Source: Clostridia bacterium
GTDB taxonomy: Bacteria; Bacillota; Clostridia; RGIG6154
Assembly (NCBI GenBank): GCA_017626145.1
Contig: JAGAJK010000057.1
Location: 1-40,323, forward strand
Reading direction: 5' to 3'
DNA: 40,323 nt
The notes under the pieces are model-generated. The model saw only the letters and a program-made list of their open reading frames with translations. It did not search any database and was not told the origin of the DNA. The position numbers and the translations under genes are program-made. Positions 1-40,323 of this stretch are shown piece by piece (position 1 is the first letter of the stretch; each line of letters begins with the position of its first letter).

Positions 1-783
1 AAGTTTATCAGGATTCTTTTCGGCGATAGCATCCACACAGTCAAATGCAAAGTTGAATTTATCTGCGTTCTTGAATTTGATACCATTGAAAACGCCATTT
101 TCATCATAAGATGATTCAACAAATTTATCTGCAACTGTTTCAGGCTTTTTCTTTTTAGCAGCCACCTTTGCCGCAATCATAGGCGCTTCGGGATATTCCT
201 CGGAAACTGTTCCGTCATGCGGATTTAATACAACAGCATGGAATTCACAACCGCCCTCCGATACTGCAACCATTCCGTGAGGGATAAGGCTGTTATAGAA
301 AATAGAGTCGCCTTCGTGGAGCACATCCACATGATTTCCAACCTGAACTTTGAGCGAACCTTTGACGATAACATCAAATTCCTGACCATTATGTGAGTTT
401 AACTGCATCGGAGCATTCTGTTCTTCTTCAAGATACGGGAATTTAACGAGGAAGGGTTCCGCAAGCTTTTCCCTGAATTTAGGAGCAAGGTTATTGTATT
501 CTACACCGTGCTTCTTTACGATTTTAAGTCCTTCACCTTTTCTTGTGATGGCAAAGGAGGTAAGGGTTGTGCTTGTTCCTTCAAGCAAATCTACAACCTC
601 GACATCGCAAGCCTTTGCACATTTGTAGATAAATGTGAAGCTGAAGTCTGTTTCGCCCGTCTCTAAAACCTTGTAATCTTCTACTGATACACCGCAAAGC
701 TTTGCAAGCTCTTCCTGTGTGTATCCTTTTGCTTCTCGCAGGTCTTTGATTCTTCCTGCTACTTCTTTCAAACTGTAATCCAT
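1..783 (-). CDS. XRE-cupin regulator fused to an AMP-dependent acyl-CoA synthetase N-terminus (partial)
   Basis: The gene runs off the left edge; 261 codons are visible from ATG at 783, with GGAGACAAAA just upstream as ribosome site. Residues 1-60 form an XRE-type helix-turn-helix (YTQEELAKLCGVS at 21-33). Residues about 125-190 are a small cupin (H131, E135, LHEGD at 155-159, IPHG at 167-170). A Lys/Ala-rich linker at 205-218 follows. Residues 240-261 (KFNFAFDCVDAIAEKNPDKL) resemble the first helix of acetyl/acyl-CoA synthetases of the AMP-binding superfamily. The frame is still open at base 1, so this is probably a regulator or sensor joined to an acyl-CoA ligase. A stand-alone XRE-cupin protein with a long tail is the alternative. 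It is expressed from a T-box leader, which suggests a link to amino-acid or branched-chain acid metabolism (inference). Domain calls rest on motif reading. Confidence 0.7.
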   Translation of the reverse strand, partial: MDYSLKEVAGRIKDLREAKGYTQEELAKLCGVSVEDYKVLETGETDFSFTFIYKCAKACDVEVVDLLEGTSTTLTSFAITRKGEGLKIVKKHGVEYNNLAPKFREKLAEPFLVKFPYLEEEQNAPMQLNSHNGQEFDVIVKGSLKVQVGNHVDVLHEGDSIFYNSLIPHGMVAVSEGGCEFHAVVLNPHDGTVSEEYPEAPMIAAKVAAKKKKPETVADKFVESSYDENGVFNGIKFKNADKFNFAFDCVDAIAEKNPDKL

Positions 784-843
784 TGTTTTTGTCTCCTTTC
801 ATTTCTGACAAATTTGATATTTGGTTACAAATCTGAATAAAAC

Positions 844-879
844 AAAAAACTCGCCTCAAAGATAACTTTGAGACGAGTT
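844..879 (-). terminator. T-box-controlled intrinsic terminator
   Basis: A 14-bp stem (879-866 with 861-848, one G-U pair) and ATAA-type loop is followed leftward by a run of T. It sits directly after the T-box core and about 60 bases before the start of the XRE-cupin gene, so it is the off-state hairpin of the leader. Confidence 0.88.
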
Positions 880-1130
880 ATAATAACCCGCGGTACCACT
901 CAAATTACGGAAATATAAATATTCCGTCACTTACCGAGCTCTAACAAGCCCTTTGCCTTTACGCAGCATTACGGAAGGAGTCTACTAAGCTAAGCTTTTC
1001 GGTCCTTCGACTCAGAGGTGATAAGTCATTGGAAAGTCTCACCATTGCCTCGCACCAACCGGCAACTCTCTCCAGGCTCCACAATCCGACCGTCCTCGTC
1101 ACAGTCGTTTTTTGTGATATTCAAATTTTA
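844..1130 (-). promoter_or_regulatory. T-box leader, probable isoleucine (AUC) specifier
   Basis: Read leftward, the leader carries the T-box core AGTGGTACCGCG (900-889) just before an intrinsic terminator (879-844). It has a Stem I with the AGAGAG turn and an apical stem TTGCC/GGCAA closing a GGTTGGTGCGA loop. The base of Stem I ends in ATC-ACC-TCTGAG; by the usual register the codon before ACC is the specifier, here ATC (1022-1020), so uncharged tRNA-Ile is the predicted ligand. The class call is firm. The specifier is less sure because the specifier loop was folded by eye and GAC or CUU registers exist. Confidence 0.9.
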
Positions 1131-1136
1131 AAATGT

Positions 1137-1165
1137 ATTATACTCTGCAATTTTTAATTTGTCAA
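1137..1165 (-). promoter_or_regulatory. Promoter of the T-box transcript
   Basis: On the minus strand there is TTGACA (1165-1160), a 17-base spacer and TATAAT (1142-1137), a consensus vegetative promoter a few bases before the T-box leader. Confidence 0.85.
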
Positions 1166-1315
1166 TAGTTTTTTTTGAAAAAAAGTTTTATTTTTTTAAA
1201 TCAAAATTAAGAGGGCGATAAATTTATACTCTGTTAATTCAACACATTTATAATTTCTTTTTTCTTCCTTACGGCATAGTCATAGGCAACGGCAGTTCCG
1301 CTTTAATGTAAAAAT

Positions 1316-1427
1316 CTTGAAATTCAACGTGATTTAATTGAATCAATATATACTGCATAAAGATAAAATAGTAATAGAGTTTAATGTAACCGATACATAT
1401 ACAATCACAGAAGAAATAGAGAGATAA
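1316..1427 (+). pseudogene. Possible C-terminal relic of a serine recombinase
   Basis: Two short adjoining frames read LEIQRDLIESIYTA (stop at 1358-1360) and then DKIVIEFNVTDTYTITEEIE (from 1362, stop at 1425-1427). Their order and the DKIVIEFN strand recall the extreme C-terminus of large serine recombinases or TnpX-type resolvases, with a frameshift between them. It is followed by a hairpin at 1440-1470. The match is short and was judged by eye. Nothing else in the 1166-1556 stretch looks coding. Confidence 0.25.
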
Positions 1428-1439
1428 TAGCCGTAAAGT

Positions 1440-1470
1440 AAAGAACACAGTGAAATTTGCTGTGTTCTTT
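1440..1470 (+). terminator. Intrinsic terminator after the relic
   Basis: An 11-bp perfect stem (AAAGAACACAG with CTGTGTTCTTT) and 9-base loop; the TTCTTTATAT tail makes it most likely a rightward terminator of a gene now lost. Confidence 0.6.
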
Positions 1471-1556
1471 ATATCACATTACAGGAATAAAATCAATAAA
1501 TTTCAAATATTTTTTCGCTGTTTTGTGCCGATAATGGTTTGTTTATTATAAAAAGA

Positions 1557-1587
1557 AAAAGCACAGTGAAAAAATCACTGTGCTTTT
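1557..1587 (-). terminator. Terminator of the first AraC gene
   Basis: A 13-bp perfect inverted repeat (AAAAGCACAGTGA with TCACTGTGCTTTT, AAAAA loop) lies about 100 bases after the stop of the leftward AraC gene. T-runs flank both sides, so it could work in both directions. Confidence 0.75.
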
Positions 1588-1690
1588 GTTCCGTATGATT
1601 GTGCATACGGTTGACGGAGAAAGAGCGAAAAGAGTCATATCCACAATAGCTTTGAATGTGCATAAATGGAGAAATGAACTTCTTCGTATA

Positions 1691-2548
1691 TTACATCTGT
1701 TTATACTGTTGCCTGAATGTTGTGGGGGATACTCCGTATTTATCCTTAAATATTCTATAAAAATTACTCAGACTTTGAAATCCGCATTCGTAGCACATAT
1801 CTATTATATTTATATTTGTATGAATAAGCAGGTTTGAAATATAGTTAATTCTCAGCTCATTTATAAATTCCGACAAAGTAATACCTAAGTAACTTTTTAT
1901 ACATCTCGCAAGATGCTCTCTTGTTTTACCGCTCAGCTTTATCATTTTTTCTGTACCAGCAACAAAGTTTTCCGTTTTTTTCATTTCAATAATTAATTCT
2001 GACAACCATTCAGGAATTTTGTTATCTTTATTTTCTGAAAGTTTAAAAAAGAATTTTACAAAAATATCAGCAAGTATTGCTCTCATTTTCAGCTTGAGAG
2101 CTTTTTTGTCCTGCCAGTTTACGATATTTAGCTGACTTATCTGTTCTAAAACCTGATTTTTCTCTCTGTTGCTTAATAAAACGATTGGAGGCATATCACT
2201 AAAAAGTAAATTATTAACTATCTGTTCATCAGAAAAATAATCAAATAACTTTTCCGCAGTTTCCTTTGTGAATGTTAAATTTATATATGTTGTTTCATTG
2301 CTTTCGGGTGTGTCATATATGTACCCGTGAACATCATCGGGACGTATAAAAATAAGACTTCCTTCGGGGAGATTTAATATTTTTCCGTTGGTTTCCTGAA
2401 TAACAGTGCCTGATATTGTTATCACAATTTCGTAAAACTCATGGCAGTGGGGGTTGTATCTGTCATTTATACCATACACATACTGATAAAGGCACTCAGC
2501 TTCGGCATCTACGCAATCTTTAGCTGTTAAACGTTTATAATTTTCCAT
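1691..2548 (-). CDS. AraC-family transcriptional regulator
   Basis: A protein of 285 residues, normal length for sugar-responsive AraC regulators. The N-terminal half is a cupin-like sensor (PHCHEFYEIV at 33-42, LPEGSLIFIRPDDVHGY at about 60-76), where a small ligand should bind. The C-terminal 100 residues are the double helix-turn-helix, with the second helix motif IIDMCYECGFQSLSNFYRIF and the family end signature GVSPTTFRQQ. It is transcribed away from the GH38 alpha-mannosidase gene, whose regulator it probably is (inference from position). It has its own promoter at 2583-2611 and terminator at 1557-1587. Ligand unknown. Confidence 0.9.
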   Translation of the reverse strand: MENYKRLTAKDCVDAEAECLYQYVYGINDRYNPHCHEFYEIVITISGTVIQETNGKILNLPEGSLIFIRPDDVHGYIYDTPESNETTYINLTFTKETAEKLFDYFSDEQIVNNLLFSDMPPIVLLSNREKNQVLEQISQLNIVNWQDKKALKLKMRAILADIFVKFFFKLSENKDNKIPEWLSELIIEMKKTENFVAGTEKMIKLSGKTREHLARCIKSYLGITLSEFINELRINYISNLLIHTNINIIDMCYECGFQSLSNFYRIFKDKYGVSPTTFRQQYKQM

Positions 2549-2582
2549 ATTTCTACCTCTTTAAATATCACTATACAGGAAT

Positions 2583-2611
2583 ATTATATCACAATATATG
2601 TAGATGTACAA
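2583..2611 (-). promoter_or_regulatory. Promoter of the first AraC gene
   Basis: Minus-strand TTGTAC (2611-2606), 17-base spacer, TATAAT (2588-2583), about 35 bases before the ATG. The 113-base gap to the mannosidase gene also holds AT-rich inverted sequence (TTTTTATAATAAAATTATAAAAA, split here by position 2614-2637), a candidate control site for the divergent pair. Confidence 0.65.
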
Positions 2612-2661
2612 AGGTTTTTATAATAAAATTATAAAAAACATATACAGAGGAGGCTGTAAAT

Positions 2662-5049
2662 TTGAGAAAATTACATTTACTGTGCAACGCACATCTTGAC
2701 CCTGTGTGGCTGTGGAGACGTAATGAAGGCATGGCAGAAGCAATTTCGACATTCAGAGTGGCTGCAGACTTTTGTGAAAATTATGATGGATTTATTTTCA
2801 ATCATAATGAAGCTGTTTTATATGAATGGGTTGAAGAATATGAGCCTGAGCTTTTCGAGCGTATAAAAAAGCTTGTTAAGGCAGGTAAATGGGTTATTAT
2901 GGGCGGTTGGTATATTCAGCCTGACTGCGTTATGACTTCGGGAGAAAGTCTTATGAACCAGATTGCCTTAGGTAACGAATACTTTATGAAAAAATTCGGC
3001 GTTAAACCTACAACTGCTATAAATTTTGACCCCTTTGGACATTCAAGAGGTTTGGTTCAGATTTTAGCAAAGAATGGCTATAACGGTTATTTGTATTTGC
3101 GTCCTGCAGAATTCCAGGGAGACTATATATGGGAAGGCTATGACGGAAGCCGGATTTACGCTCATGGTTTTTATGAAACATACCGTACTTTCAAAGGCGA
3201 TGCTCTTAACAAATTAAAAGGTTACTTAGAAAAATTCAAAGACAAAGATACAGGTTTGTTTTTGTGGGGGATTGGTAATCATGGCGGAGGTCCGTCAAAA
3301 ATTGATTTAGAAGAAATCAATGAATTTATAAAATCATCGGATACAGAAATTGTTCATTCAACTGCAGAAGAATTTATTGCAGATATAGAAAAAAATAATC
3401 CAACTGTGCTTAAACAGTCATTGGTTCCGTGTATGGTTGGTTGCTACACAACCATGGCTCGTATAAAACAGGCAAACAGGCACCTGGAAAACAAAATTGC
3501 AATTACAGAGAAAATAATGAGCTATGCTGATATGCTTACAGATTTTTCTTTTGATAGTGAAGAACTTAATAAGGCGAAAAAAGCACTTGCCTTTTGTCAG
3601 TTTCACGATATTCTGCCGGGAACAGCCATAAAACCTGCCGAAGATGATGCTTTAATGCAGTTTGGTTATGGTGAAGAAACTGCGGACCTTTTGTATAACA
3701 AAGCATTTTTCAAGCTTTGCGAGGGACAGAAAAAGGCTAAAGAAAACGAAATTCCCATTATGATTTTTAACCCACATCCTTTTGAAATAGAGGGTGAATT
3801 TGAAGCAGGATTTCTGCTTCAGAATCAGAACTGGAATGATGGTGAGGAAACAATTGGTTTTGTTTATGATGAAAACGGAAATCCTCTTCCTGCACAGAAC
3901 GAAAAGCCTGACTGCACAATAAATCTTGATTGGGTTAAAAAAATAAGCTTTACCGGAAAGCTTGCACCTTCATCTGTAACAAGATTTGATGTAAAGCTTG
4001 AGGTTGTAAAAAAGGAAGAAAAGAGTGATACATCTGAGGGCGACTTTATTATTGTATCCGGTGGAAATAATACCGTCCGCATAAGCAAAAAAACAGGACT
4101 TATTGACCTTTACGAAGTAAGCGGAAAATCAATGCTTAAAAACACAGGTTTACTTGAGGTATATAATGACAATGAAGACCCATGGGGAATGACGGTTAAC
4201 TCATTTACCCAATTTAAGGATACATTTACACTTATGAGTGATGAGAAAGCAAATGAGTTTATCGGTTACCCTGATGAAAAAATCTCAAATGTGCGTGTCG
4301 TAGAAGATGGTGATGTACGCACAAAAATTCAGGCATTTTTCTCATATAAGCGTTCTGTAGCTGTGGTTGAATATACAATTCCAAAGACAGGGAAATATAT
4401 TGATGTTAATGTTACCATGTACTCAAATGAGCCTAATGTAATGATAAAATACCGTATAGATACCACTCTTTCAGGCAAACCATACGGAGATACTGCTTTC
4501 GGCTGTGAGGAGCTTTTTGAGGATGAAAGAGAAGCGGTCTACCATAAGTGGTGCGGTATAAAGGCAGAAAATGAAGGGGTGTATGTTTTAAATGACGGAA
4601 TTTACGGCGGAAGCTTTACCAACAGCACCATCAGGCTTTCACTTCTTCGTACACCAATTTATTCGGCGCATCCTATAGGCAAAAGACCTATTGCACCTCA
4701 TAACAGATTTACAAATCATATTGATATGGGCGAAAGACATTTTTCTTTCAGAATTATATCAGATGATAATATACCAAGACAGGCACAGGTGTACAATCAG
4801 AAGCCGCAGGTGCTCTCATTCTTCCCATCAGGAGACGGAAATAAAACAGAAAGCGCTGTAATTATAAACAATCCTGATATATTATTATCATCTTTTAAAA
4901 AGGTTGAAAATGGATATAAGATAACTCTTTATAACAGTGCTGATTTTGATAATGATGCAGAACTTACCATTCCTGCATTAGATAAGAAATTAAGTTTGCA
5001 TTTCACAAAACACGAATTAAAAATATTTGATTTGAATGTGGGTGAATAA
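2662..5049 (+). CDS. GH38 alpha-mannosidase
   Basis: A cytoplasmic retaining alpha-mannosidase of 795 residues with no signal peptide. The GH38 catalytic domain opens with CNAHLDPVWLW (zinc ligands H11 and D13), followed by the nucleophile motif NFDPFGHSRG (D123), GNHGGGPS (206-213) and QFHDILPGT (fourth zinc ligand H315). The rest, about 370-795, is the beta-rich C-terminal half. Family members hydrolyse alpha-mannosides taken up from N-glycans or mannans. The start is TTG at 2662, chosen because AGAGGAGG lies 9 bases upstream and the family motif begins a few residues in. It is divergent from an AraC regulator. The preferred linkage cannot be read from sequence. Confidence 0.93.
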   Translation: MRKLHLLCNAHLDPVWLWRRNEGMAEAISTFRVAADFCENYDGFIFNHNEAVLYEWVEEYEPELFERIKKLVKAGKWVIMGGWYIQPDCVMTSGESLMNQIALGNEYFMKKFGVKPTTAINFDPFGHSRGLVQILAKNGYNGYLYLRPAEFQGDYIWEGYDGSRIYAHGFYETYRTFKGDALNKLKGYLEKFKDKDTGLFLWGIGNHGGGPSKIDLEEINEFIKSSDTEIVHSTAEEFIADIEKNNPTVLKQSLVPCMVGCYTTMARIKQANRHLENKIAITEKIMSYADMLTDFSFDSEELNKAKKALAFCQFHDILPGTAIKPAEDDALMQFGYGEETADLLYNKAFFKLCEGQKKAKENEIPIMIFNPHPFEIEGEFEAGFLLQNQNWNDGEETIGFVYDENGNPLPAQNEKPDCTINLDWVKKISFTGKLAPSSVTRFDVKLEVVKKEEKSDTSEGDFIIVSGGNNTVRISKKTGLIDLYEVSGKSMLKNTGLLEVYNDNEDPWGMTVNSFTQFKDTFTLMSDEKANEFIGYPDEKISNVRVVEDGDVRTKIQAFFSYKRSVAVVEYTIPKTGKYIDVNVTMYSNEPNVMIKYRIDTTLSGKPYGDTAFGCEELFEDEREAVYHKWCGIKAENEGVYVLNDGIYGGSFTNSTIRLSLLRTPIYSAHPIGKRPIAPHNRFTNHIDMGERHFSFRIISDDNIPRQAQVYNQKPQVLSFFPSGDGNKTESAVIINNPDILLSSFKKVENGYKITLYNSADFDNDAELTIPALDKKLSLHFTKHELKIFDLNVGE

Positions 5050-5067
5050 CGTGAAAAATCACGTTAT
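5046..5067. other. Hairpin spanning the mannosidase stop codon
   Basis: A perfect 9-bp stem (ATAACGTGA with TCACGTTAT, AAAA loop) includes the TAA stop. There is no clear T-run, so it may be a processing or weak termination hairpin. Confidence 0.45.
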
Positions 5068-5080
5068 CAATATTTAATAA

Positions 5081-5206
5081 GCCCGTGCGATATTTTGCCA
5101 AAGGCAAAACGCACATGGGCAAAATATCCATTTAACACCTTATCTGCCTACGATATGGTGTTAAGATTTTTCAGTACCATCTGTAGGCAGAAAGGCTATG
5201 GATATT
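5081..5206. repeat. Nested palindromic intergenic element
   Basis: Several inverted repeats are packed together: GCCCGTGCG with CGCACATGGGC, TTTTGCC with GGCAAAA, an outer AATATCCAT (5123-5131) with ATGGATATT (5198-5206), and TCTGCCTAC with GTAGGCAGA inside. No gene is evident between 5050 and 5315. It looks like a repetitive palindromic unit rather than a single terminator. Confidence 0.5.
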
Positions 5207-5254
5207 AATATGAAGCTTTATCCAATGTTGCTGAACTCCGCTCTTAAATTGATA

Positions 5255-5285
5255 GCACCCCAAAAGCATATAACTTTTGGGGTGC
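5255..5285 (-). terminator. Strong hairpin between convergent units
   Basis: A 12-bp perfect stem (GCACCCCAAAAG with CTTTTGGGGTGC, 7-base loop) sits 30 bases past the stop of the leftward isomerase operon. The T-tract is poor on both strands, but its position fits a shared terminator for the convergent mannosidase and isomerase genes. Confidence 0.6.
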
Positions 5286-5315
5286 ATATTATGTTAAATT
5301 ATTTTTCTATGTATA

Positions 5316-6347
5316 TTACATACCCATTAAGAGTTCCATTACATATAATTCGAGCTTTTCGTAATCTCTTTCTTCGATGCACTTTTTCTGATAATCGTAA
5401 TCGAATTTTTCAGCTTTCTTTTCAAGCGCCTTGAAAATCTTAAGGCTGTTTTCAAGATGCTGATATGAATTTTCCAGGCTCTGTGTTCTCATAACCTTAA
5501 CGTCAAGACCAACGTATTCACCGTTTTCGCCAAAGCCGTTTTCCATAAGCAATTTAACCTGATTAAATGCGGCACGAAGGTTTTCAACACCAAAGCTCTT
5601 ATCCTGGTCGAACTTAAGTCCGTTCTGGTCGTTTAAGTGTACGCCCCAGAGTTTGCCCATTGCCATAGCAAAACCGATTTCGTTTGCAGGGTCAAGAGCG
5701 GCAAGCATAGCGTGAGCTGACTCTAAAAGTCCGCCAACACGTGAGGGGTCTTTTGTTGCTGCAGAAATTGCCATACAGTGACCAAGTGTGGGGCAAACGC
5801 TTCTGTCGATTGGTTCGTTAGGCTTTGTTTCAATCATAACCTTGATTGTCTTGTCATAATCGAGCATTTTGTTGATAGCGTCGATTAATTTCTTTGTTGA
5901 TTCAACAGGTGATTTGCTTTCGTAGCAAAGTGTACCTTCACGTGCAAGCCAGAGAACGATTTTATCACAACCGAGTGCTCTTGCAATATCGATTGAACGG
6001 TATGCTCTCCACATTGCATATTCTCTGTCTTCTTCATAATTTGATGTGAAACCGCCATCAACTGTGTGTGGGTCAAACCAAAGTCTTGGTGCAACAAATT
6101 CAGCCTTAAGGTCATATTTGTCTAAAAGTGCTTTAACTTTTTTTGCTTCTTCGATAATTTCAGCTTCTGTAAAGTCGTTGATGTTTGGAACAGCATCGTC
6201 ATCGTGGAACTGAATTGCATCAAAACCCATTTCTTTGAACTTCTTAATTTTTTCCTCAAAAGGAATTTCATCTCTTACTGCAGGGCCGTATGTATCTGCA
6301 CCTGAATGTACATTCCATGGTCCTACTGAAAACTTAAATCTACTCAT
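5316..6347 (-). CDS. Xylose isomerase-like TIM-barrel sugar isomerase
   Basis: A protein of 343 residues, somewhat shorter than true xylose isomerases. The hallmark residues of that family are recognisable in order: FHDDD near 47-51 (active-site His region), WLAREG at 133-138 (WGGREG in the family), IETKPNEP at 172-179 (metal ligand Glu173), LESAHA near 208-213, HLNDQN at 237-242 (Asp240) and LDVKVMRTQ at 281-289. It therefore probably isomerises an aldose and ketose, or a related unusual sugar, with divalent metal. ATG at 6347 is chosen over a frame extension to 6371 because GGAGGAAAT lies just before it. It is the last gene of a leftward operon after the oxidoreductase, 13 bases away. Substrate is unknown; xylose is only one possibility. 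Confidence 0.82.
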   Translation of the reverse strand: MSRFKFSVGPWNVHSGADTYGPAVRDEIPFEEKIKKFKEMGFDAIQFHDDDAVPNINDFTEAEIIEEAKKVKALLDKYDLKAEFVAPRLWFDPHTVDGGFTSNYEEDREYAMWRAYRSIDIARALGCDKIVLWLAREGTLCYESKSPVESTKKLIDAINKMLDYDKTIKVMIETKPNEPIDRSVCPTLGHCMAISAATKDPSRVGGLLESAHAMLAALDPANEIGFAMAMGKLWGVHLNDQNGLKFDQDKSFGVENLRAAFNQVKLLMENGFGENGEYVGLDVKVMRTQSLENSYQHLENSLKIFKALEKKAEKFDYDYQKKCIEERDYEKLELYVMELLMGM

Positions 6348-6360
6348 TTTTATTTCCTCC

Positions 6361-7512
6361 TTATATTTCATCTACATTAATCCATTTCTTTTCCTTACTG
6401 CTTTTTACAACTGCTTCGGTAAGCTTAACGGTGTATGCCGCCTGTTCAAGTGTGGCGAAAACAACCTCGCCCTTCATACCGTCAAAGATATATTTATAAA
6501 AGGCATAAATATTACCCTTAAAAGCATCGTTCCAGCCTTCGGGGTGTCCCATAGCAAGGGAAGTATAGCCTTTTGCGTTTGGTGACATATTGTTAGGGTC
6601 ACGGATAATAAAACGGTTATCGTTATCACGGTAGCCCATCCACAGTCTGTCATTTTCTTCCTGATTCCACTTAATTGATGCTTTTGAGCCGTTTATTTCA
6701 AAGTTGAAGTAACAGCCGTGTCCTGCCGCAATTTCCGAAACGTGGTAAACACCTGTTGCACCTTTGTCGGTGTGGAACAAAACAGCACCGTACTCTTCGT
6801 TTTTAACTTCAACCTCATCAAATTCTGTTGGTACGTTGCTTGTGAAAGTTTCTGTCTGCTTTTTAGGTTTCTTTCTTACGGGAATAACTGTTTTTAAATC
6901 AGCCATAACTTCTGTTATTCTGTGTCCCGTAACGTGCTGAACGGCATCCATCCAATGAGAGCCGATATCTGCAATAGCGCAGGAAATACCTGCAACTTCA
7001 GGCTCCAATCTCCAGCTGTAGTCGGTGTCATATAAAAGCCAGTCCTGCTGATATGAGCCCGTCATAACTCTTACATCACCGATTTTTCCGTCAGCGATTC
7101 TGTTTTTGGTTTCCTGAACCATTGGGTTTAAGCGGTAGTTAAAGTTAACAGCCGCCGCACTTGACGGGTACTGCTTTTTAAGTTCAACCAATTCCTTTGC
7201 CTGCTCATAGTTCATACAAAGGGGTTTTTCACTTAATAAGTGTTTCCCTGACTTTATAATCTTTTTATTTATATCAAGATGCAGAAAATTTGGTGTGCAA
7301 TTGTGAACCGCATCAATTTCAGGGTCTGCCAGAAGCTCGTCAACGCTTGAGTAGCATTTTTCTATACCGTAGTACTCGGCTTTCGCTTTTGCAAGCTCTG
7401 CATTTGTATCGGCAACTGCATATAATTCACAAAAACCGATTCGGCGAACAGCTTCAATATGGCTTTCGCCGATATACCCCATTCCGATAATACCAACTTT
7501 AATTTTTTTCAT
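6361..7512 (-). CDS. Gfo/Idh/MocA-family NAD(P)-dependent oxidoreductase
   Basis: A protein of 383 residues. The Rossmann motif GIIGMGYIGESH lies at 8-19, the family EKP motif is in LLSEKPLCMNY, and the second catalytic region reads DIGSHWMD with the usual Asp and His. Such enzymes oxidise or reduce sugars, inositols or glycosides, often at C3, with NAD(P). The start is ATG at 7512, with AAGGTG before it; the frame continues upstream but only to a TTG without a ribosome site that would overlap the previous gene. It lies between two TIM-barrel isomerases in one operon, which suggests that the three act on one sugar. Substrate unknown. Confidence 0.9.
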   Translation of the reverse strand: MKKIKVGIIGMGYIGESHIEAVRRIGFCELYAVADTNAELAKAKAEYYGIEKCYSSVDELLADPEIDAVHNCTPNFLHLDINKKIIKSGKHLLSEKPLCMNYEQAKELVELKKQYPSSAAAVNFNYRLNPMVQETKNRIADGKIGDVRVMTGSYQQDWLLYDTDYSWRLEPEVAGISCAIADIGSHWMDAVQHVTGHRITEVMADLKTVIPVRKKPKKQTETFTSNVPTEFDEVEVKNEEYGAVLFHTDKGATGVYHVSEIAAGHGCYFNFEINGSKASIKWNQEENDRLWMGYRDNDNRFIIRDPNNMSPNAKGYTSLAMGHPEGWNDAFKGNIYAFYKYIFDGMKGEVVFATLEQAAYTVKLTEAVVKSSKEKKWINVDEI

Positions 7513-7528
7513 AGCTATCACCTTAATA

Positions 7529-8359
7529 TCAGTCTTCAAGTAACTTACTTATGTAATCAAAGCTCTTTTTTGCACTGTCTGCGTTTGATACAGGCGGCTT
7601 GTCAAGCTCTATACATAAAGGTCCTGTATAATTTACGGAATCTAAAATTTTGAAAATTTCGGGGAAGTTGGTGTTTCCGTCTCCAAGACCGTGGAAGCAG
7701 GACATAATGGGAACATCTGAATCAACCCAGCCTTCATCGGTGATGCTGTCACCTAATCTGTAATCCTTAAGGTGAGTGAAGTTTATACGGTCAGCATACT
7801 GACGTATAATTTCAACAGGATTTCCGCCTGCCGCCGAAATATGAGCTGTGTCCGGAGCAAAATAGATTAAATCAGGGTCAGAGTTCTGCATAACGTAGTG
7901 GATATCTTCTTCATACATAAAATAACTCCACACGTGAGGATGCACATTGGTTTGTAATCCGAATTTTTTTGCGATTTTAGCAAACTTTACCATGTTGTTC
8001 AGGTTGTATGCGTGCTCTTTTTCTCCAAACACATCAGGTCTTATATATGTTCCCTGAAGGGTTACTCTTGTTACATCCATAGCTGCAACAAACTCAAGCT
8101 CTTTTTCAAGAGTATCAAATAAAGTATGCTCCTGACCTGCCTGCGGAATGTGAAAATAAAAGCTTATAGGTGTTAAATCATATTTATCAAGCATTGCCTT
8201 GTATTCTTTTACGTTCATATCGAAAGCATACATAGCATTTTTAACACTTTCAAAATTTTTATAGCCTATTTCTGTAATTTCCTTTGCTGCAAGCTCTGCC
8301 TGCTCCTTTGTTCCGGTTCCCCAGGGCCAGATTGCGTATGCTATTTGTGACTTTTTCAT
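7529..8359 (-). CDS. Sugar phosphate isomerase/epimerase-type TIM barrel (AP endonuclease 2 fold)
   Basis: A protein of 276 residues, the usual length of the xylose isomerase-like TIM-barrel family that includes IolE, IolI and hydroxypyruvate isomerase. Candidate metal ligands are D170 (FAPDTAHIS), H196 (NFTHLKDY) and E251 (LCIELDKP). At the place where the first ligand is usually Glu in an ENH-type motif this protein has QTNVHPHVW, so its metal site or chemistry may differ. It is the first gene of the leftward operon and has ribosome site AGAGAGGT. It probably epimerises, isomerises or dehydrates a keto-sugar made by the neighbouring oxidoreductase (inference). Confidence 0.85.
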   Translation of the reverse strand: MKKSQIAYAIWPWGTGTKEQAELAAKEITEIGYKNFESVKNAMYAFDMNVKEYKAMLDKYDLTPISFYFHIPQAGQEHTLFDTLEKELEFVAAMDVTRVTLQGTYIRPDVFGEKEHAYNLNNMVKFAKIAKKFGLQTNVHPHVWSYFMYEEDIHYVMQNSDPDLIYFAPDTAHISAAGGNPVEIIRQYADRINFTHLKDYRLGDSITDEGWVDSDVPIMSCFHGLGDGNTNFPEIFKILDSVNYTGPLCIELDKPPVSNADSAKKSFDYISKLLED

Positions 8360-8396
8360 AGTTATTTACCTCTCTGTAAAAAATTTCTACAATTCT

Positions 8397-8425
8397 ATTG
8401 TATTGAAAAATCACAAGGATATCAA
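8397..8425 (-). promoter_or_regulatory. Promoter of the isomerase-oxidoreductase operon
   Basis: Minus-strand TTGATA (8425-8420), 17-base spacer, TACAAT (8402-8397), ending about 38 bases before the first ATG. Confidence 0.75.
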
Positions 8426-8435
8426 GGGAATATAT

Positions 8436-8460
8436 GCTCAAAAATTTCGCAAAAATTCAC
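8436..8460 (-). promoter_or_regulatory. Operator-like site, copy 4
   Basis: Read leftward: GTGAATTTTTGC then GAAATTTTTGAGC. It matches three other copies near 9404, 9505 and 11271 (consensus GTAAATTTTWGM followed by GAATTTTTTGA). It lies 10 bases upstream of the -35 box, a normal place for AraC activation, and overlaps the terminator stem of the neighbouring AraC gene. Confidence 0.55.
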
Positions 8461-8484
8461 CCTGTCGAGAATCGACAGGGTGAA
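8456..8484 (-). terminator. Terminator of the second AraC gene
   Basis: A 13-bp stem (CACCCTGTCGA with TCGACAGGGTG at its core, GAA loop) followed on the minus strand by AATTTTTG, 7 bases past the AraC stop codon. Confidence 0.85.
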
Positions 8485-8490
8485 ATAAAA

Positions 8491-9318
8491 TTAATTATGT
8501 TTTTTATTTTTTCGATATGTTCCCGGTGTTACGCCTTTTATTTCTTTAAAGATACGGCAGAAGCTTTTGGCATCGGAAAAGCCTACTTTTGTTGAAATTT
8601 CTTCAATCGAAAAGGTAGAATTTTTGAGAAGTACGGTTGCAACCTTTACCCGATGAGTATTTAAGACATTATGAAAAGTCTTATCTGTGATGCTTTTGAA
8701 AATCTTGCAGAAGTTACTTTTACTGTACCCGCAAATTGAAGCAACATCTTCAACGGTAAGTTTTTCGTTGTAGTGCGTGTAAATATAATCAAGACAGTTT
8801 TCAATATTCATAATTGCTGTAACTTTTTTTGTGGCATTTGAATTACTGTTTGATTTAACAAAGTTTTCAAATATGTATGCACATATTTTGTATACGTTTC
8901 CTTTTTGTGCAAGAGAAGAAAACTGGGATTTACTTTCGCGAAGCATATTTGCTTCCGCCAAAAGCTCACCGAGTTGTTTATGTTCCGGCAGGTTAAGGTT
9001 GAAAATAGGATCGGGAAAAGCTTCGTTTTCAAGGTGTGAAAAATGCTCTCCCAGCATTGTAGGCCCAACCTCTATGACAAGGCACGTTGAATCGTATTTG
9101 AAATTTGTTTCGGGAAGCTCGTGAGGTATCATTGACCCTATTATAGCCAGCTCGCCTTCGTTTAATATGTATTCTTCGTGGTTTATTATGATATCATATT
9201 TTCCCTCAACACAGTAGAAAAGTTCAATTTCATAGTGCTTGTGTACAGGAAAAGGGGCATTCTCTCTGTAGCCTATATAGTAGGGTGGTTCCCCCAACTG
9301 AAGTGGTTGATATATCAT
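8491..9318 (-). CDS. AraC-family transcriptional regulator (candidate regulator of the 5.3-13.9 kb genes)
   Basis: A protein of 275 residues. The N-terminal cupin sensor has FPVHKHYEIELFYCVEGKYD near 23-42 and LNEGELAIIGSMIPHELP near 72-89. The C-terminal double helix-turn-helix includes LTVEDVASICGYSKSNFCKIF and IEEISTKVGFSDAKSFCRIF, ending in the GVTPGTYR signature. It begins at ATG 9318 with GGGAGATG upstream. Four similar operator-like sites lie before this gene, the GH3 gene, the ceramidase-like gene and the isomerase operon, so it probably controls all of them and itself (inference). Inducer unknown. Confidence 0.9.
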   Translation of the reverse strand: MIYQPLQLGEPPYYIGYRENAPFPVHKHYEIELFYCVEGKYDIIINHEEYILNEGELAIIGSMIPHELPETNFKYDSTCLVIEVGPTMLGEHFSHLENEAFPDPIFNLNLPEHKQLGELLAEANMLRESKSQFSSLAQKGNVYKICAYIFENFVKSNSNSNATKKVTAIMNIENCLDYIYTHYNEKLTVEDVASICGYSKSNFCKIFKSITDKTFHNVLNTHRVKVATVLLKNSTFSIEEISTKVGFSDAKSFCRIFKEIKGVTPGTYRKNKKHN

Positions 9319-9364
9319 TTTTCATCTCCCTTTCCATTGATGATTTAATACTGTCTTTAGTTGT

Positions 9365-9393
9365 AATATACAATAACATTTGTGGTTTGTCAA
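9365..9393 (-). promoter_or_regulatory. Promoter of the second AraC gene
   Basis: Minus-strand TTGACA (9393-9388), 17-base spacer, TATATT (9370-9365), about 47 bases before the ATG. Confidence 0.75.
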
Positions 9394-9403
9394 TACAAAA
9401 AGA

Positions 9404-9428
9404 GTAAATTTTTGAGAGTTGAAATTTG
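9404..9428. promoter_or_regulatory. Operator-like site, copy 1
   Basis: GTAAATTTTTGAGAGTTG followed by AAATTTG. The first half matches the consensus well and the second half poorly. It sits 10 bases upstream of the AraC -35 box, consistent with autoregulation. Confidence 0.4.
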
Positions 9429-9504
9429 GGAATTCATCACAAATGCCTGATATAAAAGAATTTAACGGAAGAAAAATTAAGACAAAATAAGAGATAATTA
9501 AAAA

Positions 9505-9529
9505 GTAAATTTAAGAGAATTTTTTGACA
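9505..9529 (+). promoter_or_regulatory. Operator-like site, copy 2
   Basis: GTAAATTTAAGA then GAATTTTTTGACA. Its right half overlaps the -35 box of the GH3 promoter, the position used by AraC-type class II activators. It nearly matches the copy at 11271. Confidence 0.55.
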
Positions 9530-9551
9530 TTTTTTGAGGTTGTATTATAAT
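9524..9551 (+). promoter_or_regulatory. Promoter of the GH3 gene
   Basis: TTGACA (9524-9529), 16-base spacer, TATAAT (9546-9551), about 47 bases before the GTG start. The 9319-9598 gap otherwise holds the operator-like sites and no gene. Confidence 0.75.
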
Positions 9552-9598
9552 TTAATTCATAGTATAATGAACAAAACCCATTAAAAGGAGTGAAAAAC

Positions 9599-11182
9599 GT
9601 GAAAGAAATCAAAGAATTGAAATTTGAAGAACTGACGATAGAACAAAAGCTTGGTATGGTGTCGATAGCTACTATAAACACCAGACAGAATCCCGAGTAT
9701 GAAGAATATGTGTTTGATTTAATAAGAAATCATTCGCTTGGATGTCTCTGGATTCAGCAGGGATATGCTGACAAGGACGATATGCCCGGACTTGTTAAAA
9801 AAGCAAAGGAAATTGCAGATTATCCTCTTATTATAGTTCAGGATGCTGAAAGCGGCGTAATGGAATTTATGGTAGGAAAGCATAACGCAATTGGTGTTGC
9901 AGGATCTGAGAAACACGCATATGCATTTGGTAAATGTATCGGTGTTACTGCAAGAAATATGGGTTATAATATGCTCTGCGACCCTGTTGTTGATATGAAA
10001 AACGGTTCTGCCCGTTCCATGGGACTTGATAAGGAAAAGGTTGCGTCCTTGGCAGTTGCTATGGCAAAAGGTATGCACGATGCAGGAATACTTACAGTTG
10101 CAAAGCACTATCCGGGTGGTTCGGATGCCAAGGCAATTGACTCACATATGGCTGAAGGTATTTCGGAAGATACTGTTGAGGATTTGAAAAATTATTATCT
10201 TTACCCGTATCAGAGACTTCTCGAAGAAGGCTTACTTGACGGTATTATGACACAGCATAAGCGTTATGTGAATATAGATGATACACGTCCTGCAACTCTT
10301 TCAAAAAAGATGATTGATATTATCCGTGATATGGGATTTAACGGAGTTGTTTTGACGGATGCTCTTTGCATGATGGGTATCAAAGCAAAATACGGTCTTG
10401 TGGAAGCAAAGGGACTTGCAGTAAATGCAGGCGTTGATTTGATGCTTCATTGGCGGCAGGATAACAAGACAGATTTTGATGCAGTTACCGAAAGCTTCAA
10501 TAACGGTGAAATTGATATGGAAGCGCTCGATGCGGCAGTAAAAAGAGTTCTTGCCACACAGAAAAAGACAATGGCTCAGCCGAAATACAATTCTCTCACC
10601 GAAGAAGATATCAAAACCTTTGAAAGCATTAACAAAGACTGCATCTATGCAAAAACAGATGAAAATATTCCTCTTTCAATTTCACGCGAAGGAAAGCATT
10701 TGTTTATAGTTCTTGTAAGAAATGGTATGAAATTAAGTGAAGGCGGAAAAATGGAGGTTGATACATATACAACCGACTGGCACAAGCCTCTTGAGCTTGA
10801 AAAGAAAATTCTGGAGCTTTTCCCGAATTCAACTGTGAGAATGCTTGATCAGTTCCCCGGACCAATGCAGTGTGCAGGAGCACTTACCGCTGCTACGAAG
10901 CACGATGATGTTGTGTTTATAACATTCTCAGAGCAGATGGCATATACAGGTCCCGAACACATTACACGCCGTATTGAAAATGTCATTACCGCTATGCAGC
11001 ACAGCGGACAGATTTGCGCAATAGTTCATTTTGGCAATCCGAATGTTCTCGGAAATATAGACCACACACCGCGGTATATTATAGGTGCACAGTCGCAAAA
11101 ATGTGAGCTTGCGGCAATGGAAATTTTAGCAGGACTTTACCCTGCAAATGGAAAGCCTACATACAAAGTTGACCTTAAATAA
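9599..11182 (+). CDS. GH3 glycosidase, NagZ-like (beta-N-acetylhexosaminidase type)
   Basis: A protein of 527 residues without a signal peptide, so cytoplasmic. The GH3 barrel is clear. VAKHYPGG at 167-174 and DSH at 181-183 match the KHFPGH...DSH loop of NagZ-type enzymes, whose His is the acid/base, and LTDALCM at 252-258 carries the candidate nucleophile Asp254. The C-terminal 200 residues form the GH3 second domain often seen in longer members. It should release GlcNAc-like or glucose-like residues from imported oligosaccharides. GTG at 9599 is chosen because AAGGAG lies 8 bases before it; GTG at 9590 would overlap that site. A strong promoter precedes it and a terminator follows, so it is monocistronic. 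Exact sugar not readable. Confidence 0.88.
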   Translation: MKEIKELKFEELTIEQKLGMVSIATINTRQNPEYEEYVFDLIRNHSLGCLWIQQGYADKDDMPGLVKKAKEIADYPLIIVQDAESGVMEFMVGKHNAIGVAGSEKHAYAFGKCIGVTARNMGYNMLCDPVVDMKNGSARSMGLDKEKVASLAVAMAKGMHDAGILTVAKHYPGGSDAKAIDSHMAEGISEDTVEDLKNYYLYPYQRLLEEGLLDGIMTQHKRYVNIDDTRPATLSKKMIDIIRDMGFNGVVLTDALCMMGIKAKYGLVEAKGLAVNAGVDLMLHWRQDNKTDFDAVTESFNNGEIDMEALDAAVKRVLATQKKTMAQPKYNSLTEEDIKTFESINKDCIYAKTDENIPLSISREGKHLFIVLVRNGMKLSEGGKMEVDTYTTDWHKPLELEKKILELFPNSTVRMLDQFPGPMQCAGALTAATKHDDVVFITFSEQMAYTGPEHITRRIENVITAMQHSGQICAIVHFGNPNVLGNIDHTPRYIIGAQSQKCELAAMEILAGLYPANGKPTYKVDLK

Positions 11183-11189
11183 AATTTAA

Positions 11190-11232
11190 TACAAAAAGAA
11201 CTGTGAAACTAACTTTCACAGTTCTTTTTGTA
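11190..11232 (+). terminator. Terminator of the GH3 gene
   Basis: A 19-bp perfect inverted repeat around loop CTAAC, with TTCTTTTTGTA on the 3' arm, 8 bases past the stop codon. Confidence 0.9.
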
Positions 11233-11270
11233 TCATTGTTGAAATACGTGTGTAAGCTACAGATTAAAAC

Positions 11271-11295
11271 GTAAATTTTAGCGAATTTTTTGATA
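11271..11295 (+). promoter_or_regulatory. Operator-like site, copy 3
   Basis: GTAAATTTTAGC then GAATTTTTTGATA, almost the same as copy 2. It lies 18 bases upstream of the putative -35 box of the next operon. Confidence 0.55.
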
Positions 11296-11313
11296 CTTTT
11301 AAAGGGTGTCAAA

Positions 11314-11340
11314 TTGAAAAAGTTATGTTACACTTATAAT
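11314..11340 (+). promoter_or_regulatory. Promoter of the ceramidase-like/DegT operon
   Basis: TTGAAA (11314-11319), a short 15-base spacer, and consensus TATAAT (11335-11340), about 47 bases before the ATG. The weak -35 and short spacer suit an activator-dependent promoter. Confidence 0.55.
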
Positions 11341-11387
11341 AAGGTAAAATATCATAGAAAACTATACGTAAAAGGCGGTGCTGAGCT

Positions 11388-12683
11388 ATGAAATTGAATT
11401 TAGGTGTAGCAAGAGGAATTATTACGCCAAAAGTCGGATGTATGCTGTACGGTTATTCAAGTCAGCCTCACTCAACAGGTGTACACGATGATTTAACTGT
11501 AACTGTTTATGCATTTTCTTACGGTGAGAAAAAGCTCTTGTATATAAACGCAACTCTCTGTGTGTTCCGTAATGATATAGCAAAAGAATTACGAGAAATG
11601 ATATCCGAAAAATTCGGCTACGATTTTGAAAATATTGTTCTCGGAACAACTCACACCCATTCGGGTCCTTCGGTTGCAGGTATGAGTGCGGCATGGGGCG
11701 GATTTGATTTCGAGTATTATGAGGAAATTTTAAAGCCTGTTTTGTTTTCGACAGTAGGTGAGGCTTTAGAAAATATTGAGCCTGTTACAATGGCGACAGC
11801 TTTCGGCAACAGCGACATTGGTGTTAATCGCAGAATGTGGAAAGACGGTACAAACAAAATGTGGCTTGGTGAATGTCCATGGGGAATACTCAATACCAAA
11901 ATGACTATTCTTTCTTTCAAAGCTGAAGACGGAACAGTAAAGGGAAATTTGGTATGCTACGGTGCCCACGGAACAAGTGCCGGAGCCTCAACATTAATTA
12001 CCCGTGACTGGTCAGGTTATATGGTTGATGCATTGGAAGAAAAGACAGGCGGTTTAACAGCTTTTGTTTTAGGTCCTGAGGGTGATGTGGGACCAAGAAA
12101 GCTTATAGGCGGTGACAGCCGTATGGAAGAAACAGAAGCACTTGGAGAATATTCAGCAAAAGAAGTTATAAGAATTTTTGAAAGCCTTGGCGAATATAAG
12201 GATGTTTCTTTAGATACTAAGAATTGCAAAATAAAGATTAAATTATTGCCGAGAATGAGCAGAGAAGATGCAATCGCAAAAATGGAAGAGCTGAAAAAGG
12301 GCGTTATGTACAACATGGAAACCGTTCAGTATGAGCATTGCGAAGCTACCGTTAAAAGCTATGACGAAGGATACATTGAAAGAGAATATGATGAATTTGA
12401 ACAGGTAGTATTTCGTATCGGCGATGTGGCATTTTCGACCTTTGCTTTTGAAATTTTTGGTGAAATCGGTTTAAGAATAGAATATGAGATAAAGGATTTA
12501 AATGTTGTAAATATGGTTTGCACCAACGGGCAGATGGGATATTTCCCCACCCAAAGCCAGATAGCTCTGGGAGGCTATGAAATAACAATGTTTAAAAATC
12601 ATGGTATTCAGGTTTATTCTGATGATGCAGATTATTCTGCAATTGTTTCAACAGTTGAAAATATTAATTCTTTAGAAAGATAA
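11388..12683 (+). CDS. Neutral/alkaline ceramidase N-domain-like hydrolase
   Basis: A protein of 431 residues without signal peptide. The family pattern is seen as GVARGIITPKVG at 6-17, GVHDDLTV at 31-38, GTTHTHSGP at 86-94 (zinc-binding His pair H89 and H91), CYGAHGTSAG near 190-199, and GPEGDVGPR in the place of the ceramidase DGDVSPN loop. The C-terminal immunoglobulin-like domain of true neutral ceramidases is missing, as in many clostridial relatives. These short relatives sit in sugar clusters and are better taken as metal-dependent amide or ester hydrolases of glycans than as lipid enzymes (inference). It is followed at 18 bases by the DegT gene, so the two form an operon. Confidence 0.8.
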   Translation: MKLNLGVARGIITPKVGCMLYGYSSQPHSTGVHDDLTVTVYAFSYGEKKLLYINATLCVFRNDIAKELREMISEKFGYDFENIVLGTTHTHSGPSVAGMSAAWGGFDFEYYEEILKPVLFSTVGEALENIEPVTMATAFGNSDIGVNRRMWKDGTNKMWLGECPWGILNTKMTILSFKAEDGTVKGNLVCYGAHGTSAGASTLITRDWSGYMVDALEEKTGGLTAFVLGPEGDVGPRKLIGGDSRMEETEALGEYSAKEVIRIFESLGEYKDVSLDTKNCKIKIKLLPRMSREDAIAKMEELKKGVMYNMETVQYEHCEATVKSYDEGYIEREYDEFEQVVFRIGDVAFSTFAFEIFGEIGLRIEYEIKDLNVVNMVCTNGQMGYFPTQSQIALGGYEITMFKNHGIQVYSDDADYSAIVSTVENINSLER

Positions 12684-12701
12684 AATAAGGAGGATTTTAT
12701 A

Positions 12702-13862
12702 ATGTATAGAATAGGACAGGAAGAAATTGACGCGGTTGCAAGAGTAATTAACCGTGGAGAATTATTTAAAACTACAGAAAACGGAGAAACCTTTTACTTT
12801 GAACAGGAAATGCGTGACTTCTTTGATGTTACAAGAGTTATTCCTATGACAAGCGGTATGGCAGCACTTGAGTCAGCATTGGTTGCTATGGGTGTAGGCC
12901 CCGGAGATGAAGTTATTGTTTCTGCTTATACATATATTGCAAATGCTGTAGCAGTAATTAAAGCAGGTGCAATTCCCGTTGTTGCCGAGGTTGATGAATC
13001 TTTAAGTATTGACGCGAAAGATGTTGAAAAGAAAATCACACCAAGAACAAAGGTAATTGTTCCTACACATATGCTTGGTTATCCATCAAATATGGATGCA
13101 ATTATGGAAGTTGCTAAAAAGCACAACCTTATGGTTTTGGAAGATTCATGTCAGGCAGTTGGCGGTTCATACAAGGGCAAAAGACTTGGCACTGTAGGTG
13201 ATGTTGGCGCCTTAAGCTTTAACTTCTGGAAAAACATTTCAGCAGGTGAGGGTGGTGCACTTTTAACAAACAATAAAGATATTTACGAAAAAGCACTTAT
13301 TTATCACGATTGCTGTGCAGTTGCATATTTCGGTAAGCAGTTGGAAGGACTTTCAACACCTCTTTTCTGCGGTGACGAATTCAGAACCAACGAAATCACA
13401 TCTGCAATTATGAGAGTTCAGCTTACACGTCTTGACGGAATTTTAGCTGACTTAAGAAAGAATAAAAAATTACTTGCACAGGCACTTTCGGGACACTTTG
13501 AATTTGCTCCCCAGAACGACCCCGAGGGCGAATGCTCAAATGTAATCACATTGAAATTCGATTCACCTGAAAGAGCTCACGATTATTTTGATAAGAACGG
13601 ACTTATTATGATTCCTGCAATGATGGGTAAGCACATTTATTCAGCTTGGGATATGCTTATTGAAAAACGTGGCGCACTCCATCCGAGAATGAATCCCTTC
13701 TTCTTTGAAGAAAATAAGAATGCTCCCGAATACAAAGCAGGCTCATGCCCTGAAAGTGACAGAATCTTAAACTCTGTTGGTCACGTAAACATCGGTATCA
13801 ATTGGTCAGAAGCTGATATCGAAGCAAAGGCTAAAGAGCTTATCGACGGTTTAAAGAAATAA
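12702..13862 (+). CDS. DegT/DnrJ/EryC1/StrS-family PLP-dependent sugar aminotransferase
   Basis: A protein of 386 residues, standard for the family. SGMAALESAL at 51-60 binds the PLP phosphate, EDSCQAVGG at 147-155 carries the PLP-contacting Asp148, and SFNFWKNISAGEGG at 172-185 holds the Schiff-base lysine (K177). These enzymes transfer an amino group to keto-sugars, and relatives act as dehydratases when the Lys is changed; here the Lys is present. In a breakdown cluster it may run in the reverse direction to deaminate an amino sugar, or make a modified sugar (inference). Ribosome site AAGGAGG is 8 bases upstream. No terminator separates it from the next gene. Confidence 0.9.
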   Translation: MYRIGQEEIDAVARVINRGELFKTTENGETFYFEQEMRDFFDVTRVIPMTSGMAALESALVAMGVGPGDEVIVSAYTYIANAVAVIKAGAIPVVAEVDESLSIDAKDVEKKITPRTKVIVPTHMLGYPSNMDAIMEVAKKHNLMVLEDSCQAVGGSYKGKRLGTVGDVGALSFNFWKNISAGEGGALLTNNKDIYEKALIYHDCCAVAYFGKQLEGLSTPLFCGDEFRTNEITSAIMRVQLTRLDGILADLRKNKKLLAQALSGHFEFAPQNDPEGECSNVITLKFDSPERAHDYFDKNGLIMIPAMMGKHIYSAWDMLIEKRGALHPRMNPFFFEENKNAPEYKAGSCPESDRILNSVGHVNIGINWSEADIEAKAKELIDGLKK

Positions 13863-13927
13863 AGGTAATTATTTACATAGAACTTATGTCTTGTTTAATT
13901 TATAATAAAAAGAAAAGGAGAGATGGT

Positions 13928-16900
13928 ATGAAGCACGCAATAACAAAAATTTTAGCATTAATTCTTTGCGTTTCTATGGTGCTGTCGTTGGCGGGCATTT
14001 CTGTAAGTGCTGCAAATGAAATAACATTACCTGATTTAATATCGGATAATATGTTAATTCAGCGTGATGCTCCCATTAAATTATGGGGCTTCGGCGGAGC
14101 AGAGGGCGACACGGTTACAGCGGTAATTGAAGATGCAAAAGGCAACAAGGTAAATGAAGGTGAGGGCAAAGTCGCAGGTGACGGGTTCGAAATGGAGCTT
14201 GATGCTATGCAGGCAGGCGGACCTTATACAATTTACTTCAAAGGAAATGACGGCAAAAACTTTGCAACCGTTAAGAATGTTTTAATCGGTGATTTGTTCC
14301 TTCAGGGCGGACAGAGTAATATGCAGTATCGCATCTATTCCGTTCCGAACTTTGTTGAAGAAAAGGTAACTCCAAACCCACCCGATGATAAAATCAGACT
14401 TTTCTATAACGGAGACCATATTTCTTCTGAAACACCTGCAAAGGATTTAAAGGGAGAATGGATTATTGCAGATAAAAACACTCTGGAATATTCTGCAGTT
14501 GGTTATCAGGCTTTGGAAGATATTTACAAAGAAATTAAAATCCCTGTTGGCGGTATTTGTTCACCCTATGGTGGAACAAGTGTAAGCAACTTCTTGGAGG
14601 GTGACGGAATATATAATGCGAAAATCGCACCTCTTACCAATATTAACTTTAAAGGTATAATGTGGTATCAGGGCGGTACAGATTCCGGCTACACAACAAG
14701 CGATGTTATTACCGAAAGATATAATAAGCTTATCCGTTCTTACAGAGAAATCTGGAAAGATATCCCATTTATTATAGTTCAGCTTCATCAGAGTCCTATG
14801 AAAGGTCTTAAATACGGAAGCAGCGATGAATACACCATCAAGGACTATTCAAATGCAAGAGAAGCACAGCTTAATGCGTATTTAACTAACGATAATGTAG
14901 GTATGGTTGTTGCAATGGACTTATCCTTGCAGAAATACAAGGAAGACGGAGAAGATCCCTCGCATCCATGGCAGAAGAAGCCTATAGGACAGAGAATGGC
15001 AAATGTTGCCCTTTCTATGATTTACGGCAAAGATATTCAGGCAAACAGTCCTGCATATGTATCACATACAATAGAAGGAAATGCTGTTAAAATAACAGTT
15101 AAAGATGCTTATGACGGACTTAAAACCTCCGACGGTGAAAGACCCTGGGGCTTTATGATAGCAGGTGAGGATGGTAAATATCACGAAGCAAGAGCAAAGC
15201 TCGAAGGAAACACGATTACACTTACAAGCTCAAGTGTACCAAATCCTGTTTCAGCTTCCTATGGTATTGAAAAGCATATCTGGCCTTATGCAAGTAGAAC
15301 AGATGAAGCAGCACTTGCTGAAATAGAAGAATCCCCTGATTTTCCCGTTAATGTTGTAAACAGTGCAAATCTTCCGTTGGCTGCATTTAATACAGAAGCT
15401 CTTATTCTTGATAATAATATAGTAGAAACTCCCTCGGAAGAACAGAGCGATGCCGAAGAAAATAAAGCTCCGGTAAGTATTGACGGTGTTGAAACTTCGG
15501 GAGATAAAACAATTCTCTATGTTGCACTTGACGGTAACGATTCCAATGCAGGTACAATTAATGCGCCACTTGCCTCAATTGCAGGAGCAAGAGATAAAAT
15601 CCGTGCATTAAAAGCAAGTAACGCTTTAGGAAAAGGCGGAGCGGTTGTTTATGTCAGAGAAGGTAACTATACAATGAACGAAGGCGTTACCTTCAGAGCA
15701 GAGGATTCGGGTACAAAGGACGCTCCTATTGTTTACAGAAACTATCCCGATGAAGAAGTAAACTTCATTGGTGGTGCGTATCTCAACTGGGAGGATTTCA
15801 AGCCTGTTAAGGATGAAAAAGTGCTTTCGCGTATTGTTGATGAAGATGCTCGTGAGCATATAGTTTCAATTGACCTTCATGCACTTGGCTATAAAAATCT
15901 TCCTGAACCAAAGCTGCCGGGTACATATTCCTACTGGGCAGAGCTTGGAACACTTCTTAAGGAAAAATACGGAGTAGAAAAGCCTGCAACCAACAGCTCT
16001 GAATTAATTATTGACGGCGTTGGTGCAGTACTTGCAAGATACCCCAACGACGGAGATTTATTAATCGGTGAAGTTATTAAAAAAGGTGACTTTAAGCAAT
16101 CGGATGACCCCATGGAATTTGTTGTAGACGATCCCCGTGTTAAAAACTGGACTAAAGCAGAAAATGCCATTATCTCCGGTACTTTCACTCATTCCTGGGC
16201 AGGTCAGGCAACATTTTTAGATTCAGTAAACACATCTAAAAATTCTATCCGTTCAAAATATCCCGTATGGTACGGTGCAGTAAAAGACCAGCATTTCTAT
16301 GTGTTTAACCTTATTGAAGAAATTGATATGCCGGGCGAATATTATATAGATATAAAGGATGGTATTCTTTATCTGTATGCTCCCGATGGCGGTGCAGAGG
16401 AGATTGTATATACTCTTCACACAGGAACAATGTTCCATGTAAGCGATGCTTCTTACATTGAAATTAAAGGCTTCGGTATGAAGTATACACGAGGAAACTT
16501 TGTAAGCTTTAGTGGTAAAAGCAGTAACAACAAGCTTATAGGTTGTGAATTTACATATAACACAACAAGCGGTGCTGTTGCCGTAAACGGTAAGGAAAAT
16601 TCTGTTTACGACTGCTATTTCCATGATTGTGCAATGGCTATCATTTCAGATTCAGGCGACAGACCTACACTTACAAGGTCAAATAACTTAATTGAAAACA
16701 ATAAGTTTGAAAATAGTGAAAGAACATCAAAAACATATTCACCATCCCTTTACATTCAGGGTGTAGGAACTAAAGCTTACCACAATGAAATTTCCGAAGC
16801 TGAGCATTGCGTAATTCAGCTTGGCGGTAACTTCCACGAAGTAAACTTTAACGAAATTTACAATGCTTGTATGAATACCGACGATATGGGTGCGATTTAT

Positions 16901-17989
16901 ACAGGACGTAACCTTACTATGAGAGGTAACGTATTTAAGAATAATTACATCCACGATATCGGCGGTGCAAACAGAGGTACAAATGGTACACACGGTATCT
17001 TCTTCGATGACTTCTGGGAAAGTGCCGATGTAGTAGGTAACGTATTTGCCAATATAACAGGCGGCGGTGTAATGTTTGCGGGAAGCTATAATGTTGTTGA
17101 TAACAATATTTTTGCAAATACAGGTACGGTTAACGGAACATCAATGATACTTACCCGTTCATATTTGTACGGCGGCTCCTTTGATGATACTCCTTATGTT
17201 AATTCGGTTAAAGAAATGCCGATACACAGCGAGGTATGGACGACCGCTTTCCCTGAAATTGTTAATGTAATAGATGAAAAAGGCAAGCTTGATATTAACA
17301 ACCATATCGTTGTAACCAATAACGTTTTATATAATTCGGGCGAACCGAGAATTTCCGATGAAATCAAGAAAACTCTTGTTTCGGGAAACAACATTACATA
17401 TCAGAAAGACCCCGGCTTCTACGATTTGGCAAATGAAAATTATCTTTTAAAAGAAGATTCCGAGGTTTATGAAGATATTCCCGGTTTCAAGCCTATTCCG
17501 TTCACAAGAATGGGCAGATATAATGACAGAGCACTTTCCCGTGCTAAGGAAGGTTATGTCTTCTGCCTTGACAGCCCTTACATCTTTAAGGAAGGTGAAA
17601 GAGTAAAGACGGACAAAAATCAGGCATTTGTTGAAAATGAAACCATTTACGTTCCTTTAAGAACAGCATCCGATGCAGTTGGTGCAAACCTTACATACGA
17701 TGAAGCAACCGACAGCATTTCTATTGCAGGTTCAGGTAAATTACTTGAATTTGTTGACGGTGCTTACGATAAGGTATCGGTAAACGGAACAGAATACGTT
17801 CTTTCAAAGCCGCTTATTAATATAGAAGGTTCAAATTATATTTCAGTTGCAGATATTGTAAATATATTTGAAAAATATCTTGTAAGATATGAAAACCTTA
17901 CAATTATTACAGGCTATGACGGTTTATTCAATATGGACGCAGATACAAATCTTCTGCGTTGGCTTGAAGAACAGATAACTGTTTATTAA
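13928..17989 (+). CDS. Secreted SGNH (sialate O-acetylesterase-like) + GH141-like + copper amine oxidase N-domain fusion
   Basis: A secreted protein of 1353 residues. Signal peptide at 1-28 (cleavage near VSA-AN). Residues about 30-470 are a sialate O-acetylesterase-like SGNH domain, with GGQSNM at 127-132 (nucleophile S130), IMWYQGGTD at 244-252 and DPSHP at 343-347 (His346). Residues about 528-1225 start with YVALDGNDSNAGT and form a right-handed beta-helix of the GH141 type; NTDDMGAIYTGR and IFFDDF carry conserved Asp pairs. Residues about 1230-1350 resemble the copper amine oxidase N-terminal-like domain, a wall-association module. It probably removes ester groups and then cleaves the freed glycan; known GH141 members are an alpha-L-fucosidase and a xylanase. 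ATG at 13928 is chosen for AAGGAG 7 bases upstream and the signal peptide. Confidence 0.87.
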   Translation: MKHAITKILALILCVSMVLSLAGISVSAANEITLPDLISDNMLIQRDAPIKLWGFGGAEGDTVTAVIEDAKGNKVNEGEGKVAGDGFEMELDAMQAGGPYTIYFKGNDGKNFATVKNVLIGDLFLQGGQSNMQYRIYSVPNFVEEKVTPNPPDDKIRLFYNGDHISSETPAKDLKGEWIIADKNTLEYSAVGYQALEDIYKEIKIPVGGICSPYGGTSVSNFLEGDGIYNAKIAPLTNINFKGIMWYQGGTDSGYTTSDVITERYNKLIRSYREIWKDIPFIIVQLHQSPMKGLKYGSSDEYTIKDYSNAREAQLNAYLTNDNVGMVVAMDLSLQKYKEDGEDPSHPWQKKPIGQRMANVALSMIYGKDIQANSPAYVSHTIEGNAVKITVKDAYDGLKTSDGERPWGFMIAGEDGKYHEARAKLEGNTITLTSSSVPNPVSASYGIEKHIWPYASRTDEAALAEIEESPDFPVNVVNSANLPLAAFNTEALILDNNIVETPSEEQSDAEENKAPVSIDGVETSGDKTILYVALDGNDSNAGTINAPLASIAGARDKIRALKASNALGKGGAVVYVREGNYTMNEGVTFRAEDSGTKDAPIVYRNYPDEEVNFIGGAYLNWEDFKPVKDEKVLSRIVDEDAREHIVSIDLHALGYKNLPEPKLPGTYSYWAELGTLLKEKYGVEKPATNSSELIIDGVGAVLARYPNDGDLLIGEVIKKGDFKQSDDPMEFVVDDPRVKNWTKAENAIISGTFTHSWAGQATFLDSVNTSKNSIRSKYPVWYGAVKDQHFYVFNLIEEIDMPGEYYIDIKDGILYLYAPDGGAEEIVYTLHTGTMFHVSDASYIEIKGFGMKYTRGNFVSFSGKSSNNKLIGCEFTYNTTSGAVAVNGKENSVYDCYFHDCAMAIISDSGDRPTLTRSNNLIENNKFENSERTSKTYSPSLYIQGVGTKAYHNEISEAEHCVIQLGGNFHEVNFNEIYNACMNTDDMGAIYTGRNLTMRGNVFKNNYIHDIGGANRGTNGTHGIFFDDFWESADVVGNVFANITGGGVMFAGSYNVVDNNIFANTGTVNGTSMILTRSYLYGGSFDDTPYVNSVKEMPIHSEVWTTAFPEIVNVIDEKGKLDINNHIVVTNNVLYNSGEPRISDEIKKTLVSGNNITYQKDPGFYDLANENYLLKEDSEVYEDIPGFKPIPFTRMGRYNDRALSRAKEGYVFCLDSPYIFKEGERVKTDKNQAFVENETIYVPLRTASDAVGANLTYDEATDSISIAGSGKLLEFVDGAYDKVSVNGTEYVLSKPLINIEGSNYISVADIVNIFEKYLVRYENLTIITGYDGLFNMDADTNLLRWLEEQITVY

Positions 17990-18001
17990 TGCTTTCCCCC
18001 T

Positions 18002-18110
18002 CGTGCATTAAATGCACGTTACTCTAAATATGCCCTGCTTGGTTTTCCCCAAACAAGCATCTCTTTCCAAATCTTTTGAAGCTTTAAATGCTGAGCAGGG
18101 CACCCCTTTT
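18002..18110 (+). other. Structured intergenic RNA element, terminator or attenuator-like
   Basis: A short hairpin (CGTGCAT with ATGCACG, 18002-18018) is followed by a larger fold. Its closing stem is TGCCCTGCT (18031-18039) with AGCAGGGCA (18094-18102), and it encloses two inner hairpins (TTGG with CCAA; AGCAT with ATGCT). CCCCTTTT follows directly. It may end transcription of the upstream gene or act as leader of the next; I recognise no known riboswitch class. Confidence 0.4.
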
Positions 18111-18161
18111 ATGAATCTATTCCCGTTTGGGATTGATATATAAAAAGAAAGGAATAAAATT

Positions 18162-21100
18162 ATGAAAATGAAAAAGTTATTAAGCGTACTTCTTACAATT
18201 TGTATGATGGTACAAATCCTTCCGATTATATCGGCAGGCGCAACTGAAGTAACTACAGAATCAGCAAGTAATATTAATTACATTATTAACGACACATTTG
18301 ATGATGGCTTTGACGGCTGGCAAAGTGCGTCAATAACTCATGGCGGTGCAAGCTATAACGATAGGCTTACTCTGGATTCAGCTGCACCCCAAAGCGACCC
18401 TGAAGTAACTGTTATGCACTTTGCATCAACAGGTACAGCTTTTTCAAACACATCAAGACCAAATCTTTACTACAACTTTGAAAATCCTGTTGAATTCAGT
18501 GAGAATAAGACGGTTGTTGTAAAAGCAAGAGTTATGTATGAAGGTGGAACTGAAAACTATACAACTGCATACTTAAAGGTGAACAGACCTGTAAGTACAG
18601 CAAGCTATTCAGTATCAGAAATATCGTACAGACCTTATAATGTATTAACAATTACATCATCAGGAGTAGCATCTCCTAAAACAGAGGATAAGTCATTTAA
18701 TTATAATCAACTTATAACAGATACAATAAGTGGCAAGTGGTTAGATATCGAAATGGTATTTGACGGTACCCCTGAAACAAGAAGTATAACTGTTGACGGT
18801 ACAACAAAAACATATACATCACGAGAAGGCTACACACTTTCTGTTAAAACAGATGATATGAGTGAATATGCAACTATGAAAGGCACTCTTGCCAATGGAG
18901 CAGAAGCTTATACTTTGGCAGGACTTGACCCGACTGCTGATGATTTCGCAGGCTTTACATCACTTAACAGCTTAAATTTCGTATTTGATGTTAATGCATC
19001 AGACCTTTATGTTGATTATGTTCAGGTTTATGAAATCAATGTGATTTCAGCAACAGCTTCACTTGAAAATACAAAGGTGTTAAATACAGATGATATTAAC
19101 CTTGTGTTTGAAGCAGAAGGCGAAATTGCAGAAATTCCTGAAGGTGCAGTTGAATTAAAGGATAATGAAGGTGCGGTTGTTGCTGCAACAACAAGCTATG
19201 ATTCAGCAACAAAAACACTTTCAATTAATCCCGAATCAGACCTTAAGGTTGGCGGTAGCTACAAAGTAACTGTAGATGCAGCGGCATTTGAAGACCTTTA
19301 TATTAATTACACAGGCGAAGCAGAATTTGCATTCACAGCAATCGGCGAAGGCGGACTTGTATTAAGAAATACATTTGATGACGGTGACCTTGGTGACTGG
19401 GCTCTTAACCTGGGAACAAACTCGGCAGATAATATTTCATTAACTGCTGATACCACAACAGACGGTTTAGAGGTTATGAAATTAACAAAGGTAGCAAAAA
19501 ACGGATATCATCATAATCAGGTAGGTTACGCATATCTTAAGCTTCCTCAGAGACTTGAATTTGAAGAAGGAAAATCAGTTGTTATTAAAGCAAGAGTAAT
19601 GCAGTCACTTCCCGAAGGTATTACAAGCAACGATGTAGCAATCCTTGCAAATGCTCCTGCGAAAATTACAAATGTAGGTGCCAGAGGTTCAAATGCGTAT
19701 GTTCTTGCATCTGTTACAGCGAGCAGTGTTAACGTTCCTAAGTCAGAAAGCACCCGTGAAGAAACAACAAAAATTATAAAAGAAGTAGATACAAATAACC
19801 AATGGGTTGATTTTGAGATTGTTTTTGACGGCAGTGAATTAACATCAACAATAACAGGTGATGACGGATTTACAATTACACACAGAGACGGTTACAAAGT
19901 AACAGCTAAGATGGGTGAACAGAGTGCAACATCGCCCGTAGCCTCACTTTTCCATAACATAGGTATAACTTCAGAATATCCGGGTGCGGGTATAACCAGA
20001 GGTCAGGGCTATAAGAATGCATATACCGAAGCAGGTTACACTGATTTCACAGCTGAAAATTTCCACAGCTTTGAAGGACTTGACTCACTTGCATTCCTGT
20101 TAAACAGAAATGCAGATAACGTTTACGTTGACTATGTTGAAATCTATGAAAAAGAAATAATTTCTGCAACGGCAGAACTTGAAAAAGCAAAGATATTAAA
20201 TACAGAAGATGTTAAATTAACATTTACAAGTGAAGCTGATATTGATTCAATTCCTGCAGGTGCAGTTACATTAAAGGACAAAGCAGGTAACACAGTTTCA
20301 GCAGCACAGACATTTGATGCAACAACAAAAACACTTACAATTAATCCTGATACTGACCTTAGAGTTGGTGGTATCTATAAAGTAAATGTGGATGCAGCTG
20401 CATTTGATTCAATTTTTGTTACATATACAGGTGAAACAGAATTTACGGTTACTGCAATCGGTGAAAACGGACTTATAATTAACGATACCTTCGATGACGG
20501 TAGCCTCGGCGGATGGTTCGAAGGTGCTTCAACACTTAAGAATAACGGTCAGACAACATTTGGCATTGTTGACGGTGCGATGACGCTTACAACAAGTGCA
20601 AAATCAAATACCAATGGTACATCTCACGCAAATATGCGTTATGAATTTGCAGAGCCATTGGAATTCAAAGATGATTCAAAGATTGTTATTGAAACAAGAG
20701 TTAAATTCAATGATCCCGGTGCAGACAACAAGTGGTTGAGTTACGATATGGCGTCAATGCAGATTAACAGACCTGCTGACTATTCAATTTTTGGCTCAAC
20801 TTATACGGACTGGTATTACTTTAACGCATTCAGAATTAACGGTGGTAAATTGTTAGCTCCTTACTGCACAAGACTTGATTACGATTCAATCAATCTTCAG
20901 CCTGAAGGTTTAGATTCAGCTTACGATAAGTGGATTGATATAAAAATAGTATTCGACGGAACAAAGAGCACACCTGCGGGTTTACATCCTAATGATGTTT
21001 CAACTCGTGAAGGTTACACAATTATAGCTAAGATTGAAGGACAGGAAGAGTCAGTTTCAAGTTGGGCATCACTTTTCCAGAATGGCAAACAGGAAATCTA

Positions 21101-22706
21101 TGATGCGTATAACACTACTACCAAAGATGGTTTTAAATCAATCGAAAGTATTACATTCCCGGTTCTTTTCGCAATCGGCACATATGCGGTTGACTATGTA
21201 AGAGTTTATGAAATTGAATCAGCAGATGCTTACGCAACAATGCCTGCAGGTAACACAGTTAAATATGACGAAGCAATTAAGCTCAATTTCTATGGTGTAC
21301 ATCCTGCAGTAATATTCCCGACAAATGCAGTTACATTAAAAACAGCATCAGGTGCAACTGTTGAAACAGTAAACACATATGATGCCGCAACAGGTATTCT
21401 TTCAGTTAAACCTGTGGCAAACCTTACAAAGGGCGAATATTACAGCGTAAATGTAAATAAGGGTGCCCTTTCTAAAGCTGCTATGAATTATGTAGGCACA
21501 ACATACTTTACAGTAACAGCACGTGACGATTTTGAAACAGCGAAAGTAGTATTAAACGATGACTTTAACGATAACACAACTCAGGGTTGGGTTGCCGGTA
21601 ACGCATTAGATACCTATGGTGCAACAGTTACAGCAGAAGATGGTATGCTTCATGTAACAACAGTTGGTATGGGTTATTCTAAAGGTAGTGAAAGCTCAGT
21701 TACAAAATTACTTGGCGACGGTATCGAACTTACAGAAGGCAAGAAAGTTGTAATTAAAACAAAGGTTAAAAATGTAACAGAAGGTGCAACATGGGTTCTT
21801 AACCTTAACAGACCTGAAGACATTAGTAACTTACCTTCAAACGCAAACCTCTGGAGTGTTTATCAGCTCGTAAGAAATTCAACTACAGATATTACAGTTC
21901 CTGCAAACAAGAGAGAATCACTTCAGGGACCATACAATAACTTTGTATGGAGCCACAGCCTCGGTGAAAAGAGATACAACGAAGAAACCGGCAAGATTGA
22001 AAACCTCGAAACAATTGATACACTTAATAAGTGGGTTGAATACACAATCACAATTACAGACGAAGAAATTAACAACCTCCACGTTAAGGCTGACATTTTA
22101 GACGATAACGGTAATATTGTTGCAACCCATGAATCAGACGAACTTAATGATGCAACAATTAAAACTTCATTTGATGCAGGCGAAAGAGTATTCGGTAAGG
22201 TTCCCGGTTACTCAACAGTTGAAGATGCTGCTGACCCTGAAAAGAAAGCTGTTATGGATAATATGTTTAACAAGTGGTTATCTGCTGACAGACTTACATT
22301 CTCAACAGGTAAATATAATACTCCAATGGAATATTATATCGACTATATTACAGTAGAACAGCTTGATGCAAGAGAAGTTGAAACAACTGCAACAGCTTCA
22401 CTTACAGTAGGTGGTGTTGCAACACAGAACATAGCAGCAGGCGACAGCGTAATCCCGGCATACACACTTCAGGGTAACACAGGAACAGCATTTACAGTAA
22501 TTAGTGCAATGTATGTTGACGGTAAGCTTTCAGGTGCACCACACATCAACACAGTTACTGCAGAAAATTCAGACGAATTTACTTATACAGAAACAGAAGG
22601 CTTTACAGTTCCTTCCGCAGGAAAAGTAGAAATTAAAGCATTCGTTTGGAATGCGCTTGACGGACTTAAGCCAATCGGCGGTGTAGCAAAAGCAGCAAAC
22701 GATTGA
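18162..22706 (+). CDS. Secreted repeat protein: four lectin-like plus Ig-like (Big_5) units, ended by an in-frame UGA
   Basis: A secreted protein of 1514 residues; signal peptide at 1-27 (cleavage near SAGA-TE). Four beta-sandwich modules begin with NDTFDDG-type strands and end with VDYVxVYE (about 35-290, 400-660, 770-1020, 1125-1405); they resemble concanavalin/LamG-type carbohydrate-binding folds. The first three are each followed by a Big_5 (SbsA-type Ig-like) domain of about 100 residues with the repeated pattern VELKD/VTLKD and VxVDAAAF. A last Ig-like domain (about 1406-1510) ends exactly before the stop. The next 685 codons are open in the same frame and code a GH141-like domain, so this is probably the front part of a 2200-codon protein. 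Module 2 is nearly copied in the gene at 25125. Start ATG 18162, ribosome site AAAGGA. Confidence 0.85.
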   Translation: MKMKKLLSVLLTICMMVQILPIISAGATEVTTESASNINYIINDTFDDGFDGWQSASITHGGASYNDRLTLDSAAPQSDPEVTVMHFASTGTAFSNTSRPNLYYNFENPVEFSENKTVVVKARVMYEGGTENYTTAYLKVNRPVSTASYSVSEISYRPYNVLTITSSGVASPKTEDKSFNYNQLITDTISGKWLDIEMVFDGTPETRSITVDGTTKTYTSREGYTLSVKTDDMSEYATMKGTLANGAEAYTLAGLDPTADDFAGFTSLNSLNFVFDVNASDLYVDYVQVYEINVISATASLENTKVLNTDDINLVFEAEGEIAEIPEGAVELKDNEGAVVAATTSYDSATKTLSINPESDLKVGGSYKVTVDAAAFEDLYINYTGEAEFAFTAIGEGGLVLRNTFDDGDLGDWALNLGTNSADNISLTADTTTDGLEVMKLTKVAKNGYHHNQVGYAYLKLPQRLEFEEGKSVVIKARVMQSLPEGITSNDVAILANAPAKITNVGARGSNAYVLASVTASSVNVPKSESTREETTKIIKEVDTNNQWVDFEIVFDGSELTSTITGDDGFTITHRDGYKVTAKMGEQSATSPVASLFHNIGITSEYPGAGITRGQGYKNAYTEAGYTDFTAENFHSFEGLDSLAFLLNRNADNVYVDYVEIYEKEIISATAELEKAKILNTEDVKLTFTSEADIDSIPAGAVTLKDKAGNTVSAAQTFDATTKTLTINPDTDLRVGGIYKVNVDAAAFDSIFVTYTGETEFTVTAIGENGLIINDTFDDGSLGGWFEGASTLKNNGQTTFGIVDGAMTLTTSAKSNTNGTSHANMRYEFAEPLEFKDDSKIVIETRVKFNDPGADNKWLSYDMASMQINRPADYSIFGSTYTDWYYFNAFRINGGKLLAPYCTRLDYDSINLQPEGLDSAYDKWIDIKIVFDGTKSTPAGLHPNDVSTREGYTIIAKIEGQEESVSSWASLFQNGKQEIYDAYNTTTKDGFKSIESITFPVLFAIGTYAVDYVRVYEIESADAYATMPAGNTVKYDEAIKLNFYGVHPAVIFPTNAVTLKTASGATVETVNTYDAATGILSVKPVANLTKGEYYSVNVNKGALSKAAMNYVGTTYFTVTARDDFETAKVVLNDDFNDNTTQGWVAGNALDTYGATVTAEDGMLHVTTVGMGYSKGSESSVTKLLGDGIELTEGKKVVIKTKVKNVTEGATWVLNLNRPEDISNLPSNANLWSVYQLVRNSTTDITVPANKRESLQGPYNNFVWSHSLGEKRYNEETGKIENLETIDTLNKWVEYTITITDEEINNLHVKADILDDNGNIVATHESDELNDATIKTSFDAGERVFGKVPGYSTVEDAADPEKKAVMDNMFNKWLSADRLTFSTGKYNTPMEYYIDYITVEQLDAREVETTATASLTVGGVATQNIAAGDSVIPAYTLQGNTGTAFTVISAMYVDGKLSGAPHINTVTAENSDEFTYTETEGFTVPSAGKVEIKAFVWNALDGLKPIGGVAKAAND
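19371..20138 (+). repeat. Long direct repeat, copy A (lectin-like module)
   Basis: Codes the second lectin-like module of the repeat protein and is highly similar in DNA and protein to 25266-26027, with long identical runs and a two-codon length difference. It indicates recent duplication or gene conversion between the two surface genes. Confidence 0.85.
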
Positions 22707-24764
22707 CTTACTGTGTATGTTCAGGCATACGGCGGCAGTGATGTCGTAGGTACAGGGGAGAAAGACTCCCCTGTAGCTACCCTTTCAAAAGCACTTACGG
22801 TAGCAAAAGAAAAATACAATGCATCACCGGATTCTTACTCCAAAACACAGATTATTGTAGGTGACGGTATTTACGATGCAAAAGGAACAGTTTATGTTAG
22901 TGCATCTAACACCGCATTTGGTGAAGACGGCCTTACAATAAAGGCTGAAAAAGGTACAAATCCAACCTTTGTAGGCGGTACTACTTATAATATAAGCCAG
23001 GCGACAAAGGTAACAGATGAAGCGATTCTTTCAAGACTTCATTCCGATAATGCAAAGCAAAACCTTTATGAACTGGATTTAACAACAAAAATAGCTTTAA
23101 GCAAAATTCCGGCAGTAAACTATCCGGGGGCATACAATTTAAACTCAATGCTTAGTCAGGTTGGACTTGAAAATCCACCCACAAGAACCTGTGAAGCAAT
23201 TTTCGATAACAACCTTATGACTGTAGCAAGATACCCCAACAGCGGTTATGCTTACGCAGGTGAGGTTATTGACGAGGGTATTGAAGCATGCTATATGCTT
23301 GACAGTTATGACGGAACTGAAAATGATCTGGAAGTAACTACAGAAAACCTTTTAAAGGGCTTTGAAATCAAATCAGATTACGAAAACCTTTCAAAATGGG
23401 CAACAGCAGACCAGGCTTTAATTTTCGGTTACTTTATGTACGACTGGGCAACCCAGACAGTTCCTTTAAAGGAAATTAATGCAGAAAACGGTAGCTTACG
23501 TTCAAAATACCCAAGCTATTATGGTATCAAAGAAGGTAAACGGTATTACGTTTATAACCTTCTTGAAGAAATCGACCTTCCGGGTGAATATTTTATAGAC
23601 AGAAAAACAGGCAAAATGTATTTCTATATGCCATCTAATGCAACAGAAACAAGCACAATCAGCATTACAAACAATTCAGGTCCCTTAATGAGTATAAGTG
23701 CGGAAAATGTTACGGTTGACGGTCTTACCTTTACAGGTTCAAAAACAACAGGTGTTTATCTGGGCGGAAATAATAATGTAGTTCAGAATTGTGAAATGTC
23801 AAATACTGCAAGCTGCGGTGTTGACCTGCAGGGTACAAATAACACGGTTGATAACTGTTATATTCACGACACTAATGTTGGTGTTCTGCTTTCGGGCGGT
23901 AACACAAATTCACTTACACCGGGTAATAATAAGGTACAAAACTGCGAAATCACAAGATTTTCAAGAATTCAAAAAACATATTGTGCGGCAGTTGAAATAT
24001 ATGGCGTAGGAAACATTGTAACACACAACGAAATTCACGATGGCGAACATATTGCACTTCGTTATCAGGGATTAAATCATACATTAAGCTATAACGAAAT
24101 TTACGATGTATGTAAAGAGGTTGACGATGCTGGTGCAATCTACGTAGGCAGAAAGTGGACAGACAGAGGAAATAAAATTATTTCTAACTATTTCCACGAT
24201 ATTAATCCCAACATCGATACAACATCAGCAGGACAAAACCCTGTTGCAGGTATATTTTTAGATGACCACTACGCAGGTGCATACATCGAAGGAAACGTGT
24301 TTGCAAATATCTTCGGTGACGGTATCCGTGGTAATGGTGGACGTGAACATACAATTACAAACAACGTATTTATAAACTGTACTTTAAGAGGAACATATAT
24401 GAGAGACTCAAATCCTGACAATGCGTACGAAACACAGGTGAAAGGATTAAGCAAAGTTCCTTACCAAAGTGATGTATGGAAAGAGGCATTTCCCGCTCTT
24501 TACAATATCTTAAATAACAAGCCGACATACCCTGTTGACCATATTTGCACAAACAACTTAGCAGTAAATTGCGGTCAGGCAGGTTATATCTACGGCACCC
24601 TTGCAACAGAGTATGCAACAGATATTTCGAATAATATTACAACAAATGAGGATCCGGGCTTCAAGGATATGGCAAACGGTAACTACACCATTACCGCAGA
24701 AGCCTTGGCAGGCAAGATTACAAACTTTAAAACAATAGAGTTTGAAAAAATGGGAAGACAGTAA
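22704..24764 (+). CDS. GH141-like beta-helix glycosidase domain, in frame behind a UGA codon
   Basis: About 685 codons follow the UGA at 22704-22706 without a frame change. The domain starts at once (LTVYVQAYGGSDVVGTG) and matches the GH141-like part of the protein at 13928 along its length: a Pro-Gly-Ala-Tyr segment, SLRSKYPSYYG, PGEYFIDRKTGKMYFY, KEVDDAGAIYVGR, and IFLDDH with its Asp pair. The only start codon near the front is GTG at 22713, which has no ribosome site and would give a protein without a signal peptide. The simplest readings are UGA read-through, a recent nonsense mutation, or a sequencing error. As an enzyme it would be a surface fucosidase- or xylanase-like hydrolase. It ends at TAA 24762-24764. 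Confidence 0.75.
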
Positions 24765-25060
24765 TATAATGATTTCATCGAAGATGAAATCAATGAATTG
24801 CCTTCGGCATGAGTTGAAATCAAAGATTCCATGAATTGAGCCTTACGGCTCATGAATTGCACTAAAGTGCATTAAAAGGCAATTCAATTCATGGAGCGAA
24901 GCGCCCTGAGCGAAGCGAGGAAGTACTCTTGGGGTGCGCCCTGAGCGAAGCGAGGAAGTGCCCTTGGGGTACGAGAAATCATGGCGGAACGCCAATTCAT
25001 GACAACGAAGTTGTCAATTCATTTGAAATGTTTGGCATCTGAATTGTTTATCAATAAAAA
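24765..25060. repeat. Intergenic hairpin-repeat array
   Basis: No gene is seen. The stretch is made of many small inverted repeats (GATTTCATCGAAGATGAAATC, GCCTTACGGC, GCACTAAAGTGC, GGCGGAACGCC, TTGACAACG-type units) joined by AATTCATG-like words, as in the repetitive spacers of many Clostridia. It holds the 35-base tandem repeat listed separately. Confidence 0.7.
24901..24970. repeat. Two tandem 35-base units
   Basis: Units 24901-24935 and 24936-24970 both start GCGCCCTGAGCGAAGCGAGG and end CTTGGGGT, and differ at only two positions. Confidence 0.9.
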
Positions 25061-25063
25061 ACA

Positions 25064-25094
25064 GGGATGTAAAAATTTAATATTTTTACATCCC
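25064..25094. other. Hairpin before the SLH adhesin gene
   Basis: A perfect 12-bp stem (GGGATGTAAAAA with TTTTTACATCCC, 7-base loop), 30 bases before the next ATG. There is no T-run on the plus strand; it may end upstream transcription or lie in the leader. Confidence 0.5.
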
Positions 25095-25124
25095 CACACA
25101 CAAAGCAAATAAAGGAGGAATACT

Positions 25125-28100
25125 ATGCATAAAAAACTCACAGCACTTTTTTGTGTGTTAACTTTGCTTTTGTCTGTTTTGGTTATGCCTGTGTCAGCAG
25201 AGTCTGCTGTAATCGACTTGGCAGTACAACAAACAGCAAGTGGTATAAATTATATTATAAATGACCAGTTTAATGATGGTGATCTGGGAGACTGGGAGCT
25301 TAATTTAGGAAGTAACTCAGCCGACAAAGTTTCTTTAACTGCCGATACCACAGCAGATGGTTCAAAGGTTATGAAATTAACAAAATTGGCAGCAAACGGA
25401 TATCATCATCAGCAGGTAGGTTATGCGTATCTACCGCTTCCTCAGAGAATTGAATTTGAAGCAGGAAAATATATTGTTATAAAAGCAAGAGTAATGCAGT
25501 CACTTCCAAGTGGCGTTACAAGTAACGATGTAGCAATCCTTGCAAATGCTCCTGCGAAAATTAAAAATGTAGGTGCCAGAGGTACAAATGCGTATGTTCT
25601 TGCATCTGTTACAGCAAGCGATATCAGAGTTCCTAAGTCAGGAAGCCGTGAAAATGCTAATAGAATTATAGAAGCAGATACAAACAACCAATGGGTTGAT
25701 TTTGAGATTGTTTTTGACGGCAGTGAATTAACATCAACAATAACAGGTGATAATGAATTTACAATTACAAACAGAGATGGTTACAAAGTAAATGCAAAGG
25801 TTGGTGAAACCACCGGAACATCACCTGTAACATCACTCTTCCATAATATCGGTATAACTTCAACATATCCGGGTGTGGATATAACCAGAGGTCAGAGCTA
25901 TAAGAATGCATATACCGAAGCGGGTTACACTGATTTCACAGCTGAAAATTTCCACAGCTTTGAAGGACTTGATTCCCTTGCATTTCTGTTAAACAATAAG
26001 GCAGACAACGTTTACGTTGACTATGTTCAAATTTTTGAGGTTGACCCTGAGGTTACGGCGACTGTACCTGTAAATACCGATTACGGTATAATATACAGAC
26101 CCGATGAGCTTTCTTTAGCTTTTAATTTACCAATTGATTATACAGACGGTGGAATTGTTATTTTGGATGAAGCCGGTAATACAATAGATCATATTGGTTC
26201 ATATGACGAAACCACATATACCTATACGGCATCTTTTGATTCAGAGTTGCCAAAAGGAAGCTATAAATTTGTAATTAATGATTTAATAAACCCTCTGCCT
26301 GTCGGAAGTATAGATGGTATGTACTTTGAGAAAAGAGCTATTGATTTTAAAGTGTACGATACTCTGCCACCCAGACTCGAATATTTAACAATCGATGGAT
26401 TGGTGGCAACCGGATGCGTTGTTACAGCTGATTATAACGTTGTTTCGAACTCAGGCACAGATTATAGCTTGGTTTATAAATGGTTGGCTTCCGAAAGCGG
26501 AGAAGAAGGTACCTTTGAAGTGCTTGAAGGCTTTGACGGAGATAGTCTTGATATAACAGAGGCAAATGCTGCCGAAAAATATATAATGTTATCGGTAATC
26601 CCGCAGGCGAGCGGAGTTGAAGGCTTGGAATACTTCAGTAATGTTTTAATACCTGAAACTGCTCCTGTTATAAGCAACTTAAAATTAAGTGCTTCAAACC
26701 TTTACCCGAATACTTATTTAGCACCTTTGTATGATTTCAGCGATATAAATGATGATCTGGAAAAGGGAACAAAAGTTGAATGGTTCACATCTGGCGACGG
26801 TGCTTCAAATTGGCAGAAGGTATCGGAAGATACAAAATATCATATTACAGAAGCAGATTTAGGTCTTTACCTGAAATGCAAGGTAACACCAAAGAGTGAT
26901 TCTTTATACAAATCAACAGGTGCTCCTGTTGAAAGCGAGGTTGCAGGACCTGTTTCAGACATACTTGCAACAACTAATATGTACGTTGACCCAAGCTTTG
27001 AAACAACAAAGATAGGTGAATATTGGCGCTCAAATGCAAAAGACGGTGTATGGAAAGGGGCTTCTATTACTAAAAACGATGCTCGTACAGGACAGTATTC
27101 ACTTCGTGTGCCGCCCCGTGCTTCCGTTCATGATACGTGGGGTCAGCCGAAAAATGTAACTGAAGGAAATGTTTACCTTACCGGATGTTATGCTAAAAAG
27201 GCAAGTGATAAGCTTACCGATACAGGCGGATTGTGGGCATATTGCTCAACAGATACCGGAATAACGCGTTATGATAAGGTTGTGGATGACTATACCGTAA
27301 CAAAAAGATGGCAGCTTTGCGCAGGTACATTCCTGGCGACTGCATCAAGAGACGCCAACTTTGATTTTGTGTCTTTTGAAACTATAGGTACTCTCGATGC
27401 CCTTTTTGATGATATGTATTTAGGCGAGTTATTGGTTGCCGATATCGAAACCTTTGATGTTGGAGATGTTTTAATCCCTCAGTTTGGTGAAACTGCCGTA
27501 ACAATAACAAGCGGTAAAATTTTAAATCAGCTTGGAACAACTCACGGTCTTGTTGATGAAATTATACAGTACGAGCTTCCCGAAAGCGACGGAGTTTATA
27601 TTGATAACGGCAAATTAGTTGTAACAGACAAGGCAAAAGCAGGCAGAGTTAATGTAAGACTTTTTGTTGAACCTCAGTACCCCGGTGCAGACCAGAGCAT
27701 TTTTGAAAAATATGTTACGGTAAATTTAGTTCCAAATAACGATACAACACCAAAGGCATACGATGTAACAGCTGTGGGTGAAGTTGCAGAGGGTAATACA
27801 CTTACAGGTTCATATAAATTCTATCAGATAGAAGATAAAGCTGATGCATCAACAGTTATGTGGACATACTGTGACACCGAAGACGGAACATACAATCCAA
27901 TTCCCGGTGCAAATGCTTTAACTTACACAGTTGAAAGTGCGTATGCAGATAAATACATTAAGTTTGCAGTAGTACCAAAAACGGACGATGGAATGGTTGG
28001 AAATACTGCTTATTCAAACTTCTTAACAATTCCACGAGTTCCTGTTGGAAGCGACGTAAAAATTGACGGTGATTTCAACGTTGGCGGAACAGTTACTGCA

Positions 28101-29306
28101 ACATACACATACTACGACCCTAACGGTGACGAAGAGGGCAATTCTGTATACAGATGGATGATTGCTGACAGTATTGATACTAACTTCAGACCGATATCGG
28201 GACAGACAACCAATACACTTACTTTAACTAATGATATGATTGGTAAATATATTAAGGTGGGTGTAACTCCAATTTCGCAGAATACCCCAAATAACAGCGT
28301 TGAGGTATGGAGCAGTGTTGTTGAAGGTCCTGCAAAGCCTGCTGCTATGCACGTTGCAATTGATAGCAGCAATGGCAGACTTACAGGTCAGTATATCTAT
28401 TCTCACCCACACAATATACCTGAAAAGGGTACAACCTTTAAGTGGACTGTTGACGGAGTTACGGTTTCAGATAAAATTGACTACGTTCCCAATTTTGACG
28501 GAATGAAAACAGTTACATTTACAGTTACACCAAAATCTTCAGGCAACCCTTCAACAGGTAACAGTGTATCAACATCGGTTGTAATAGGTAATGCAGAAAG
28601 CTCCGTTCCCGGTGGCTTCGGCGGTGGCAATTCATCGTCAGGCGGTACCGGTGGCGGCGGTGGTGGCGGCGGTGCTGCCTCAGGTTCGGGCACAGGTATA
28701 ACAAATATCAATGATATGAACCGTGTTGACCCAACAAAAGAACCTGAAAAACAGCCTGAAACAACCAAATCAGACATTGACAGCCATTGGGGTAAGACCT
28801 ACATTGAAGAAATGGAAAAACGTGGTGTTATGAGTGCCGATGAAAACGGTAACTTCAACCCCGATGTAAATGTAACAAGAGAAGCAATGGTAACATTCTT
28901 ATTTGATGCATTAGGTCTTGAAGAAACAGAATATTCAAATCAGTTCGGTGACGTTGCAGACGGCGACTTTGCTAAAAAGCTGCAGACAATGGTTGATAAC
29001 GGCACAATCGCAAAAGACGTAAACTTCAGACCGGATGACACAATTTCTCGTGAAGAAATGTGCAAAATCCTTTATGTATCCCTTAAAAATGCAGGCAAGC
29101 TTGCAGAAGTGGAAGATGGTTTGATTAATACTTTTGCAGACTTTGACAACATTTCCGAATGGGCAAGAGTATATGTAAATGCAATTTACGGAAATAAAAT
29201 TATGGTTGGTGTGTCCGATACTGAATTTGATGCTAAAGGAACAGTAACCAAAGCACAGGCAGCTACAATGCTTGTAAGAATTCTTAATTTAACGGAGGTG
29301 GAATAA
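25125..29306 (+). CDS. SLH-anchored multidomain surface protein (lectin-like, Ig-like, CBM-like domains)
   Basis: A secreted protein of 1393 residues. Signal peptide 1-25 (VSAES). Residues about 38-305: a lectin-like module nearly identical to module 2 of the protein at 18162. About 306-410: Big_5 domain. About 411-615: two Ig-like repeats (YKWLAS, VEWFTSGDG). About 618-775: a CBM4/9-like jelly roll beginning NMYVDPSFETT. About 880-1160: three more Ig-like repeats (VMWTYCDTEDGTY, YRWMIADS, FKWTVDG). About 1160-1190: a Gly/Ser linker. About 1215-1393: three SLH domains (ITRE/VTRE-type motifs) that bind pyruvylated cell-wall polymer. No catalytic domain is seen, so it is a glycan-binding scaffold or adhesin held on the wall. 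Ribosome site AAAGGAGG. Confidence 0.9.
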   Translation: MHKKLTALFCVLTLLLSVLVMPVSAESAVIDLAVQQTASGINYIINDQFNDGDLGDWELNLGSNSADKVSLTADTTADGSKVMKLTKLAANGYHHQQVGYAYLPLPQRIEFEAGKYIVIKARVMQSLPSGVTSNDVAILANAPAKIKNVGARGTNAYVLASVTASDIRVPKSGSRENANRIIEADTNNQWVDFEIVFDGSELTSTITGDNEFTITNRDGYKVNAKVGETTGTSPVTSLFHNIGITSTYPGVDITRGQSYKNAYTEAGYTDFTAENFHSFEGLDSLAFLLNNKADNVYVDYVQIFEVDPEVTATVPVNTDYGIIYRPDELSLAFNLPIDYTDGGIVILDEAGNTIDHIGSYDETTYTYTASFDSELPKGSYKFVINDLINPLPVGSIDGMYFEKRAIDFKVYDTLPPRLEYLTIDGLVATGCVVTADYNVVSNSGTDYSLVYKWLASESGEEGTFEVLEGFDGDSLDITEANAAEKYIMLSVIPQASGVEGLEYFSNVLIPETAPVISNLKLSASNLYPNTYLAPLYDFSDINDDLEKGTKVEWFTSGDGASNWQKVSEDTKYHITEADLGLYLKCKVTPKSDSLYKSTGAPVESEVAGPVSDILATTNMYVDPSFETTKIGEYWRSNAKDGVWKGASITKNDARTGQYSLRVPPRASVHDTWGQPKNVTEGNVYLTGCYAKKASDKLTDTGGLWAYCSTDTGITRYDKVVDDYTVTKRWQLCAGTFLATASRDANFDFVSFETIGTLDALFDDMYLGELLVADIETFDVGDVLIPQFGETAVTITSGKILNQLGTTHGLVDEIIQYELPESDGVYIDNGKLVVTDKAKAGRVNVRLFVEPQYPGADQSIFEKYVTVNLVPNNDTTPKAYDVTAVGEVAEGNTLTGSYKFYQIEDKADASTVMWTYCDTEDGTYNPIPGANALTYTVESAYADKYIKFAVVPKTDDGMVGNTAYSNFLTIPRVPVGSDVKIDGDFNVGGTVTATYTYYDPNGDEEGNSVYRWMIADSIDTNFRPISGQTTNTLTLTNDMIGKYIKVGVTPISQNTPNNSVEVWSSVVEGPAKPAAMHVAIDSSNGRLTGQYIYSHPHNIPEKGTTFKWTVDGVTVSDKIDYVPNFDGMKTVTFTVTPKSSGNPSTGNSVSTSVVIGNAESSVPGGFGGGNSSSGGTGGGGGGGGAASGSGTGITNINDMNRVDPTKEPEKQPETTKSDIDSHWGKTYIEEMEKRGVMSADENGNFNPDVNVTREAMVTFLFDALGLEETEYSNQFGDVADGDFAKKLQTMVDNGTIAKDVNFRPDDTISREEMCKILYVSLKNAGKLAEVEDGLINTFADFDNISEWARVYVNAIYGNKIMVGVSDTEFDAKGTVTKAQAATMLVRILNLTEVE
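25266..26027 (+). repeat. Long direct repeat, copy B (lectin-like module)
   Basis: Copy of 19371-20138. It codes the first module of the SLH-anchored protein. Confidence 0.85.
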
Positions 29307-29307
29307 C

Positions 29308-31995
29308 ATGAAAAAGATTATATGCTTAATTCTTTCGATTATTCTTGTTATGTCCTCGGTATCCGTTTTTGCAAGAGAATACTATTCCGGCTACGACTAC
29401 ATGGATGATATATTTGAGTTCGATGTAGGGGATTTCGTTGCAGGTGAAGAAACAGTTGATGGCGGAATTGATGAGGATACAAAGCTTATGATGTTTCTTG
29501 AAACATTAGGGCTTTGGGACGACTCTTCAATTTCCAAGAACGAGCTTGTTTCAATGCAGGAATTTTCAAAAATTCTTTCAAAGGTAAGACTGGGAACAGA
29601 TAACGCATTTGCTCCTGTCTACGACCTTAACCCCACAGAGGAATACGCAACGTATAACCACGCCTATACATACCTTGTTGAAGCTTTGGGTTATTCATAT
29701 AAGTGCGGTCAGTACCCAAATGCCGAGGATGCGAACATTATAGTTGCCGCAGAAATCGGTCTTCTTTCGGAAAGACCCGAAAGTGTTGATGCATACATTA
29801 CCCGTGGCGAACTTGCTAAGCTTATATACAAGGCGATGAACATAGATTTATGTGTTGTTGAGTATCCCGATGAGGGCGGTTACAGATATTCTGTAATTGA
29901 CGGAAAAACTCTTCTTAATTCCGTTCACGGTATATATGTTATAGAGGGCTTTGTTAACGGTATCCCCGGACTTAACGTTTACGGTTCTGACAAGGTTCGT
30001 GACGGATATATTGAAATTGACAGACGAGAAATCAAAAACGGCGGAATTGATACAGCAAAGTATTTCGCATCCCGTGTTCAGGCATACACAAAGTATGACG
30101 AAACCTTAGACCAATATACTTTAATTGCTATTGATTTTGATGATGATATCGAAAACTTTGAAGTTAATTTCAGGGACTTATCTTATGTAAATAACAACGA
30201 GATTGGATATCTTGATGAAACAGGAAACGAAGAAATTTACAACATTTCAAATCTTCGCTATGTAATTGAAAACGGTGAAGCACTTGAATCTATTACCGAT
30301 ATTTGTGATTTTAACAAATATGAAGGCTCTGTTCGTTTCACTTCATCAACCAATTCAGGTGAAATCGACACAGCTGTTATTTACAAATACAATTACTATG
30401 TTGTAAATAACGTTGATACACGTCTTCACAGAATTGTACTTCGTTACAACAGAAAGTATGAAGGAAGCTCCTTTATCCAGCTTGACGATAAAGCAACTAT
30501 GGATATTTATATTGACGGTGTTAAATCGGATTATTCACAGCTTGTTTCAGGCAGCATCATTAAATTCTTTATGTGCCCTGCAACCGGTTATGTGTATATT
30601 GATGCCAAAAGCATGAATCAGGTTAACGGACAGCCGGAAATGCTTTATGACGATGTTGTTGCTTTTGGTGACAATGAATATATAATTGCCCGTGACTGGT
30701 CAACCTTTGTTCAGGAAAATAAGGACAACACTTCAATTATATCTTCACAAAGACCAAAAGAGCTTGAAATAGGAGCTAACACAACATTTTATATAATTGA
30801 CAATGTTATTGCGGCATACACATCAAGTCAGTCATATAAGTACGGCTATATCAAGAGTGTGGCAAAGTCAAGAACAAGTCTTGACCCTGTGCTTACTTTC
30901 AGAATGTTCACCCAGGATGGAGAATGGGTCGATTTCACAATGGATAAGAATGTGGAATTTGAGGGTGAAGCGAATGTAAGTAAGGAAACTGTTATGGAAG
31001 CAATTAACAGCGGTGAAGAAAGATTGGCTCATTTCTTTGACCATCCTGTAAGATTCCGTGCAAATGCCGATAACGAGCTTCTGGCACTTGACACCATTTA
31101 TGAATCTCGGTATGAAGTTAATACAGATGATGATATTGTATTTACTCAGTACTGCGGTATGGCACGAGACTGGACATATGAAGGTGTAGGAAGAGACAAC
31201 CCATTCTTTATGTCAGAAAGCACAGTTATCTTTGTTGCTCCTGACGGAAGCGATGATGAAAGTGAGTTTAAGATAATTACCAATACTCAGATGCCATCTG
31301 CAAGCGGTTCAATTCTTGTACCTACTAAAATATATAACTTAAATGATTATTGCCAGATTTCACTTATGGTTATGACAAGAAGCTTGAATTCTTCTTCAAG
31401 TGCTGGAAAGGGTTACTACTATGTAGAAAAAATTTCTAAGGCTGTTATAAATGCTGAAGATCAGATTTATGGTTACAAGGTATCCGGCAAGCAGTTTGTA
31501 GGTGTTTCAAGAGGTAACGGTGTATTAAAAGACTTCTACTTCTACGCCGACGAAAAAATGATGAACAAAAACGAAATTGAGCCGGGAGAAGAAGGATATG
31601 ACGAAGTAACATATAAAAATAATGTCTTAGAAGTGGGAGACTTTATAAGTGCAGTAGTTTCAGGTACTGACGTAGCTTCATGGGATATGCAGTTAAAGGG
31701 CGGAGTTGTTCCCGAACCTACACCTGCCGATGATGGTGTATCGGACAAAAACAACACAAGCACAGATTCATACATTGCAACAGGTAAATTTGTTCGTGCA
31801 GATGCAGCAACAGGCGTATGGGTTGCTAACGTAGACGGAGTTAATATGCCTGTTATTCCTACAGTTAAAGTTATTATTAATCCAAATACAAAAGAGCTTA
31901 TTTCAGCTACTGTTTCAGACTTTATCGAAGGCGATAATGTATATTATAACTGGCAGTACGGACGAGGCTCATTCTTCATAAAGAACGAATATTAA
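29308..31995 (+). CDS. Secreted SLH-like partner protein of unknown function
   Basis: A protein of 895 residues with signal peptide 1-22 (VSVFA). Residues about 55-190 look like two or three degenerate SLH repeats (ELVSMQEFSKIL, YITRGELAKLIYKAM), placed N-terminally instead of C-terminally as in the neighbour. The remaining 700 residues are beta-rich with many Asp, Tyr and Asn and contain no motif I recognise. The gene starts 1 base after the previous stop, with the ribosome site inside the end of the SLH adhesin gene, so the two are translationally linked and probably made in matched amounts. A 240-base fragment of a paralogue lies at 33173-33442. Suggested role: S-layer or wall partner of the adhesin (inference). 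Confidence 0.8.
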   Translation: MKKIICLILSIILVMSSVSVFAREYYSGYDYMDDIFEFDVGDFVAGEETVDGGIDEDTKLMMFLETLGLWDDSSISKNELVSMQEFSKILSKVRLGTDNAFAPVYDLNPTEEYATYNHAYTYLVEALGYSYKCGQYPNAEDANIIVAAEIGLLSERPESVDAYITRGELAKLIYKAMNIDLCVVEYPDEGGYRYSVIDGKTLLNSVHGIYVIEGFVNGIPGLNVYGSDKVRDGYIEIDRREIKNGGIDTAKYFASRVQAYTKYDETLDQYTLIAIDFDDDIENFEVNFRDLSYVNNNEIGYLDETGNEEIYNISNLRYVIENGEALESITDICDFNKYEGSVRFTSSTNSGEIDTAVIYKYNYYVVNNVDTRLHRIVLRYNRKYEGSSFIQLDDKATMDIYIDGVKSDYSQLVSGSIIKFFMCPATGYVYIDAKSMNQVNGQPEMLYDDVVAFGDNEYIIARDWSTFVQENKDNTSIISSQRPKELEIGANTTFYIIDNVIAAYTSSQSYKYGYIKSVAKSRTSLDPVLTFRMFTQDGEWVDFTMDKNVEFEGEANVSKETVMEAINSGEERLAHFFDHPVRFRANADNELLALDTIYESRYEVNTDDDIVFTQYCGMARDWTYEGVGRDNPFFMSESTVIFVAPDGSDDESEFKIITNTQMPSASGSILVPTKIYNLNDYCQISLMVMTRSLNSSSSAGKGYYYVEKISKAVINAEDQIYGYKVSGKQFVGVSRGNGVLKDFYFYADEKMMNKNEIEPGEEGYDEVTYKNNVLEVGDFISAVVSGTDVASWDMQLKGGVVPEPTPADDGVSDKNNTSTDSYIATGKFVRADAATGVWVANVDGVNMPVIPTVKVIINPNTKELISATVSDFIEGDNVYYNWQYGRGSFFIKNEY

Positions 31996-32000
31996 ATTTA

Positions 32001-32027
32001 TTACAGGGCGTATTTTACGCCCTGTAA
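32001..32027 (+). terminator. Terminator-like hairpin after the SLH operon
   Basis: A perfect 12-bp stem (TTACAGGGCGTA with TACGCCCTGTAA, TTT loop) 5 bases past the stop; weak T-tract. A relative with the same GGGCGTA core is found at 33437. Confidence 0.7.
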
Positions 32028-32056
32028 AATTCATATACACAAAGGAGATTGGCTAA

Positions 32057-32857
32057 ATGAAAATAATTGCAAATCATGCACATATATTTCAAAAGGAAGT
32101 CAGGGAAGACGGAACGGTTGATGCACTTAAAAATTTTTTGGATGAATGTGAAATTGACAAAGCAGTTTGCTTTGCACCTTTTTCAAATTATTTTAATTCA
32201 AATGGCGAAAGTCCTTCAAGATGGATGTATGAACAGATTAAAAATGACGACCGTTTGCTCGCTTTTGGCACAATAGATTTTACAAAAGATAATGTTGCAG
32301 AACAGACGGAAGAGATATATCAGATGGGACTTTCGGGCATAAAGATGCATGCAGCTTTTCAAAAGTTTAAGCTTGATGAAGAAAAAGCCTGCAAGGTTTA
32401 TGAGGTAGCTGAAAAAAGAGGTATGCCCATATCCTTTCATACAGGTATTCATTGGCACAGAATTTCAAGCTATAACACTCTTTTATACGATGAAATTGCA
32501 TATAAATTTCCAAATCTTAAAATCTGTATGGAGCATGTAGGTGGATATCACTTTTTCAACGAAGCTATGGCAGTAATGAGCAATAACGGAAAACGTATTT
32601 ATGCAGGGCTTACAAGTGTTCTTCATAAAGATACACATAAATACTGGTATTTAGGAAAAGACAAGATTAAGGATTTGATATGGATGAATGGTATAGATCA
32701 GTGTGTTTTCGGACTTGATTTTCCTTACACAAAACCAAGTCAAATAAAAGATGCGATAGTACAGCTCAATGAATGTGTAGAAGAAATGGACCTTGGTGAA
32801 GAAGCAAAAACGAAGGTTTTTGGTAAAAATCTGTTAAGAATGATTGAAACGAAATGA
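32057..32857 (+). CDS. Amidohydrolase (TIM-barrel, amidohydrolase_2 type)
   Basis: A cytoplasmic protein of 266 residues. NHAHIF at 6-11 supplies the first metal-binding His pair, SFHTGIHW at 126-133 (H128), MEHVGG at 158-163 (H160) and FGLDFPY at 218-224 (D221) the rest, the usual order of the PF04909-type family. Such enzymes hydrolyse C-N or lactone bonds or decarboxylate acids; in sugar clusters many are lactonases, which would fit the product of a sugar-oxidising Gfo/Idh/MocA enzyme (inference). Ribosome site AAAGGAG. A broken FAD-oxidoreductase gene follows 11 bases later, so the two were once an operon. Confidence 0.85.
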   Translation: MKIIANHAHIFQKEVREDGTVDALKNFLDECEIDKAVCFAPFSNYFNSNGESPSRWMYEQIKNDDRLLAFGTIDFTKDNVAEQTEEIYQMGLSGIKMHAAFQKFKLDEEKACKVYEVAEKRGMPISFHTGIHWHRISSYNTLLYDEIAYKFPNLKICMEHVGGYHFFNEAMAVMSNNGKRIYAGLTSVLHKDTHKYWYLGKDKIKDLIWMNGIDQCVFGLDFPYTKPSQIKDAIVQLNECVEEMDLGEEAKTKVFGKNLLRMIETK

Positions 32858-32868
32858 AAGTGATGCAA

Positions 32869-33172
32869 ATGCTTAATAAAAAATATATTAGTTGTGATTT
32901 GTGTGTGATTTGTGTGTGATTGGCAGGACTTACTTCTGCTATTTCTGCAGCAAGGGAAGGACTTAATGTTGTTCTTATGCACGAAAGACCCGTTTTGGGT
33001 GGAAATGCCTCCTCTGAAATCCGTATGTGGGTATGTGGTGCTCAGGGCAGAGATAACCGCGAAACAGGAATAATAGAGGAAATCGCTCTTGAAAATCTTT
33101 ATCGCAACCCTACAAAAAGCTATGCTATATGGGATACGGTATTATATGATTTTGTACGCAGGGAGAAAAATA
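32869..33172 (+). pseudogene. Broken FAD-dependent oxidoreductase gene (N-terminal fragment)
   Basis: ATG at 32869 opens MLNKKYISCDLCVI, the first strand of an FAD/NAD-binding Rossmann fold, then hits TGA. Tandem GTGTGTGATT units at 32901-32920 sit exactly where the Gly-rich motif is expected, and the frame resumes as AGLTSAISAAREGLNVVLMH, then VLGGNASSEIRMWVCGAQG, typical of the FAD-dependent oxidoreductases (PF12831-like) found with glycan clusters. It stops matching after about 100 residues, at a join to a fragment of an SLH-like gene. It cannot make a working flavoprotein. Confidence 0.8.
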
Positions 33173-33442
33173 TTACGTTGAAAAAATTACAAGAGCGGTT
33201 ATAAACGCCGGGGATCAGATTTATGGTTACAAGGTATCCGGCAAGCAGTTTGTAGGTGTTTCAAGAGGTAACGGTGTATTAAAAGACTTCTACTTCTATG
33301 CCGATGAAAAGATGATGGACAAAAATGAAGTAGTACCCGGTAAGGAAGGCTATACCATGAACAACGTTTTGGAAGCCGGTGACTTTATAAGTGCAACAGT
33401 TTCAGGTACGGATGTTGCTTCGTGGGATATGCAGTTAAAGGG
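33173..33442 (+). pseudogene. Fragment of a paralogue of the SLH-like gene
   Basis: The text codes YVEKITRAVINAGDQIYGYK, KQFVGVSRGNGVLKDFYFY, then DFISATVSGTDVASWDMQLK, closely matching 31425-31690 of the SLH-like gene, but with substitutions (for example KNEVVPGKEGYTMNNV for the longer original loop). It therefore comes from a diverged second copy, not a fresh duplicate. It has no start and its frame differs from the FAD fragment to its left. It ends in a GGGCGTA hairpin. Confidence 0.85.
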
Positions 33443-33459
33443 CGTATTCTACGCCCTTT
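33437..33459 (+). terminator. Terminator-like hairpin after the chimeric pseudogene
   Basis: A 10-bp perfect stem (AAAGGGCGTA with TACGCCCTTT, TTC loop) followed by ATTATTGT. It has the same core as the hairpin at 32001-32027, so it is probably the terminator of the lost paralogue. Confidence 0.65.
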
Positions 33460-33460
33460 A

Positions 33461-34144
33461 TTATTGTATATGAAAAACTACGCGATAGTTGAAGTAGTAA
33501 AGTAAAAATCCACCGACATTGAAGTGAACCCCAAAGTTTAGACTAAATTTAATATTAACTTGTTTGTGAATGAGTTGGTATTGTACCGGACTCATTCCTT
33601 TTAGTTTAATAGAAATTCTTTCGTTGTTGTAGTAATCAATATATCTTTTTAATTCATCAATGAAAGCGTTAACGCTTTCAAATTTTTCACAATTAAACAT
33701 TTCTACCTTTAACCTACCAAAAAAATTTTCCATAGCTTCGTTATCCATGCAGTTGCCTTTTTTGGACATACTTTGTATAATGTTATGTTCCAATAGTGAC
33801 CGTTGATACTCTGCATGTTGATATTGCCATCCCTGATCCGAATGAAATAGTGGTCTTGCATTAGCAGGAAGTTTGCTAAATAATCCATCAAGCATTTCTC
33901 TGATTTGCCATAAATTTGGGCTTAATGAAATTGAGTATGAAACTATTTCTCTGTTGTATAAATCTATTACTGGGGATAAATACACTTTATCATCATATAC
34001 TTTAAATTCGGTTACATCGGTTGTTAATTTTTCAAATGGTTTTGTTGCTGTGAAATCTCTTTTTAGCAGATTATCTGCAACTTTGCCTACTTCACCTTTA
34101 TATGAATGATATTTTCCGTTTTTACGCTGTTTTCTATTTATCAT
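33461..34144 (-). pseudogene. Truncated IS3-family (IS150-like) transposase OrfB
   Basis: About 200 residues of an rve-type DDE integrase domain: TTDVTEF with the first Asp, HSDQGWQYQ with the second Asp, and DNEAMENFFGRLKVEMF with the Glu, followed by the IS3 tail YNNERISIKLKGMSPVQY. About the first 80 residues of OrfB and all of OrfA are missing at the 34140 end, where the text passes into the alpha/beta hydrolase gene. The frame runs on past the element's end into flanking DNA. It should be inactive. Confidence 0.88.
33520..34140 (-). mobile_element. IS3-family element remnant, one end only
   Basis: The right end is visible as TGAAGTGAACCCC at 33520-33532, continuing CAAAGTTTAGAC to 33544, a typical IS3-type terminal repeat. 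The other end, OrfA and the start of OrfB are deleted. It lies between a chimeric pseudogene and an intact operon, marking the site of a past rearrangement. Confidence 0.8.
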
Positions 34145-34823
34145 ATTTTAAAATGAAATCAATGATAGGGGAGTTATCGGTTAAACTGTGTGGGTGATGG
34201 TCTCCGCCTTTTTTAATTATAGTTTTTATTATGCAGTTGTTTTCTGTGTAAATATCATTTATATATTTTCCGTTTTCGTCATAAGGCACTATTTTGTCGC
34301 TGTCACCACTTACTAAAATTATGGGGATATTTGATTCGGCAAGCTTGGGCAGATGATCAAGGGGATGATTTCTGTAGCCTAACAGAGTAATTAAATCCAT
34401 ACCTGTGTGAGCCTGAAATTCATCAAATACGCTTTCTTTTCCTTTACCAAGCCCTGCAGGGCAGGATAAAAGGTTCACTACCGGTGCATCAAGATACATA
34501 CATGAAACAAACTGAGGATATTTTGATGCAAAATAAATTCCCTGCAGCCCACCGCAACTCATACCTATAATTACGCATTTTTTGCTTACACCGAATCTTT
34601 CGGACATATATTGTGCAAGATTGAATCTCGCTTCAGTATCCGACGGATGATGCCAGCGGGTTTTGTTCTTTATATGAGCTATATAATAACCCATATCAAG
34701 AAGTGTATTTTGCACTTCGGGAAAAGCGTTGAAGTATTCTGTTTTTAATGCCCATTTTCCGTTGGGCTTTTCGGGATGGCAGATTATTACCTCTCTGTCG
34801 TTTAATACAATATTTTCTATCAT
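34134..34823 (-). CDS. Alpha/beta hydrolase (esterase-like)
   Basis: A cytoplasmic protein of 229 residues. The nucleophile elbow is IIGMSCGG (S89), the acid is in VSGDSDKIVPY (D176 or D174) and the base in GGDHHPHS (H209-H212), the usual order of a serine esterase. Many relatives remove acetyl or other esters from sugars or act as small carbohydrate esterases. It follows the GH36/31-like gene with a one-base TAATG overlap and so is translationally coupled. Its last codons lie at the edge of the IS remnant, so the natural C-terminus may have been slightly altered, though the length looks normal. Confidence 0.82.
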   Translation of the reverse strand: MIENIVLNDREVIICHPEKPNGKWALKTEYFNAFPEVQNTLLDMGYYIAHIKNKTRWHHPSDTEARFNLAQYMSERFGVSKKCVIIGMSCGGLQGIYFASKYPQFVSCMYLDAPVVNLLSCPAGLGKGKESVFDEFQAHTGMDLITLLGYRNHPLDHLPKLAESNIPIILVSGDSDKIVPYDENGKYINDIYTENNCIIKTIIKKGGDHHPHSLTDNSPIIDFILKYDK

Positions 34824-36484
34824 TATAAAAGACCTGCTTTCTTCTGATTTTTTGTGAATATTTCAGCAACCTCTTTCCAGTCATCATCGGTAAAGAAAGC
34901 ATCGTAAAGACGTGTTCCGTAAAGAGAAAGTGTACCAATTTCGGCACCTCGTCTGAAATAGAGAAGTGCGTCTCTCTTTTTACTGCCTCCTGCGGCATCT
35001 ATATCAATAAGTAAGTTGGGAAGAGTTGCTTTTAGTATAGCTGTTCTTGTGTTCAGGTTGTAAAGGGGGCGGTTACTTTTACACCAGTAGTCGCCGATTC
35101 TCATCATATCCATACATTCATCAAAATAAGGATGAACGTGCTGGCTTGTTATAAGCGCATCTTTCTTAGCTTTTTTTGCCATATTGTACATAAGGGATAT
35201 ATTTCTTTTTACAAGCTCAATACCAAATACGCCCTTTTCATATATTTCGAGGTTTTCTTCAGAGGGAATTGTAACAAAATCCACTTTGAAGCCGTCAGCG
35301 TTGCAGCATCCCTCTTTGTCACTTAAAAGATATTCCATTGTTTTTTCAATGTGGCTTATGTATTTGGGGTTTGTAGGGTCAACGTAAAGCGGTTTGCCGT
35401 TTAATGTAATACATTCATCCTCACCGAGACCTTCAACACTCCAAAAATTATACCATAAAAGAACCCTTCTGCCTTTTTTATGCTGTGTGTCAATAAATTG
35501 TCGCATATCAGGCCACTTGTCTTTGTCTACTTCCATTGTGCCGAACTGCTTGTGCCACTTACAGTCAATAATAACAGTTGAAAACGGTATGTTTTTATTT
35601 TCTGCATCAGAAATTATTTTTTCATAGTTTTTTTGTGTAGCCGCACCGATGGCAAGGTCAAAAGTGCTCATAACGGGTGCTTTATCTGCATTTTCCTTAA
35701 CTGCCTCATCATCCCAGGAAGCCTTTTGAGAGCCTGCAATTTCTGCTCCGATTGCCCATTGGTCACCCCAACCGCAAAGAATGTTTCCGCTCCACCATTT
35801 TTCGTAGTGATGCTTTTGTTGTTTTACATAACCTTTTTCAAAGTGAAATTTTGCATTGTTTTCCAAAAGATGGTATCTGTCTTTGCCGATTTCAATTAAA
35901 ATATGAGGAAGCTCAAAACATCCGTCAATTTCTGTATATAGTCCATAGTCTGTACCAAAAGAACAACTGTTGCCGCAAGGTATGTAAGAAAACTCCGAAA
36001 AATTGTATTCCTTTTCTTTTGCAACTAAACCTACAGCAATAAGATTTTCGTTACCCTCCATATCAAAAATATAGCACTGCGGTGGAGGAATAAAATATTC
36101 TTCTCTTTTGTCTTTGACGGTTAACATATCCTTGTAGGTTGCTACATCTCCGCCTGACAATACAGCAGGTGAAAAATACCCTGAAGTGTTAAATGTTGTA
36201 TTGTTAAAATACTTAACCTGACCTAATTTGCCTTTGCCCGTTAAATTAACTTTGTAAAGCAAATAATTTTCATCACATTCAAGTGTGTAAATTTTTTCGA
36301 AAACACCGTCAAAGGCTGTCCATATAAAAGTATTATCCTTTTTGTCAAAGCTTAGTATTTCATCTTCTCTGTCATTTATAATTGTTGAAACACCGAAATC
36401 AAAAAACATTTCTGAAGCATTTGTATCGTTAACTTCAAATGAATTCTTTTTTGCTACAACAGAATAGTTTGTGTTTATGTTCAT
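34823..36484 (-). CDS. GH36/GH31-like glycosidase (alpha-galactosidase clan type)
   Basis: A cytoplasmic protein of 553 residues without signal peptide. The N-terminal 220 residues are beta-rich. The barrel carries STVIIDCKWH, a KWPDM motif near 323-327, VLLWYNFW at 341-348, then GFKVDFV at 398-404, whose Asp402 is the expected nucleophile of GH36 and related enzymes, and MRIGDYW at 461-467, whose Asp465 is a candidate acid/base. It should hydrolyse an alpha-linked sugar, for example galactose. It is shorter than classical GH36 enzymes (about 700), and assignment to GH36 or GH31 is not certain. It is coupled to the AraC gene before it by TAATG and to the hydrolase after it. Confidence 0.75.
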   Translation of the reverse strand: MNINTNYSVVAKKNSFEVNDTNASEMFFDFGVSTIINDREDEILSFDKKDNTFIWTAFDGVFEKIYTLECDENYLLYKVNLTGKGKLGQVKYFNNTTFNTSGYFSPAVLSGGDVATYKDMLTVKDKREEYFIPPPQCYIFDMEGNENLIAVGLVAKEKEYNFSEFSYIPCGNSCSFGTDYGLYTEIDGCFELPHILIEIGKDRYHLLENNAKFHFEKGYVKQQKHHYEKWWSGNILCGWGDQWAIGAEIAGSQKASWDDEAVKENADKAPVMSTFDLAIGAATQKNYEKIISDAENKNIPFSTVIIDCKWHKQFGTMEVDKDKWPDMRQFIDTQHKKGRRVLLWYNFWSVEGLGEDECITLNGKPLYVDPTNPKYISHIEKTMEYLLSDKEGCCNADGFKVDFVTIPSEENLEIYEKGVFGIELVKRNISLMYNMAKKAKKDALITSQHVHPYFDECMDMMRIGDYWCKSNRPLYNLNTRTAILKATLPNLLIDIDAAGGSKKRDALLYFRRGAEIGTLSLYGTRLYDAFFTDDDWKEVAEIFTKNQKKAGLL

Positions 36485-37284
36485 TATAAGTCTCCTTTAC
36501 TGTTTTTTCGTATTTGAGAGGGGAGATGCCCTGTTTCCTTTTTAAATACTTTGGTAAAATAGGAAACATCTTCAAAACCGCATCCGGTTGCAATGTCGGA
36601 TACGGACCAGTCGGAGGTTTTAAGAAGAGATTCTGCTTCATTGCAACGCACCTGACGGATATAGTCGTTTACCGTGATGTTTGTGTAAGTTTTAAAACGC
36701 CTTGCAAAGTGGAATTTGCTGAAGCCAACCGCATCAGAAACCTGTTCAAGGGTAATCTTTTCCTTATAGTGCTTTCGTATGTATTTCATTGCTTTTTTTA
36801 CAGTATCGTCAAATTTATCGCTTTGAGCGCACCTTTTATAGTTTCTGAATAAATAAGTCATAAGAGAAAGCACCTGGGCACGAAGTGCAATTTCATACCC
36901 GCTTTCTTTATTAAAATACTCTCTGTTTATATCATCAAAATAAGAGGCAACATTTTCGTCATTAATAATTTCACAGAATTCATACTTTTCTAAATCAAGC
37001 CCTGATTCCTTAAGAAAATCGTAATTTATAATAAGGCAGTAATAATTAACACGACTACTTGTAACAAAATGATGAAGCCGTCCTGAATTAACAACTGTAA
37101 GTACCCCTTTTTTCATAGCAGATTTCTGGGAATCCACAATGGAAGTTCCTTCTCCGTCAATACAGTAAATCAGTTCAATGTTTTCGTGCCAGTGCAAATA
37201 TTCATAATCATTTTTCAGGATAATATTATGAAATATTACGGGCAGATTTTTAGTAATTTTGGAATGATTTTCGTAAAAACTCAA
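36484..37284 (-). CDS. AraC-family transcriptional regulator, first gene of its operon
   Basis: About 266 residues. The cupin-like sensor has YLHWHENIELIYCIDGEG near 30-47; the C-terminal double helix-turn-helix reads ITLEQVSDAVGFSKFHFARRF and VSDIATGCGFEDVSYFTKVF and ends GHLPSQIRK. TTG at 37284 is proposed as start because GAGG lies 8 bases upstream; the frame is open to GTG 37293, which overlaps that site, so start is moderately sure. It shares its control region with the divergent isomerase operon and overlaps the glycosidase gene by one base, so it probably controls both operons (inference). Confidence 0.87.
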   Translation of the reverse strand: MSFYENHSKITKNLPVIFHNIILKNDYEYLHWHENIELIYCIDGEGTSIVDSQKSAMKKGVLTVVNSGRLHHFVTSSRVNYYCLIINYDFLKESGLDLEKYEFCEIINDENVASYFDDINREYFNKESGYEIALRAQVLSLMTYLFRNYKRCAQSDKFDDTVKKAMKYIRKHYKEKITLEQVSDAVGFSKFHFARRFKTYTNITVNDYIRQVRCNEAESLLKTSDWSVSDIATGCGFEDVSYFTKVFKKETGHLPSQIRKNSKGDL

Positions 37285-37333
37285 AAACAACACCTCAAAA
37301 GCAAGATTTTACCAAAAAAAAGCAATAATACAC

Positions 37334-37362
37334 TTGTAATATTTATTATAAAGCATTATAAT
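37334..37362 (+). promoter_or_regulatory. Promoter of the isomerase-oxidoreductase-isomerase operon
   Basis: TTGTAA (37334-37339), 17-base spacer, TATAAT (37357-37362), 46 bases before the ATG. Confidence 0.7.
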
Positions 37363-37373
37363 GCAGTTGTCAA
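37345..37373 (-). promoter_or_regulatory. Promoter of the third AraC operon
   Basis: Minus-strand TTGACA (37373-37368), 17-base spacer, TATAAT (37350-37345), both consensus. It lies inside the rightward promoter; the two cannot be occupied at the same time. Confidence 0.78.
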
Positions 37374-37408
37374 TAAAAATGAAATTATCTTTTAAAGGAG
37401 GATAAATT

Positions 37409-38248
37409 ATGTATAACTTTCCGATAGGCGTAATGATGGAATCGTTCAGAACCGATGTTCGTACAGCACTTGAAACTGCTGCGAAATTAGGTGCAAAGGG
37501 TGTTCAGATTTACGCAAGAAATGATTATGAAATGGACACAATCACGCAGGAAAAAACAAACGAATTAAAATCAATTTTAGCTGATAACGGTCTTGTTGTT
37601 TCAGCAATCTGCGGTGACCTCGGCAAAGGCTTCGGTCATGAGGATTTAAACCCACAGCTTATTGAAACCTCTAAAAAGATTATGTACTGGGCAAAGGAGC
37701 TTGGAACAGACATCGTAACAACACATATAGGCGTTGTTCCCGAGGACTCAAATCATCCAAGATTTGCAGTAATGCAGAAAGCCTGCCGTGAGCTTTGTCA
37801 GTTTGCTGATGGAATGGGTTCACATTTTGCCATTGAAACAGGTCCTGAAACTTCGGCAGTTTTAAAGGGGTTTCTTGATACATTGGGCGGAAAAGGTGTT
37901 GCTGTTAACCTTGACCCCGCAAATTTAGTTATGGTAACAGGTGATGACCCTGTACAGGCTGTATATAACTTAAAGGATTATATCGTACATACTCACGCTA
38001 AAGACGGAAGAATGCTTACAAAAAAATCTCCTGAAGTTATTTACGGTCTTGAAGAAGATAAAATGCTTAACTGCAAGGCTTTTGAAGAAGTTCCTCTGGG
38101 AACAGGTGAGGTTGATTTCCCTGCATATTTGAAAGCTCTTGAAGATATAGGATATAGAGGCTATCTTACAATCGAAAGAGAAGTGGGAGACAATCCTGCA
38201 AAGGATATTGAAACAGCAGTAAACTTTCTTAGAGGCATTATCGGTTAG
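37409..38248 (+). CDS. Sugar phosphate isomerase/epimerase-type TIM barrel
   Basis: A protein of 279 residues with all four metal ligands of the family: E143 (AIETGPE), D169 (NLDPANL), H194/H196 (IVHTHAKDG) and E256 (LTIERE). It therefore should be an active Mn- or Co-type isomerase, epimerase or dehydratase working on keto-sugars or inososes. First gene of a three-gene operon with strong ribosome site AAAGGAGG. The oxidoreductase follows after 11 bases. The substrate is unknown; tagatose/psicose epimerase, IolE-like and glycoside-eliminase functions are all possible. Confidence 0.87.
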   Translation: MYNFPIGVMMESFRTDVRTALETAAKLGAKGVQIYARNDYEMDTITQEKTNELKSILADNGLVVSAICGDLGKGFGHEDLNPQLIETSKKIMYWAKELGTDIVTTHIGVVPEDSNHPRFAVMQKACRELCQFADGMGSHFAIETGPETSAVLKGFLDTLGGKGVAVNLDPANLVMVTGDDPVQAVYNLKDYIVHTHAKDGRMLTKKSPEVIYGLEEDKMLNCKAFEEVPLGTGEVDFPAYLKALEDIGYRGYLTIEREVGDNPAKDIETAVNFLRGIIG

Positions 38249-38259
38249 GAGGAAATAAA

Positions 38260-39312
38260 ATGTTAAAAATAGGTATAATCGGTGTAGGAAGCATATCGGG
38301 TGCTCATATAGATGCATATTTAAATAACCCCGAATGTAAGCTTTGTGCTTTTTGTGATATTGATGAAAAGGTTCTTAAGGAAAAAGCAGAAAAATATAAC
38401 GTAAAAGAAATTTATACAGACTATAATGAAATGCTTGCAAAAGCAGATATTGATGCTGTAAGCGTATGCGTATGGAACAGCGAGCACGCACCTGCAACAA
38501 TTGCGGCTTTAAATGCTAAAAAGCACGTTTTATGCGAAAAGCCTATGTCTGTAAACGCAGAAGATGCTATCAAAATGCAGAAAGCTGCCGAAGCTAACGG
38601 TAAATTATTACAGATTGGTTTTGTTCGCCGTCACGGAAACGATATGAATATCTTCAAAGAATTCAGGGATGCAGGATACTTCGGTGAAATTTACTACGGT
38701 AAAGCTACATACATCAGAAGAAACGGTAACCCCGGCGGTTGGTTTGGCGACAAATCACGTTCAGGCGGAGGCCCTTTAATTGACCTCGGTGTTCACGTAA
38801 TTGACTTTATGAGATATGCCGCAGGCAATCCAAAGGCTGTAAGTGTTTACGGAGCAACTTTCCATAAGCTTGGTGACAGACGCAACCTTAAAACTCCTAA
38901 GGGATATGTATCTGCATCACATACCGAAAATGATATATGCGATGTTGAAGATTTGGCATCTGCAATGATAAGATTTGACAACGGCTTTGTTTTAAGCGTT
39001 GAAGCAAGCTTTAGCTTAAACACTAAAGAAGATCAGGGCAGACTTGAAATTTTCGGTACTAAGGGCGGTGCTAAACTCGAACCTGAAATCGAGCTTTACA
39101 GCGAAGAAAACGGCTATATGACAAACACCACTCTCTGTGCTAAAACCTCTCTTGATTTCAGCATAATCTTCCAGAACGAAATAAATCATTTTGTAGACTG
39201 TATTGTAAACGGTAAAGAATGTATTGCACCTGCAGAAGACGGTGTTGAAATGATGAAAATTTTGGACGCAATTTATGAATCCGCAAGAACAGGGCACGAG
39301 GTGATTTTATGA
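38260..39312 (+). CDS. Gfo/Idh/MocA-family NAD(P)-dependent oxidoreductase
   Basis: A protein of 350 residues. Rossmann motif GIIGVGSISGAH at 4-15, catalytic EKP in VLCEKPMS, and DLGVHVIDFM with the conserved Asp and His. The C-terminal alpha/beta domain ends with the usual MMKILDAIYESARTG helix. It oxidises a sugar or glycoside with NAD(P), often at C3. It overlaps the next isomerase gene by 4 bases (ATGA), so they are coupled. It is only distantly like the oxidoreductase at 6361, so the two sets are not a recent duplicate. Confidence 0.92.
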   Translation: MLKIGIIGVGSISGAHIDAYLNNPECKLCAFCDIDEKVLKEKAEKYNVKEIYTDYNEMLAKADIDAVSVCVWNSEHAPATIAALNAKKHVLCEKPMSVNAEDAIKMQKAAEANGKLLQIGFVRRHGNDMNIFKEFRDAGYFGEIYYGKATYIRRNGNPGGWFGDKSRSGGGPLIDLGVHVIDFMRYAAGNPKAVSVYGATFHKLGDRRNLKTPKGYVSASHTENDICDVEDLASAMIRFDNGFVLSVEASFSLNTKEDQGRLEIFGTKGGAKLEPEIELYSEENGYMTNTTLCAKTSLDFSIIFQNEINHFVDCIVNGKECIAPAEDGVEMMKILDAIYESARTGHEVIL

Positions 39313-40178
39313 TCTTAGGTGTAAGCTCATATTCTTTTCAGCAGGCAATTTCAAATGGTAAAATTACCCAGAAGGATGCTATTGACGAAGCTTATAAATT
39401 GGGCTTTTCGGCTATTGAGTTTACAACACTTGAACCCTGTGAAAGTCCCACCTTTGAACAAATGATTGAATATGCTAAGGAAATAAAGTCGAGAGCAGAC
39501 GAGCTTGGTATGACAATCTGCAACTATGCAATCGGAGCAAATCTTTATAACGATGATAAAGATGAACTTGCAAAAACATTAAAAACTGTAAAAGAACAGG
39601 TTCTTGTGGCAAAGGAGCTTGGTGTTCCCGTTATGCGTCACGACATCTGTTACACAGTTTCTCCTGTTAAGCGTTCCTTTGATCTGATGCTTCCCCAAAT
39701 CGTAGAAAATGTTCGTGAAATTACACAGTTTGCTATGGAGCACGGCATAAAAACCTGTAGTGAAAATCATGGCTATGTTGCTCAGGACAGCGACAGAATG
39801 GAAAGACTTTTTAATGCGGTTAATCACTCTAATTATGGTCTTTTGGTTGATATCGGTAACTTTATGTGCGCCGATGAAAATCCACTTCTTGCCGTATCAC
39901 GTGTTGCACCTTATGCAATACACGTACACGCTAAAGATTTTCACCTTTACGAAGGCGACTGTGAAAAAATGGAAGGAACATTTTCCACAAGAGGCGGTAA
40001 CTTTCTTAAAGGCGCAGTAGTAGGTGAGGGCGATGTTCCTGTAATACAGTGCCTGCGTTCACTTAAAAGAACGGGCTATGACGGTTTTCTATCAATAGAA
40101 TACGAAGGAGCCGAGGACTGTTTCGAAGGAATAAGAAGGGGCAAAGAAAACTTAGAGAAATTTCTTGAAATTTTATAA
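39309..40178 (+). CDS. Sugar phosphate isomerase/epimerase-type TIM barrel
   Basis: A protein of 289 residues; likely metal ligands E152 (CSENHG), D181 (LVDIGNF), H205/H207 (IHVHAKDFH) and E264 (LSIEYEG). The ENHG and HVHAKD motifs put it near the epimerase/IolE-like groups. It is the last gene of the operon, translationally coupled to the oxidoreductase through ATGA. With two different isomerases around one oxidoreductase, one may epimerise or eliminate and the other isomerise the product (inference). Confidence 0.87.
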   Translation: MILGVSSYSFQQAISNGKITQKDAIDEAYKLGFSAIEFTTLEPCESPTFEQMIEYAKEIKSRADELGMTICNYAIGANLYNDDKDELAKTLKTVKEQVLVAKELGVPVMRHDICYTVSPVKRSFDLMLPQIVENVREITQFAMEHGIKTCSENHGYVAQDSDRMERLFNAVNHSNYGLLVDIGNFMCADENPLLAVSRVAPYAIHVHAKDFHLYEGDCEKMEGTFSTRGGNFLKGAVVGEGDVPVIQCLRSLKRTGYDGFLSIEYEGAEDCFEGIRRGKENLEKFLEIL

Positions 40179-40184
40179 TTTTAG

Positions 40185-40217
40185 GGACTGTAAAAAATCA
40201 TCGATTTTTTACAGTCC
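40185..40217 (+). terminator. Terminator of the isomerase operon
   Basis: A perfect 15-bp stem (GGACTGTAAAAAATC and its complement, ATC loop) seven bases past the stop, followed by TTGTT. Confidence 0.85.
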
Positions 40218-40261
40218 TTGTTAGGGAATAGGAAAAAATGTTGCAGAACGGACGAACTGAG

Positions 40262-40317
40262 CTGTAAATGCCTGTTCAAAGGCATTTACAGGTACCCGAA
40301 GGCGTATGTGATACGCC
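40262..40317. repeat. Paired intergenic hairpins at the right edge
   Basis: CTGTAAATGCC with GGCATTTACAG (40262-40291) and GGCGTAT with ATACGCC (40301-40317). No coding sequence is seen after 40178; this resembles the hairpin spacers elsewhere in the window. Confidence 0.55.
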
Positions 40318-40323
40318 GAGTTA

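Follow-up and report, generated by a model that had tools for sequence, protein, structure and literature searches.

The window, i.e., the whole 40,323-nucleotide stretch of DNA that was analysed, is contig 29 of a metagenome-type genome assembly of a Clostridia bacterium (2.78 Mb in 98 contigs, 95% complete). It carries a reading frame of 2201 codons (18162–24764, + strand) which contains a single internal stop, the triplet TGA, with C as the +4 base (Table 1). The 1514 codons in front of this stop specify a surface-protein scaffold, whose Ig-like domains match Big_5 in Pfam (E 4e-14) and whose C-terminal Ig-like module closes with ...KAFVWNALDGLKPIGGVAKAAND directly at the UGA; across the UGA, the scaffold is joined in frame to an enzyme domain of GH141 fold that starts without any linker. 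The Ig-like module type preceding the UGA is found as the natural C-terminal end of proteins in other genomes, where it is followed by ordinary stops. The original prediction of a UGA-C that separates an in-frame scaffold, complete up to its last Ig-like domain, from a GH141-like enzyme is, hence, borne out, and all of its coordinates are right.

For the post-UGA domain, an AlphaFold model with a pLDDT of 89.7 was obtained, in which the predicted first β-strand comprises residues 2–5 after the UGA. The domain gives a Beta_helix match in Pfam, and a profile match towards GH141 has E 3e-4 over a short stretch. Its closest fold in the PDB is that of BT_1002 (5mqp; E 6e-19, TM 0.56–0.63), which we take to be the founding GH141 enzyme; however, sequence identity is 14% and BT_1002 is not linked to any scaffold across a stop codon. 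Neither a signal peptide nor a Shine–Dalgarno (SD) site was found for the downstream half, as had been stated originally, and the GTG at position 22713 is the sole early start-like codon in the window copy.

Table 1. Features of the scaffold–enzyme locus and its neighbourhood in the window.
Feature	Position	Strand	Remarks
SASA-type esterase with beta-helix	13886..17989	+	upstream neighbour; a counterpart also precedes the contig 52 copy
Scaffold ORF	18162..22703	+	signal peptide; repeated binding-type modules alternating with Big_5 Ig-like domains; from ORF and translation
Near-invariant element	22702..22777	+	75/76 nt equal between contigs 29 and 8; synonymous divergence elsewhere ~0.6
In-frame UGA	22704..22706	+	+4 C; kept in the contig 8 and contig 52 paralogues, sense ACA on contig 82
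GH141-fold right-handed beta-helix domain	22707..24761	+	no signal peptide; from AlphaFold, fold match, Beta_helix Pfam and pN/pS
Hairpin 1, GUAUGU-UCAG-GCAUAC	22715..22730	+	8 nt after the stop; conserved with contig 8
Hairpin 2, TACAGGGGAG-AAAGA-CTCCCCTGTA (also given as UACAGGGGAG-AAAGA-CUCCCCUGUA)	22751..22775	+	
SLH-type gene	25125..29306	+	downstream neighbour; S-layer homology (SLH) domains and scaffold-type N-terminal module
895-aa protein	29308..31995	+	no Pfam match; counterparts of similar length (875–902 aa) beside the SLH-type gene in all four clusters

Four scaffold–enzyme genes are present in the genome, one in each of four duplicated surface-enzyme clusters (contigs 29, 8, 52 and 82), which share the order scaffold–GH141 gene, SLH-type gene and ~890-aa protein, suggesting the expansion of a polysaccharide-degrading surface system. 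The gene following the scaffold–enzyme gene is SLH-bearing or of similar size (~1360–1390 codons) in all four cases, with SLH domains being found in the three clusters other than that on contig 82. Compared with the window copy, the enzyme parts are 71% (contig 8), 43% (contig 82) and 37% (contig 52) identical. UGA-C occurs at the same scaffold/enzyme boundary in three of the four paralogues, with the junctions ...AACGAT TGA CTTACT... in the window, ...AACCAT TGA CTTACT... on contig 8 and ...TTTCAT TGA CTGAAC... on contig 52, and the frames behind it are open for 685, 698 and 715 codons in the three UGA copies. The contig 82 paralogue has a sense codon (ACA, threonine) at this site and forms one uninterrupted frame of 2534 codons. 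The alignment of homologues over the junction, which the original prediction had proposed as a check, thus yields two diverged paralogues that keep the UGA and one that is continuous. In a tree of the enzyme domains, the contig 52 copy is placed outside a group of contig 82 and contigs 29/8 (98/97 support), so that two changes are required at the site: either an ancestral UGA disappeared from the contig 82 copy, or the UGA was gained twice. The shared context and structure favour an ancestral UGA.

When the contig 29 and contig 8 copies are compared, pN is 0.19 on either side of the UGA, with a pS of 0.56 for the upstream and 0.60 for the downstream part, so that pN/pS is ~0.3 in both; judged from these values, the enzyme frames are under purifying selection, and evolution of the post-UGA frame is that of a protein, at the pace of the scaffold. 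That three diverged paralogues carry UGA-C at one and the same boundary makes both a fresh nonsense mutation and a sequencing error—the “dull alternative” considered at the outset—very unlikely as the origin of the stop, which is found at three separate loci in front of long open, selected frames. In the same comparison, conservation along the whole gene peaks in a 79-nt DNA segment (97.5% identity) that starts 2 nt upstream of the UGA, and a run of 24 codons with identical residues and without any synonymous change extends from the junction on, the next-longest run anywhere being 12; hence, a nucleotide-level element overlaps the code at the junction. The identity of its 76 nt between contigs 29 and 8 could partly stem from short gene conversion.

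With regard to RNA structure, the small hairpin noticed initially (hairpin 1) does exist 8 nt past the stop; however, as the whole RNA signal it falls short, given that the decisive structure extends over ~75 nt and that the far stronger hairpin 2 had been missed. Starting at the UGA, 82 nt of the window copy have a folding energy of −40.9 kcal/mol, corresponding to a z of −5.9 versus dinucleotide shuffles; by the same procedure, z is −4.7 for the contig 8 copy, −2.7 to −3.8 for that on contig 52 and −5.4 for that on contig 82. In all four genes, no other 75-nt stretch is as stable as the post-UGA RNA, and synonymous recodings as stable as the native sequence were not obtained among 2000 for each of the three UGA genes (0/2000) and were obtained twice for contig 82 (2/2000). 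In seven other GH141 genes of the genome, which have no scaffold junction, the equivalent place shows no such structure (z −1.2 to +0.4); the fold therefore does not belong to the enzyme family as such. Elsewhere in the window, folding is strongest at 28611, in a glycine-rich low-complexity stretch with a z of −1.2. A dispersed repeat or mobile hairpin was discarded as an explanation, the element being present only twice in the genome.

Relative to contigs 29 and 8, the structure on contig 52 is a different fold at the same position. On contig 82, hairpin 2 retains the same 10 pairs, one of them changed on both sides (A-U to C-G) and another from A-U to G-U; this covariation concerns three sequences only, is statistically not above shuffles and is no more than suggestive. 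The contig 82 hairpin itself (GCTACGGGGGCG-GCTAA-CGCCCCTGTAGC, minus strand) is situated inside the continuous frame and ranks in the top two by stability among the in-frame perfect hairpins of the 1.7 Mb scanned. As no UGA is present there, this hairpin may be a relic or have another role.

A control for the peculiarity of the arrangement is provided by the pairs of coding frames that lie in the same frame across one stop; these were listed in 1.71 Mb (61%) of the genome, while the search for family members covered the whole genome. In nearly all of these pairs, the stop is directly followed by a start codon with an SD site, or stop and start overlap, and the clear start-less and SD-less pairs in this 61% are exactly the genes of the window, contig 8 and contig 52, all with TGAC. 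A further TGAC pair on contig 50 (216 + 136 codons) was set aside as a probable antisense shadow. Stop–start coupling being common in this genome, and the window and contig 8 copies having a GTG in frame 6 nt behind the UGA, the locus could be read as two cistrons, with termination at the UGA and re-initiation at GTG 22713 releasing a separate enzyme. We regard this as improbable: near the UGA of the contig 52 copy, ATG, GTG and TTG are all absent from the frame (the first ATG is codon 55), an SD site is lacking, and the GTG sits in strong structure. According to the model, a start at this codon would, moreover, cut into the first β-strand, and the product would be a cytoplasmic enzyme without signal peptide in a cluster of secreted proteins.

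A neutral or fossil stop, in which a nonsense change was spread by duplication and the enzyme half is no longer made, would be in line with the copies being paralogues in one genome, with the uninterrupted state of the fused scaffold–enzyme relatives in other genomes, and with the finding that in-frame stops in prokaryotic genes are frequent and mostly short-lived (PMC7918605). Yet, the downstream halves have remained open at 71% and 37% protein identity, with a pN/pS of ~0.3 for the closer pair, and a decaying tail would not retain a structured and synonymously frozen element. Furthermore, UGA-C has been kept in a genome that uses TAA most often as its stop; among the stops of 968 long frames, TGA accounts for 198 and TGAC for 15. 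This explanation is, on balance, very improbable.

We give hardly any credence to a third possibility, namely that the structure is a processing or stabilising hairpin at the 3′ end of the scaffold mRNA and that read-through is absent or incidental. A strong hairpin directly after a stop, as well as the occurrence of hairpin 2 without UGA on contig 82, could be accommodated in this way, but the location of the latter inside a continuous coding frame speaks against it, and the coding, selected and start-less post-UGA frame would be left unexplained. The hairpin is not an intrinsic terminator, since no U-run follows it, and it is absent from the terminator scan.

Bacterial selenoprotein genes with their SECIS elements resemble the present genes in having an in-frame UGA and, at roughly the same distance, a hairpin immediately downstream which overlaps the coding sequence; nevertheless, selenocysteine insertion is scarcely credible here, given that neither SelB (best match, a 407-aa frame of EF-Tu size) nor tRNA-Sec (best candidates, ordinary tRNAs) was found over the cut-off in the genome—a small doubt stemming from the 95% completeness of the assembly—and that the contig 82 paralogue has threonine at this position. 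In the present genes, the UGA is, moreover, located at a domain boundary and not in an active site. Other decoding-based explanations were tried and rejected. The closing of 198 of the 968 long frames by TGA identifies UGA as a genuine stop in this genome, and its reassignment (codes 4 or 25) is at odds with TGA being a common terminator, with the presence of RF2 and with the lack of a UCA-anticodon tRNA in the 61% searched. An unusual tRNA-Trp with a 4-bp anticodon stem, an idea taken from PMC13092985, does not apply, as the tRNA-Trp of this genome has the ordinary CCA anticodon and a 5-bp anticodon stem. Stop-hopping was likewise dismissed, the codons flanking the UGA being different (GAU/CAU before, CUU/CUG after).

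Taken by itself, a programmed read-through of the UGA in this duplicated family of bacterial surface proteins—with 3′ RNA structure as the stimulus and much scaffold plus some scaffold–enzyme as the outcome—is, in our estimation, highly probable. The originally proposed formation of two products, scaffold and scaffold carrying the enzyme, is supported by the conserved UGA-C, the structure and the selection on the enzyme frame. Features by which programmed read-through is recognised are found in combination, i.e., an open second ORF under selection, a stop conserved in three of four paralogues of one genome, and a weak context together with cis RNA. That read-through occurs, how efficient it is, which residue is inserted and what purpose the product ratio serves, we infer from sequence.

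Mechanistically, most ribosomes would stop at the UGA, whereby the secreted scaffold is released. With a weak UGA-C and a stable structure close behind it, RF2 may lose some of its contests to a near-cognate tRNA, so that a fraction of ribosomes, helped by the folded RNA immediately 3′, would insert an amino acid at the UGA-C and continue to a scaffold carrying the GH141-type enzyme; translation would thereby determine how much binding scaffold is made relative to enzyme-bearing scaffold. The weakness of UGAC as a stop signal is documented for prfB (PMC12421855). The residue inserted is most likely tryptophan, because it is mostly this amino acid that is inserted at a read-through UGA in E. 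coli (PMC11126739).

Among known systems, the autoregulatory UGA-C of prfB, the RF2 gene, also uses weak termination as a switch; unlike the present case, however, it works by a +1 frameshift with an internal SD site and not by in-frame read-through. Programmed read-through is textbook knowledge for viruses and, by now, for animals. In alphaviruses and several plant viruses, UGA-C plus a 3′ stem-loop stimulates read-through, and a 2011 study is said to have dealt with extended 3′ structures in this process. Shared with the viral cases are the UGA-C, the start of an RNA structure within ~10 nt and a second ORF in the same frame; different is that viral genes are translated on eukaryotic ribosomes, whereas here a bacterial chromosomal gene family for cell-surface proteins is concerned. 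UGA read-through with 3′ stem-loops in Drosophila (PMC13170385) is similar in combining a conserved in-frame extension past the stop with cis RNA structure, but concerns animal genes and ribosomes.

All UGA copies, and the evidence for them, come from this one metagenome-type assembled genome. UGA-split members were found neither in 391 genomes of the class nor in IMG/VR, nor among the best GTDB loci (79 loci, with the upstream sequence inspected in 27); of three weak matches with an inner TGA, two turned out to be ordinary C-termini of proteins, and the third was a frame that has a stop right where the match begins. The literature found describes read-through in viruses, animals and reporters, and within the limited literature searched, which included few subscription journals, no description was encountered of an ordinary chromosomal gene in bacteria with conserved in-frame read-through that is stimulated by structure.

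Beyond the molecular event, it seems reasonably probable that UGA read-through stimulated by RNA structure, independent of selenocysteine machinery, constitutes a heritable switch in this multi-copy surface family, by which bare and enzyme-bearing scaffold would be made from one mRNA and which would have arisen once before the duplications and been lost in one copy. If so, bacteria would possess a translational means to set the ratio of binding to catalytic surface proteins, and the 76-nt sequence would be a compact bacterial element on which the defeat of RF2 by 3′ RNA structure could be studied. Annotation pipelines will call such genes broken or divide them in two.

A separate observation concerns the release factor gene of the same organism. 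In the assembly, the RF2 frameshift site of prfB (contig 14, near 39008) reads CTTTAGC and thus contains the RF1-specific UAG instead of UGA, while CTTTGAC is present at this site in the four same-family relatives examined. According to a survey from 2025, UAG occurs at the prfB site in none of 8,164 genomes (PMC12421855). With an RF1-specific stop at this position, RF2 would be regulated by the activity of RF1. TAGC at the prfB motif is also found in three more genomes of the class (G361, G130 and G031).
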